Origin: Tissierellia bacterium
GTDB lineage: Bacteria; Bacillota; Clostridia; Tissierellales; Sedimentibacteraceae
Assembly (NCBI GenBank): GCA_028709465.1
Contig: JAQVWY010000008.1
Location: forward strand, 1-49,378
DNA length: 49,378 bases
Reading direction: 5' to 3'
The stretch's first letter is position 1; each line of letters starts with the position of its first letter. Below, one piece after another: positions 1-49,378 of the stretch. The notes under the pieces are model-generated. The model worked only from the letters and a program-made list of their open reading frames with translations. It was not told where the DNA came from and did no database searches. Both the position numbers and the translations under genes were made by a program.

Positions 1-85
1 TATTTTTAGAACTCTCAAAGGTTTCTTATGCTGTTTTATTGTCTATGTTCTCTGTTGTTTTGTTGCTATCACTCTGTGACAGCTT
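1..85 (-). other. Probable rRNA operon leader (16S gene beyond the left edge)
   Basis: Read on the minus strand, this stretch follows three strong tandem promoters and has no open frame. It ends with a CTTTGAGAGTTCT-like segment of the kind often found just before the 16S gene in Clostridia. No rRNA sequence is inside the window, so the identity is an inference from promoter strength and leader character. Confidence 0.55.
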
Positions 86-89
86 TGCT

Positions 90-118
90 AGTTTATCATA
101 CCTGCGTTTTGTTGTCAA
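90..118 (-). promoter_or_regulatory. Sigma-A promoter P3 (proximal) of the probable rRNA operon
   Basis: On the minus strand, TTGACA (118-113) and TAAACT (95-90) are separated by exactly 17 bases. It is the promoter closest to the left edge and shares its -10 hexamer with P2. Confidence 0.8.
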
Positions 119-175
119 GTATTTTTTTAATAAATTATTTGTTTTTTTCATTCCTCTTTAAAGAGTAACTTCGTT

Positions 176-204
176 AGTTTAGCATAACATAAAATCAATG
201 TCAA
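176..204 (-). promoter_or_regulatory. Sigma-A promoter P2 (middle) of the probable rRNA operon
   Basis: On the minus strand, TTGACA (204-199) and TAAACT (181-176) have a 17-base spacer. It lies 86 bases upstream of P3. An ACTCTTTAAAGAG segment between P2 and P3 resembles an antitermination boxA, but only weakly. Confidence 0.8.
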
Positions 205-273
205 CTACTTTTTATTAATTATTTTTTTCATTAATTAATTTATTTTTTCCCTTCATTTCTGAAGTGCTTTTGT

Positions 274-302
274 ATTATAGCTCACTTACATAGCTTTGTC
301 AA
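274..302 (-). promoter_or_regulatory. Sigma-A promoter P1 (distal) of the probable rRNA operon
   Basis: Perfect consensus on the minus strand: TTGACA (302-297), 17 bases, TATAAT (279-274). It lies 98 bases upstream of P2. Bases 303-404, between it and the next gene, hold nothing I can recognise. Confidence 0.85.
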
Positions 303-404
303 TCCCTTATTTCGTCAATTTTCGATACCATTTTTTTCTAGCTAGCTTCTTTGAATTTTCAGTATAATTTCAATTTCTCTCAATAACATATTGCTATTAT
401 ACCA

Positions 405-908
405 CTATGACCTTGTTGAGTAATAAACTACCTTATTACCTAAATAGTATCCATTTTTCAAAAATGTCATACCTATATTTTCTAAAGATTTAATCGACCT
501 AATATTATTTGGATCTGCCATAGCTATTATTTCATCTAAATCCAACTTAACCATTCCGTAGTGTATCAACGCATTTCCTATTTCTGTAGCAAAGCCTCTT
601 CCCCAAAATTCAGGTAAAATTTTTAACCCTATTTCAGTTCTATTAATACTTGACAAATATCTAAATCCAGTAACCCCTACAAATTCTTTTGTATTTCTTA
701 AAATAATTGCCCATCTTTCTAATTTGCCTTTATAATAATTTTTTATATATAAATTTATTTCTTTTTTACATTCATTTAATGTCATTAATTTGTTCCCAGG
801 AATATATTTATTTACCCTTGGATTTCCTTCTAACTTAAATAAACTCTCTGCATCTTCTAATACAAATTCTCTAATTATAAATCTATTTGTTATAATAATA
901 TTTTTCAT
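405..908 (-). CDS. GNAT family N-acetyltransferase (RimJ/RimL-like)
   Basis: This 167-residue protein has the acetyltransferase_3 layout: an N-terminal 'TNRFIIREFVLEDAESLF' strand-helix, a central EIGLKILPEFWGRGFATEI segment holding the acetyl-CoA pyrophosphate loop (RGFATE), and a C-terminal 'NIRSIKSLENIGM' helix typical of RimJ/RimL enzymes. These transfer an acetyl group to the N-terminus of a ribosomal protein or to small amines; the substrate here cannot be read. The ATG follows a GGGGTAT-like ribosome site. It stands alone between the probable rRNA promoters and a repeat element, read in the same direction as the promoters but upstream of them. Length is normal for the family and no damage is visible. 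Confidence 0.85.
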   Translation of the reverse strand: MKNIIITNRFIIREFVLEDAESLFKLEGNPRVNKYIPGNKLMTLNECKKEINLYIKNYYKGKLERWAIILRNTKEFVGVTGFRYLSSINRTEIGLKILPEFWGRGFATEIGNALIHYGMVKLDLDEIIAMADPNNIRSIKSLENIGMTFLKNGYYLGNKVVYYSTRS

Positions 909-980
909 CTTTATACCCCATAATATTTTATGCTTGTTTTATATTATGACAGCTAGTATCATTTGTGACTATAAATGTAA

Positions 981-1037
981 GGGGACACACCTTTAAAGAT
1001 AGTAGCCTTTGGAGTCCAACATTAAAGGGATATCCCC
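981..1037. repeat. Palindromic repeat, GGGGACACACC family, copy 1
   Basis: A 57-base imperfect inverted repeat that begins GGGGACACACCTTTAA and ends TTAAAGGGATATCCCC. A second copy in the opposite orientation lies at 39199-39254. The ends are conserved and the middle is diverged, which suggests selection or a mechanism acting on the ends. Confidence 0.8.
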
Positions 1038-1057
1038 TAATTATTGCATTAGGTTAT

Positions 1058-1103
1058 AATCAAAGGACATTAGTATATTATAAATACGTAATGTCCTTTG
1101 ATT
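1058..1103. terminator. Perfect 15-bp stem-loop after the GHL10 gene
   Basis: AATCAAAGGACATTA (1058-1072) pairs perfectly with 1089-1103 around a 16-base loop, seven bases past the stop codon of the glycosidase gene. On the minus strand there is no strong U-run, so it may be a weak terminator or an mRNA-protecting 3' hairpin. Confidence 0.55.
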
Positions 1104-1109
1104 GATTAT

Positions 1110-3086
1110 TTAATGAGGTAAATCAAAACCTATTTTTAATAAAGCACCTAAAAAATCTGCTGTTTCGGATCTATCTGCAATTTTAGTGGGATTTAATTTT
1201 CCGTAATTTACTTTTAATATTTGCTTTTCTGCAAAATATGATATTGCTTCCTGTGCATAGTCTGATATTAAATTATAGTCACTAAATGATTTTATATTTG
1301 AATTATCTTTTGTTCTTTCAATTAAACCAAGTTTATCCATCACCCTATATGTCATTACATATATATCTTGCAGTGTAATTTCTTTTTCTGGAGAAAATTC
1401 ATTATTTCCTACACCATATATCAAACCATATTTCCTCGCTGTTGACAGTTCGTTGATATAATATGAATCTTTCGGAACATCATCAAACCCTTTTAAGCCT
1501 TCAATATTATTAATTTCTAACATTCTCATAAGCATTAATACAAAGTCTGCTCTTTTTATACTTAAATTAGGATGAAAGCCACCATCAAATCCTAGTATTA
1601 TATTCCTTGCAGCCATGTATTTAATATTTTCCTGTAATCTACCATTCATATCATTTATATCTATATCATTAAATTGAGGTTCATTATACATTACACCAAA
1701 GCTTCCTTTTTTATTAGAAAATCCAATAACCTTACCATTTATATATCTGCTCCTTGGTAATATAGTCTTTTTTCCATTATCATCATGATACATTACCACA
1801 TAATCCTCATTTTCATTAGGTGATAACTCATAATCTATTTCACGATATTCATAATCTTCATAAGAAATAGGTGATATTGTTGATTCTTCATTATTTAATT
1901 CTTTTATTTTATTATATATTGCCTTGTTATTTATAAAAGACTTATAAGAAAACATGCAATAACCGGATACATTATTGCTGATTCTATTAAGTTGTATCTG
2001 CTTTTCTAATTCTTGGCCATTATACCATTCACTATCTGATTCTGCCCCAACCGCATTATAGGCGGCCTGTCCAATATAAAGCTTTACATTAGTATCCTTA
2101 ACAACATCACCCCACCATTTAACCAGCTTTTCATAATCTGCAGTTCTATATCCTATTGGCCAGTATATTTGTGGTATTATATAATCCACATATTCTTCTT
2201 TAACCCAAAACCTTGAATCGGCAAATTGATTTTCATATGTTCCCCATCCGTATGTATCGCTTCCTAAATTAGAAGTAGTTTTATTCCCCCAAATTCCTGC
2301 TGGACTTACGCCAAATTTTACTTTTGGATTAATACTATGTACTGTTTCACTTATTTCTTTTATCAATAAATTATTATTGTTAATTCTCCAATCATTTATA
2401 CTGTTAAAGTCCTTTCCATATTTAGCATAGGTTTTTGCATCATTAAATTCTTTACCTGGATAAAAATAGTCATCTAAATGAATACCATCAACATCATAAT
2501 TGTTTAAAATTTCTTTAACACCATCAACTATTAATTTTCTTGTCTCTGGTTCTCCAGGGTTTAGGTACAATTTGCCATCTGAATGGAGTACTGTAATATC
2601 AGAATTAATAACAGCAGGATTATTTTTTGCAAGCTTGTTATTATCATCTGGATATGCAGTAACCCTATAAGGATTAATCCATGCATGTAATTCAATTCCT
2701 CTTTTGTGAGATTCTTCAATAAAAAATTCTAACGGATCAAAGTTATTTTCTGGCGCAATTCCTTGGTTGCCTGTTAAATATTTGGACCAAGGAAATATTT
2801 CAGAGTCATATATAGCATCAGAACATGATATAACTTGTAAAAAAACTGCATTAAATCCCATATCTTCTATATTATCTAATGTTTTTATTGCTTCTTTCTT
2901 AAGTGCTTCTTCCTCAGTAGTTGCTTTACTGGGATAATCTATATTCCACACGGTTGCAACCCATACACCTCTAAACTCTACCTCTTTTGCTTCAATGTTG
3001 TTTGATGGATTAATTCCAAACAATAGCATAGGCATAATAAATATTATTATAATGCTGCTAATAACTCTTTTACTAATTTTAATCAC
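1110..3086 (-). CDS. Secreted GHL10-family glycoside hydrolase with C-terminal SLH domains
   Basis: A 658-residue exported protein. Residues 1-33 form a signal peptide (positive start, then ISSIIIIFIMPMLLFG). Residues ~35-400 are a glycosyl-hydrolase-like 10 (DUF187, YngK-type) barrel, seen in 'EFRGVWVATVWNIDYPS', 'LHAWINPYRV', 'VDGIHLDDYFYPG' and 'YVDYIIPQIYWP'. The family is thought to act on wall or extracellular glycans; the acidic residues in HLDDYF are likely catalytic. After a linker, residues ~470-658 hold three SLH repeats ('FNDIDINDMNGRLQENIKYM', 'GFDDVPKDSYYINELSTA', 'SFSDYNLISDYAQEAISYFA'), which usually bind pyruvylated wall polymer. The GTG start sits almost against its AGAGGA ribosome site, so the exact start is uncertain; no better start precedes the signal peptide. 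Confidence 0.88.
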   Translation of the reverse strand: MIKISKRVISSIIIIFIMPMLLFGINPSNNIEAKEVEFRGVWVATVWNIDYPSKATTEEEALKKEAIKTLDNIEDMGFNAVFLQVISCSDAIYDSEIFPWSKYLTGNQGIAPENNFDPLEFFIEESHKRGIELHAWINPYRVTAYPDDNNKLAKNNPAVINSDITVLHSDGKLYLNPGEPETRKLIVDGVKEILNNYDVDGIHLDDYFYPGKEFNDAKTYAKYGKDFNSINDWRINNNNLLIKEISETVHSINPKVKFGVSPAGIWGNKTTSNLGSDTYGWGTYENQFADSRFWVKEEYVDYIIPQIYWPIGYRTADYEKLVKWWGDVVKDTNVKLYIGQAAYNAVGAESDSEWYNGQELEKQIQLNRISNNVSGYCMFSYKSFINNKAIYNKIKELNNEESTISPISYEDYEYREIDYELSPNENEDYVVMYHDDNGKKTILPRSRYINGKVIGFSNKKGSFGVMYNEPQFNDIDINDMNGRLQENIKYMAARNIILGFDGGFHPNLSIKRADFVLMLMRMLEINNIEGLKGFDDVPKDSYYINELSTARKYGLIYGVGNNEFSPEKEITLQDIYVMTYRVMDKLGLIERTKDNSNIKSFSDYNLISDYAQEAISYFAEKQILKVNYGKLNPTKIADRSETADFLGALLKIGFDLPH

Positions 3087-3185
3087 TTCCTCTTTATAAT
3101 TTATATTCTATTTTACCTTGTCCAATATTTATTATAAAGAGGTAAATGGTGGCATTAGTGGAAGTAAAAAAGGTGTAAGTAATTA

Positions 3186-3218
3186 AAAAGCACCTATCAT
3201 TAACTGATAAGTGCTTTT
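3186..3218 (-). terminator. Intrinsic terminator of tRNA-Leu
   Basis: The stem pairs AAAAGCAC..TATCA with TGATA.GTGCTTTT around a short loop. On the minus strand it is followed by a U-run, directly after the tRNA 3' end. Confidence 0.75.
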
Positions 3219-3224
3219 ATTTAA

Positions 3225-3305
3225 TGCGGATGAAGGGACTCGAACCCCCACGCCGAAGGCGCTAGATCCTAAGTCTAGTGCGTCTGCCAATTCCGCCACA
3301 TCCGC
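3225..3305 (-). tRNA. tRNA-Leu (anticodon UAG)
   Basis: On the minus strand the acceptor arms GCGGATG and CATCCGC pair perfectly with discriminator A. The anticodon stem CTAGA/TCTAG encloses the loop CTTAGGA, giving anticodon UAG for CUN leucine codons. A long variable arm (CGCCTTCGGCG) and GGTTCGAGTC in the T-arm complete a class II tRNA. CCA is not encoded. Its promoter overlaps the end of dprA and a terminator follows. Confidence 0.97.
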
Positions 3306-3333
3306 GCATGTTGTTTGCTCAACAACAAAATTG

Positions 3334-3362
3334 ATTATACTATTACTAAATACTTTTGTCAA
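3334..3362 (-). promoter_or_regulatory. Consensus promoter for tRNA-Leu
   Basis: On the minus strand, TTGACA (3362-3357), 17 bases, TATAAT (3339-3334): a perfect consensus. The -35 box lies inside the last codons of dprA, so the tRNA has its own strong start inside the preceding gene. Confidence 0.85.
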
Positions 3363-4245
3363 CAACTTTTTTTAAAGATTTTTTTTGAAAATAATTTAGA
3401 TCTTCAAAGCTATTAATGATATATATTTTATTTTTATCAAATAAATCTTGTTGTTTATCTTTAGTTACAATATCTTCAATAGAAGTATATGCAACAAGCT
3501 TGTCATAAGCATTTGCATATTTTACTGTATGTGATGTCCCACCTTTCTTACCACCTTCAATAATAATTACACCTTCAGATATGGCTGCAATAATTCGGTT
3601 TCTTTCAATGAAACTATGCTTTTCAGCCCTTTGATTTGGTGGAAGCTCAGATACTATACAACCTTTGTTCATTAGTATCCTATTATAAAGAACCTTATTT
3701 CCCTTCGGTATAAATTGATGTCCATATGGCATTACTGCTATTGTTTTCCCTTTGCTAGCTAAACATCCTTTATGAGCAGCTTCATCGCATCCAGATGCAA
3801 ACCCGCTTACAATACAGCAATCATCTTCTGCTAGCTTTTCTGCTAATATTGAACTTATTTCATAACCTTGTTGAGTTGGTTTTCTCGTTCCCACTATGGC
3901 AATATTATTATATTCATTTAGTAAATCAACATTTCCATCAACATACAAAATTAATGGTTTATCATCTATGTATTGTAGCTTGTCAGGATACTTATCATCA
4001 TAAATTCCTATTGTTTCTATTTTGCCTTTTTCACAGCATTGAAATATTTTTGCTGCTTCCTCTTCAATTTTCTTCACATCGATTTTGGCTCTTTTAATTC
4101 CAAGACTATTAACTAATTTAATTATATCAGATAAATCGTTAATAATAATTTTTTGTGAATCTATGTAATTCAATAGTTTTGTTATTGTTTTTCTCCCAAA
4201 ACCATTTATTAGCTGCATTCGAATAATATTTTCATTACTTACCAT
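3346..4245 (-). CDS. dprA: DNA processing protein DprA/Smf
   Basis: A 299-residue DprA. In competent bacteria it binds incoming single-stranded DNA and loads RecA. An N-terminal helix-hairpin-helix segment ('INGFGRKTITKLLNYI') is followed by the Rossmann-like core. Family motifs are 'GTRKPTQQGYE', 'SGFASGCDEAAHKGCL', 'TIAVMPYG', 'SELPP' and 'FIERNRIIAAISEGVIIIEG'. Length matches Bacillus DprA, with the C-terminal winged helix reduced. The ATG follows an AGGGGG site. No topA or other usual neighbour is present, and the gene is followed directly by tRNA-Leu. DprA is widespread in Clostridia that are not known to be competent, so it is not proof of transformation. Confidence 0.95.
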   Translation of the reverse strand: MVSNENIIRMQLINGFGRKTITKLLNYIDSQKIIINDLSDIIKLVNSLGIKRAKIDVKKIEEEAAKIFQCCEKGKIETIGIYDDKYPDKLQYIDDKPLILYVDGNVDLLNEYNNIAIVGTRKPTQQGYEISSILAEKLAEDDCCIVSGFASGCDEAAHKGCLASKGKTIAVMPYGHQFIPKGNKVLYNRILMNKGCIVSELPPNQRAEKHSFIERNRIIAAISEGVIIIEGGKKGGTSHTVKYANAYDKLVAYTSIEDIVTKDKQQDLFDKNKIYIINSFEDLNYFQKKSLKKVVDKSI

Positions 4246-4259
4246 TATATCCCCCTAAA

Positions 4260-4304
4260 CAATTGAATAGCAATAGATTAAGCAATTAAATAGCAATTGA
4301 TTAG
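4260..4304. repeat. Two imperfect tandem copies of a ~22-bp unit
   Basis: CAATTGAATAGCAATAGATTAAG is followed by CAATTAAATAGCAATTGATTAG and then a partial TAATTGATT. It lies just upstream of the dprA start, in an AT-rich segment. It may be chance low complexity. Confidence 0.4.
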
Positions 4305-4360
4305 TAATTGATTTCTCTATCACTTTTCTATAGCTCTAAATTATATCATATAATTCGACA

Positions 4361-4402
4361 AAAAAAAACTCTTCTTTTTAATCAAAGAAAAGTTTTTATT
4401 TT
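4361..4402 (-). terminator. Intrinsic terminator of the carboxyltransferase operon
   Basis: A stem of AAAACTTTTCTTT pairing with AAAGAAGAGTTTT (minus-strand reading) with a short AATC-like loop, followed by nine U. It lies 28 bases past the biotin carrier gene. Confidence 0.75.
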
Positions 4403-4430
4403 TGAATGGATTTAAGTATATTTCTCGATA

Positions 4431-4850
4431 TTATCCTATTGTAACTAGTGGTTCCCCTGTACTAACAGATGTTCCTTTAGCTGTATGAACTCTTGAAATT
4501 ATACCATCTTTAGGAGATACTATTTCATTTTCCATTTTCATTGCTTCTAATATTAACAACAAATCTCCTGCCTTAACAGTTTGACCTTCTGATACTTTTA
4601 CATCTAATATAGTTCCAGGCATCGGTGCTGATATTAGTTCACCTGCTACCTCTTCTGTTGAAGTCTTAAGTAATTTTGGTGCTTCTTGAACAGGTACTTG
4701 AGCTGGCGCTGTTTGTTGTGCTGACTGTGGTTCTTGTGCTTGTTGAACAGGTTGCACTGGTTGTGGTGTATATGTAAATGCTCCTGAACTAACTTCTTCC
4801 ACTTCTACAGCATAGGATTTCCCATTTACTGTAACGTTAAATTTTCTCAT
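4431..4850 (-). CDS. Biotin carboxyl carrier subunit (decarboxylase/carboxylase gamma type)
   Basis: A 139-residue biotin carrier. Residues 1-20 form a strand common to OadA/MmdC-type carriers ('[20 protein letters not shown]'). Residues ~25-60 are a flexible Pro/Gln/Ala-rich swinging linker, and residues 70-139 are a biotinyl domain. The attachment site is EAMKMEN with Lys105 as the biotinylated residue. It would shuttle CO2 between the carboxyltransferase encoded at 5214-6761 and a partner. It is the last gene of a three-gene operon, with a GGAGG site, and a terminator follows. In sodium-pumping decarboxylases the membrane beta subunit usually follows here, but dprA occupies that position. 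Confidence 0.92.
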
Positions 4851-4904
4851 TATAAACCTCCGATATCTTTATTTTTTTTATGAAAAAGCACTCATAAAAT
4901 GGGG

Positions 4905-5198
4905 TTAGGGCATCTTCATTAGTTTAATTCTACCCACTTGTGCCCATATTGGATCTTGTTCTGGGATTCTTTTAATATTTCTTACTATAAAGTCGCTTGT
5001 GCTTTTGCCAAGAATTACAGATATTGCTGCTGAAATTGCAGCTACCGTTTCTTCTTCCTCCATTGTTGTCAATACTGCAGAAATCACTGCTGTAATTTCA
5101 TCTTCATCTTCTATTATATCATTATTAGATAAATCCAATATTTCATTATTATTTTTAGATTTATCAGTATTCTTTTTAAAAATATCAAATAAACTCAT
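4905..5198 (-). CDS. OadG/MmdD-like small subunit lacking the membrane helix
   Basis: A 97-residue protein between the carboxyltransferase and the biotin carrier. The C-terminal half ('VAAISAAISVILGKSTSDFIVRNI...DPIWAQVGRIKLM') matches the conserved tail of OadG/MmdD or MmdE-type subunits, which assemble decarboxylase complexes. Those delta/gamma subunits normally start with a membrane helix; here the N-terminus is short, charged and Asn/Asp-rich ('IFKKNTDKSKNNNEILDL'), so it looks soluble. Residues 31-62 contain a near-repeat of helices (EITAVISAVL, ETVAAISAAI). Its start follows a GGAGAT site 15 bases after the upstream gene. The assignment rests on the tail motif and the gene position. Confidence 0.72.
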   Translation of the reverse strand: MSLFDIFKKNTDKSKNNNEILDLSNNDIIEDEDEITAVISAVLTTMEEEETVAAISAAISVILGKSTSDFIVRNIKRIPEQDPIWAQVGRIKLMKMP

Positions 5199-5213
5199 TT
5201 CACATCTCCTATC

Positions 5214-6761
5214 CTATAGAGGAATATTTCCATGTTTTTTCTCTGGTCTCAATACCCTCTTGCCCATTAGCATGTCAAATGAACTAATAATTCTTTTCCT
5301 TGTTTCTGCAGGTTCAATTACGCTGTCTACATATCCTCTTGCTGCTGCAGTGTACGGATTTGCTACTTGATTTCTGTATTCTTCAATTTTTTCTTTTCTT
5401 TTTTGTGCTTTTTCTTCTGCTTCATCAATTTCTTTTTTAAATATTATATTAGCAGCCCCATCAGGCCCCATTACTGCTATTTCTGCTGTAGGCCATGCAA
5501 ATACCATATCTGCACCTAATTCTTTACAGCTCATTGCTATATATGAACCGCCATATGCCTTTCTAGTAATAACTGTAACCTTAGGTACAGTTGCTTCTGA
5601 ATAAGCATATAACATTTTCGCTCCATGTCTTATTATTCCACCATATTCCTGATGTGTTCCTGGTAAAAATCCTGGTACATCCATTAATGTAAGCATTGGA
5701 ATATTATATGCATCACATGTTCTTATAAATCTTGCTGCCTTGTCTGATGCATCAATATCTAAACATCCTGCTAATACTTTTGGTTGACTGGCAATTACTC
5801 CAACACTTCTTCCATTTAATCTCATAAATCCAGTTATTATATTTTTTGCAAAATAAGGTTGGTATTCCAAAAACTCTTTATAGTCTGCTAATGTAAAAAT
5901 AACATCCTTCATATCATAAGCTTTATTTGGATTTTCAGGTATTATATCATTTAGTATTTCATCTATTCTATTTATATCATCCTGTACATTTTTAACAGGA
6001 GCAGTTTCTAGATTATTTTGTGGTAAAAAACTTAATAATTTTTTTATACTTTCAAAACATTTTTCTTCAGAATCATCTAAAAAATGTGCTACTCCGCTAA
6101 TACTATTATGAGTCATTGCACCACCAAGCTTTTCCGCCGATACCTTTTCGCCAGTTACTGTCTCTATTACATTTGGTCCAGTTATAAACATTTTACTTGT
6201 GTTTTGAACCATAAATATAAAATCAGTCAATGCTGGAGAATAAACTGCTCCACCAGCGCATGGCCCTAATATTACTGATATTTGAGGTATTACTCCAGAG
6301 GCAATTGTATTGTTATAAAAAATCTTTGCATATCCAGATAATGCATCTACACCTTCTTGAATTCTTGCTCCTCCAGAATCGTTTATTCCAATAATAGGCG
6401 CTCCAACTTTCATAGCCATTTGCTGTACTTTTACTATTTTAGCTGCATGCATTTCTCCTAAAGATCCACCGATAACAGTGAAATCCTGTGCATAAATATA
6501 TACTAATCTTCCATCAATTGTTCCATATCCAGTTACAACACCTTCTCCAGGAAAGTGCTTTTTTTCCATACCAAAATTGACACATCTATGTTCTACAAAT
6601 GCATCAATCTCAAAAAAACTGCCTTCATCTAACAGCATATTGATTCTTTCCCTGGCAGTTAATTTATTATTACTATGTTGTTTTTCAATAGCCTTTTCTC
6701 CGCCACCTAATTTAATCTTTTCATTTTTATCTAGCAGTTCTATGAGCTTTTCATTGGGCAA
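5214..6761 (-). CDS. mmdA: Acyl-CoA carboxyltransferase subunit (methylmalonyl-CoA decarboxylase alpha / propionyl-CoA carboxylase beta)
   Basis: A 515-residue carboxyltransferase of the crotonase fold, moving CO2 between an acyl-CoA (most likely methylmalonyl-CoA) and biotin. N-half motifs are 'KLTARERINMLLD', 'GVVTGYGTIDGRLVYIYAQDFTVIGGSLGE', 'INDSGGARIQEGV' and 'GPCAGGAVYSPALTDF'. C-half motifs are 'GFLPGTHQEYGGIIRHGAKMLYAY' and 'PTAEIAVMGPDGAANIIF'. I place the start at the TTG at 6761: the longer frame from 6779 would translate the AGGAGGGG ribosome site itself. Length matches MmdA (~510). It is first in an operon with the OadG-like and biotin genes. MmdA and PccB cannot be told apart by eye; the OadG-like partner favours the decarboxylase. 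Confidence 0.92.
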   Translation of the reverse strand: MPNEKLIELLDKNEKIKLGGGEKAIEKQHSNNKLTARERINMLLDEGSFFEIDAFVEHRCVNFGMEKKHFPGEGVVTGYGTIDGRLVYIYAQDFTVIGGSLGEMHAAKIVKVQQMAMKVGAPIIGINDSGGARIQEGVDALSGYAKIFYNNTIASGVIPQISVILGPCAGGAVYSPALTDFIFMVQNTSKMFITGPNVIETVTGEKVSAEKLGGAMTHNSISGVAHFLDDSEEKCFESIKKLLSFLPQNNLETAPVKNVQDDINRIDEILNDIIPENPNKAYDMKDVIFTLADYKEFLEYQPYFAKNIITGFMRLNGRSVGVIASQPKVLAGCLDIDASDKAARFIRTCDAYNIPMLTLMDVPGFLPGTHQEYGGIIRHGAKMLYAYSEATVPKVTVITRKAYGGSYIAMSCKELGADMVFAWPTAEIAVMGPDGAANIIFKKEIDEAEEKAQKRKEKIEEYRNQVANPYTAAARGYVDSVIEPAETRKRIISSFDMLMGKRVLRPEKKHGNIPL

Positions 6762-6807
6762 TTTTGTTCCCCTCCTCATTATTGTCTATTTATTTTATTA
6801 CATATAT

Positions 6808-6836
6808 AAAATATACAATTTCACTTTCAAAGTCAA
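6808..6836 (-). promoter_or_regulatory. Possible promoter of the carboxyltransferase operon
   Basis: On the minus strand, TTGACT (6836-6831) is followed after 17 bases by TATTTT (6813-6808), with an overlapping TATATT at a 15-base spacing. It lies about 50 bases before the start codon. Confidence 0.4.
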
Positions 6837-7003
6837 CCTTTTTTCATAAAATATGAGTTCCTTTACATTTGGTTAATAATTTATATGTAATAATTAAATA
6901 TGTAACATAAATAAAGAATTTTAAATATTAAAAACATAATTTTTATATTTGCATATATTAATTATTATCAAGCAATTTAAAATTGAAAGGTGGGCTTATT
7001 TTA

Positions 7004-7552
7004 ATGCTATATGCAAGAAATAAAAAAAATAATAAAAATAATGCACATAAATCATATCGTGCCCTAAATATGCATGCTAAAAAATCTAAAGATTATAATG
7101 AAATAAAAGTAAACAATGTGCCTACACCTGAAGTAGAAATTCCAGAAAATTCTGAATTAGGTTATCTAGCCGTTGGTGTTTATACAGCACTAGGTGCTTT
7201 ACCAGTAAAAGATGCCGTTGTAACTGTTTATACAATTGATGAAAACGGAGAAGAAGTAGCTCTATATCATCTAATTACAGATATTAATGGAAGAATTCCT
7301 AATGTTGAATTACCAGTTGCATATATACCAGGTTCTCAATTAGAAAGTCCTGAATATTTTTACACTAAATATAATATGAGAGTACAAGCAGAAAATTATA
7401 ATACTTTTAATGTTCGTGAAATTCGAATATTTCCTAACATAACAACAGATTATAATGTAAATCTTGTACCAATGCTTCCCGGCACACCAGAAAAATTAAA
7501 AGAATATAATATTATAATTCCGCCAAGTCCAATCGACGAATCAAATGTATGA
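7004..7552 (+). CDS. SleC prodomain-like protein encoded as a separate gene
   Basis: A 182-residue protein. I recognise the core (residues ~40-150: 'GYLAVGVYTALGALPVKDAVVTVYT..ENGE', a DING turn, 'YNMRVQAENYNTFNVREIRIFPN') as similar to the N-terminal prodomain of the clostridial cortex-lytic enzyme SleC, a carboxypeptidase-regulatory-like beta fold. It ends with a Pro-rich tail ('PGTPEKLKEYNIIIPPSP') like the SleC linker. Residues 1-30 are Lys/Asn-rich, with no signal peptide. The start is the ATG at 7004, since the upstream TTG frame would translate the AAAGGTGG site. The next gene begins 15 bases downstream and encodes the SleC catalytic part without a prodomain. No sigma-A promoter is obvious; CATATATT at 6952-6959 could be a sporulation-type -10. 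The match is from memory of SleC. Confidence 0.72.
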   Translation: MLYARNKKNNKNNAHKSYRALNMHAKKSKDYNEIKVNNVPTPEVEIPENSELGYLAVGVYTALGALPVKDAVVTVYTIDENGEEVALYHLITDINGRIPNVELPVAYIPGSQLESPEYFYTKYNMRVQAENYNTFNVREIRIFPNITTDYNVNLVPMLPGTPEKLKEYNIIIPPSPIDESNV

Positions 7553-7567
7553 AATGAGGTGATAAAC

Positions 7568-8977
7568 ATGAGTATATTTATTCCTGGATTAACAACAGTT
7601 GCAATACCAGAAAGCATTACCGTTCATTTAGGTGCTCCTGACCAACCTGCTGCAAATGTTACAGTACCTTATATTGATTATATAAAAAATGTAGCATCTA
7701 GTGAATTATACCCCACATGGCCAGAAAGTGCTCTTAGAGCTAATATATATGCTATTAATTCCATAGCATTAAATAGAGTGTTTACTGAATGGTATAGAAG
7801 TAAGGGATATGATTTTGATATAACAAATACAACCCAATTTGACCAGGCTTATGTACATAACAGAGGTATATTTGATAATATCAGCAGAATTGTCGACCAA
7901 ATATTTGATGAATATATAATAAGACAAGGTCAAATACAACCTCTTTATGCTACATACTGTGATGGCCGTGTGGCTCAATGTAATGGACTATATCAGTGGG
8001 GAACGGTTGGCTTAGCAGAGCAAGGCTATGTACCTTATGATATATTAACATACTATTATGGAAATGATATAAATATCGCTACTGATACACCTATCGCTGG
8101 AGCAGGAGAAACATTTCCAGGGGATCTAGACCTTGGAGACAGCGGCCCATATGTTTTTTTTATTCAAACAGCTTTAAACACCATATCAGTTAACTATCCT
8201 GCAATTCCAAAAATAAATCCCGTAGATGGAATATTTAATACTCCTACTGAATCTGCAGTTAAAAAATTTCAGGAAATATTTGGTTTGCCTGTAACAGGAG
8301 TTGTAGACAAAGGAACTTGGTATAAAATAAGGCAGATATATTCCGCCGTAAGAAAATTAGCTGAACTTTCTTCTGTAGGAATATTAGCTGGTGAACTTCC
8401 TGAAAGATTACCATTAGAAGGAGGGGCGGTTGTTCCTCGAATTCAGATTGTTCAATATTTTATTAATGTTTTGTCAGCTTATTACTCATCAATTCCCCCT
8501 GTAGATATCGATGGAATAATGGGCCCTGCAACTAGGTCTGCTATCATTGAATATCAAAAAACAATGGGGCTACCTGTAACGGGTATGTTAGATGATGAAA
8601 CTTGGCTATCAATGTATAACAATATAGTAGGAATATTAACTACAATACCTCCATCAGCAATTGCTTTGCCAGCTCTTATATATCCTAATATTGTTTACAG
8701 CTTAGGATCAGAAGGTCCTGGTGTCTATTTAATACAACAATATTTAGCCTTTATATCAACTATTTTAACAGACATACCTGCGGTAACTCCAGATGGAGTT
8801 TTTGGAGAAAGTACTAAAGCTGCGGTAATTGCCTTTCAAAAACAATTTAATCTTACGCCAGATGGTATAGTTGGCCGAGAAACATGGAATAAAATTGTTG
8901 ATGTATATAGAGATTTAAGATTTGGTGAAAGAAGAACAGCAGGGCAATTTCCTGGAGGCGAGATAGGAGGAGCTTAA
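7568..8977 (+). CDS. SleC-like spore cortex-lytic enzyme with three peptidoglycan-binding repeats (copy 1)
   Basis: A 469-residue protein. Residues ~25-180 are a SpoIID-like catalytic domain very close to SleC: 'YIDYIKNVASSELYPTWPE', 'NRVFTEWYRSKGYDF', 'YCDGRVAQCNGLYQWG' and 'ILTYYYGNDI'. Glu46 in VASSEL is the expected catalytic acid. Three PG_binding_1 repeats follow at ~190-265, 285-360 and 377-455, each with a DG-x-(F/M)G/N turn and a closing G..(D/G)..TW ('GVVDKGTWYKI', 'GMLDDETWLSM', 'GIVGRETWNKI'). Known SleC enzymes, as I recall, have one such repeat. There is no signal peptide, as in SleC, which acts on cortex peptidoglycan at germination. The start is the ATG at 7568 behind GAGGTGA; a GTG at 7559 lies in that site. 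The usual N-terminal prodomain is missing. Confidence 0.88.
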   Translation: MSIFIPGLTTVAIPESITVHLGAPDQPAANVTVPYIDYIKNVASSELYPTWPESALRANIYAINSIALNRVFTEWYRSKGYDFDITNTTQFDQAYVHNRGIFDNISRIVDQIFDEYIIRQGQIQPLYATYCDGRVAQCNGLYQWGTVGLAEQGYVPYDILTYYYGNDINIATDTPIAGAGETFPGDLDLGDSGPYVFFIQTALNTISVNYPAIPKINPVDGIFNTPTESAVKKFQEIFGLPVTGVVDKGTWYKIRQIYSAVRKLAELSSVGILAGELPERLPLEGGAVVPRIQIVQYFINVLSAYYSSIPPVDIDGIMGPATRSAIIEYQKTMGLPVTGMLDDETWLSMYNNIVGILTTIPPSAIALPALIYPNIVYSLGSEGPGVYLIQQYLAFISTILTDIPAVTPDGVFGESTKAAVIAFQKQFNLTPDGIVGRETWNKIVDVYRDLRFGERRTAGQFPGGEIGGA

Positions 8978-8978
8978 A

Positions 8979-10403
8979 TTGTCAATAGTTCCAGGTTTAA
9001 CACATGTTATTTTACCAGAAAACATTACCGTTCATTTGGGAAGGCCCGATGAAGAAGCAGAAAATGTTACTGTGCCATTTATTGATTATATTAAAAATGT
9101 TGCTTCCAGCGAATTGTATCCTACATGGCCGGAAAATGCTCTTATAGCAAATATATACGCCATTACTTCTATTGCATTAAACAGAATTTTTACTCAATGG
9201 TATAGATCAAGAGGATATAATTTTGATATAACAAACACCACCCAATATGATCAAGCATATGTTCATAATAGAGGTATATTTGATAATATATCATCAATAG
9301 TTGATAAAATATTTAGCCATTATATAAGGAGACAAGGCCGTATAGAACCATTTTATGCTCAGTTTTGTGATGGGCGAATTTCTCAATGCGATGGAATGTA
9401 TCAATGGGGAAGCGTTGACTTAGCTAATCAAGGATATAGCCCCCTTGAAATATTGCAATATTATTATGGAAGTGACATAGAAATTGTAACAGATGCTATT
9501 CGTCAAGATTTTACAACTATTTATCGTGGTGAGCCATTATCCTTAGGTGATACAGGGCTAGACGTTATGATTATGCAATTTGCATTAAACAGAATATCTA
9601 ATAATTTCCCTGCAATTCCTAAAATATATACGATTAATGGAGTATTCGATGAGGTTACAGAATCGGCGGTAAGAGAATTTCAAAAGATATTTAATTTAGA
9701 AGCAAATGGTATTATAGATCAAGGTACATGGTATAAAGTGAGAAGTATATATAATGCAGTTACTAAAATAGCAGAATTAGCATCAGCAGCACCTTTATAT
9801 GCAGATATATCTCGTTATTTTGAAGCAGTATTAATTGAAGGTTTTGAAGGTCCCCGTGTTCAGCTTTTACAATACTTTTTAAATGTATTATCTACATTTT
9901 ACAGTGCAATACCTTCAGTAGATATTAATGGATACTTTGGGCCTGAAACTAGAGAAGCTGTAATGGAATTTCAGAAAGTCATGAATTTACCTGTGTCAGG
10001 TTTAATAGACGATGCTACTTGGGATGCTATGTATAATGCTATATTAAGAATATTAGTTACACTTCCCCCAGAATCAGTTATGCTTCCAAGCTTTAAGTAT
10101 CCTGGAATAATTTTTACTAGAGGTATGGGTACAGAACAACCTGGTGTATTAATTATTCAAGAACTTCTAGCATATATTTCTTCAAGAATTCCTGAAATCA
10201 CATATGTTCCTTATAATCTAGTAGATGGAGTATTTGGTCCAATTACTGAGTCAGCTGTCATAACATTTCAAGAATATTTTGGATTAGAGCCTACTGGAAT
10301 AGTTGATGAAACTACTTGGCTGAAGCTAGTAGAAGTGTATCGAGAATTAAGATACAGTGGTAATGTTAATAATAACACTAATGGTACAAATAAAAATATA
10401 TAA
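8979..10403 (+). CDS. SleC-like spore cortex-lytic enzyme with three peptidoglycan-binding repeats (copy 2)
   Basis: A 474-residue paralogue of the preceding gene, nearly collinear over its whole length ('YIDYIKNVASSELYPTWPENAL', 'YNFDITNTTQYDQAYVHNRGIFDNIS', 'FCDGRISQCDGMYQWGSVDLA'). Glu45 is the expected catalytic residue. Three PG_binding_1 repeats lie at ~190-265, 285-360 and 375-460. The third carries a short insertion ('PEITYVPYNLVDGVFG'), and the C-terminus ends in an Asn/Thr-rich tail. It starts with TTG at 8979, one base after the TAA of copy 1, behind TAGGAGG at 8964-8970, so the two are tightly coupled. The first ~20 residues align with copy 1, so the missing prodomain is a shared ancestral state and not a frameshift. 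A role in cortex degradation is inferred from family. Confidence 0.87.
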   Translation: MSIVPGLTHVILPENITVHLGRPDEEAENVTVPFIDYIKNVASSELYPTWPENALIANIYAITSIALNRIFTQWYRSRGYNFDITNTTQYDQAYVHNRGIFDNISSIVDKIFSHYIRRQGRIEPFYAQFCDGRISQCDGMYQWGSVDLANQGYSPLEILQYYYGSDIEIVTDAIRQDFTTIYRGEPLSLGDTGLDVMIMQFALNRISNNFPAIPKIYTINGVFDEVTESAVREFQKIFNLEANGIIDQGTWYKVRSIYNAVTKIAELASAAPLYADISRYFEAVLIEGFEGPRVQLLQYFLNVLSTFYSAIPSVDINGYFGPETREAVMEFQKVMNLPVSGLIDDATWDAMYNAILRILVTLPPESVMLPSFKYPGIIFTRGMGTEQPGVLIIQELLAYISSRIPEITYVPYNLVDGVFGPITESAVITFQEYFGLEPTGIVDETTWLKLVEVYRELRYSGNVNNNTNGTNKNI

Positions 10404-10439
10404 ATTGCTTATTTTTCTTTTTATGAATTGGAGGTATAT

Positions 10440-10970
10440 ATGCATAACATAAGTAATGAATTTATAAAAAATCCTGTAATGGAAATACAATTGTATTTAA
10501 GAGAAATTGCACAGTGTAAGCCAGAAATTCCCATGATATATCCAAATGGAATATTTGACGCAAAAACAAAAGAAGCTGTGATTGCATTTCAAAAAATTTA
10601 TAATATACCACCTACTGGAAAAGTTGATTTAACAACATGGAACGCTTTAGTCAATGAAGATCGTCTGTGCTATATTAAAAATAAACCTGGTAGTCCTAAT
10701 AGAATATCCATATTTCCCAATAATAATCATACATGTAAGCTAGGGGACGAATGTGATATAGTTTATGTAATACAAATATTACTTAATAATATTGGGAAAA
10801 AATACAAAAATGACATAATCAACATTACAGGCAAATATGATGCTGAAACAGAAGAAGCTGTAAAAAAGTTTCAAAAATCAAATATGCTAAATATTACAGG
10901 AATTGTAGATTTAGAAACTTGGAATTCTTTAGCACATATTAATAACACATGTGGCTTTTACAGTATGTAA
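10440..10970 (+). CDS. Protein made of two peptidoglycan-binding domains
   Basis: A 176-residue protein with two PG_binding_1 domains and no catalytic domain. The first (~8-70) runs from 'VMEIQLYLREIAQCKPEIP' to 'TGKVDLTTWNAL'. The second (~95-165) runs from 'CDIVYVIQILLNNIGKKY' to 'TGIVDLETWNSL'. No signal peptide is present. Four cysteines (in IAQCKP, RLCYI, HTCKLGDEC and NTCGF contexts) are unusual for this fold and could crosslink in the spore coat. The start is the ATG at 10440; the earlier TTG frame would consume the GGAGG site at 10430-10434. It is the fourth gene of the locus and looks like an accessory wall-binding part. The function is inferred. Confidence 0.82.
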   Translation: MHNISNEFIKNPVMEIQLYLREIAQCKPEIPMIYPNGIFDAKTKEAVIAFQKIYNIPPTGKVDLTTWNALVNEDRLCYIKNKPGSPNRISIFPNNNHTCKLGDECDIVYVIQILLNNIGKKYKNDIINITGKYDAETEEAVKKFQKSNMLNITGIVDLETWNSLAHINNTCGFYSM

Positions 10971-11015
10971 TATTTTTTATTAGAATATATGATTACAATA
11001 TAAAAAGTCTTTTTG

Positions 11016-11085
11016 TGTCATCTGAACCGTAGGAGAAGAATCTCATGCTTAATAAGAGATTCTTCACTATCATTAAGTATGGCAT
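11016..11085. repeat. Palindromic repeat, TGTCATCCTGAAC family (paired arms)
   Basis: The left arm starts TGTCATCTGAACC and runs to GAATCTC (11016-11044). A ~11-base centre follows, then an inverted arm starting GAGATTCTTCACTATC (11056-11085). The copy lies in the 284-base gap between the SleC locus and htpG. Confidence 0.75.
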
Positions 11086-11125
11086 GATCATGATGCATTT
11101 TTATCTTTTTATTTCAAATTTGGTA

Positions 11126-11153
11126 TTGACAAATGAATGTGTTTTGTTACAAT
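11126..11153 (+). promoter_or_regulatory. htpG promoter
   Basis: TTGACA (11126-11131), 16 bases, TACAAT (11148-11153). The predicted start site falls inside or next to the CIRCE operator, as expected for HrcA repression. A TATAAT at 11153-11158 is an alternative -10 with poor spacing. Confidence 0.8.
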
Positions 11154-11157
11154 ATAA

Positions 11158-11184
11158 TTAGCACTCGTTGAGTTAGAGTGCTAA
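11158..11184 (+). promoter_or_regulatory. CIRCE operator (HrcA binding site)
   Basis: A perfect match to the canonical inverted repeat: TTAGCACTC, nine bases, GAGTGCTAA. It lies directly after the promoter and ~70 bases before the htpG start. HrcA binding would repress htpG until heat stress. A small CCCG-TTTTTT-CGGG-type hairpin follows at about 11205-11219 in the leader. Confidence 0.97.
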
Positions 11185-11254
11185 CAAAATACATAAAGTT
11201 TACTCCCGGTTTTTTCGGGTCAAATATAACAATATAAGAAGGAAGGATGAAAAA

Positions 11255-13138
11255 ATGTCAAAAAAACAATTTAAAGCAGAATCCAAGAGATTGCTTGATT
11301 TAATGATTAACTCAATTTATACCCATAAGGAAATATTTTTAAGAGAACTTATATCTAATGCTAGTGATGCCATAGATAAAAGCTATTATAAATCTCTCAC
11401 TGACAGCAACATTGTTTTTAACAAGGATGATTTTTATATTCGAATTGAAGTAGATGAAGATAACAGAACACTTATAATTTCTGATACTGGCATTGGAATG
11501 ACTAAAGAAGAACTGGAAACAAATTTAGGAACAATTGCTAAAAGTGGTTCATTTGATTTTAAAGAAAATAATGAAGCAAAAGATGGAATCGATATTATTG
11601 GTCAATTTGGTGTAGGTTTTTATTCTGCATTTATGGTATCAAATGATGTTACAGTAGAAAGTAAAGCATTAGGTTCTGATGAAGCCTACAGATGGCATTC
11701 AACAGGAATAGATGGTTACACAGTTGAGCCATGGGAAAAAGATAATGTTGGAACGAAAATTACTCTAAAAATCAAAGAAAATACTGAAGACAATAACTAT
11801 GATGAATTTATAGATGTTTATAATATTAAATCACTCGTTAAAAAATATTCTAATTTCATTAAATATCCTATTAAAATGAATATGAAGAAAAGGGAACTCA
11901 AAGAAGGCTCTAAAGATGAATATATAGAATATTATGAAGATGAAACTTTAAACAGTATGGTTCCTATTTGGAGAAGAAATAAAAGTGAATTAAAACAAGA
12001 AGATTATGAAAATTTCTATATGGACAAGCATTTTGGATTTGAAAAACCTCTTAAATATTCACATGTAAGCGTTGAAGGTCTAACTAGTTATAATGCTATT
12101 TTATATATACCCTCAAAAGCTCAATATGATTTTTACACAAAAGAATTCGAAAAGGGACTCGAACTATATTCTAATGGTGTTTTAATAATGGAAAAATGCG
12201 GAGATTTACTTCCTGATTATTTTGGGTTTGTTCAGGGATTAGTTGATTCTGCCGATTTATCTCTCAATATTTCAAGAGAGCTTTTACAGCATGATAGACA
12301 GCTTCAATTTATTGCAAAGAAAATAAAAGAAAAAATTAAAAGCGAACTTCTTGAAATGCAAAAAGACGAAAGAGATAAATATATTGAGTTTTTCAAAAAT
12401 TTTGGAAGAACATTAAAATATGGTTTATATCAAGATTGGGGCGCTAATAAAGAAATGCTTCAAGATTTAATTATGTTCTATTCTTCTACAGAGAAAAAAT
12501 TAGTTACTCTTGATGAATATGTTTCACGAATGAAGGAAGACCAAAAATATATTTACTATGCAACAGGGGAAAATGTAGATAAAATTTCAAAACTTCCACA
12601 AACAGAATTAGTTGCTGATAAAGGTTATGAAATATTATATTTTACAGATGAAATAGATGAATTTGCAATTAAAATGTTGATGAATTACAAAGAAAAAGAA
12701 TTTAAATCTGTTTCCAGCAATGATTTAGGCATTGAATCTGATGATAAAGAAAATGAAAATGATACTGATAATGATGAAAATAAGGATATTTTCTCATTTA
12801 TGAAAGAAGCATTAAATAATAAAGTCGTAGAAGTAAAAGCTTCAAAAAGATTAAAAAATCACCCTGTATGCTTATCTAGCAAAGGTGAATTATCTATAGA
12901 AATGGAAAAAGTATTGAATATGATGCCAGATAGCAATGGTAATATACATGCAGAAAAGGTGCTTGAAATAAATACTAATCATGAAATGTTTAGTATAGTG
13001 AAAAATTCTTATAATTCTGACAAAGAAAAGTTAAAGAAATTAACAAATGTTTTGTATAATCAAGCTCTTTTAATAGAAGGATTACCAATTGAAGATCCTG
13101 TGCAATATGCCAATGATGTTTGTGAATTGATGAAATAA
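11255..13138 (+). CDS. htpG: Hsp90 chaperone HtpG
   Basis: A 627-residue cytoplasmic ATP-dependent chaperone. The N-terminal GHKL ATPase domain shows '[12 protein letters not shown]', 'DTGIGMT', '[11 protein letters not shown]' and '[15 protein letters not shown]'. The middle domain has '[12 protein letters not shown]' and '[20 protein letters not shown]', which carries the catalytic arginine. The C-terminal dimerisation domain ends '[11 protein letters not shown]', with no eukaryotic MEEVD tail. An Asp/Glu/Asn-rich linker ('[16 protein letters not shown]') lies at ~497-512. The start follows a GGAAGGA site. Control by CIRCE/HrcA is direct from sequence. In Bacillus subtilis, htpG is not in the HrcA regulon. 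Confidence 0.97.
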
Positions 13139-13188
13139 CAGACAGTGGGATGCAGAAAATTTTTTGAATGAGACTTAGTTATCTCTTT

Positions 13189-13226
13189 GACTTTGAGTCG
13201 TGTTTTGGCTCAAGGTCTTTTATATT
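13189..13226 (+). terminator. htpG terminator
   Basis: GACTTTGAGTC pairs with GGCTCAAGGTC through 11 pairs, two of them G-U, around a 7-base loop. TTTTATATTTTT follows. It lies 50 bases after htpG. Confidence 0.7.
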
Positions 13227-13309
13227 TTTACGGGAATGTAAGAGGAATGTAAATTAGAATAAATTTTCAAGCTACGTTCCTAGAATTAATATTAATTTCA
13301 TAATAATTC

Positions 13310-13338
13310 TTGAATATAAATGGTAATATTGGTATACT
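13310..13338 (+). promoter_or_regulatory. uppP promoter
   Basis: TTGAAT (13310-13315), 17 bases, TATACT (13333-13338), about 30 bases before the TTG start codon, giving a short leader with the GGAGGT site. Confidence 0.65.
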
Positions 13339-13368
13339 TGATATTATTTAATTTGGAGGTAAAAAATT

Positions 13369-14178
13369 TTGGTTGAATTTTTGAAGGCGATAATTCTTGG
13401 TATTGTTCAAGGAATAACAGAATGGTTGCCAATAAGCAGCACAGGTCATATGATTTTGGTGGATGAATTTATAAAATTAAATTTTTCAGATCTTTTTGTA
13501 AATACATTTATAGTGGTAATTCAATTTGGTTCTATATTAGCTGTAGTAACATTATATTTTAATAAACTAAATCCATTTTCAACATCAAAGACATTAGAAC
13601 AAAAAAAGGATACGATTTCTCTTTGGTTAAAAGTTCTTATAGCAATTATACCATCAGGTGTTATTGGTGTTTTATATGATGACATAATTAATGAAATATT
13701 TTATAATCCAACAGTAGTTGCATTAGCATTAATTATTTACGGTATTATTATGATTTATATTGAAAGAAATAAAAGAAAATCTAAAGTGAAAAATTTTTCA
13801 AGTCTTTCATATAAATTGGCATTTTCAATTGGTATCTTTCAATGTTTAGCTTTAATACCTGGAACCTCAAGATCAGGTTCTACTATTATTGGTGCAATGT
13901 TATTAGGTACTTCACGGTTTGTGGCAACCGAATTTTCATTTTTTATGGCAATTCCAACTATGCTGGGAGCAAGCGGACTAAAGCTATTAAAGGCAGGATT
14001 TGATTTTTCAGGCTTTGAATGGGCTGTTTTAGGTGTTGGTTCATTAGTTGCTTACATTGTTTCTATAGTAGTCATTAAATTCTTGCTTGATTATATCAGA
14101 AAGAATGATTTTAAATCCTTTGGTTACTATAGAATAGTCCTAGGTTTTATTGTATTGGCCTACTTCTACTTACTTTAA
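13369..14178 (+). CDS. uppP: Undecaprenyl-diphosphatase UppP (BacA)
   Basis: A 269-residue integral membrane phosphatase that regenerates undecaprenyl phosphate for peptidoglycan and other wall polymers, and gives bacitracin tolerance. The two active-site signatures are clear: '[22 protein letters not shown]' near the N-terminus and '[17 protein letters not shown]' at ~165-182. About eight hydrophobic segments are visible. The start is TTG at 13369, eight bases after GGAGGT (13355-13360). It is monocistronic, with its own promoter and a strong terminator after it. Length is typical for the family. Confidence 0.96.
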
Positions 14179-14186
14179 AAACTTAG

Positions 14187-14415
14187 GAATTGAGGGAATG
14201 CAGATAATGCAGAATTTTATATCTCACTCATCTAATCAATCGAATATTGCTGGTCAGTTGAAGTAACTTTCTTAAATACACAATAATCAAAAAAAGATGG
14301 ATTCAAAATCCATCTTTTTTATTATTACATTTAAACAATTAATTTTAATTACAAAATTTCTAATTTTGAATTATTGATAATTCCGTAACCTGCATTATCT
14401 GCATTCCCACAATTC
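14187..14415. repeat. 26-bp inverted repeat pair, AATGCAGATAATGCAG family
   Basis: A 26-base segment, GAATTG-A/T-GGGAATGCAGATAATGCAG, at 14187-14212 recurs in reverse at 14390-14415 with about one mismatch. The pair brackets the uppP terminator. Related TGCATTTCTGCATTAATT segments lie at about 14450-14468 and at 18995-19078. The 346-base gap between uppP and the carboxypeptidase gene holds these repeats and the terminator and no gene. Confidence 0.75.
14289..14320. terminator. Bidirectional intrinsic terminator after uppP
   Basis: AAAAAGATGGA pairs with TCCATCTTTTT around a short TTCAAAA loop, with an A-run before and a T-run after, so it can stop transcription from both sides. Confidence 0.85.
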
Positions 14416-14524
14416 TCTGAATTGTTTTGAATTCTGACTTTCTTCATTCTTGCATTTCTGCATTAATTAAAATTCTATATTTCTAAATTTTCAACTACTG
14501 CTTTATTTGCACATCAATCGATAA

Positions 14525-15592
14525 TCAATTGCTCTTCAATTGTTCAAAATACTCTTCCATGGTCAGTTGGCTTTCATATATTTCTGTTGCCAGAGTTTTG
14601 CCTACATATCTTAAATGCCATGGTTCATATTGATAACCTGTAATACTCTCTTTTCCTTTAGGATATCTAATAATAAATCCAAATCTATGAGCATTTTCTG
14701 CAACCCATTTACCCTCTACTGTATCGAAAAATGTATCATCTAATTGAAAATTCATTGCTTCACAAGTTATATCAATTGATAAACCTGATTGATGTTCACT
14801 TTGACCTGGTTTCGCGCTAAATGTATCAGCTTCTAATTGTCCATGATTTGCTACATATGAATTATATAAATCATTTTGTGTTCTATATGATCTGTATCCT
14901 GACCTAGCATAAAGTTTAAAAGATTTTTCCTCTTCAGCTTTTAAAAATAATTCCTTTAACGCATCATAAGCAGCCTTTCTAAGCTGATTTATCTCTGAAT
15001 TTTGCAATACAGTTGGAATATCATCAAGTGGTACTAAATCACTTGGAACATAATCACTTGCTAAATTTCTTGTTTTATTAACAACCATATCATAAGCATC
15101 TGAATTGGTGATTATATCACTTCCATCAATGTTATCATCCAAGTTGTTGAATACTTTAATTTCAACATTCTTAGATATATCACCATAGCTTATTGTCAAT
15201 ATTCCATTATCAGCAGTTATAGCATTACTAGAAACAAGCAACATATTATCTTCAATATTAAAAGTATCTCCCGTAATAGAAAATTCTATATCTTTATCGA
15301 TATTCACTTCTTTTTTGTTTTTAGAAACTCCTAAAACTTTAAATGAACTTAAATTTATTTTTTCATCAGAATAAGTTATATATTTTTCAGGTGTAACTTT
15401 TAGCTCAATTATTTTCTCATTTTTACTATTATCACTTTTATCATTTTTTTCTGTATATTCATTATTTATATCATTATCATCATTATTTGAAACGCCATTA
15501 GTATAAAATATCGTTAAGAATAATATTATTAATATTGTAGTAACAATTACTGCTCCTTGTTTTCTTTTTCGCTTTTTATTTCTTTTGCTCAT
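14525..15592 (-). CDS. Membrane-anchored VanY-type D-alanyl-D-alanine carboxypeptidase (M15B)
   Basis: A 355-residue wall enzyme. Residues 1-11 are strongly basic, residues ~13-31 form a membrane anchor, and ~32-60 a charged Asn/Asp/Lys linker. Residues ~62-150 look like a bacterial Ig-like domain ('LKVTPEKYITYSDEKINLSSF'), and ~200-345 are a zinc peptidase. The zinc and catalytic motifs are 'SEHQSGLSIDI' (SxHxxGxxxD) and 'EPWHLRYVG' (ExWH). It would trim the terminal D-Ala of stem peptides outside the cell. No vanH/A/X or two-component genes are nearby, so a housekeeping role is more likely than glycopeptide resistance. The start has an AGAAGGAG site. A repeat lies between it and rimI. Confidence 0.9.
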   Translation of the reverse strand: MSKRNKKRKRKQGAVIVTTILIILFLTIFYTNGVSNNDDNDINNEYTEKNDKSDNSKNEKIIELKVTPEKYITYSDEKINLSSFKVLGVSKNKKEVNIDKDIEFSITGDTFNIEDNMLLVSSNAITADNGILTISYGDISKNVEIKVFNNLDDNIDGSDIITNSDAYDMVVNKTRNLASDYVPSDLVPLDDIPTVLQNSEINQLRKAAYDALKELFLKAEEEKSFKLYARSGYRSYRTQNDLYNSYVANHGQLEADTFSAKPGQSEHQSGLSIDITCEAMNFQLDDTFFDTVEGKWVAENAHRFGFIIRYPKGKESITGYQYEPWHLRYVGKTLATEIYESQLTMEEYFEQLKSN

Positions 15593-15638
15593 ATTTCTCC
15601 TTCTAGAAATATTAGATTATTTACCACTTTGAAGTAAT

Positions 15639-15670
15639 GAGATTCTTCAGACTACGCCTTCAGAATGACA
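15639..15670. repeat. TGTCATCCTGAAC-family repeat, single arm (reverse)
   Basis: GAGATTCTTCAGACTACGCC is followed by TTCAGAATGACA. It is a single copy in reverse orientation, in the gap between rimI and the carboxypeptidase gene. Confidence 0.7.
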
Positions 15671-15735
15671 AAAAACAGTATACTAATATTTCTTACTTAT
15701 CTTATTAAGTTTTCTTTGTATTCAAATAGCTATTA

Positions 15736-16182
15736 TTATGCTAAAATTTTCTTCCACATAATAATTGCATCTTCTTTTGGTTTATAATAATAGTTTGGGC
15801 GCTTGCCCATTGATTCAAAGCCAAATTTTTCATAAACCCTAATTGCATCATTATTTGATTCTCTTACCTCTAGTGTCATGCTTGACATTTCACTACATTT
15901 GCATACTTCAATCATTTTGCTAATTAGCGCTGATGCTATGCCCTTTTTTCTATACTCTGGTAACACTGCCACATTTGTGATGTGACCTTCATCACATATT
16001 TTCCATATCCCCATGTACCCTACTACATCACCATCAACTACAGCACATTGATAATATGCTAAATTGTTAGCTAATTCATTAATAAAAGCTTCTCTTGACC
16101 ATGGAGTGGAAAAACATTTTTGTTCAATCCTCGTGACCGCATCTAAATCTTTAAATGTAAGTCCGCGAATCTGAATATCCAT
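15736..16182 (-). CDS. rimI: Ribosomal protein S18-alanine N-acetyltransferase RimI
   Basis: A 148-residue GNAT enzyme expected to acetylate the N-terminal Ala of ribosomal protein S18. Motifs are 'CFSTPWSREAFINEL', 'GHITNVAVLPEYRKKGIASALI' (acetyl-CoA loop RKKGIA), 'MTLEVRESNNDAIRVYEKFGFESMG' and 'RPNYYY'. It lies 13 bases after tsaB, the standard tsaE-tsaB-rimI order in Firmicutes. tsaD, often next in line, is absent here. Confidence 0.93.
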   Translation of the reverse strand: MDIQIRGLTFKDLDAVTRIEQKCFSTPWSREAFINELANNLAYYQCAVVDGDVVGYMGIWKICDEGHITNVAVLPEYRKKGIASALISKMIEVCKCSEMSSMTLEVRESNNDAIRVYEKFGFESMGKRPNYYYKPKEDAIIMWKKILA

Positions 16183-16195
16183 TAATATTCCCCCA

Positions 16196-16885
16196 TTATT
16201 TAATATTTCTTTCTGCCTGAGATAGTCTCAAATATTTTGGAGAGAAATCCGAAGAACTTATAATATCTCCATTTTTAGCCATTTCATAACCTAAACAAGC
16301 TAAAGAAGAAGCTTTGAGATAGTTAAACTGATCGGGTGAAAATAAAGGCTTTACTTTCATCATTTCCTCAAATATGTTTTTATAATTTACCGATCCATCT
16401 CCATTTAATATTACTGGTTCTTTTATTTGATTTAACATTTCTGCTAAATCTTCTACATTTGTTGGAAACTGTTCTTTTATTGTTGTTAACCTTTTATTTA
16501 CCCACTTATAAATACCTGTATAAACTCTACCTGCCTTTGCATCCATTACCGGAACAATATATTTATCTCCAAAATATATATTAGAGGCTAAAGATTTCAT
16601 AGTTGGAACGCTAGCTATTGGAATGTTTTTGCCAAAAGCTAAACTTTTACCTATTGCAGCTCCAATTCTCAATCCAGTATATGAACCAGGCCCTTCTGAC
16701 ATTGCAATTACATCAATATCATTTATACTTATTTCCATATCGTGAAATAAGCTTTCTATTAATGGCATTAATTTTTCCGAATGTGTTTTTTTATGACTTA
16801 AAGAATATTCTCCTAATACCTTATCATTATCTGAAATAGCACAAGATGCAGTTATAGAAGCTGATTCAATTGCAAGTATTTTCAT
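16196..16885 (-). CDS. tsaB: tRNA t6A37 threonylcarbamoyltransferase complex subunit TsaB
   Basis: A 229-residue ASKHA-fold scaffold that pairs with TsaD to form t6A at position 37 of ANN-decoding tRNAs. Signatures are 'ILAIESASITASCAI', 'SHKKTHSEKLMPLIE', 'MSEGPGSYTGLRIGAAIGKSLAF' and 'VPVMDAKAGRVYTGIY'. Its ATG lies 20 bases inside the end of tsaE, so translation is coupled. Confidence 0.95.
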   Translation of the reverse strand: MKILAIESASITASCAISDNDKVLGEYSLSHKKTHSEKLMPLIESLFHDMEISINDIDVIAMSEGPGSYTGLRIGAAIGKSLAFGKNIPIASVPTMKSLASNIYFGDKYIVPVMDAKAGRVYTGIYKWVNKRLTTIKEQFPTNVEDLAEMLNQIKEPVILNGDGSVNYKNIFEEMMKVKPLFSPDQFNYLKASSLACLGYEMAKNGDIISSSDFSPKYLRLSQAERNIK

Positions 16886-17336
16886 AGTTTTTTAGCTCCT
16901 CTATTAATTTATCATAGACTAGACCTTTTCCTATTATATTTAAGATTCTAGTTTCTCCATAACCTCTTTGTATATAAATATTTATTCTATTTTCAGGCAA
17001 CATATTAATTATATTATTTGACCACTCTATAATTGTGACACCATCGGAATAAATATATTCTTCATATCCTAGATCATACATATCATCTTCTGATTCAATT
17101 CTATATACATCCATATGATAAAATGGCAATTTACCTTCATATTCTTTTATTATAGTAAATGTAGGACTTGTCACATATTCATTTACTCCAAATTCACGTG
17201 CTATAAATTGAGTTAAGGTAGTTTTTCCCGCCCCTAAATCACCATCGAGACAAACAACACTCCCCTTCTCCAAAGCACCAGCAATAACCTTTCCTATTTT
17301 TTCAGTATCTTTTAAATCTCGTATCTCTATTTTCAT
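16866..17336 (-). CDS. tsaE: tRNA t6A37 biosynthesis ATPase TsaE
   Basis: A 156-residue P-loop ATPase that drives turnover of the TsaBD complex. Walker A is 'GDLGAGKTTLTQFIA'. The family segments 'VTSPTFTIIKEYEG', 'FYHMDVYRIES' and 'VTIIEWSNNI' follow. It is the first gene of tsaE-tsaB-rimI, driven by a good promoter at 17419-17447, and overlaps tsaB by 20 bases. Confidence 0.95.
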   Translation of the reverse strand: MKIEIRDLKDTEKIGKVIAGALEKGSVVCLDGDLGAGKTTLTQFIAREFGVNEYVTSPTFTIIKEYEGKLPFYHMDVYRIESEDDMYDLGYEEYIYSDGVTIIEWSNNIINMLPENRINIYIQRGYGETRILNIIGKGLVYDKLIEELKNYENTCN

Positions 17337-17418
17337 AATCTTTCCTTGCTATATTTAAATTTTTTATAATTCGTTCCTATGAAGTTTTGTCTCTTTGCTA
17401 TGAACAACTGACGATAAA

Positions 17419-17447
17419 ATTATATCTTCTTAATATTAAAAAATCAA
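17419..17447 (-). promoter_or_regulatory. Promoter of tsaE-tsaB-rimI
   Basis: On the minus strand, TTGATT (17447-17442), 17 bases, TATAAT (17424-17419). It is divergent from the murC promoter; together the two explain the 303-base gap 17337-17639. Confidence 0.7.
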
Positions 17448-17486
17448 GTTATATTAAAGCTATACAATTAAGTAATGAAAATTTAA

Positions 17487-17515
17487 TTGAACAAATTTTA
17501 TTTACATGTTATAAT
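17487..17515 (+). promoter_or_regulatory. murC promoter
   Basis: TTGAAC (17487-17492), 17 bases, TATAAT (17510-17515). It implies a ~120-base AT-rich leader before murC, in which I see no riboswitch fold. Confidence 0.75.
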
Positions 17516-17639
17516 ATTCCGATATAAATTTAAGTAATTAATTAATCAAGGATTAGTCATATTACAAGATAACAATCATATTTTTAATGCATATTATGAA
17601 AATATCAATATAACATGTAAAACAATTAGGAGAATTTAA

Positions 17640-18992
17640 ATGACAAATCAATTTAATAATAGATACATATTTTTTATAGGCATTGGCGGCATAGGAATGA
17701 GTGGCCTGGCTGAACTGATGATAGATGAAGGATGTAAAGTTGCTGGATCTGACAAAAATAGTTCCCATATAACAAAAAAATTAGAAAACCTTGGTGCAAA
17801 GATTTTTAAAGGTCATAACGATAAAAATATAACCCAAGACATAGATCTTGTAGTTTATACATCCGCTATTTCTCAAGATAACCCAGAATATTTAAAAGCA
17901 AAAGAATTAAATATTAATATTATGGACAGAGCTGAATTTCTTGGGCTTATAATGAAATATTACACTCATTCTATTTGTGTGTCTGGAACTCATGGAAAAA
18001 CTACTACTACAGGTATGCTATCCGCAATTTTACTTGAATCAAATATTAATCCTACTATCTTTTTAGGTGGAGAGATGGACTCTTTGGGCGGAAACTTTAA
18101 GCTAGGTTCAAATAATTTATTACTGACAGAAGCATGTGAATATAAAAGAAATTTCTTAAAATTTAATCCCACCATGGAAATTATTTTAAATATTGATGAA
18201 GATCACCTTGATTATTATAAAGATATTAGAGATATAGAAAATGCCTTTTCTGAATATGCAAAAATATTACCTGAAGATGGCTTTTTAATTGCAAATGTTC
18301 AAAATAAAAATTTGTTTAATGATGTAAAATGCAACATTTATACATTTGGACTAAATGATGACGCAGATTATTATCCATCTGAAATTAAATATTTTCCAAC
18401 CCCTTCTTATATATTAATGAACAAAGGTAAAAAAATAGCAGATATTAGTCTTCAAGTTTATGGAGAACACAATATATTAAATTCTATTGCCGTTACAATT
18501 TCATGCATTATGCTAAATATTGATATAGAAACCATAAAAAAAGGATTATATAATTTTAAGGGCACTCATAGACGTTATGAATACAAAGGAACTTATAATG
18601 GAGCCGTTTTAATTGACGATTATGCTCATCACCCAACAGAAATGAAAGCAACTTTAAATACTGCAAAAACTTATTCAAAAGGGAAAATTATAACTGTATT
18701 TCAACCTCATACATACACTAGAACTATGTCACTATTGCAAGACTTTGCAAATGCCCTAAAACAATCTGATATTATTATACTTTTAGACATTTATGCTGCA
18801 AGAGAAAAAGATACTGGAATTATTCATTCAAAAGATTTACTTAATAAAATGAAAGAAACTTATGATAATGGATATTATGCTAAAAATTTTGAGGAAGCCG
18901 CCGAACTAGTGATGAAATTTGCTAATGAAGGAGACACAATAATAACAATGGGAGCTGGAAGCGTAAACGAAGTGATGAACCTTCTTATATAA
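17640..18992 (+). CDS. murC: UDP-N-acetylmuramate--L-alanine ligase MurC
   Basis: A 450-residue cytoplasmic ligase that adds L-Ala to UDP-MurNAc. The N-terminal UDP-binding domain has 'YIFFIGIGGIGMSGLAELM'. The ATP loop is 'SGTHGKTTTTGML', with GTHGK distinguishing MurC from MurD/E/F. Next are 'EACEYKRNFLKFNP', 'HRRYEYKG' and 'DDYAHHPTEMKATL', and the C-terminal domain has 'VFQPHTYTRT' and 'TMGAGSV'. It is monocistronic with its own promoter and an AGGAG site. It sits 14-31 kb away from the division cluster, which lacks murC, so this is probably the cell's only copy, displaced from the cluster. Confidence 0.96.
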   Translation: MTNQFNNRYIFFIGIGGIGMSGLAELMIDEGCKVAGSDKNSSHITKKLENLGAKIFKGHNDKNITQDIDLVVYTSAISQDNPEYLKAKELNINIMDRAEFLGLIMKYYTHSICVSGTHGKTTTTGMLSAILLESNINPTIFLGGEMDSLGGNFKLGSNNLLLTEACEYKRNFLKFNPTMEIILNIDEDHLDYYKDIRDIENAFSEYAKILPEDGFLIANVQNKNLFNDVKCNIYTFGLNDDADYYPSEIKYFPTPSYILMNKGKKIADISLQVYGEHNILNSIAVTISCIMLNIDIETIKKGLYNFKGTHRRYEYKGTYNGAVLIDDYAHHPTEMKATLNTAKTYSKGKIITVFQPHTYTRTMSLLQDFANALKQSDIIILLDIYAAREKDTGIIHSKDLLNKMKETYDNGYYAKNFEEAAELVMKFANEGDTIITMGAGSVNEVMNLLI

Positions 18993-18994
18993 TG

Positions 18995-19078
18995 AAAGAA
19001 TGCAAAAAATGCAGGAATGTAGAATTATTTCATCGTATTTTCAATTCTGCATTTCTGCATTAATTATAAGCATTCTTT
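18995..19078. repeat. Imperfect 84-base palindrome after murC, AATGCAGAAATGCAG family
   Basis: AAAGAATGC...AATGCAGGAATGTAGAATT (18995-19026) faces AATTCTGCATTTCTGCATTAATT...GCATTCTTT (19043-19078). It is related to the repeats after uppP and may serve as a 3' hairpin for murC. Confidence 0.6.
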
Positions 19079-19082
19079 GATG

Positions 19083-19107
19083 GACAGCGAGAACCGTCCC
19101 CACTGTC
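19083..19107. repeat. Short GACAG...CTGTC repeat
   Basis: GACAGCGAGAACCGTCCCCA ends with CTGTC. I recognise similar GGGACGGTTCTC motifs as dispersed short repeats in other Clostridia. It lies at the convergent ends of murC and ispA. Confidence 0.45.
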
Positions 19108-19110
19108 TTC

Positions 19111-19995
19111 CTAGTGGTCTCTGTTTGTTAGGTATTTTGCCAGTTCAGATAAATATATGCCTTTACCAGCAAAGATATTTAAATTGTCTATTGCTTCATC
19201 GGTATATTGTTGCACGTGTTTTTTTGCTTCTTCAATATCTATAAATGAAAGATAAGTTATTTTTTCATTTGCTACATCACTGCCAATTGGTTTGCCTAAT
19301 TTTTCTTGAGTCCCTATAATATCTAATATATCGTCTTCAATTTGAAATGCTAACCCAAGTAACTCTGCATATTTCTCCAAGAAAAAAATTTCCTCTTCCT
19401 TTGCCCCTCCTAATATGGCCCCAGCTACAACGCTGCTTTTTATTATTGCACCAGTTTTAAGGGAATACATGTATTTAAGCTCATCAATGTTATTAAACTT
19501 CCCATTAATATCTACAATTTGTCCGCCAATCATGCCCTCTGTACCAGATGATTTACCAATAACAGAAAGGGCTTTTGCTGCTCTTTTTACATCTAAATCG
19601 TACTTTTCTATTGTCTCTAAAGCAACTTCAAATGCTTTGTTTAATAACGCATCTCCTGCTAATATAGCAGTAGCTTCATTGAACATTTTATGATTAGAAA
19701 GCCTTCCCCTCCTATAATCATCATCATCCATGGCAGGTAAATCATCATGTATTAAAGAATATGTATGAATCATTTCCATGGCACATGCAAAGGGCATAAC
19801 TTTTTCAATATTATTATCAAATATTTCATATGCACCAATCATTAATATCGGGCGTAATCTTTTACCTCCAGACAAAAGGCTATAGTTCATAGATTCATAT
19901 AACATTTTTTGAGGATTATTTTTTACTTCTACTATTTCATTTAAATAGGATTCTACTTTTTTAGTTTTATTAAATAACCATTGTTCTATTAACAT
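19111..19995 (-). CDS. ispA: Polyprenyl (farnesyl) diphosphate synthase
   Basis: A 294-residue all-helical prenyltransferase that condenses isopentenyl diphosphate with allylic diphosphates, most likely to farnesyl diphosphate. The first Asp-rich motif is 'DDLPAMDDDDYRRGR', with the two-residue insertion of bacterial short-chain synthases. The second is 'QIEDDILD', followed by 'GKPIGSD'. 'LLSGGKRLRPIL' is the substrate-binding region. It starts 9 bases after metH and so probably belongs to metF-metH-ispA; the usual partners xseA/xseB and dxs are not here. The exact chain length (C15 or C20) cannot be read by eye. Confidence 0.93.
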   Translation of the reverse strand: MLIEQWLFNKTKKVESYLNEIVEVKNNPQKMLYESMNYSLLSGGKRLRPILMIGAYEIFDNNIEKVMPFACAMEMIHTYSLIHDDLPAMDDDDYRRGRLSNHKMFNEATAILAGDALLNKAFEVALETIEKYDLDVKRAAKALSVIGKSSGTEGMIGGQIVDINGKFNNIDELKYMYSLKTGAIIKSSVVAGAILGGAKEEEIFFLEKYAELLGLAFQIEDDILDIIGTQEKLGKPIGSDVANEKITYLSFIDIEEAKKHVQQYTDEAIDNLNIFAGKGIYLSELAKYLTNRDH

Positions 19996-20004
19996 AATAT
20001 TCTC

Positions 20005-22440
20005 CTAATTGTTAAACACTTTTTTTGCTATCTCTACTGCATCCTTTGCATCCTTTGCATAATAGTCAGCACCCATTTTCATTGCGTATTCTTCAGTTAA
20101 AACGGCTCCTCCAACAACTATTTTACACTTTAAACCATTTTCTCGAATAGAAATAATAGTTTCTTCCATGCTTCTCATTGTCGTAGTCATTAAAGCGCTT
20201 AACCCTACTAATATTGGCTCGTCATATTTTTTAGCTTCTTCAATCACTTTTTCAATTGGAACATCCTTTCCAAGGTCTATAATTTCATAGTTGTAATTTT
20301 CAAGTATAACCTTTACTATGTTTTTACCTATATCATGAATGTCACCCTTAACTGTGCATAAAATAATTTTACCATTAGATATTGATTGGGTTGCCTTACT
20401 TTTCAAATTTTCCTTTAATACTTCAAAGGCTGCCTTAACAGTTTCTGCAGATTGAATAAGCTGTGGCAGAAAAATAACACCTTTTTCATATTCATCTCCA
20501 ACAATATCTAAGGCAGGTATCAGATATTTATTTACGATAATAAGAGCATCATTATTTTTCAGCATCTTATTTACAATTATTATGGTATCATTTTTCAAGC
20601 CTTTAACTACACAGTCTATTAACCCTAATTCGTTATCTTCTTTAATTATTTTTGTTACAGTTTTTATTTCTTTTTCTATTTCTGACTCTTTAATCTTTAA
20701 TGATTTATCAACTTTCTCGACTTGGTCTGATGTAAATTTTTTTATATATTTCTTTGAACCCTCATCAAAATTATATAAAACATTAAAGGCAAAAATTTTA
20801 TCCATCATAGATTCATCATTTGGATTTATAATAGGCAAATCTAATCCTGCAGCCAATGCAATAGTTAAAAATGTTTCATTAATTAAAGCTCTGTTTGGCA
20901 TGCCAAAAGATATGTTGGAAACTCCTAATACAGTTTTTACACCTAGCTTTTCTTTTACTAGAGTTAAAGATTTAATAGTTTCAACAACCTCTTTTTGTTG
21001 AGCAGAACAAGTTAATGTTAATGTGTCTATATAAACATCTTCTCTTTTTATTCCATAACTTTCTGCCTTGTTAACAATGTGTTCTGCTATTTTGTATCTA
21101 TCATATGCATTGTTTGGTATTCCCTTATCGTCTAAGGTAAGTCCAACTACAGCTGCTCCATATTTTTTTACCAGAGGTAATATTTTATCAAGAATTCTAT
21201 CTTCACCATTGACCGAATTTAATATAGGCTTTCCATTGTAATATTTAAGCCCTTTTTCAATAGCTTCAAAATTAGATGAATCTATTTGCAATGGAACATT
21301 AGTTACACCTTGGAGTTTTTTAATTACTTTAACCATCATTTTTGCTTCATCTATTCCAGGCAATCCAACATTAACATCTAATACATGTGCTCCGGCTTCA
21401 ACTTGAGAAATACCCTGTTTTAAAATATAATCAATATCATTATTCTTAAGGGCTTCCTTAAATAATTTTTTACCAGTAGGATTAATTCTCTCTCCTATAA
21501 CCTTGACACCATGCACTACAACGGTATTGCTTGGGGAACATAATGCTGATATTTTATTATAACTTAATAAAGCAGGTTTTAAACCCTGCAATTTTTCTTT
21601 CATACATCTAATGTATTCTGGATTCGTACCACAGCAGCCCCCAACCATTCTTACACCTAGTTTAACAAATTTAGTAACAATTTCAGAATATTGTTCCGGA
21701 GAAACATCATAATATGTTTCATTGTTCCTAACAACTGGAAGCCCCGCATTTGCTTGTACTAGAATTGGAGTATTTGTATATTTCAGAAGTTCTTCAACAA
21801 TTGGATATATTTCATGCGGACCTAATGAACAGTTTATTCCAAGACCATCTACACCTAATCCTTCTAAAGTAATTGCCATACTGCTTGGCAAACATCCAGT
21901 AAAAGTTCTGTGATCTTTTTCAAATGACATAGTTGCTACAACTGGAAGATTGGAATTTTCTTTTGCTGCCAACACTGCGGCTTTTGTTTCATATAAATCA
22001 GTCATTGTTTCTATTAATATTAAATCAGCACCTGATTTAACCCCTTGAACAACCTGTCTTTTGAAAATTTCATATGCCCTGTCAAAGGATAATGTGCCCA
22101 TTGGCTCAATAAGTTCACCAATTGGACCAATATCTAATGCTACATAAACATGCCTTTCTTTTGCAGCAGCCTGTGCAGTTTTTATTGATTCATGGATAAT
22201 TCTCTCAACAGTATATCCTGTATCCTTAAGCTTTAACTCATTTGCTCCAAAGGTATTTGTAGTGATTACTATAGAACCAGCAGCAATATACTCATTATGG
22301 ATTTCAATAATTTTTTCTTTTTCAGTTATATTTAATATTTCTGGAACTTCTCCTAATTTTAGTCCCTTTTTCTGAAGCATTGTTCCCATTGCCCCATCAA
22401 AAATAACAATATTATCTTTTAAATATTCCTTAAAATTCAT
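20005..22440 (-). CDS. metH: Cobalamin-dependent methionine synthase lacking the activation domain
   Basis: An 811-residue enzyme that moves a methyl group from methyltetrahydrofolate through cobalamin to homocysteine. Residues ~1-300 are the homocysteine domain ('ILIETMTDLYETKAAV', 'GINCSLGP', and 'VGGCCGTNPEYI' with zinc cysteines). Residues ~315-570 are the pterin-binding barrel ('VIGERINPTGKK', 'LDVNVGLPGIDEA', 'SNISFGMP'). Residues ~590-811 are the B12 cap and Rossmann domain ('DIHDIGKNIV' with the cobalt-ligating His, then 'VGLSALMTTTMRSM' and 'VVGGAVLTEEYA'). The AdoMet-binding reactivation domain (about 330 residues in E. coli MetH) is absent, as in many anaerobes. The gene follows metF by 10 bases. 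Confidence 0.96.
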   Translation of the reverse strand: MNFKEYLKDNIVIFDGAMGTMLQKKGLKLGEVPEILNITEKEKIIEIHNEYIAAGSIVITTNTFGANELKLKDTGYTVERIIHESIKTAQAAAKERHVYVALDIGPIGELIEPMGTLSFDRAYEIFKRQVVQGVKSGADLILIETMTDLYETKAAVLAAKENSNLPVVATMSFEKDHRTFTGCLPSSMAITLEGLGVDGLGINCSLGPHEIYPIVEELLKYTNTPILVQANAGLPVVRNNETYYDVSPEQYSEIVTKFVKLGVRMVGGCCGTNPEYIRCMKEKLQGLKPALLSYNKISALCSPSNTVVVHGVKVIGERINPTGKKLFKEALKNNDIDYILKQGISQVEAGAHVLDVNVGLPGIDEAKMMVKVIKKLQGVTNVPLQIDSSNFEAIEKGLKYYNGKPILNSVNGEDRILDKILPLVKKYGAAVVGLTLDDKGIPNNAYDRYKIAEHIVNKAESYGIKREDVYIDTLTLTCSAQQKEVVETIKSLTLVKEKLGVKTVLGVSNISFGMPNRALINETFLTIALAAGLDLPIINPNDESMMDKIFAFNVLYNFDEGSKKYIKKFTSDQVEKVDKSLKIKESEIEKEIKTVTKIIKEDNELGLIDCVVKGLKNDTIIIVNKMLKNNDALIIVNKYLIPALDIVGDEYEKGVIFLPQLIQSAETVKAAFEVLKENLKSKATQSISNGKIILCTVKGDIHDIGKNIVKVILENYNYEIIDLGKDVPIEKVIEEAKKYDEPILVGLSALMTTTMRSMEETIISIRENGLKCKIVVGGAVLTEEYAMKMGADYYAKDAKDAVEIAKKVFNN

Positions 22441-22450
22441 ACATACCTCA

Positions 22451-23329
22451 CTAATCTCTGTTTACAGAATGAATTATTTGAATGATGTTATCATGTGTCT
22501 TTCTAGCAACATATGGATTGTTCATAGTATAAAGATGTATTCCATCAACACCCATAGTAATTAAATCTATAATTTGCTCTGTTGCATATGCAATACCTGC
22601 ATCCATCATCGCTTCAGAATCATGTGCAAATTTATCCATTATTTTAAAATACTTATCTGGTATTTTAGATCCGCTCAATGTTGCAATTCTCGCTATTTGC
22701 TTGTTATTAGTTAAAGGCATAATACCTGCTTCTATTGGAACATTAATGTTATATTTTTTAGTTAAATCTAAAAATTTATAAAAGTCATTATTATCATAAA
22801 AAAGCTGACTTATTAAGTGAGTAACTCCAGCATCAATTTTATATTTTAAATTTTTAACATCTTCTTCTAAACTTTTACAATCCATATGACCTTCTGGATA
22901 ACATGTGCCACCTAAATCAAAACGCCCGTGTTTTTTAATAAATTTTACTAAATCGGAAGCATAACTAAAATCACCCTTCACTTCATCTTCTAAGGGTATG
23001 TCTCCCCTTAAAGCTAAAATATTTTCTATGCCGTCCTGTTCTAATTCCTCTAATATTTGTTTTATTTCATCTTTTGTTGATCTTATACAAGTTAGATGAG
23101 CAACTGATTCAATCCCATATTTATTTTTTACTAAGGATGATAACTCTCTAGTTTTGTTTTGATTGCTACCTCCCCCAGCACCATACGTAACACTTATAAA
23201 ATCAGGTCTCAAATCACTTAATGCTTCTAATGTTTTATATATAGTATTAACCGATGATGTTGCTTTTGGTGGAAATATTTCAAATGAAAATACTAACTTT
23301 TTTTTATTAAAAATTTCTCTTATATGCAT
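22451..23329 (-). CDS. metF: Methylenetetrahydrofolate reductase
   Basis: A 292-residue FAD barrel enzyme that reduces methylene-THF to methyl-THF, the methyl donor for the adjacent MetH. Motifs are 'FSFEIFPPKA', 'FISVTYGAGG', 'HLTCIRST', 'NILALRGDIP', 'TCYPEGHMD' and 'VTHLISQLFYDN'. Length fits bacterial MetF. I choose the ATG at 23329, eight bases after GGAGGGG; a GTG at 23338 would sit on that site. It is first in metF-metH-ispA. No B12 or SAM riboswitch fits in the upstream region. Confidence 0.95.
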   Translation of the reverse strand: MHIREIFNKKKLVFSFEIFPPKATSSVNTIYKTLEALSDLRPDFISVTYGAGGGSNQNKTRELSSLVKNKYGIESVAHLTCIRSTKDEIKQILEELEQDGIENILALRGDIPLEDEVKGDFSYASDLVKFIKKHGRFDLGGTCYPEGHMDCKSLEEDVKNLKYKIDAGVTHLISQLFYDNNDFYKFLDLTKKYNINVPIEAGIMPLTNNKQIARIATLSGSKIPDKYFKIMDKFAHDSEAMMDAGIAYATEQIIDLITMGVDGIHLYTMNNPYVARKTHDNIIQIIHSVNRD

Positions 23330-23356
23330 ATCTACCACCCCTCCGTAGTTTTTGCT

Positions 23357-23386
23357 ATTATATCATATAAGAAACTATAAAGTCTA
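23357..23386 (-). promoter_or_regulatory. Probable promoter of metF-metH-ispA
   Basis: On the minus strand TATAAT (23362-23357) is perfect, but the -35 candidate TAGACT (23386-23381, 18-base spacer) is weak. It leaves a leader of only ~20 bases. Confidence 0.45.
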
Positions 23387-23426
23387 TATTTTTTGTGTCT
23401 GTTACTATTAATAAGCGTAACAATTT

Positions 23427-23452
23427 TGTCATTTTGAATCGTAGGTAAAAAA
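23427..23452. repeat. Degenerate TGTCATCCTGAAC-family arm
   Basis: TGTCATTTTGAATCGTAGGT followed by AAAAAA resembles the left arm of the dispersed family, but the GAAGGATCTC end is lost. It lies in the 399-base gap between metF and oppA, which otherwise holds the two promoters. Confidence 0.4.
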
Positions 23453-23565
23453 GCAATAATAAATTCAGAATAAATCATACTTGTACTAAAAAAACATATA
23501 CTTAATATAACCATGTTAATAAACTTTTGCTAAAATGTATTATATTCATTTTACTAATATTTAAA

Positions 23566-23594
23566 TTGATTAAAATAAACCCATGAGCTATAAT
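23566..23594 (+). promoter_or_regulatory. Promoter of the peptide transporter operon
   Basis: TTGATT (23566-23571), 17 bases, TATAAT (23589-23594). The predicted leader is ~130 bases, AT-rich, with no fold that I recognise. Confidence 0.75.
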
Positions 23595-23728
23595 GATAGT
23601 AAACGTTGCCATTATATGAAATGATAATGAATTCGTTTAGCATAATAATACATCTGTATGTTTGTAGTCAGCATACACTTGTTTTTATGAATATTAATTT
23701 AATTTAAGAAAACTAGGAGGGAAATTGA

Positions 23729-25432
23729 ATGAAACTTAAAAAATTATTATCTTTGTTTTTAGTAGCCATTATGGTGCTAACATTGTTTACTGGCTGTGCT
23801 AAAGAAACTACGCCAGAAACACCAAATACACCAGGTGAACAAGAACAACCAAAAGAAGAAGAGCCAAAAGGCGATAAAATTCTAAAATTAGGCAACTCTG
23901 GTCACGGTGGATTATTTAATCCAATTATGTCTGACAATGTTTATGATGATTATGTTACTAGAACAATATTTGAACCTCTTGTATATAATGATCCAGAGGG
24001 TGAAATGATTCCTATACTTGCTGAATGGACTCTATCAGAAGATAATTTAACATATACATTCACATTAAAGGATGGTATTAAATTTTCTGACGGTACACCT
24101 ATGACTACAGCAGACGTAGAATTTACATATTTAACAATTGCTCATCCAGACTACAACGGACCTAGAGCATATGCAGTTAGCTCCTTATTAGGCTATGAAG
24201 ATTATCATAGCAAAGCCAAAGAAACATTTGATGGTATTAAAGTAATTGATGAAAAAACTATATCTTTTACATTCAAAGATGGTATGGCTGCGCCAGCAAA
24301 TATTGAATGCTTTATTTACGGTATAATGCCTAAACATTATTATGAATTTGAAACTTGGGAAGATTTCCTTGCTCTTAATGAACAACCATTAGGTTCTGGT
24401 TTAATGACATTTGACAGCTGGGAACCTAAACAATTTATTAAACTTAATAAAAACGCTAACTATTGGGATCCTGCAAACGTAGCTCAAATTGATGGTGTTT
24501 TAATTAGTGAAGTTCCTGATGAAAGTATAATTTCTGCATTACAAACAAATCAAATAGACTTTGCACAACCATCTGCAAGTTCAGAAAATCTACAAATGCT
24601 TGAGTCACTTGATAATATTCATGTTGCAAATTATTTAGGAAATGGATACACATTTATGTGCTTTAACACATTAAGACCTCAACTATCAGATGTTAAAGTA
24701 AGGCAGGCTCTTATGTATGCTCTTGATAGAAAATCATTTATAAAAGCACAGTATGGTGAAGGATTAGCATCTGTTGGTATGGCACCAATATCTCCATCCT
24801 CATGGGCATTCCCAGATGCATCTGAATTAAATGCTTATGATTTTGATTTAGAAAAGGCTGGGCAATTAATGGATGAAGCTGGCTGGGCAATGGGAGATGA
24901 TGGTTTTCGCTATAAAAACGGAGAAAAATTCCATGTAAATTGGCTAGTTTATACAGATTCACCATGGCCAGGAACATTGTCTGGTATGGCTGCTGATACT
25001 TGGAAACAATTAGGAGTTGAATTAGAAGTTGAATTAATGGACTTTGATACAGTTGCATCTCGTACAATGGACGCAGAACCAGGAGAAAAAGATTTTGATA
25101 TTTATACTATGGGATTTACATTATCTATAGATCCAGACCCAACTGGAGCACTGTTTGATGATAACGCATTTGTAGCTGGCGGATTTAATGCATCAGGTTA
25201 TAAAAATGCAGAAGCTATGGAATTAGTTAAAAAAGGCAAAACTGAATTTGACACTGCAAAAAGAGCTGAAATTTACAAGGAATGGGCAAAAATTATGAAT
25301 TATGAAATACCTCATGTAATAATAGCTTATAGGAGTGAAATTTGGGGAATTAATAACAGAGTTAAAGGAATGGAACTTGGAACATATTTTGACTGGGTTC
25401 AATGCTTAAAGGATATAACTATTGAAAATTAA
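23729..25432 (+). CDS. oppA: Peptide ABC transporter substrate-binding lipoprotein (SBP family 5)
   Basis: A 567-residue extracellular binding protein. Residues 1-22 are a lipoprotein signal and LFTGC places the lipidated cysteine at residue 23. A Pro/Glu-rich tether follows. The SBP_bac_5 fold shows in 'TRTIFEPLVYNDPEGEMIPILAEW', 'LTYTFTLKDGIKFSDGTPMTTADV' and 'VRQALMYALDRKSFI'. It delivers oligopeptides or dipeptides to the permease encoded just downstream; the exact ligand and the choice among opp/app/dpp naming cannot be decided. It is first in oppA-B-C-D-F and separated from oppB by a hairpin that probably lowers expression of the membrane genes. Confidence 0.93.
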   Translation: MKLKKLLSLFLVAIMVLTLFTGCAKETTPETPNTPGEQEQPKEEEPKGDKILKLGNSGHGGLFNPIMSDNVYDDYVTRTIFEPLVYNDPEGEMIPILAEWTLSEDNLTYTFTLKDGIKFSDGTPMTTADVEFTYLTIAHPDYNGPRAYAVSSLLGYEDYHSKAKETFDGIKVIDEKTISFTFKDGMAAPANIECFIYGIMPKHYYEFETWEDFLALNEQPLGSGLMTFDSWEPKQFIKLNKNANYWDPANVAQIDGVLISEVPDESIISALQTNQIDFAQPSASSENLQMLESLDNIHVANYLGNGYTFMCFNTLRPQLSDVKVRQALMYALDRKSFIKAQYGEGLASVGMAPISPSSWAFPDASELNAYDFDLEKAGQLMDEAGWAMGDDGFRYKNGEKFHVNWLVYTDSPWPGTLSGMAADTWKQLGVELEVELMDFDTVASRTMDAEPGEKDFDIYTMGFTLSIDPDPTGALFDDNAFVAGGFNASGYKNAEAMELVKKGKTEFDTAKRAEIYKEWAKIMNYEIPHVIIAYRSEIWGINNRVKGMELGTYFDWVQCLKDITIEN

Positions 25433-25454
25433 GTAATTGAATAATAGTATCTAA

Positions 25455-25483
25455 ATGCTCGGTCTCGAAGACGAGCATTTTTC
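25455..25483 (+). terminator. Intra-operon terminator/attenuator between oppA and oppB
   Basis: ATGCTC-G-GTCT pairs with AGAC-GAGCAT around a CGA loop with one bulged base, followed by TTTTT. Partial termination here would give more binding protein than permease. Confidence 0.75.
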
Positions 25484-25522
25484 TAAACATAATACATTAC
25501 ATGAAAGAAAGAGGTGAATTAT

Positions 25523-26488
25523 ATGAAAAACTATATTATTCGTCGTATTTTGCAAATGATTCCTGTATTCATAGGAATTTTATTTATTTTGTTTTTCATA
25601 CTTGAACAAGCACCTGGTACTCCAGTCTCAAATATGATGGACCCAAAAATGACTCCAGAACAAAAAGCTGAATTAGCAGAAAAACTAGGATTAAATACTC
25701 CTTGGTATGAAAGATTTGTCAACTGGATTGGTGAAGCAATGAAAGGAAATCTAGGATATTCTATTAAACATAAAAAACCTGTATTAGAAGTTATAGGAGA
25801 TTATATAGGACCAACATTGTTGCTTTCCTTGGTTTCTTTGGGTATATCAGTCTTGATTGGCATACCAGCGGGGGTTATAAGTGCTACTAAACAATATAGC
25901 TTAATCGATAACTTCCTTACGATATTTTCATTTATTGGAATAAGTATTCCAGCATTTTTCTTTGGACTTTTGTTGTTAAAGAATTTTGCCGTGGATATCC
26001 AAATCTTCCCGTTATTTGGATTAAGAGATCCGCTGTTAAATTCTGATAATATGTTTGTTTTAGCAAAGGATATTGCTTGGCATTTATTCCTTCCAAGCAT
26101 AGTGTTAGGTTTACAATCAACAGCAAGCTTTATGAGATATACTCGTTCAAGCATGCTTGAAGTAATTAAACAAGACTATATTAGAACTGCTCGTGCTAAA
26201 GGCCTAAAAGAAAAGACTGTTATATATAGGCATGCTTTTCGAAATGCAGTAATACCTATTATTACTCTTCTTGGTTTTTGGATTCCTCTCCTTTTATCAG
26301 GAGCAGTTACGACAGAAACGATTTTCGGTCTTCCTGGACTTGGAAAAATTTCTGTGGAAGCAACGTTGACGAGAAACTATCCTTTAATTCTTGGTATAAA
26401 CTCTATATTAGCAATGCTTACATTAATTGGAGCCTTAGTTGCTGATATATTGTATGCAATTGCTGACCCGAGAATTAGATATGATTGA
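25523..26488 (+). CDS. oppB: Peptide ABC transporter permease (DppB/OppB type)
   Basis: A 321-residue inner-membrane permease with six predicted helices. The N-terminus 'YIIRRILQMIPVFIGILFILF' is the standard first helix, followed by 'APGTP' and the external loop. The coupling motif for the ATPases is in 'DYIRTARAKGLKEKTVIYRHAFRNAVIPIIT' (EAA loop). I start at the ATG at 25523 because the GTG at 25514 lies within the GAGGTG ribosome site. It pairs with the permease encoded next. Confidence 0.94.
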   Translation: MKNYIIRRILQMIPVFIGILFILFFILEQAPGTPVSNMMDPKMTPEQKAELAEKLGLNTPWYERFVNWIGEAMKGNLGYSIKHKKPVLEVIGDYIGPTLLLSLVSLGISVLIGIPAGVISATKQYSLIDNFLTIFSFIGISIPAFFFGLLLLKNFAVDIQIFPLFGLRDPLLNSDNMFVLAKDIAWHLFLPSIVLGLQSTASFMRYTRSSMLEVIKQDYIRTARAKGLKEKTVIYRHAFRNAVIPIITLLGFWIPLLLSGAVTTETIFGLPGLGKISVEATLTRNYPLILGINSILAMLTLIGALVADILYAIADPRIRYD

Positions 26489-26502
26489 AAGGATGTGTTA
26501 TT

Positions 26503-27405
26503 ATGGCAAATAATGAAATTAACGATACAAAAAGAAAAAATAATAAATCAGCTCAATCATATTGGGGAGAAGTATTATATAGACTAAGAAAAAATAGAAT
26601 GGCAATGATATGTTTATTCATTCTTACTATTATAATTGCATTATGCATAATTGTTCCATGGGTTTCTCCATATGGAATTGAAACAACTAATATGGATGAT
26701 GCAGTAAGAGATCAAAGGCCAAGTGAAAAACATTGGCTGGGAACTGATAAAATTGGTAGAGACTTGTTTACCAGGTTGTTTTATGCTGGTAGAATATCCC
26801 TTGGTGTTGCCATTGCAGTTGTTTTTTTGGAATGCCTCATTGGAGTTATTCTAGGAAGTTTGGCAGGATTTTATGGTGGAATGGTAGATGTAATAATAAT
26901 GCGTTTTGCAGAAATATTTTTATCATTTCCATTTATGATTATAACCATTACTATAAGTGCTGTTTTTGGAAACAGCATATCAACTCTAATCTTTGTTCTT
27001 GCCATATTAAGTTGGCCAAGCATAGCGAGAATAGTTAGAGGACAAATTTTAACACTTAGAGAAATGGAATATATGGAAGCATGTGAAGCCCTCGGAATAA
27101 GTGATATGAGAAGAATTTTCAAACATCTATTACCTAATGTTTTAGCATATGTTATAGTATATGCAACCTTAGGAATGGCCAGTGTTATATTGACTGAAAC
27201 ATCTTTAAGCTTTTTAGGCCTTGGTGTTTCACCTCCGACTCCTTCATGGGGTAATATGATTCAAGAAGCTAGAAATACACTTATTATTCAACAAAAATGG
27301 TGGTATTGGATTCCGCCTGGAATATGTATCTTCATTTCAGTAATGTGTTTCAATATACTAGGCGACGGTTTGCGTGATGCAATTGACCCTAAAATGAAGA
27401 GATAG
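26503..27405 (+). CDS. oppC: Peptide ABC transporter permease (DppC/OppC type)
   Basis: A 300-residue permease partner of OppB. It has the characteristic N-terminal cytoplasmic segment and 'LRKNRMAMICLFILTIIIAL' first helix, then 'HWLGTDKIGRDLFTRLFYAGRISLGVA', and the EAA loop 'YMEACEALGISDMRRIFKHLLPN'. The C-terminus 'CFNILGDGLRDAIDPKMKR' is the family ending. The start is the ATG at 26503; the TTG at 26485 would overlap the oppB stop and read through the AAAGGA site. Confidence 0.94.
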   Translation: MANNEINDTKRKNNKSAQSYWGEVLYRLRKNRMAMICLFILTIIIALCIIVPWVSPYGIETTNMDDAVRDQRPSEKHWLGTDKIGRDLFTRLFYAGRISLGVAIAVVFLECLIGVILGSLAGFYGGMVDVIIMRFAEIFLSFPFMIITITISAVFGNSISTLIFVLAILSWPSIARIVRGQILTLREMEYMEACEALGISDMRRIFKHLLPNVLAYVIVYATLGMASVILTETSLSFLGLGVSPPTPSWGNMIQEARNTLIIQQKWWYWIPPGICIFISVMCFNILGDGLRDAIDPKMKR

Positions 27406-27414
27406 AGGTGGGTT

Positions 27415-28401
27415 ATGGATAAAAAATTATTAGAAGTTAAAAACTTAAAAACATATTTTTACTCTGATAGAGGCATCGTTAAGGCTGCTGATGATGTTAG
27501 CTTTTATGTTAATGTCGGTGAAACTCTAGGTATAGTTGGTGAATCTGGATGTGGAAAGAGCATAACTAGCATGTCCATTGTTAGATTAGTTGAAACTCCT
27601 CCTGGCAAATATGTTGGAGGCGAAATTTTATTTAATGGCGAAGATATGTTAAAAATATCTGATAAAAGAATAAGAGAAATCAGGGGCAACGATATATCCT
27701 TTATATTCCAAGAACCTATGACATCTCTAAATCCAATTTTTAAAATTGGAAGGCAAATAAGCGAAACTATGATTCTCCATAGAGGTATGTCAAAAAAAGA
27801 GGCATATGAAGAAAGTATAAGAATGCTTGAAATTGTTAAAATTCCTAATCCTGAAAGGGTTGTAAATGATTATCCCTTTGCTCTTTCTGGAGGTATGCGT
27901 CAAAGAGCTATGATTGCAATGGCATTGGCCTGTGAACCTAAATTGCTAATTGCAGATGAGCCTACAACCGCTCTTGATGTTACTATTCAAGCACAGGTAT
28001 TAGATTTAATGAATGAACTTAAAGAAAAAATTAATGCATCTATAATATTTATCACTCACGATTTGGGAGTAATTTCTGAAATGAGTGATAGAGTAATGGT
28101 TATGTATGCTGGTAAAGTTGTTGAAGTAGCTAGTACTGAAGATATATTTAAAAATCCAAAGCATCCTTATACCATAGGACTTATATCTTCAAAACCTGAT
28201 ATGGGAACTGAAAGCTCCCGCCTTCACGTTATTCCTGGAAATGTTCCTGATTTAAGCAATTTACCACCTGGCTGCCCATTTCATCCAAGATGTGATAAGG
28301 CAATGGATATTTGTAAAAAAACATTTCCTAAGGAAACAATCCTAGATGGCGAACATAGGATTGCATGCTGGTTATATAATGATAAGGAGGAAGTACTATG
28401 A
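27415..28401 (+). CDS. oppD: Peptide ABC transporter ATPase (OppD type)
   Basis: A 328-residue ATPase. Walker A is '[11 protein letters not shown]', the Q-loop '[12 protein letters not shown]', the signature '[12 protein letters not shown]', Walker B '[14 protein letters not shown]', and the switch His is in 'FITHDLGVI'. The C-terminal oligo_HPY segment '[10 protein letters not shown]...CKKTFP' has the cysteine pattern that holds a 4Fe-4S cluster in some DppD proteins. Its stop overlaps the oppF start (ATGA), so it is coupled to oppF. Confidence 0.95.
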
Positions 28402-29393
28402 ATTCAACAGATGAAAAACTCATTAAAGTAAAAAATTTAAAAAAGTATTTCCCCATTAAATCAGGGGTTTTTAAAACTGTATCTGGACATGTAAAAGCTG
28501 TAGATGGCGTTTCCTTTGAAATAGGAAAAGGAAAGGTTCTCGGGGTTGTAGGAGAATCTGGTTGCGGTAAATCAACATTAGGACGAACCATGTTAAGACT
28601 TTTGTATCCTACAGAAGGCGAAATGGAATATGGAGGCAGAAATGTCTACAGTTTAAATAAAAAAGAAATGAATCACATGCGTACTAAAATGCAAATAGTA
28701 TTTCAAGATCCTTACAGTTCATTAAATCCTAGGCTCCCTGTTTATGAAATAGTAGGTGAAGCCATGATGCAGCATAAAATTGTTAAAAACAAAGCAGAAA
28801 TGAAAGAAAAAGCAATTGAAGTAATAGGACGATGCGGATTGTTTCCTGAACAAGCGAACCGTTACCCACACCAATTTTCAGGTGGACAGCGTCAGCGTAT
28901 ATGTATAGCTAGAGCATTGGCAGTAAACCCAGAATTTATAGTATGCGATGAAGCCGTTTCAGCTCTTGACGTATCTATTCAGTCACAGATTATTAATTTG
29001 CTGAAAGATGCACAAGAAGATTTAGGATTAACATATTTGTTTATTTCACATGACCTTTCAGTTGTGAAATTTATAAGCGATGAAGTTGCAGTTATGTATC
29101 TTGGTCAAATAGTTGAAAAAGGCTATAAAAAACAAATATTTGACAATCCATTGCATCCATACACTGAAGCACTTTTATCTGCAGTTCCATCATTTGATCC
29201 TAGTATAAAACAAGGTAAAAAAAGAATAATATTGAAGGGAGATATTCCTTCACCAGCAAATCCACCTAGTGGATGCCGTTTCCATACACGTTGCCAATAT
29301 GCCAAGGACGTGTGTAAAGAAGCTGTACCAGAATATAAAGAAATAAATAGTGGTCATTTTGCTATGTGCCACAAAGTAAATGGAGTTTTTTAA
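28398..29393 (+). CDS. oppF: Peptide ABC transporter ATPase (OppF type)
   Basis: A 331-residue ATPase that forms a heterodimer with OppD. Walker A is '[11 protein letters not shown]', the Q-loop '[13 protein letters not shown]', the signature '[15 protein letters not shown]', and Walker B '[14 protein letters not shown]', with Ala in place of the usual Pro after DE. The C-terminal oligo_HPY region '[18 protein letters not shown]' is present. It overlaps oppD by four bases and abuts the next small gene with no spacer. Confidence 0.95.
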
Positions 29394-29642
29394 ATGTTAT
29401 TTGGAAGAAACAGAGTTGAAGAAGATTTAGAAAAAATTAGACGTGCAAATCTTCCGCCAGAAAAGTTAGAGGAAGAAGATAAAATAAAAAAAGAACAAGA
29501 AGAATCAATGCTTCAATTAGAAAAAAATGATGTACTTGCTATGATATTAGCTGTATTTTCATTGATATTACCATATATTATAGCCTTTATGGCAGTTATC
29601 GGATTAGTTGTATTTTTATTTTATAAGTTCTTATTATTATAA
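29394..29642 (+). CDS. Small membrane protein of unknown function
   Basis: An 82-residue protein I do not recognise. Residues 1-45 are highly charged and probably helical ('VEEDLEKIRRANLPPEKLEEEDKIKKEQEESML'). Residues 48-82 are strongly hydrophobic with a central Pro ('LAVFSLILPYIIAFMAVIGLVVFLFYKFLLL'), one long or two short membrane helices. Its ATG directly follows the oppF stop codon, so it is likely translated by re-initiation as the last gene of the transporter operon. It could be a transporter accessory or regulator, but this rests only on position. Confidence 0.65.
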   Translation: MLFGRNRVEEDLEKIRRANLPPEKLEEEDKIKKEQEESMLQLEKNDVLAMILAVFSLILPYIIAFMAVIGLVVFLFYKFLLL

Positions 29643-29682
29643 ATAAAATAGGCAGTGTCATTATTCTGATGGAGTAGCCTTG

Positions 29683-29755
29683 TGTCATTCTGAACCGCAG
29701 GTGAAGAATCTCCTCGCTTAAACGTGGGAGATCCTTCACTGTCGTTCAGGATGAC
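29683..29755. repeat. TGTCATCCTGAAC-family repeat, paired arms
   Basis: The left arm starts TGTCATTCTGAACCGCAGG and ends GAATCTCC; the right arm starts GGGAGATCCTTCACTGTCG and ends TTCAGGATGAC. They can form a ~30-bp hairpin. A degraded left arm precedes it at ~29655-29682. A tandem array grows from its right end. Confidence 0.85.
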
Positions 29756-29857
29756 ATAATCTTCAGGATGACATAATCTTCAGGATGACATAATCTTCAG
29801 GATGACACAATCTTCAGGATGACACAATCTTCAGGATGACACAATCTTCAGGATGAC
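29756..29857. repeat. Tandem array of six 17-bp units
   Basis: Three units of ATAATCTTCAGGATGAC are followed by three of ACAATCTTCAGGATGAC, with no spacers. The last 12 bases of each unit repeat the end of the neighbouring palindromic arm, so the array looks like a slippage expansion of that end. The 301-base gap 29643-29943 is filled by this, the palindrome and a terminator. Confidence 0.93.
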
Positions 29858-29870
29858 ACAAATTAGATAT

Positions 29871-29902
29871 AAAAAAAATCGGGAATAAAATCCCGATTTT
29901 TT
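29871..29902. terminator. Bidirectional terminator between the transporter operon and cspA
   Basis: AAAAATCGGGA pairs with TCCCGATTTTT around ATAAA, with an A-run on one side and T6 on the other. It serves the converging units. Confidence 0.88.
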
Positions 29903-29943
29903 GCTGCTCATTAATCTATAATGTATTAATTATTTCTAATTAA

Positions 29944-30144
29944 TTATATTCTAGTTACGTTTGCTGCTTGGTCTCCTCTGTTTCCAGAAGTTATATCAAA
30001 ACTAACTTTTTGACCTTCTTCTAATGTTTTGAATCCATCACCTTGGATAGCTGAGAAATGTACAAATACATCATCTCCATCTTCTCTTGAAATAAATCCA
30101 AATCCTTTTTCTGAGTTAAACCATTTTACTGTACCTTTATTCAT
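29944..30144 (-). CDS. cspA: Cold shock protein (CspA family)
   Basis: A 66-residue OB-fold RNA chaperone. RNP1 is 'KGFGFI' in '[16 protein letters not shown]' and RNP2 is 'DVFVHFSAI'. The end '[13 protein letters not shown]' is typical. Length is normal. It is monocistronic, with a strong GGAGG site, its own promoter at 30277-30305 and a long untranslated leader, as in many cold-inducible csp genes. Confidence 0.96.
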
Positions 30145-30276
30145 GAGGTACCTCCTATTATAATAAAATTAATGTAAAAAAAATTTCACATATTATTACA
30201 GACTATATATACATCCAACATACATATAATCTCAAATAACACGTGAAATCTATAAATACATCTGTAATACATTTAT

Positions 30277-30305
30277 ACAATAACATAAAAATTTGATTCT
30301 GTCAA
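30277..30305 (-). promoter_or_regulatory. cspA promoter with a ~125-base leader
   Basis: On the minus strand, TTGACA (30305-30300), 17 bases, TATTGT (30282-30277). The leader to the start codon is ~125 bases and AT-rich with several potential hairpins, as expected for temperature-sensitive csp mRNA. Confidence 0.65.
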
Positions 30306-30397
30306 TAGATAATTAAAAATTATTTTGTCACATAAATATTTTATATTAATATTATATAAAGTAAGCAATTTTAAAAAAATAAATGGATGTGAATAAT

Positions 30398-30667
30398 GTG
30401 GAAGTTTTAAAATTTAAATCATTTGATGATGAATCTCAAGTTTTTACTTCTGAAAACATAAAACATAATTCAAGTTATCTTCAGGATTATTTGAAAAGCA
30501 CAGTAAACAGACTAGTTAAAGTCGATTTCTTATTAGACAGCAATTTTATTTCAAAAGAAGGAATTTTAAAAGAAGTAGGAAATGATTACATAATATTAGA
30601 AATGTTACAAACAAACGACCTTCTTGCGTGCGACATATACTCAATAAAATTCGTGCAAATAATTTAA
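30398..30667 (+). CDS. Small protein, possibly related to spore coat protein GerQ
   Basis: An 89-residue protein. The C-terminal half ('LKSTVNRLVKVDFLLDSNFISKEGILKEVGNDYIILEM...LLACDIYSIKFVQII') is a small beta-rich domain whose pattern, K-hydrophobic strand, a G-(I/V)-(L/I) strand, G-x-D/N-Y-I-I-L, then a closing Y-hydrophobic strand, recalls GerQ. This is a weak, by-eye similarity. I prefer the GTG at 30398, five bases after GGATGTGA; an ATG at 30383 has no ribosome site. It is monocistronic and followed by a repeat element. Confidence 0.5.
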   Translation: MEVLKFKSFDDESQVFTSENIKHNSSYLQDYLKSTVNRLVKVDFLLDSNFISKEGILKEVGNDYIILEMLQTNDLLACDIYSIKFVQII

Positions 30668-30674
30668 ACCTTGT

Positions 30675-30799
30675 TGTCACCCTGAACGTAGTTAAAGATG
30701 CCCTAGCCCTATTTTTTAGAGTGTTTTTTCTAAAAAATAGGGTAGGTCATTCACAACGAATTCCAAAGCGAGATTCTTCACCTACGGTTCAGAATGACA
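30675..30799. repeat. Composite TGTCATCCTGAAC-family element with internal hairpin (copy 1)
   Basis: The left arm starts TGTCACCCTGAACGTAG. The inner perfect 14-bp stem CCCTATTTTTTAGA/TCTAAAAAATAGGG has a 7-base loop. The right arm GCGAGATTCTTCACC leads to TTCAGAATGACA. The same inner module recurs at 36531-36611 and 44572-44765. Confidence 0.85.
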
Positions 30800-30827
30800 A
30801 TATGATTTAAAATTCTATATTTATTTA

Positions 30828-32417
30828 TTAGCCTCTTTTTCTTTCAAGGTATTCATCATAAGTCATTGCTCTATCTATCATTCCATCTTCTGTAAGTTCT
30901 ATTATACGATTTGCAATTGTTTGAATAAATTGATGGTCATGAGATGAAAATAATACTATTTCCTTAAAGTCCATTAAACCATTATTTAAAGCTGTTATCG
31001 ATTCTAGGTCTAAATGATTGGTAGGTTGATCTAATACCAGAACATTAGAGCCCGAAAGCATCATTCTTGAAAGCATGCATCTAACTCTTTCCCCACCTGA
31101 CAATACCTTTGCAGGTTTTAGCGCATCATCACCTGAAAATAACATTCTTCCTAAAAATCCTCTTAAAAAGCTTTCCGATTGATCTTCAGAAAATTGTCTC
31201 ATCCAATCTACTAAATTTAAGTTACACTCATCAAAAAACGATGAGTTATCCTTTGGAAAATAAGATTGAGTTATTGTTTGACCCCATTTAATAGTTCCTG
31301 TATCAGGTTCAAGCTCGCCCACTAATATTTTAAACAATGTAGTTTGAGCATTTTCATTTTCCCCGATAAAAGCTATCTTATCATCCTTATTAACTCTAAA
31401 GGATATGTTTTTCAATATTTCTACACCATCTATAGTCTTAGATAAATTTTCAACTGTTAATATTTCATTACCTACTTCCCTGTCAGGAGTAAATTTAACG
31501 AATGGATACCTTCTTGAAGATGCAGGCATTTCTTCAACTGATAATTTGTCTAATAATTTTCTTCTTGATGTAGCTTGCTTTGATTTAGATTTATTGGCAG
31601 AGAATCTTTGAATAAAGTTTTGCAAGTCTTTTATTTTATCTTCTCTTTTTCTATTTTGATCACGCATTAACTGTTGCATCAACTGGCTTGATTCATACCA
31701 GAAATCATAGTTTCCAACATACATCTTAATTTTTTTATAATCAATATCAACTATATGTGTACATACAGTATTTAAGAAATGTCTATCGTGGGATACAACT
31801 ATAACAAGTCCTTCAAATTCTAATAAAAAATCTTCAAGCCATCTTACAGATTCTATATCTAAATTGTTTGTAGGCTCATCTAGAAGTATAATACCTGGCT
31901 TGCCAAAAAGTGCTTGTGCAAGCATTACTTTAACCTTATCTCCACCGATTAAATCTCTCATATACATGAAATGCATTTCGGAACCGAGGCCTAATCCCTG
32001 TAATATTTGAGAAACCTCTGTTTCAGCATCCCAACCATTCATTTCTGCAAATTCCCCTTCTAACTCAGATGCTTTCACTCCATCTTCATCAGTAAAATCT
32101 TCCTTTGCATATAATGCATCTTTTTCTTTCATTATTTCGTACAACCTTTTGTTGCCCATTATTACAGTTTCCATCACTTGATAATCATCGTATAAGAAAT
32201 GGTCTTGCTTTAATACAGACATCCTTACTTTAGAAGGAATTGATATTTCTCCTGTTGTATAATCAATTTCACCGGAAAGTATTTTCAAGAAAGTTGATTT
32301 TCCTGCTCCGTTTGCTCCAATTACACCATAGCAGTTGCCTGGTACAAACTTTAAATTAACATCGTCAAATAGTTTGCTACCTCCAAATTGAAGACTTAAA
32401 TTATTTATTGTTATCAT
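30828..32417 (-). CDS. ABC-F family ATP-binding protein (YkpA/YbiT type)
   Basis: A 529-residue soluble protein with two ATPase domains and no membrane part, expected to act on ribosomes. NBD1 has Walker A 'GANGAGKSTFLKIL' and Walker B 'ILLDEPTNNLDIES', but its signature is altered ('LIGGDKVK'). Residues ~245-300 are the inter-domain linker, basic and partly coiled. NBD2 has signature 'LSGGERVRCML' but a broken Walker A ('GENENAQTTLFKIL', no GK) and 'LDQPTNHLDLE', where the catalytic Glu of Walker B is Gln. Loss of the second Walker A is, as I recall, common to this subfamily. It is not clearly a resistance-type ABC-F. TATAAT-like sequence lies upstream within 32460-32480. Confidence 0.92.
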   Translation of the reverse strand: MITINNLSLQFGGSKLFDDVNLKFVPGNCYGVIGANGAGKSTFLKILSGEIDYTTGEISIPSKVRMSVLKQDHFLYDDYQVMETVIMGNKRLYEIMKEKDALYAKEDFTDEDGVKASELEGEFAEMNGWDAETEVSQILQGLGLGSEMHFMYMRDLIGGDKVKVMLAQALFGKPGIILLDEPTNNLDIESVRWLEDFLLEFEGLVIVVSHDRHFLNTVCTHIVDIDYKKIKMYVGNYDFWYESSQLMQQLMRDQNRKREDKIKDLQNFIQRFSANKSKSKQATSRRKLLDKLSVEEMPASSRRYPFVKFTPDREVGNEILTVENLSKTIDGVEILKNISFRVNKDDKIAFIGENENAQTTLFKILVGELEPDTGTIKWGQTITQSYFPKDNSSFFDECNLNLVDWMRQFSEDQSESFLRGFLGRMLFSGDDALKPAKVLSGGERVRCMLSRMMLSGSNVLVLDQPTNHLDLESITALNNGLMDFKEIVLFSSHDHQFIQTIANRIIELTEDGMIDRAMTYDEYLERKRG

Positions 32418-32490
32418 GTTTTCATCCTTATCTATTATTATTTATTTATTATTGTTTACTTTTACAATTATATACCAATTGTTTTTTGTT

Positions 32491-32546
32491 AGGAGTTCCT
32501 TTACTATGGTTCAGGATGACATTCTAAACCATGTTGAAGAATCTCA
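32491..32546. repeat. TGTCATCCTGAAC-family repeat, arms back to back
   Basis: A reverse arm (TTTACTATGGTTCAGGATGACA) ends in the same TGACA that begins a forward arm (ATTCTAAACCATG...GAATCTC), so the order of arms is inverted relative to the other copies. Confidence 0.6.
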
Positions 32547-32575
32547 TTATGACATGTGCGGTACCCTTTTACATA

Positions 32576-32613
32576 TCAAAAAGGGTTTTGCATGACTATC
32601 ATACGAAACCCTT
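32576..32613 (-). terminator. Terminator after ftsZ
   Basis: AAGGGTTT (32581-32588) pairs with AAACCCTT (32606-32613). On the minus strand the stem is followed by a T-run, and on the plus strand by T7, so it works for both ftsZ and the opposite side. Confidence 0.7.
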
Positions 32614-32633
32614 AATATTTTTTTATACAATCT

Positions 32634-33710
32634 TTATTTCTTGTTTAAAAAATCTGGAATTACAAAATCAAATGGGTTTTCCTTTTTTATTTCTTTACTC
32701 TTTTCATCTTTGCCTGGAAGTTTTGTTGAATCTGTTATATTAGGTTTTTGAGCAGTATTTTCTCCAAATCCAGTTGCAATAACTGTTATTTTAACAGAAT
32801 CACCTACTGATTCATCTATATTAGCCCCAAATATAATATTTGCTTCAGGATCAGCAGCTTCTTCAATTAATCTTGCTGCTTCATTCACCTCATGAATACC
32901 CATATTAGTTCCACCAGTGATGTTTAATAAAACACCCCTTGCACCATTAATTGATGTTTCTAAAAGTGGACTTTGTATAGCTTGTTTTACAGCATTAAGG
33001 GCTCTGTTTTCTCCTGTAGCCTGTCCTATACCCATATGAGCTAACCCCTGGCCAGACATTATTGTTTCCACGTCTGCAAAGTCTAAATTCATAATTGCTG
33101 GTATTGCAATTAAATCTGAAATACCTTGTATACCTTGTCTCAATACATCATCAGCCAAAGAAAAAGCCTCTAACATAGTTGTTTTTTTGTCTGAAATTTC
33201 TAACAATTTATCATTTGGTATAACAACAAGCGTATCAATGCTATCCTTTAATTTTTTTAGTCCTGCTTCTGCATTCTTCATTCTGTTTCTGCCTTCAAAC
33301 ATAAAAGGTTTAGTAACAACAGCTACAGTTAATATTCCTTGAGCTTTTGCAATACTAGCTATATAAGGTGCTGCGCCTGTTCCAGTTCCCCCACCCATAC
33401 CTGCAGTTATAAACACCATATCAGCTCCAGTAACTAACTCTGCTATATCTTGTTTATTTTCTTCAGCAGCTTTTTCACCAATTTCTGGTTTTGAACCTGC
33501 TCCTAATCCATTAGTTAATTTTTCACCAATTTGAAATTTTATTTCTGCTTTTGATGTATATAATGCTTGCTTGTCCGTATTTACACTAATAAAAGTAACT
33601 CCTCTTACTCCTGCATCTATCATTCGATTTACAGCATTATTTCCTCCACCACCAACACCAATTACTTTAATATTAGCCAATCTTTCCGATGGTTCCTCAA
33701 ATTGAAACAT
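32634..33710 (-). CDS. ftsZ: Cell division protein FtsZ
   Basis: A 358-residue tubulin-like GTPase that forms the division ring. The N-terminal GTPase domain has '[19 protein letters not shown]' and tubulin signature '[15 protein letters not shown]'. The T7 loop is '[11 protein letters not shown]', which supplies catalytic Asp residues. The C-terminal peptide 'FDFVIPDFL' is the docking motif for membrane anchors such as FtsA/SepF/EzrA. It is the last gene of the division cluster, in its normal place after sbp, but with no ftsA before it. The start follows TAGGAGGT. Confidence 0.98.
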
Positions 33711-33821
33711 ATATAGACCTCCTACACAAGAGAAAATTTTTTCATATTATAAGAATAATTATAACATATAATTTATTACTTTGATACATATTTTTTGTTA
33801 AGATTTATTTTTTGTTAAAAT

Positions 33822-34163
33822 TTATTCTTTATCAAATTTAATAATTAATAAATCCATAAGCGATTTTATATTGCTGTATATATTATTCCCAAAAGCAAAT
33901 ATTGCAGCTAAATAAATAGGAAGTCCCAACTGTTCACCAATATATCCTAACAACAAAGCAAATATTAAATCAGCAATTAATAATAATCCACTTTTTAAAA
34001 TATTTATTTCCTTTTTTATGTTATCACTTAAAACATTAAAAATGGTATTTATAATAGCAAGTATCACTAGAGAAATATATACTCCAAATGCAGGGTTATA
34101 CCCAATATTTAATTTAAAACCTGCTATGATTCCTATTATTAATCCAGCTATTACGTAAAGCAA
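33822..34163 (-). CDS. sbp: Small basic protein Sbp (DUF1290 family)
   Basis: A 113-residue membrane protein with about three to four hydrophobic helices ('YVIAGLIIGIIAGFKL', 'GVYISLVILAIINTIFNVL', 'LLLIADLIFALLLGYI', 'LPIYLAAIFAFGNNIYSNI'). The family is always found in this part of Firmicute division clusters; its function is not established. I prefer the TTG at 34163, eight bases after AAAGGGG. The GTG at 34172 sits directly on that site, and the shorter N-terminus fits the Bacillus homologue better. Confidence 0.88.
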   Translation of the reverse strand: MLYVIAGLIIGIIAGFKLNIGYNPAFGVYISLVILAIINTIFNVLSDNIKKEINILKSGLLLIADLIFALLLGYIGEQLGLPIYLAAIFAFGNNIYSNIKSLMDLLIIKFDKE

Positions 34164-34176
34164 AATACACACCCCT

Positions 34177-34905
34177 TTATTCAGCTATTTCTGCATATTG
34201 TATTTCATAATTTTCTTCAAAAAACTTAGGTAATTTTGATATAAACAAATTATAACTTTTCATCGTTGCAACTTCCATACCCCAAACATTCTTTAATTCA
34301 TAAGCATAAGTTCCTTCTTCATTTACTGCATTATATAGCGCTTCAGGATCTCCGATTGCACTAATTAAAAAGGGGGCAGATACACTGTCTCCATTAATTT
34401 TTAGCAACGGTCCAGCACATACAACTTCTGATATATTAATAATTCTTTTACCATTAATAATTATAGCTTCTGCTCCAGCACTTTTTAAATCATTTATCAA
34501 CACCGTAATATCAACATCATGTACTATTTTATCCATTATATCAATTGTTTCATCTTCACTTACGCTGTCAGAAACTCTCATAATTATACCAGGACCTCTA
34601 ACATCTGTAAAACCATTGTAATGCTTTAATTCTTGTATATTTTTATTCATTTCAATTATTGTATCGAAATATTCAGATTCATTAACAGAAACCATTTTAC
34701 CTTTTTCAACTTCTATTTCATGTTTTAGATTTTCTACATTAACTCTTTCATTTTTTACAACTATTTCAAAATTATTAATTTTTTCTAGTAGATAAATGGT
34801 ATTCTCATCAATCTTTACATTAGTACCATGTACAACAGCTGCTGAAACAAATATAGTAAGAATAAATATCAGTATATTAAAAGACTTAAATCTAATAAAA
34901 ACCAC
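34177..34905 (-). CDS. DUF881 family protein (YlxX/YlxW-like), copy 2
   Basis: A 242-residue membrane-anchored protein. Residues ~6-25 form a single helix, a coiled coil covers ~40-85, and the DUF881 domain covers ~95-235 ('DVRGPGIIMRVSDS', 'VLINDLKSAGAEAIIINGKRI', 'GPLLKINGDSVSAPFLISAIGDPEALYNAV'). It lies between the other DUF881 gene and sbp, as ylxX/ylxW do in Bacillus, where the role is unknown. The GTG start is very close to its AAGGGG site, so the true start is slightly uncertain. Confidence 0.88.
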   Translation of the reverse strand: MVFIRFKSFNILIFILTIFVSAAVVHGTNVKIDENTIYLLEKINNFEIVVKNERVNVENLKHEIEVEKGKMVSVNESEYFDTIIEMNKNIQELKHYNGFTDVRGPGIIMRVSDSVSEDETIDIMDKIVHDVDITVLINDLKSAGAEAIIINGKRIINISEVVCAGPLLKINGDSVSAPFLISAIGDPEALYNAVNEEGTYAYELKNVWGMEVATMKSYNLFISKLPKFFEENYEIQYAEIAE

Positions 34906-34963
34906 CCCTTATTAACGATAGATTATGCGGACTGCATTAATCTATTGCTCTCCTATTGCTCAT

Positions 34964-35692
34964 CTATTGTTCTAATAACTCGTCTTCTATTGGTTCTATT
35001 GGAGTTGCATAAATAAATTCCTTGTCCCCGACAAATTTATTAATTTGTATCTCATCCTTATACTCTGTTTCAATTACAAAACCAATTTGTGTCATTTGAG
35101 ATACAATTCCTCCAACAAAATTTAAGGATGCTTCAATTGTTCTTTCATTGCCTATTGCTTTTATTTCAAGTGGTAATACTAATGCAACACCATTTACATT
35201 TATATGATCTAAAACAGGGACTATTTCCGTATAATTTGTATATCTTTGACCATTTATAGATATTGCCTCAACCCCTGCATTATTTAAGTAGCTAATAAGG
35301 GCTAATATATATTGATGGCTGTAAGCTAAATTAATATATGCATTTGGGTCAGCATCAATAGTAATGACAACTCCTTTACCTTTTACATCGTAGTGTCCTG
35401 ACAATATTTTCTGTTTATTAAGTTCTTCCTCAATTCTCTGGATTTCTTCTTCTCTTTCCTTGAGCAATGCATCATTTACTTCTGCTTCAGCCTTCAATCT
35501 GTCTAATTCGTCACGAAGTTGATTTTTTTCAATATTTAGTTTGGTCATTTCATCATTAAGATCTGAAGTTTTTTCATTAATAGTTTTATCTGTACCTAAT
35601 ACATTTTGAACTGTATTATATTGAGTCATAAAAATAATACCTAATGCAATACTAATAATAAATAATAATGCTTTATTCCAAATTTTGTTCAT
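34964..35692 (-). CDS. DUF881 family protein (YlxX/YlxW-like), copy 1
   Basis: A 242-residue paralogue of the next gene. It has a membrane helix at ~7-25, a long charged coiled coil at ~30-85 ('LNIEKNQLRDELDRLKAEAEV'), and a DUF881 domain with 'DVKGKGVVITIDADPN', 'LISYLNNAGVEAISINGQRYTN' and 'LPLEIKAIGNERTIEASL'. I set the start at the ATG at 35692 behind GGAGGAAA, inside the end of ftsQ (20-base overlap); the longer frame lacks a ribosome site. The pair is probably co-translated with ftsQ. Confidence 0.88.
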   Translation of the reverse strand: MNKIWNKALLFIISIALGIIFMTQYNTVQNVLGTDKTINEKTSDLNDEMTKLNIEKNQLRDELDRLKAEAEVNDALLKEREEEIQRIEEELNKQKILSGHYDVKGKGVVITIDADPNAYINLAYSHQYILALISYLNNAGVEAISINGQRYTNYTEIVPVLDHINVNGVALVLPLEIKAIGNERTIEASLNFVGGIVSQMTQIGFVIETEYKDEIQINKFVGDKEFIYATPIEPIEDELLEQ

Positions 35693-36500
35693 TTGTTTCC
35701 TCCATTTGATAATCCTCAATATATACAGGGTTATCACCCTTTGTAAAGTCTATTATGCCTGATGAAACTGTTAAATTATTATTTAATCTTTCAGTGATTA
35801 TTTTCATAGCAAAAGTAATTTGATACTTTATGTCTTCATTTAAGTCAATTTTAATTTTAGCACCATATTCCGTATCCAGTAATATGCTATTATTTGTTGC
35901 TACGGTTAATTTAGTTATAGTTTCACTTCCAAATACATTACTTAAATATTCTAATGTTTCAAAAATAGTATTAATATTCTCTAATCCCTCAAATGCTATA
36001 GTTTCTCCTATATTGTATCTCACATTAGTTAAACTTTCAATAGTTAATAAATTATTTTTTGTATTATAAATATTTAAAACTCTACCCTCCGTATCTATTG
36101 CAATATACTCATTATTGAAGAAAACTAGATATTGTTCTTTTCGTTCAGTGACCTTAATCAATATTTTGTTAGGAAGAGCATACAAAACTCTAACATTGTT
36201 AATATATGTTTCTTTTTCAATTTCTTCCTTTACTTTTTCTCTGTCAACCTTGTATAATTTTTCACCAATAGTAATACCAGCTTTTTCTATTAAATAATCT
36301 TTTTCATAATAATTGTTTCCCTCTATTTTTACTGATGCTATATTAAGATAATCTGTCTCAAAAGCTATATAGTAAATACAAAAAACAACAACCACAGCAG
36401 CTGAAAAAAAAGCTGCTGTACTGACAAATAACTTACTTATTTTTTTCTTCTTTCTACGTTTCTTCCTTCGTTTTTTGTTATTACTTTTATCCCTTGCCAT
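35673..36500 (-). CDS. ftsQ: Cell division protein FtsQ/DivIB
   Basis: A 275-residue bitopic protein. A very basic cytoplasmic start ('KSNNKKRRKKRRKKKKISK') precedes one membrane helix at ~25-46, then a POTRA domain ('YLNIASVKIEGNNYYEKDYLIEKAGI') and an FtsQ-type domain ('KILIKVTERKEQYLVFFNNEYIAIDTEGRVL'). It links FtsL and the division synthase complex. It lies in the usual place upstream of the DUF881 genes. A repeat element of ~80 bases separates it from murA, the gene before it. Confidence 0.92.
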   Translation of the reverse strand: MARDKSNNKKRRKKRRKKKKISKLFVSTAAFFSAAVVVVFCIYYIAFETDYLNIASVKIEGNNYYEKDYLIEKAGITIGEKLYKVDREKVKEEIEKETYINNVRVLYALPNKILIKVTERKEQYLVFFNNEYIAIDTEGRVLNIYNTKNNLLTIESLTNVRYNIGETIAFEGLENINTIFETLEYLSNVFGSETITKLTVATNNSILLDTEYGAKIKIDLNEDIKYQITFAMKIITERLNNNLTVSSGIIDFTKGDNPVYIEDYQMEETNEQNLE

Positions 36501-36530
36501 TTTATCCCTAATTTCTAGTTATTAAGTTAG

Positions 36531-36611
36531 TTGCCATCTTGAACGATAGTGAAAGATGCCCTAACCCTATTTTTTAGAGTGTTTTTTCTAAAAAATAGCG
36601 GTAGTCATTCT
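36531..36611. repeat. Composite TGTCATCCTGAAC-family element inside the division cluster (copy 2)
   Basis: The left arm TTGCCATCTTGAACGATAGT leads into the same inner hairpin module as at 30675 (CTATTTTTTAGA/TCTAAAAAATAG), then GGTAGTCATTCTG. The right arm is missing. It fills nearly the whole murA-ftsQ gap. Confidence 0.8.
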
Positions 36612-36613
36612 GT

Positions 36614-37876
36614 TTACTCTTCTATTGCTGTTATTATAACTCCTAAGTTTCGCAACTTATCCATAAAGTGCTCATATCCGCGATTTATATGGTAAATATT
36701 ATTAACCTTTGTCATTCCTTCTGCGCCTATTGCCGCAATTACCAATGCTGCACCACCTCTTAAATCTTTAGCATCAACTTCTGCACCGTGTAATCTTTTT
36801 ACACCATTAACTACTGCAACTCTTCCTATGGTAGTAATATCGGCACCCATTTTCTGCAATTCAGGAACATGTTTAAAACGACTGTCAAAAACAGTTTCCT
36901 CAATTATAGTAGTACCATCTGCTATAGCCATTGATGCCATAAACTGAGCTTGCATATCAGTAGGAAAACCAGGATAAGGTTGAGTAGTTATCTTTTCTAA
37001 TGCTTTAATTCTTCTTTCATTTGTGACTATTATTGTATGGTATGCTTCTCTTATTTCACATCCAGCATCTTCATAAAGAGATGTGATTGACTTAAAATGA
37101 GATTTTTCAATATTTTTTATGTAAATCTTACTTCTCATTGTAGTTGCTGCACTTAAATAAGTCCCAGCTTCAATTCTGTCAGATATAATTTTATAATCTA
37201 TTGTATCTGTTGGAACATTTTTTATTCCTTCTATTATTATTGTACTTGTACCTGCTCCACTTACCTTGTATCCACATTTGTTAAGAAAATTTTGCAAATC
37301 AACAATTTCTGGTTCTCTCGCTGCATTATAAATAACAGTTTTGCCTTCAGTATTAACAGCAAACAACATTATGTTTTCTGTTGCACCAACACTTGGATAA
37401 TCAAGTTGAATTTCACATCCTGCTGGGTTGTTAACTTTACCATATAAAATACCGTTTTTTTCACAAATAGAAACACCTAATTTCTTAAATCCTTTTAAAT
37501 GCAAATCAATTGGTCTAAGTCCAATTTCACAACCTCCTGGATATGCAACCTCTACATTTCCTGTTCTCCCTAAAATTGCTCCCATTAAAATTATTGACGA
37601 TCTAATTTTTTTCACCAAATCTTCTGGAACCGCATGAGTATTTAGACCTCTTGTATCAATTAATGCCAATCCATTTTCAAATTGGGCAATGCATCCCATA
37701 CTAGTCAGTATTTCAAACATCATTCTAACATCTTCTATGTCTGGTATATTTTCAATAATATATTCTCTTCCACTTAAAACAGTACTAGCAATAATAGGTA
37801 AGGCTGCATTTTTAGAACCACCTATTTCAACTATACCCTCTAAATTTCTTATTCCTTCTATAAAAAAGCTTCCCAT
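36614..37876 (-). CDS. murA: UDP-N-acetylglucosamine 1-carboxyvinyltransferase MurA
   Basis: A 420-residue enzyme for the first committed step of peptidoglycan synthesis, adding enolpyruvate to UDP-GlcNAc. The catalytic Cys is in 'PGGCEIGLRPIDLHLKGF', so the fosfomycin-sensitive Cys form is present. Other motifs are 'GGSKNAALPIIAST', 'PGFPTDMQAQFMA' and 'DLRGGAALVIAAI'. The start is the ATG at 37876 behind GGAGGG, not the upstream frame. Its place between murG and ftsQ, where murB or murC often stands, is seen in several Clostridia. Confidence 0.96.
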   Translation of the reverse strand: MGSFFIEGIRNLEGIVEIGGSKNAALPIIASTVLSGREYIIENIPDIEDVRMMFEILTSMGCIAQFENGLALIDTRGLNTHAVPEDLVKKIRSSIILMGAILGRTGNVEVAYPGGCEIGLRPIDLHLKGFKKLGVSICEKNGILYGKVNNPAGCEIQLDYPSVGATENIMLFAVNTEGKTVIYNAAREPEIVDLQNFLNKCGYKVSGAGTSTIIIEGIKNVPTDTIDYKIISDRIEAGTYLSAATTMRSKIYIKNIEKSHFKSITSLYEDAGCEIREAYHTIIVTNERRIKALEKITTQPYPGFPTDMQAQFMASMAIADGTTIIEETVFDSRFKHVPELQKMGADITTIGRVAVVNGVKRLHGAEVDAKDLRGGAALVIAAIGAEGMTKVNNIYHINRGYEHFMDKLRNLGVIITAIEE

Positions 37877-37947
37877 TTTATCCCTCCGCAACAAGTAATA
37901 ACATAGTATATGTTATGCAAACTTTCTTCACTTGTTACTATAGAGGT

Positions 37948-39054
37948 TTATCTGTTAATAAGATTCTGCATTGCTTCATATATTTTATTTTCTACATCTA
38001 AATTACCAAGTTTTTTTGAATTTAATGCCATAGTTTTTAACGTAATCTTATTTGACATGATTTCTTCAATTTCTGAAATAAGCTTTTCACCGCTTAAATC
38101 TTTCTCAAGTATTACTTTTGCTGCACCCTTCTTCTCTAAAGCCCTGGCATTATATTCTTGATGATTTTCAGCAGTGTATGTTTTTGGTATTAAAATTGAA
38201 GGAACGCCAATAGCTGTTATTTCAGCAATTGTTATTGCCCCTGCACTGCCAATTACAATATCCGATGCTGATAATGCTGTTGGTGCATCAAACATGTAAT
38301 CTATAATTTCTATATTATCTTTAATATTTAAATTTTCTATTTGTTTCATAAAATTTTCATATAATCTTTTACCTGTCACATGAAGTATTTTTATGTTATC
38401 TATTCCATTATATTTTTTTATAACTTCTATTATAGCATTATTTAAACTTACTTGACCTCCGCTGCCTCCAAAGGAATAAATAAAAATATCATTAATTTTT
38501 AACTTATAATCTAACCTGGAAGTTTTTCTACTAGCTGTTAAAATGTCCTTTCTAACAGGATTTCCAACTAAAAACAGTTTATGCTTTACATTGTTAGGGA
38601 AATATTTCTCCGCCTCACTAAAACTGATAGCAATTGAATCTACAACCTTAGATAACATTTTATTAGTAATACCTGGAAATACATTTTGTTCATGTATCAT
38701 AGTAGGTATTCTTTTTAAAGCTGCTGCTAATACCACAGGACCACAAACATATCCTCCAGTTCCCACAACTATATCAGGTTTAAACTCTTTTATTATTTTA
38801 CTTGCTTCCATCACACCTTTTAATGAAGCAAATATTGTCTTAATATTCTCCAAACTAATTTTTCTTTGTAAATATTTAGCTGTAACATACTTAAACTCAA
38901 ATCCTTCTTTGGGAACTAATTCACTTTCCATACCTGTTTTAGTTCCAACGTATAATATTACATTAGATGAATCTTGTGTTTTTACCTTTTGAGCAATAGC
39001 TAAAGCTGGATTAATATGTCCGCCTGTTCCGCCACCAGTTATTAATACTCTCAT
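37948..39054 (-). CDS. murG: UDP-GlcNAc:lipid I N-acetylglucosaminyltransferase MurG
   Basis: A 368-residue peripheral membrane glycosyltransferase that makes lipid II. Motifs are 'TGGGTGGHINPALAIA', 'GTGGYVCGPVVLAA', 'HEQNVFPGITNKML', 'FGGSGGQVSLN' and 'SAGAITIAEITAIGVPSILIP'. The start has a GGAATG-like site. A repeat cluster separates it from ftsW upstream. Confidence 0.96.
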   Translation of the reverse strand: MRVLITGGGTGGHINPALAIAQKVKTQDSSNVILYVGTKTGMESELVPKEGFEFKYVTAKYLQRKISLENIKTIFASLKGVMEASKIIKEFKPDIVVGTGGYVCGPVVLAAALKRIPTMIHEQNVFPGITNKMLSKVVDSIAISFSEAEKYFPNNVKHKLFLVGNPVRKDILTASRKTSRLDYKLKINDIFIYSFGGSGGQVSLNNAIIEVIKKYNGIDNIKILHVTGKRLYENFMKQIENLNIKDNIEIIDYMFDAPTALSASDIVIGSAGAITIAEITAIGVPSILIPKTYTAENHQEYNARALEKKGAAKVILEKDLSGEKLISEIEEIMSNKITLKTMALNSKKLGNLDVENKIYEAMQNLINR

Positions 39055-39116
39055 AATCTATCATTCCTTTTTGTTTAACTTTGTCAAACCTTTGTAATTA
39101 TTAAGACAATCTATCC

Positions 39117-39197
39117 TGTCATTCTGAAAGCGTAGCCTGAAGAATCCCTTTGTTGCCATATGAAGAGTTCTTAAACTGTCATCGGAGATCCTTCACT
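39117..39197. repeat. TGTCATCCTGAAC-family repeat, paired, in the ftsW-murG gap
   Basis: The left arm is TGTCATTCTGAAAGCGTAGC...GAATCCC (39117-39149) and the right arm starts GGAGATCCTTCACT (39184-39197). The outer part of the right arm is replaced by the adjoining GGGGACAT repeat, so one element seems to have landed in or beside another. Confidence 0.75.
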
Positions 39198-39198
39198 C

Positions 39199-39254
39199 GG
39201 GGACATCCCTTTAAGCCTAGACCACATAGACTTACTTTCTAAAGGTGTGTCCCC
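39199..39254. repeat. Palindromic repeat, GGGGACACACC family, copy 2
   Basis: GGGGACATCCCTTTAAG ... CTAAAGGTGTGTCCCC, a 56-base reverse copy of the element at 981-1037. It adjoins the ftsW stop codon. Confidence 0.8.
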
Positions 39255-39259
39255 CTTCC

Positions 39260-40378
39260 TTAATACGTGCCTGAATGCTTAGAAATATTTAATAATATTC
39301 CCATGGAAACCAGCAAAAACATCAAAGATGTTCCACCTGCACTGATAAAGGGCAATGCCCTTCCTGTTGGAGGCATTGATGATGTGGTAACTGCTATATG
39401 TATCATAAACTGAACTAATACTAATGTTGTCATGCCAAGAGCAACCTGACTTCCAAAAAAATCTTCAGTATTCATAGAAATGCGCAGTCCTCTCCATGCA
39501 AATATTACAAAAATTAGCATAACAGCAACACAACCAATAAATCCCAACTCTTCACCGATTATTGAAAATATGAAGTCATTGTATGGTTCAGGCAAATAGA
39601 AAAATTTTTGTCTGCTTTTTCCTATACCCATTCCAAACAATCCTCCAGTACCTAGTGCATATAGGGACTGTACTATTTGCCAACCTTCATTTTGAATATA
39701 TTTAAAAGGATCAAAAAAAACTATAATCCTTGTCATTCTATAAGACTGGGTAGCAATTAAAAACACTATTCCTATAATTCCTATGGATACCAATACAACT
39801 AAATGTTTTATTTTTGCACCAGCACAAAAGAACATAATCATCAATGTTCCACCTAATATAATTGAAGTACTCAAGTCATCTTGTATTGCAATTAACCCGC
39901 AAAAAAATAATATACCCAGCATGGAAGGAATAAAACCTTTAGTAAAATTGCTCATGTTTTTTCTGTTTCTATCAAAAAAATCAGCCATATATAAAACCCC
40001 TCCAAGTTTAATTACTTCTGAAGGTTGAAAGTTTATTCCAGCAATATTTATCCATCTTTGTGCTCCGTTGGAAGCAACACCAATAACAATTGTTAATAAT
40101 GCTAATCCTATACATGAAATGAGTATTAGCCTTTGCATTCTGGCATAGATTTTATAATTAATGTTTGTAAATAATATCATACCAAACAAGCCAACTACTG
40201 CTGCAAATATTTGTTTTTTTAAGAAATAAAATGGCTGACCATTAAATTTATAATATCCATCTGGATAGCTAGAACTATAAACCATTAAAAATCCAAAAAG
40301 TACTAGAATAACTATCACTATTACTAATACCCAATCAATGGAACTTTTACTTTTACTTGTTCTTCTTGCTTCCTCCAT
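39260..40378 (-). CDS. ftsW: Peptidoglycan glycosyltransferase FtsW/SpoVE (SEDS family)
   Basis: A 372-residue polytopic SEDS protein with about ten membrane helices that polymerises lipid II with its partner penicillin-binding protein. Motifs are 'GAQRWINIAGINFQPSEVIKLG', 'QDDLSTSIILGGTLMIMFF', 'GGLFGMGIGKSRQKFFYLPEPYNDFIFSIIGEE' and 'TGRALPFISAGGTSLMFLL'. It could be called spoVE; a single copy in this position probably serves division. I start at the ATG at 40378 behind GGAAAGGG, overlapping the end of murD by 26 bases. Confidence 0.95.
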   Translation of the reverse strand: MEEARRTSKSKSSIDWVLVIVIVILVLFGFLMVYSSSYPDGYYKFNGQPFYFLKKQIFAAVVGLFGMILFTNINYKIYARMQRLILISCIGLALLTIVIGVASNGAQRWINIAGINFQPSEVIKLGGVLYMADFFDRNRKNMSNFTKGFIPSMLGILFFCGLIAIQDDLSTSIILGGTLMIMFFCAGAKIKHLVVLVSIGIIGIVFLIATQSYRMTRIIVFFDPFKYIQNEGWQIVQSLYALGTGGLFGMGIGKSRQKFFYLPEPYNDFIFSIIGEELGFIGCVAVMLIFVIFAWRGLRISMNTEDFFGSQVALGMTTLVLVQFMIHIAVTTSSMPPTGRALPFISAGGTSLMFLLVSMGILLNISKHSGTY

Positions 40379-41726
40379 AATATTTAACCCTTTCCTTAAA
40401 ATCCCGTCCTCTGACTTCATAATTAGGATACATACCCCAACTTGCACAAGCTGGTGAAAGAACTACATTATCACCTGGAACTGCAAGTTCAAATGAAAGT
40501 TTAACAGCCTCATCCATATTTTGAACCCTGTAAACATTATTAAATCCATATTTGCGAGCACATACTTCAATAGCATCAGCTGTTTGACCTAATAATATTA
40601 AGGCTTTGACTTTATTATCAAAAGATTTAACAAAGTCATCATATTCTGACTTTTTATCATAGCCCCCAGCTATGAGAATAATTGGTTTTTCAATTCCTTG
40701 AATAGCCTTTATTGATGCATCTGGATTAGTACCTTTTGAATCATTATAAAATATAACTCCATTAAACTCACCAGAATATTCAAGTCTATGCTCCACACCC
40801 TTAAACTCTATTAAAACATTTCTTATAACATCCGGACTTATATTAAGGGCTAATGCCGCTCCAGCGGCAGCCATTGCATTTTCTATATTGTGTTTTCCAG
40901 GAATAAATATATCAGATACATTAATAATAAAAACTAAATCTTTGCTATTTTTATTATCCTTATAATATATTTTACCTTTATTTATAAATATACCTTCATC
41001 TAATACTCTATCAGAACTAAAAAATATTTTTTTAGCCTTTAAATTATTGCTATTATTTCTTATTATTTCATCTTCATAATTTAATATTGCATAATCTTTA
41101 CTATCTTGATTATTTACATTTTTAAATTTAGCTTCTATATAATTATCAAATGTATGATGAAAATCTAAATGATCAGGTGTTATATTTGTTATTACACTTA
41201 CATGTGGTTTGAAATCATAAGTGCCTGCCAATTGAAAGCTGCTTGTTTCTGCTACTAATATTTCATCTGATTGAGCACTTAAAGCATCTAAAAATATACC
41301 AAATCCGATGTTTCCAGTTACCCTATATTTTCTATTACTTTTCTTTATAATTTCTCCAACCAATGTAGTTGTAGTAGTTTTTCCATTTGTACCTGTGATA
41401 GAAACAATACTAGATTTAGCAATTAAATATGCTGCCTCTAAATCACTTATAACCTTAATGTTATTATAAAGCAACTTTTCAATTAAAGGTATCTCATATT
41501 TTATACCTGGACTTTTAATTGCTAAATCTATATCATGAATATCAAAGTCATCATTTCCTAGGTAATAATTTGCATTAATTCCTTCAAGCTCCCCCAACTT
41601 TTCTTTTAATTTATCTTTAGTTAAATTGTCATAAACTATTATATCAGCTCCTAGTTTATTTAAGCCTTTTACACATGCAATTCCTGATACACCTAATCCT
41701 ATAACGAGTATTTTTTTGTTTTTCAT
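40353..41726 (-). CDS. murD: UDP-N-acetylmuramoylalanine--D-glutamate ligase MurD
   Basis: A 457-residue ligase that adds D-Glu. It has an N-terminal Rossmann domain ('KILVIGLGVSGIACVKGL'), ATP loop 'ITGTNGKTTTTTLVGEI', 'ETSSFQLAGTYDFKPHVSVITNITPDHLDFH', 'GVEHRLEYSGEFNGVIFYNDSKGTNPDAS', and C-terminal 'LSPACASWGMYPNYEVRGRDF'. Length is standard. It is coupled to ftsW by overlap. A truncated repeat separates it from mraY. Confidence 0.96.
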   Translation of the reverse strand: MKNKKILVIGLGVSGIACVKGLNKLGADIIVYDNLTKDKLKEKLGELEGINANYYLGNDDFDIHDIDLAIKSPGIKYEIPLIEKLLYNNIKVISDLEAAYLIAKSSIVSITGTNGKTTTTTLVGEIIKKSNRKYRVTGNIGFGIFLDALSAQSDEILVAETSSFQLAGTYDFKPHVSVITNITPDHLDFHHTFDNYIEAKFKNVNNQDSKDYAILNYEDEIIRNNSNNLKAKKIFFSSDRVLDEGIFINKGKIYYKDNKNSKDLVFIINVSDIFIPGKHNIENAMAAAGAALALNISPDVIRNVLIEFKGVEHRLEYSGEFNGVIFYNDSKGTNPDASIKAIQGIEKPIILIAGGYDKKSEYDDFVKSFDNKVKALILLGQTADAIEVCARKYGFNNVYRVQNMDEAVKLSFELAVPGDNVVLSPACASWGMYPNYEVRGRDFKERVKYYGGSKKNK

Positions 41727-41762
41727 TTAATTTACTTTCATCTCCTATAACAATATACTTAT

Positions 41763-41799
41763 TGCCATCCTGAACGTTAATGAAAGATCAGAATGACAC
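41763..41799. repeat. TGTCATCCTGAAC-family repeat, shortened, in the mraY-murD gap
   Basis: TTGCCATCCTGAACGTTAAT, then GAAAGATC followed at once by AGAATGACA. The two arms are joined with most of the middle deleted. Confidence 0.65.
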
Positions 41800-41837
41800 A
41801 TTCATTTGTTTTATTCACGTATTATAATTTTATGTTA

Positions 41838-42812
41838 TTATATAGAATAAATTCCTATAAAAGCTAATATTACTGTTACAATCCAAAAAACTCCAACGAC
41901 CTTTGTTTCCTTCCATCCGCACATTTCAAAATGGTGATGTAGAGGAGCCATTTTAAAAATTCTTTTTCCAGTTCTTTTAAAGTAAAATACCTGTATTATG
42001 ACTGATAACGCTTCAGCAAAATAAATGCCTCCTATAAAAGGAATTACTAAAATTAAATTAGTTATAACAGCAACAGATGCTACTGCTCCTCCTAAGGCTA
42101 GGGATCCAGTATCCCCCATAAACACTTTAGCTGGATGTGCATTATGTCTTAAAAATCCAAGACATGAACCAGCAACAGAAGCACTTATTATCGCTATTCC
42201 TTCATACATTATATCTTTAGGAATTAAGCTGTTTGCAATTAAACTAAATGCAGCCATAACAATAATAGTTATTCCAGTGCATAATCCATCAAGACCATCA
42301 GTTAAATTAACAGCGTTTACTATTCCCAATATTACAAACACCGTAAAAGGTATGTAAAATATTCCTAAATCTATATAAGCATTCATAAATGGGATTAATA
42401 ATTTTGTTCCATGAACACTGAATTTGGAACCATAAAAAGCAAGAAGTATAGCAAAAAAAAGTTGACCTACTATTTTTTGATATGCCTTTAATCCTAAATT
42501 TCGTTTTAATACTACCTTAATATAATCATCAATTAATCCTATAATTCCAAAACCTAGTATGAAAAATATTACAGCAGCTATCTCTTTTGTATAAATCCCG
42601 CTTGTGCCTAAAGAAATAATAATACCTAATACTATTAGTATACCACCCATGGTTGGTGTGCCTGATTTGCTAAAATGAGATTTAGGCCCCTCCTCCCTGA
42701 TGCTTTGTCCTACTTTCAATCTTCTTAATAGTGGAATGACTACTGGCCCTAGAAACAAAGTTATAAGAAAGGATACAGCTATTACTCTAATTATTTGTTT
42801 GCTTTCATACAT
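41838..42812 (-). CDS. mraY: Phospho-N-acetylmuramoyl-pentapeptide-transferase MraY
   Basis: A 324-residue membrane enzyme with ~10 helices that joins UDP-MurNAc-pentapeptide to undecaprenyl phosphate, making lipid I. Motifs are 'GTPTMGGILI', 'LIDDYIKVVLKRNLGLKA' (DDYxK), 'NAVNLTDGLDGLCTGI', 'VFMGDTGSLALGGAVA' and 'APLHHHFEMCGW'. It lies only 4 bases after murE, so murF, which usually stands between them, is truly absent here. Confidence 0.97.
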   Translation of the reverse strand: MYESKQIIRVIAVSFLITLFLGPVVIPLLRRLKVGQSIREEGPKSHFSKSGTPTMGGILIVLGIIISLGTSGIYTKEIAAVIFFILGFGIIGLIDDYIKVVLKRNLGLKAYQKIVGQLFFAILLAFYGSKFSVHGTKLLIPFMNAYIDLGIFYIPFTVFVILGIVNAVNLTDGLDGLCTGITIIVMAAFSLIANSLIPKDIMYEGIAIISASVAGSCLGFLRHNAHPAKVFMGDTGSLALGGAVASVAVITNLILVIPFIGGIYFAEALSVIIQVFYFKRTGKRIFKMAPLHHHFEMCGWKETKVVGVFWIVTVILAFIGIYSI

Positions 42813-42816
42813 TTTT

Positions 42817-44307
42817 TTACTCCTTAATGTTTAGTCCTCGCTTTTTTTCTATTTGTTTAATAGCTCTTTTTGCGATAGTTCCCTCATCATAAGGAATTTT
42901 TTCAACTCCCATGTCCTGATAGGGCTCTGTGGATTTTCCCGCTAATAATATTACATCTTTGCTCCTACTGTTGTCAATAGCATAATAAATAGCATCTTCT
43001 CTATCTATTATTATTTTATAGTCCCCTTTATATTTTAGAACACCTTTTGCTATTTCCATACAAATATCGTATGGATCCTCAAATCTTGGGTTGTCAGATG
43101 TAAGTATGCTAATACATCCATATTTTGCAGCCACTTCACCCATTGGAGCACGTCTAGATATATCACGCTCTCCTCCAGCTCCATATAAAACAATTTTTCT
43201 TCCTTGCGCAAATTCGTTAATTGTTTCTAACACCTTTTCCAAGCCATCTGCAGTATGAGCAAAATCTAAAATGATAGTGCAATCTAAATTGTTCTTAATT
43301 ATTTCAAATCTTCCTTTAACTCCCTTTATTACACTTAAGGCTTCAATAATATTATCCACATTAACACCTAAAGCGTATGCCGCACCTAATGCACCTAATG
43401 AATTTAAAACGCTGAATTTTCCAGGAGTATTAACATGCATTTTTTTTGTATTTCCATTAATTTTCAAATCAAAACTGGTTCCTATCATTGTTGTAACAAG
43501 ATTACTAGCTTTAATATCAGCTTCATTTTCTATTGCGTATGAAATTGCAGGAACATTATCATTTATTAACTCTTCATAAAGCCTTTTGCCATAAGAATCA
43601 TCAACATTTATAATATTGTTAATTTTAGTTTTGTAAAAAAGTTTTTTCTTTGCGAGATAATAATTTTCCATTGTTTTATGGAAATCCAAATGATCCCTGG
43701 TCAAATTGGTAAATATCCCCACATCAATTGAAACATCGTCCACTCTATTAAGTTCCATAGCATGCGATGAAACTTCAATAAAACAATGCTCAACATTTCT
43801 CTCTACCATTTTACTAAAAAAATATTGCAAATCACAAGATTCAGGAGTTGTGTTGCTTATTTTAATTTTTTCATCATCAATAATAGTTCCCATTGTACCT
43901 ACAATACCAGTTTTTTCACCTAAACAATCATATATTCCTTTTAATAAATATGTGGTACTTGTTTTTCCATTAGTTCCAGTTATACCTATTATATTAATTT
44001 TTTCAGAAGGCTTATTATATATAATGTTAGCTACAGCTGCCATAGAAGCTCTAGAAGATTTAACTAATAAAAAGTTGCTTTTTTCTACTACATCATCTGG
44101 AATATATTCACACATTATTACTGATGCTCCTGATTTTATAGCATCCTTTATGAATTTGTGTCCATCAGCAGTGAATCCTTTAATTGCAACAAACATATCA
44201 CCTTCTAAAACTTTTTTTGAATCGCATGTAATGTGTTTGATTTCTATATTATTATCACCAAAATAATTTTCATAATTTATATCTTTTAATATAACTTTAA
44301 TTTCCAT
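42817..44307 (-). CDS. murE: UDP-MurNAc-tripeptide ligase MurE (meso-diaminopimelate type)
   Basis: A 496-residue ligase. The ATP loop is 'ITGTNGKTSTTYLLKGI', with 'VSSHAMELNRVDDVSIDVGIFTNLTRDHLDFHKTMENY'. The DNPR motif in 'TSDNPRFEDP' predicts meso-diaminopimelate, so the wall would be DAP-type. The C-terminal 'AGKSTEPYQDMG' is standard. It has its own probable promoter at 44348-44376, downstream of a repeat-filled gap, so it likely begins a second transcription unit of the cluster. Confidence 0.96.
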   Translation of the reverse strand: MEIKVILKDINYENYFGDNNIEIKHITCDSKKVLEGDMFVAIKGFTADGHKFIKDAIKSGASVIMCEYIPDDVVEKSNFLLVKSSRASMAAVANIIYNKPSEKINIIGITGTNGKTSTTYLLKGIYDCLGEKTGIVGTMGTIIDDEKIKISNTTPESCDLQYFFSKMVERNVEHCFIEVSSHAMELNRVDDVSIDVGIFTNLTRDHLDFHKTMENYYLAKKKLFYKTKINNIINVDDSYGKRLYEELINDNVPAISYAIENEADIKASNLVTTMIGTSFDLKINGNTKKMHVNTPGKFSVLNSLGALGAAYALGVNVDNIIEALSVIKGVKGRFEIIKNNLDCTIILDFAHTADGLEKVLETINEFAQGRKIVLYGAGGERDISRRAPMGEVAAKYGCISILTSDNPRFEDPYDICMEIAKGVLKYKGDYKIIIDREDAIYYAIDNSRSKDVILLAGKSTEPYQDMGVEKIPYDEGTIAKRAIKQIEKKRGLNIKE

Positions 44308-44347
44308 GGTAAATGCTCCCTTTTTTTAATCAAATATAATACATGCA

Positions 44348-44376
44348 ATTTTATCATATTTGAAAATTTACTTCAA
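44348..44376 (-). promoter_or_regulatory. Probable promoter in front of murE
   Basis: On the minus strand, TTGAAG (44376-44371), 17 bases, TAAAAT (44353-44348), about 40 bases before murE. It would restart transcription after the repeats between ftsI and murE. Confidence 0.55.
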
Positions 44377-44458
44377 TTAATTTTAAATTTTAATAATTAA
44401 TATATACGCCTTATTGTATAATAATAAAACTAATAAAGCGATTCTTCCTGCGATTCTG

Positions 44459-44486
44459 TTATCCTGAATGAGTAGTGAAGGATCTC
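44459..44486. repeat. TGTCATCCTGAAC-family single arm in the ftsI-murE gap
   Basis: TTATCCTGAATGAGTAGTGA followed by AGGATCTC. It is a forward single arm. Bases 44308-44784 hold no gene; they contain this arm, a hairpin, a composite element and the murE promoter. Confidence 0.7.
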
Positions 44487-44512
44487 ATTTCATTACTTTG
44501 TTATAAAACTAT

Positions 44513-44533
44513 GGAACGGTTAAAAACCGTTCC
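44513..44533. terminator. 8-bp stem-loop in the ftsI-murE gap
   Basis: GGAACGGT pairs with ACCGTTCC around TAAAA. On the minus strand it is followed by ATAGTTTT, a weak U-rich tail, so partial termination between ftsI and murE is possible. Confidence 0.5.
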
Positions 44534-44571
44534 TAATGTTTTGTATCATAGTATAAATAGCATAACTACTG

Positions 44572-44765
44572 TGTCATTCTGAAGGCGTAGACTGAAAGAT
44601 GCCCTAACCCCATTTTTTAGAGTGTTTTTTCTAAAAAATGGCGGTGGGTCATTCGCAACGAATTCCAAAAATATACGACCAGAGGGAGTTAATATTTTTG
44701 TGAATGAGACTGCGTAATCTCGTACTTCAACATATGAGATCCTTCACCTTTGGTTCAGGATGACA
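44572..44765. repeat. Long composite TGTCATCCTGAAC-family element (copy 3)
   Basis: The left arm is TGTCATTCTGAAGGCGTAG. The inner module CCCCATTTTTTAGAGTG pairs with TCTAAAAAATGG. A further ~90 bases share CATTCGCAACGAATTCC with the element at 30675 (CATTCACAACGAATTCC). The right arm GAGATCCTTCACC ends TTCAGGATGACA. At 194 bases it is the longest copy. Confidence 0.85.
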
Positions 44766-44787
44766 CAAAAGCTTTGCTTTTGTGTCA
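44761..44787 (-). terminator. Perfect 12-bp hairpin overlapping the ftsI stop codon
   Basis: TGACACAAAAGC (44761-44772) pairs perfectly with GCTTTTGTGTCA (44776-44787) around TTT. The ftsI stop codon (TGA, 44787-44785) is in the stem, and the far arm is the end of the neighbouring repeat element. Confidence 0.6.
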
Positions 44788-46914
44788 GTTTAATATTAAT
44801 GTAATAAGAGAGTCTTTTACAACTTTCTCACCAGCTTTAGGAAATTGGGCTTTAACTTTTTTTTCCGCTTCCACTTCCATTGTTATATTGCTTTGCAACT
44901 TAGCTTTTATTAATTTATCAGTGGCCTCTGCAACTGTAAGTCCAATTAAATTTGGAACTTCAACAATTTGAGCTTGAACACCACCAAGTTCTTCTTCAGT
45001 ATAAACAGGCTCAACATCATAGTATTTTAAAATATTTTCCAATAAATCAGCTGCAACTGGTCCAGCTACAATACTTCCATAATATCCAATGCTTCTATCA
45101 GGTTCATCAACCATGACAAGAACAACAGCCTTTGGGTCGTCAACAGGAGCCACCCCTACGAATGATGAAATATATTTGCCATCAGGATATTTACCATCAA
45201 TTACTTTTTGAGCAGTACCTGATTTCCCGCCTATTCTATATCCCATTCTATATGCTTGTTTTGTCCCTGATTCAGCAGATTCTCTCATTATTTGAAGCAT
45301 AATCTTCGATGTTTCTTCTGATATTACTTTTCTTCTAACTACTGCATCATAGTTTTTTACAACATTACCATCCTTATCAATTAATTGTTTAACAATTCTT
45401 GGTTGTAATAATTCTCCGCCATTTGATATTGCTGAAACAGCTGTAGCTAGTTGTATAGGTGTTACAGTAACTCCTTGACCAAACGCTTGAGTTACAACAT
45501 CTACATCTTTCATATACTCAGGATGTTTTACTATACCAATTGCTTCACCATTAAGCATAACTCCAGAAGCTTCCTCTAGTCCAAATGCCCTTAAATATTT
45601 ATAAAATGCGTCCTTACCGATATCCAATCCTATTTCAGCAAGAGCATCATTGCATGAATTTTGAATAGCTTCAGACAATGTTTGCTGACCATGAGGCCTA
45701 TAATATCGCCAACATTTAATATTTTGGCCTTTAATTTGTCTTACGTATCCATCACAAAAATATGTAGAATTTAAATTTGCTTTATTTTCTTCTAAGGCTG
45801 TTGCCACAGTCAATAATTTAAAAGTAGAACCAGGCTCATATATATCATTAACTGCTGGATTTCTCCACATATCAAACCATGCATTTTGCAATTGCTCGTT
45901 AGATAATGTTTCCCATTCCTTAGCTAATTCCTCATCAACTGGAATTTTAGGATTGTTTGGATCATAATCAGGTTTACTAGTCATAGCAAGTATATCTCCA
46001 TTGTTTGGATCCATTACAACTATAGTAGCTCGTTTTGCATTAAAGTCGCTTTTTACCTTTTCTGCTGCTGATTCTGCAAAATGTTGAATTACCTCATCTA
46101 TTGTAAGAACAACACTTAACCCATCTTGAGATTCATAATATTCATTATATCCAAAGGGAAGTTCTCTGCCAGTAGAATCAGTATTTACTACCATCCTGCC
46201 AGGAATCCCAGTTAGTTCTTCATCATATGTTGCTTCTACGCCATACAATCCACTTTGATCAATATTGGTAAATCCTAATATGTATGAAGCAAAATTACCA
46301 TAAGGATACACTCGCTTATTATCCTCAATTACACTGATTCCGCTTAAACTTGCTTCTCTGATTTTTTCAGCTTGTTCATCTGTAACCCACTTTTTTAATG
46401 TTACATAGGAAGTGTTAGAAGTTATTTTCTTTAATACTTCCTCATAATCCATCTCTAAAATTTCAGATAAAGTTTGTGCTATTTCTTCTGGTGTTTTCAC
46501 ATTCGGATCTTTCACTTCAGATGTTTCAATTTCTTTACTATTTAAAAAAACTTTGTTTATTTTTTTTAGCGTTGAAACAATAAAACCATCTTCATGAGAA
46601 GAAGATGCTTCAGCTGTCTTAACTTGCATACTCTTTTTTACATCTGCTGGAAAACATGTTACAGTATTCGAATTAACACTTACTGCCAACTTTTTTCCTC
46701 TTGCATCATAAATGATACCTCTTTTAGCGCTTATAGTAACGTCTCTTGCCCAATTTTCCATAGCTGCTTTTTTATATTCATTACCCTTAATTAGCTGAAT
46801 GTAGCCAAGCCTTACGATTAAAGCAATTGTAACTAAAAAAAAGCAAATCAAAAATACCAACATTCTTTTTTTATTTTGAAGGTTAGTATTTCCTCTTTCT
46901 CTTCGCCTTCTCAT
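44785..46914 (-). CDS. ftsI: Penicillin-binding protein 2 (FtsI/SpoVD type) with one PASTA domain
   Basis: A 709-residue class B transpeptidase that crosslinks septal peptidoglycan with FtsW. It has a basic start, a membrane helix at ~17-37 ('MLVFLICFFLVTIALIVRLGYIQL'), and a dimerisation domain ('RGIIYDARGKKLAVSVNSNTV'). The transpeptidase active site has SxxK in 'EPGSTFKLLT', SxN in 'SCNDALAEIG' and KSG in 'IGGKSGTAQKV'. A single C-terminal PASTA domain covers ~645-709 ('VEVPNLIGLTVAEATDKL'). The single PASTA recalls SpoVD, but it is the only copy in the cluster, so vegetative division is likely. Its stop lies in a repeat-derived hairpin. Confidence 0.95.
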   Translation of the reverse strand: MRRRRERGNTNLQNKKRMLVFLICFFLVTIALIVRLGYIQLIKGNEYKKAAMENWARDVTISAKRGIIYDARGKKLAVSVNSNTVTCFPADVKKSMQVKTAEASSSHEDGFIVSTLKKINKVFLNSKEIETSEVKDPNVKTPEEIAQTLSEILEMDYEEVLKKITSNTSYVTLKKWVTDEQAEKIREASLSGISVIEDNKRVYPYGNFASYILGFTNIDQSGLYGVEATYDEELTGIPGRMVVNTDSTGRELPFGYNEYYESQDGLSVVLTIDEVIQHFAESAAEKVKSDFNAKRATIVVMDPNNGDILAMTSKPDYDPNNPKIPVDEELAKEWETLSNEQLQNAWFDMWRNPAVNDIYEPGSTFKLLTVATALEENKANLNSTYFCDGYVRQIKGQNIKCWRYYRPHGQQTLSEAIQNSCNDALAEIGLDIGKDAFYKYLRAFGLEEASGVMLNGEAIGIVKHPEYMKDVDVVTQAFGQGVTVTPIQLATAVSAISNGGELLQPRIVKQLIDKDGNVVKNYDAVVRRKVISEETSKIMLQIMRESAESGTKQAYRMGYRIGGKSGTAQKVIDGKYPDGKYISSFVGVAPVDDPKAVVLVMVDEPDRSIGYYGSIVAGPVAADLLENILKYYDVEPVYTEEELGGVQAQIVEVPNLIGLTVAEATDKLIKAKLQSNITMEVEAEKKVKAQFPKAGEKVVKDSLITLILN

Positions 46915-46926
46915 ATGAAGCCCCCT

Positions 46927-47388
46927 TTATTGAATAAAACCAATTACCTTATCAATTAATGCATATAATTGATTTTGATTATCATATGCAAGTACATTAG
47001 ATTCATCTTCAGTTTCTCCATATGCAAAATCTATGAAAACTGTTTGTTTTCTAGTTGGATAGTTCATTCCCAAATAGTTTTTTGCAACTTCCTCTATTTT
47101 ATTAGTGTTTTTTATGCTCTCTAAAGCAACATTATATTCATTAATTTCATTATGCAACTGCTCTATATCACTGCTAATATTTTGAAGTTCCATTTTTTTA
47201 TCTGTAATAAGGGCGTAATTGTAAATAATTAATATACCCAGCAAAAAAGCAGTAGCTACCATAGCAGTATTCTTAAAGCCTTGTATAACCATTTTATTTC
47301 TATTCTTACTTTTTATTCTTTTTTTCTTTGGAGAATATTCTTGGGGTTCTTCATAAAATTCATATGCTTCTTTTCTTAAAGCAGTCAC
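46927..47388 (-). CDS. ftsL: Cell division protein FtsL
   Basis: A 153-residue bitopic division protein recognised by position and architecture: a basic cytoplasmic part ('YSPKKKRIKSKNRNK'), one helix at ~38-58 ('AMVATAFLLGILIIYNYALI'), a leucine-zipper-like coiled coil ('MELQNISSDIEQLHNEINEYNVALESI') and 'NTNKIEEVAKNYLGMNYPTRKQ', typical of FtsL/DivIC. It is ~30 residues longer than Bacillus FtsL. The start is GTG at 47388 with AAAGGA 11 bases before it. It lies between rsmH and ftsI as expected. Confidence 0.88.
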   Translation of the reverse strand: MTALRKEAYEFYEEPQEYSPKKKRIKSKNRNKMVIQGFKNTAMVATAFLLGILIIYNYALITDKKMELQNISSDIEQLHNEINEYNVALESIKNTNKIEEVAKNYLGMNYPTRKQTVFIDFAYGETEDESNVLAYDNQNQLYALIDKVIGFIQ

Positions 47389-47394
47389 TTTAAT

Positions 47395-48324
47395 CTACAT
47401 CCTTTCACCTATTCTTAGCTTAGCGCTATGAGATCTGTTATTTTCTGTTAATTCTTCTTGTGTTGGAAAAATTGGTTTTTTTGTAATTATCTTTAATTTG
47501 CGTCTGTGATCACACATACACTTTGGAAATTCCGGTGGACAAATACAGTTCTTATTTAAATCAACAAAAGTGTTTTTTACTATTCTATCTTCTAATGAAT
47601 GAAAAGTAATAACACAAATTCTCCCTCCCGTATTTAACACTTCCACTGCATCTCTTAATGTATTTTCTAATATTTCCAATTCTTTATTAACTTCAATTCT
47701 AATTGCTTGAAAGGTTCTTTTAGCAGGATGTCCTCCTTCTAGTCTAGCTTGTTTCGGTATTGCCTTTTTAATAATGCTAACTAATTGGCCAGTTGTTTCA
47801 ATAAATTCATTTTCTCTTTCCTGCAAAATAAATTTTGCAATCCTTGCAGCCCATTTTTCTTCGCCATAATCTCTTAAAATTCTTGTTAGCTCATGTTCAT
47901 CATATCCATTGACTATGTGTCTTGCTGTAGTAGTCTGACTTTTGTCCATCCTCATATCTAGTGGCATATCATGATTATAACTAAAACCTCTTTCTGGTAT
48001 ATCCAATTGAAAAGATGAAACACCTAAATCAAATAATATTCCATCTATCTTTTCAATGTTTTGTTCTGATAAAACTTCTTTTATGTTATGAAAATTATTC
48101 TTTACAGGTATAAAGTTCTTAAAATCTTTTAATTTCTCATTTGCTCGTTTTATAGCGTATTCATCTTGATCAATTCCTATTACCTTACCAGATGAAACTC
48201 TTTTTAAAATCTCATAAGTATGTCCGCCCCCACCCAATGTAGCATCAACATAAATTCCATCTGGCTTTATGTCTAATCCATCAATTGATTCATTCAAAAG
48301 AACTGACTTGTGGTTGTAATCCAT
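47395..48324 (-). CDS. rsmH: 16S rRNA (cytosine1402-N4)-methyltransferase RsmH
   Basis: A 309-residue SAM-dependent methyltransferase for C1402 of 16S rRNA. Motifs are '[13 protein letters not shown]', SAM loop '[16 protein letters not shown]', '[23 protein letters not shown]', 'PLDMRMD', '[15 protein letters not shown]' and '[15 protein letters not shown]'. A cysteine-rich insert '[13 protein letters not shown]' is normal for the family. It is second in the cluster, 11 bases after mraZ, with an AAGGAGG site. Confidence 0.97.
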
Positions 48325-48335
48325 ATCATTCCTCC

Positions 48336-48773
48336 TTATAAGCCTATCCCCAATTCTGACATCTTTTCCGCAATTATGTCAAAGTCAAATTCGTCATTGT
48401 TAGAATAATCATTCCAACTATCTTTGTTCCAAATTTCAATTCTGTCTATAACCCCTATTATAACAGCTTCGCTATTTAAACCACTGAATTCTCTCAGTGA
48501 TGGTGGTATAAGTATTCTTCCCTGTTTATCAAAACTACATTCACTAAATCCAGAAACAAATCGTCTTAAAAAAAATCTTTCTTGTTTGTTAAAAGACGAT
48601 AGATTTCTTAATTTACCAACGAATTCTGCCCATGCTTCAATAGGATAAACGAATAAACATTTATCCAAACCTTTGCCAATATAGAAATTTTCCCCTAACT
48701 CGTTTCTAAATTTTGAGGGCATTATAACCCTTCCCTTTTCATCAAATGAATGTACATATTCACCAGTAAACAT
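48336..48773 (-). CDS. mraZ: Transcriptional regulator MraZ
   Basis: A 145-residue AbrB-like DNA-binding protein with two SpoVT-AbrB-type repeats: residues ~1-50 '[27 protein letters not shown]' and ~75-125 '[27 protein letters not shown]'. It forms rings and usually regulates its own operon by binding TGGGN repeats near its promoter. It is first of the division cluster. TGGG occurs at 48788 and 48809 on the plus strand, too widely spaced to call them MraZ boxes with confidence. Confidence 0.96.
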
Positions 48774-48794
48774 TTTCTACCACCTACTGGGCAT

Positions 48795-48824
48795 ATTATA
48801 CCACAAAGTGGGTTAAAAGTTCCA
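48795..48824 (-). promoter_or_regulatory. Probable mraZ (division cluster) promoter
   Basis: On the minus strand, an extended -10 TGGTATAAT (TATAAT at 48800-48795) with a weak -35 TGGAAC (48824-48819, 18-base spacer). It is ~20 bases before the mraZ start and just downstream of the DnaA-box-like sites. Confidence 0.6.
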
Positions 48825-48854
48825 CTATTATTTTTAATTTTTTAAAAAAAGATT

Positions 48855-48928
48855 TTATCCACAGGAGTGACATTGGTTGTCCACATAACTTAATACGTTG
48901 TTAACAGTTTGTTATCATGTTATCCACA
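48855..48928 (+). promoter_or_regulatory. Cluster of three DnaA boxes upstream of mraZ
   Basis: Plus-strand TTATCCACA occurs at 48855-48863 and 48920-48928, both perfect matches to the DnaA box consensus, and TTGTCCACA at 48877-48885 is one mismatch away. All have the same orientation, with offsets of 22 and 43 bases, close to two and four helical turns. An A/T-only stretch (about 48828-48850) adjoins the first box. They lie just upstream of the mraZ promoter. Confidence 0.75.
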
Positions 48929-48966
48929 GAGGAGAATAATGCAGAACGCAGAACTTCAGATTTTTG

Positions 48967-48995
48967 TGTCATCCTGAACGGTAGTGAAGGATCTC
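48967..48995. repeat. TGTCATCCTGAAC-family repeat, forward copy A
   Basis: TGTCATCCTGAACGGTAGTG followed by AAGGATCTC. It is nearly identical to copy B at 49034; the pair is separated by a hairpin. Confidence 0.9.
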
Positions 48996-49033
48996 AAAAA
49001 AAACCAGTTAAGTTTTTTACTTAACTGGTTTTT
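48996..49033. terminator. Bidirectional terminator between repeat copies A and B
   Basis: AAACCAGTTAA (49001-49011) pairs perfectly with TTAACTGGTTT (49021-49031), with A-runs before and T-runs after. It terminates the GIY-YIG transcript coming from the right. Confidence 0.85.
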
Positions 49034-49061
49034 GTCATCCTGAACGGTAGCGAAGGATCTC
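49034..49061. repeat. TGTCATCCTGAAC-family repeat, forward copy B
   Basis: GTCATCCTGAACGGTAGCGA followed by AGGATCTC, ending seven bases from the GIY-YIG stop codon. It differs from copy A by one base in the shared core. Confidence 0.9.
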
Positions 49062-49067
49062 TTTTTA

Positions 49068-49352
49068 TTAATTTTGAATTGAATCAATTAAATCCAACCA
49101 ATGAGGATTAACCGATTCAATTAAATCAATTTTCTTTTGTCTTTTCCAACCCTTTATCTGTTTTTCTCTTGTAATTGCTGATTCTACATCCTCTGTATAA
49201 TCATAATAAACAAGTTTATTAACATTATATTTTGAAGTGAATCCATCAGCTAACTTGTTTTGGTGTTCATACATTCTGCGTTTTAAATCATTTGTTACAC
49301 CTGTATATAGTACTTTGTTACTTTTATTTGTAAGTATATAAACATAGTACAT
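49068..49352 (-). CDS. GIY-YIG family nuclease (small, YhbQ/UPF0213-like)
   Basis: A 94-residue stand-alone GIY-YIG domain. The first strand is 'YYVYILTNKSNKVLYTGVT', where YVY and YTG replace GIY and YIG as usual in this group. The catalytic Arg region is 'NDLKRRMYEHQN' and the metal-binding Glu region is 'ITREKQIKGWKRQKKIDLIE', ending 'NPHWLDLI'. No DNA-binding domain is attached. The start is the ATG at 49352; the GTG at 49358 lies in the GAGGTGG site. It is isolated from the mraZ cluster and flanked on both sides by copies of the main dispersed repeat in opposite orientation, suggesting it may travel with them. Family members' functions are not well established. Confidence 0.9.
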   Translation of the reverse strand: MYYVYILTNKSNKVLYTGVTNDLKRRMYEHQNKLADGFTSKYNVNKLVYYDYTEDVESAITREKQIKGWKRQKKIDLIESVNPHWLDLIDSIQN

Positions 49353-49366
49353 AGCCACCTCTGGGG

Positions 49367-49378
49367 GAGATCCTTCAC
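49367..49378. repeat. TGTCATCCTGAAC-family repeat, reverse copy C (cut by the window end)
   Basis: GAGATCCTTCAC is the exact reverse complement of the end of copy A (GTGAAGGATCTC). The rest of the arm lies outside the window. Confidence 0.7.

Follow-up and report, generated by a model that had tools for sequence, protein, structure and literature searches.

A SleC-like enzyme and a SleC pre domain encoded by separate genes in Sedimentibacteraceae and other Clostridia

How would a spore former open its cortex if it encodes SleC in two separate genes and Csp is not found in its genome? The control of SleC is so far known from Csp-bearing species. The question is raised here by a locus of a Tissierellia bacterium of the family Sedimentibacteraceae (GCA_028709465.1, contig JAQVWY010000008.1, positions 1 to 49,378; this whole 49,378-nt stretch of DNA is referred to as the window). 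Its split operon is a concrete candidate for cortex breaking in spore formers in which Csp was not found, many of which also showed no SleB/CwlJ-type hydrolase.

Locus layout and the part of SleC that is split off

On the forward strand of the window, the gene for a stand-alone SleC pre-domain protein of 182 aa (7004..7552) is followed by genes for two SleC-like enzymes (7568..8977 and 8979..10403, 58% identical) and for an accessory protein in which domain search found two PG_binding_1 repeats (10428..10970). The ORF program called the frame of enzyme 1 from GTG 7559. Both enzymes have a SpoIID-type catalytic domain, with a Pfam score only just over the cut-off, and then three PG_binding_1 repeats. 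This is the order seen in SleC, but unlike in canonical SleC the pre/pro region is not on the same polypeptide. The sequence-only reading had described these two genes as the SleC catalytic domain without a prodomain, and the domains and the alignment to SleC (PDB 9h68) confirmed this. Elsewhere in the window, on the minus strand, a cobalamin-type methionine synthase gene adjoins a methylenetetrahydrofolate reductase gene (20005-23338).

The same reading had likened the 182-aa protein to the N-terminal prodomain of SleC. Homology to SleC held by profile, alignment and fold; the match is to the pre domain, not to the propeptide. In sequence and fold the protein corresponds to the pre domain of C. 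difficile SleC, which spans residue 1 to about residue 121 and is removed by YabG in sporulation; in native numbering SRQS lies within 117-121 and the cut falls after R119 (PMC6464247). Alignment places SRQS at chain positions 175-178 of 9h68, giving an offset of 57 for the chain numbering. The stand-alone family aligns in sequence to chain 55-178, and the structural alignment of the window pre-domain model with 9h68 spans residues 0-133 (entry numbering). Since this structural match stops at residue 133, the stand-alone protein can include no more of the propeptide than its first part. Predicted alone, the protein forms a transthyretin-like beta sandwich (residues 50-171) with flexible tails, and this fold aligns to the 9h68 pre domain. 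Membership in Transthyretin/HIUase (PF00576) was rejected at 13.3 bits against a curated cut-off of 25.3, the fold class being the same.

The enzyme match to 9h68 starts at chain 216, about residue 159, and by eye its leading residues could extend the match back to about residue 150. The first residue of mature C. perfringens SleC is 150. From its sequence, the enzyme gene product would roughly correspond to mature SleC, and neither gene encodes the SleC stretch that runs from about residue 134 up to the mature enzyme. Judged by alignment coordinates, this locus showed no propeptide with a Csp cut site that would link the pre domain to the mature enzyme. Because the stand-alone family aligns to the YabG-removed pre sequence, "prodomain" should here read "pre domain": the separate domain is the SleC pre domain, the YabG target, and not the inhibitory propeptide removed by Csp. 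In a C. difficile yabG mutant, germinant addition still activates preproSleC (PMC6464247), which means that the pre domain is not necessarily what keeps the enzyme locked.

We then compared the split form with known systems. Canonical SleC of C. difficile and C. perfringens (PDB 9h68) is alike in pre-domain fold, SpoIID-type catalytic domain and PG_binding_1; it is a single chain with one PG-binding domain and a propeptide that Csp cleaves, whereas the window system has pre domain and enzyme in separate genes, lacks the joining stretch, carries three PG repeats and comes from a genome where Csp was not found. SpoIID/LytB lytic transglycosylases share the catalytic domain family; SpoIID is an engulfment enzyme, not a wall-repeat protein, and its domain set differs from that of split SleC. 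The nearest printed relatives found are SleC2a and SleC2b of C. botulinum Group II, with a SpoIID/LytB domain and 4-5 PG-binding domains (PMC5083711). They share with the split form the possession of several PG-binding domains, as do fused relatives of the split set (loci L081 and L082, four each), but they are single polypeptides annotated as pre-pro with a putative role, and the available parts of PMC5083711 mention no split form. SleB, a cortex-lytic enzyme thought to be held by the separate partner protein YpeB (PMC13393411), offers an analogy only, enzyme and partner both being unrelated to those of split SleC. No description of a split SleC was found in the accessible parts of the open-licence articles searched, among them PMC3567191, PMC3533761, PMC12445089, PMC5083711, PMC6464247, PMC6021603, PMC7490687, PMC8953710 and PMC6199464.

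Spread and descent of the split form

The pre-domain family occurs in 26 of the 27 genomes of the window's family. A catalytic profile (E <= 1e-15) matched 25 of the 249 genomes of its order, all 25 in that family. The source genome has three enzyme copies, two in the window and one on contig C133; none of the copies found is fused. It also has four pre-domain genes, one in the window and three without a neighbouring enzyme (contigs C113, C82 and C106).

A scan of named genomes gave at least 589 confirmed relatives, and the best 80 loci were analysed. The record titles of most of the loci name Oscillospiraceae, Ruminococcus or unplaced Clostridia. By script, 74 of these best 80 of at least 589 had the pre domain in a gene of its own no more than 150 nt from the enzyme; the split order, which the sequence-only reading had proposed looking for in related genomes, is not confined to the window. 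The script classed the remaining loci as one fused (L182, Angelakisella massiliensis), two without a pre-domain gene upstream (L153, L217) and three cut by a contig edge (L154, L155, L190). Inspection by eye found the enzyme alone in L153. In L217 a pre-domain gene does stand upstream, the enzyme start having been set too far upstream, and L154 has a pre-domain gene, a three-repeat gene, the enzyme and, further along, a two-repeat gene. A two-repeat gene lies directly downstream of the enzyme in 40 of these best 80 of at least 589 loci. The same order was present in the one annotated clostridial record inspected, that of Monoglobus pectinilyticus, where a pre-domain gene (E = 8.7e-20) labelled "hypothetical protein" precedes an enzyme labelled "peptidoglycan-binding protein". 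A pre-domain search of plasmids gave no match; a more sensitive profile later matched the Monoglobus record.

The operons vary in their parts. In several Sedimentibacter operons one tandem enzyme has no catalytic domain and is now a 295-305-aa protein with three PG_binding repeats. Such a three-repeat protein sits between the pre-domain gene and an intact enzyme at L095 5031-5948 and L154 1972-2859, and other genomes have similar open frames of 287-316 aa.

We aligned 102 of 104 catalytic rows, dropping L154_3 and L162_737 as too short. The Glu of the VASSE motif (residue 49, counted from GTG 7559), which by analogy to SpoIID we take to be the catalytic residue, is kept in 99 of the 102 domains, both window enzymes included. 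It is replaced by Gln in L084 (5069-6433, minus strand) and by Ile in L081 (1009-3180, minus strand) and L162 (2542-3903, plus strand), and these SleC-like copies are possibly inactive paralogues. In the tree of the 102 domains, the split set excludes the canonical SleC of genome G003 (98/69) and contains the fused proteins L182, L081 and L082, which form a group with the split L205 (97/86). This nesting suggests that the three were re-fused from a split ancestor, in a tree with rough support (the bootstrap had not settled), a midpoint root, a canonical row that joins the long Priestia branch, and a long L081 branch. The Priestia megaterium plasmid NZ_CP109860.1 (L235 2812-4674) encodes a Bacilli protein whose SleC-like catalytic domain (33% identity) lies far away from the clostridial ones.

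Csp, other lytic enzymes and spore genes

Csp proteases have been placed in Clostridiaceae, Lachnospiraceae and Peptostreptococcaceae (PMC7490687, discussion). In the source genome, which is 97% complete, Csp was not found, making activation without Csp, as the sequence-only reading had put forward, a plausible course. The genome gave two S8 peptidase matches only: one of 391 aa, like ordinary subtilases, reached 54 bits against the Csp model versus 468 for G003, and the other, truncated at a contig start, was not among the matches to that model. Across the window's family, Csp was found in 1 of 27 genomes, G003 alone (468 bits), where ORFs of 565 and 567 aa (the size of Csp-type S8 proteases) adjoin a 427-aa SleC of the canonical fused type (1.6e-133 to 9h68). 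G003, a genome of the window's genus, has this Csp and fused SleC (L149 2709-7410) alongside split operons; both systems thus coexist there. With the same model (E <= 1e-20), none of 50 genomes from the best 80 named loci gave Csp; 47 of them are split by script, one is split by eye (L154), one is cut by a contig edge (L155) and one is fused (L182). Fourteen control genomes were silent in this search, so G003 is the positive control for the model. Csp was likewise not found in the genomes with the multi-repeat fused forms of G011, G014 and L182, indicating that its absence tracks the whole non-canonical branch and not the split alone, and that fusion and Csp do not fully go together.

SleB, SpoIVA and GerA searches covered the genomes of 46 of the best 80 named loci. 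PF07486 (SleB/CwlJ) was not found in the source genome; it was present in 16 and not found in 11 of the 27 family genomes, and present in 21 and not found in 25 of the 46 named genomes, so the split enzyme is not the sole candidate in the genomes that have it. MAG incompleteness limits every such absence, of Csp and of PF07486 alike. The cleanest genomes with neither are G025 (99% complete, 2 contigs) and G026 (98%, 1 contig). SpoIVA was found in 66 of 73 genomes, made up of 25 of 27 in the family (the source genome among them) and 41 of 46 named genomes. Of 63 genomes searched for a GerA-family gene, 60 had one, the source genome included. By eye, genes like GerB and GerC lie next to the GerA-family gene in G000, G025 and G026; this arrangement holds for the source genome. 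When the tables were read across, SpoIVA was present in 22 of the 25 named genomes that lacked a PF07486 match, and Csp was found in none of them; a cortex-lytic enzyme of some other kind is therefore expected there. Many anaerobes with sporulation genes appear to carry SleC as two proteins with the activating protease not found, which makes their route of spore opening a testable question.

We also evaluated the timing of expression. A candidate late-sporulation promoter precedes the window operon (6934..6960, plus strand), reading AC - 16 nt - CATATATTA. Its CATAnnnTA box, which we take to be a sigma-K/E type element, lies 47 to 61 nt ahead of the start codon in all five family transcription units of the source genome. 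It occurs at 2 of 70 control ORF starts scanned from about -70 to -40 (Fisher p = 1.2e-6) and at 2 of 41 control starts with intergenic sequence upstream (Fisher p = 1.5e-5), p values to be read with the fact that the pattern was chosen after these same sequences had been inspected. AC stands 16 nt upstream of the box in two of the five units. The box was near the start in relatives L088, L091 and L094 and was not found there in most other relatives checked; a sigma-G pattern was found at none of 18 starts. We infer late expression of the operon in the mother cell, driven by a sigma-K-type promoter.

Possible roles of the pre-domain protein and the enzymes

We consider it somewhat probable that these genes form a Csp-independent split branch of the SleC family with the pre domain acting in trans. 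The sequences show one conserved operon with genes for a SleC pre-domain protein and for one or two enzymes beginning about where mature SleC begins, each with three wall-binding repeats, joined in about half of the loci by a gene for a two-repeat wall-binding protein. The proteins would presumably be deposited at the outer cortex and would hydrolyse cortex in germination triggered by GerA-type receptors. With less assurance, the pre-domain protein may bind the enzymes non-covalently and do in trans the job done in cis, whether folding, targeting or holding, and activation may come by release of the partner or by access to the cortex, not by Csp cleavage. The operon order fits one pre-domain protein serving two enzymes, and a role as trans inhibitor, proposed from the sequence alone, is possible. 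More tentatively, and more probably wrong than right, the system might be a non-covalent SleC zymogen: the pre-domain protein would fold, target and hold the prodomain-less enzyme or enzymes inactive in trans until germination frees them without Csp, and many gut and environmental Clostridia that do not belong to the Csp-using groups would open their cortex mainly in this way. The pre-domain protein is in any case a testable partner, and in the split operon nature would have divided a zymogen over two genes.

That the two proteins are linked at all is argued by the operon order and by the natural fusions of both parts inside the split radiation (L182, L081 and L082). The structure model of the fused L182 protein, the one model with both parts, was of low confidence (pLDDT 65.9, pTM 0.35). 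Against a physical partnership count the pre-domain genes that have no enzyme as neighbour and, in C. difficile, the activation of preproSleC left uncut in the yabG mutant (PMC6464247). A mirror-tree pairing test on 79 pairs gave no support, the true pairing ranking 42 of 48 within-genome swaps, with an overall matrix correlation of 0.22 against a maximum of 0.38 in 2000 permutations. This lack of signal would suit a pre-domain protein that is a structural or targeting protein of the spore coat or cortex, having only ancestry and expression in common with the enzymes and no part in their regulation. The same account draws on genome G021 of the family, with as many as 10 pre-domain matches, and on the source genome, where three of the four pre-domain genes stand apart from enzymes with the same kind of -10 box as the operons, so that the domain may have unrelated jobs. 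We judge it unlikely, given that the pre-domain gene lies directly upstream of the enzyme at 74 of the best 80 of at least 589 named loci and that the two are one protein in L182, L081, L082 and canonical SleC.

A different possibility is that the enzymes serve mother-cell lysis or cortex remodelling in sporulation and not germination. The sigma-K-type boxes are compatible with both roles, several catalytic copies occur per genome (8 matches in G021, for example), and no Csp system was found that would keep the enzymes silent. However, SleC, the closest characterised relative, is a germination enzyme (PMC3567191), and the SpoIVA-bearing genomes that showed neither PF07486 nor Csp speak for a germination role, SleL-type enzymes being outside that search; we regard a purely sporulation role as quite improbable. 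A broken or frameshifted SleC gene, or an assembly error, has next to no probability. In the window the pre-domain gene and enzyme 1 do share a reading frame across a 15-nt gap, but enzyme 1 has a ribosome-binding site of its own, and among 72 other pre-domain/enzyme pairs a crude pattern found an SD-like motif in 37. In these 72 pairs from named loci the frame offsets 0, 1 and 2 occur 26, 24 and 22 times, and all three stop codons are in use. Frameshift or read-through is thereby ruled out for the family, and with the split conserved across families the exclusion of a recent frameshift made in the sequence-only reading stands.

The pre-domain proteins differ in their tails. Most of those from Sedimentibacter operons finish with a conserved sequence similar to IIPPSPxDISN, two of the orphan proteins of the source genome end in HPRD, and the tail is not conserved in other families. 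In three genomes a pre-domain gene is convergent with, and adjoins, a SleB/CwlJ-type hydrolase gene (G024:C1 about 2488889-2489831, G019:C4 about 52673-53546 and G014:C396 about 2049-2861).
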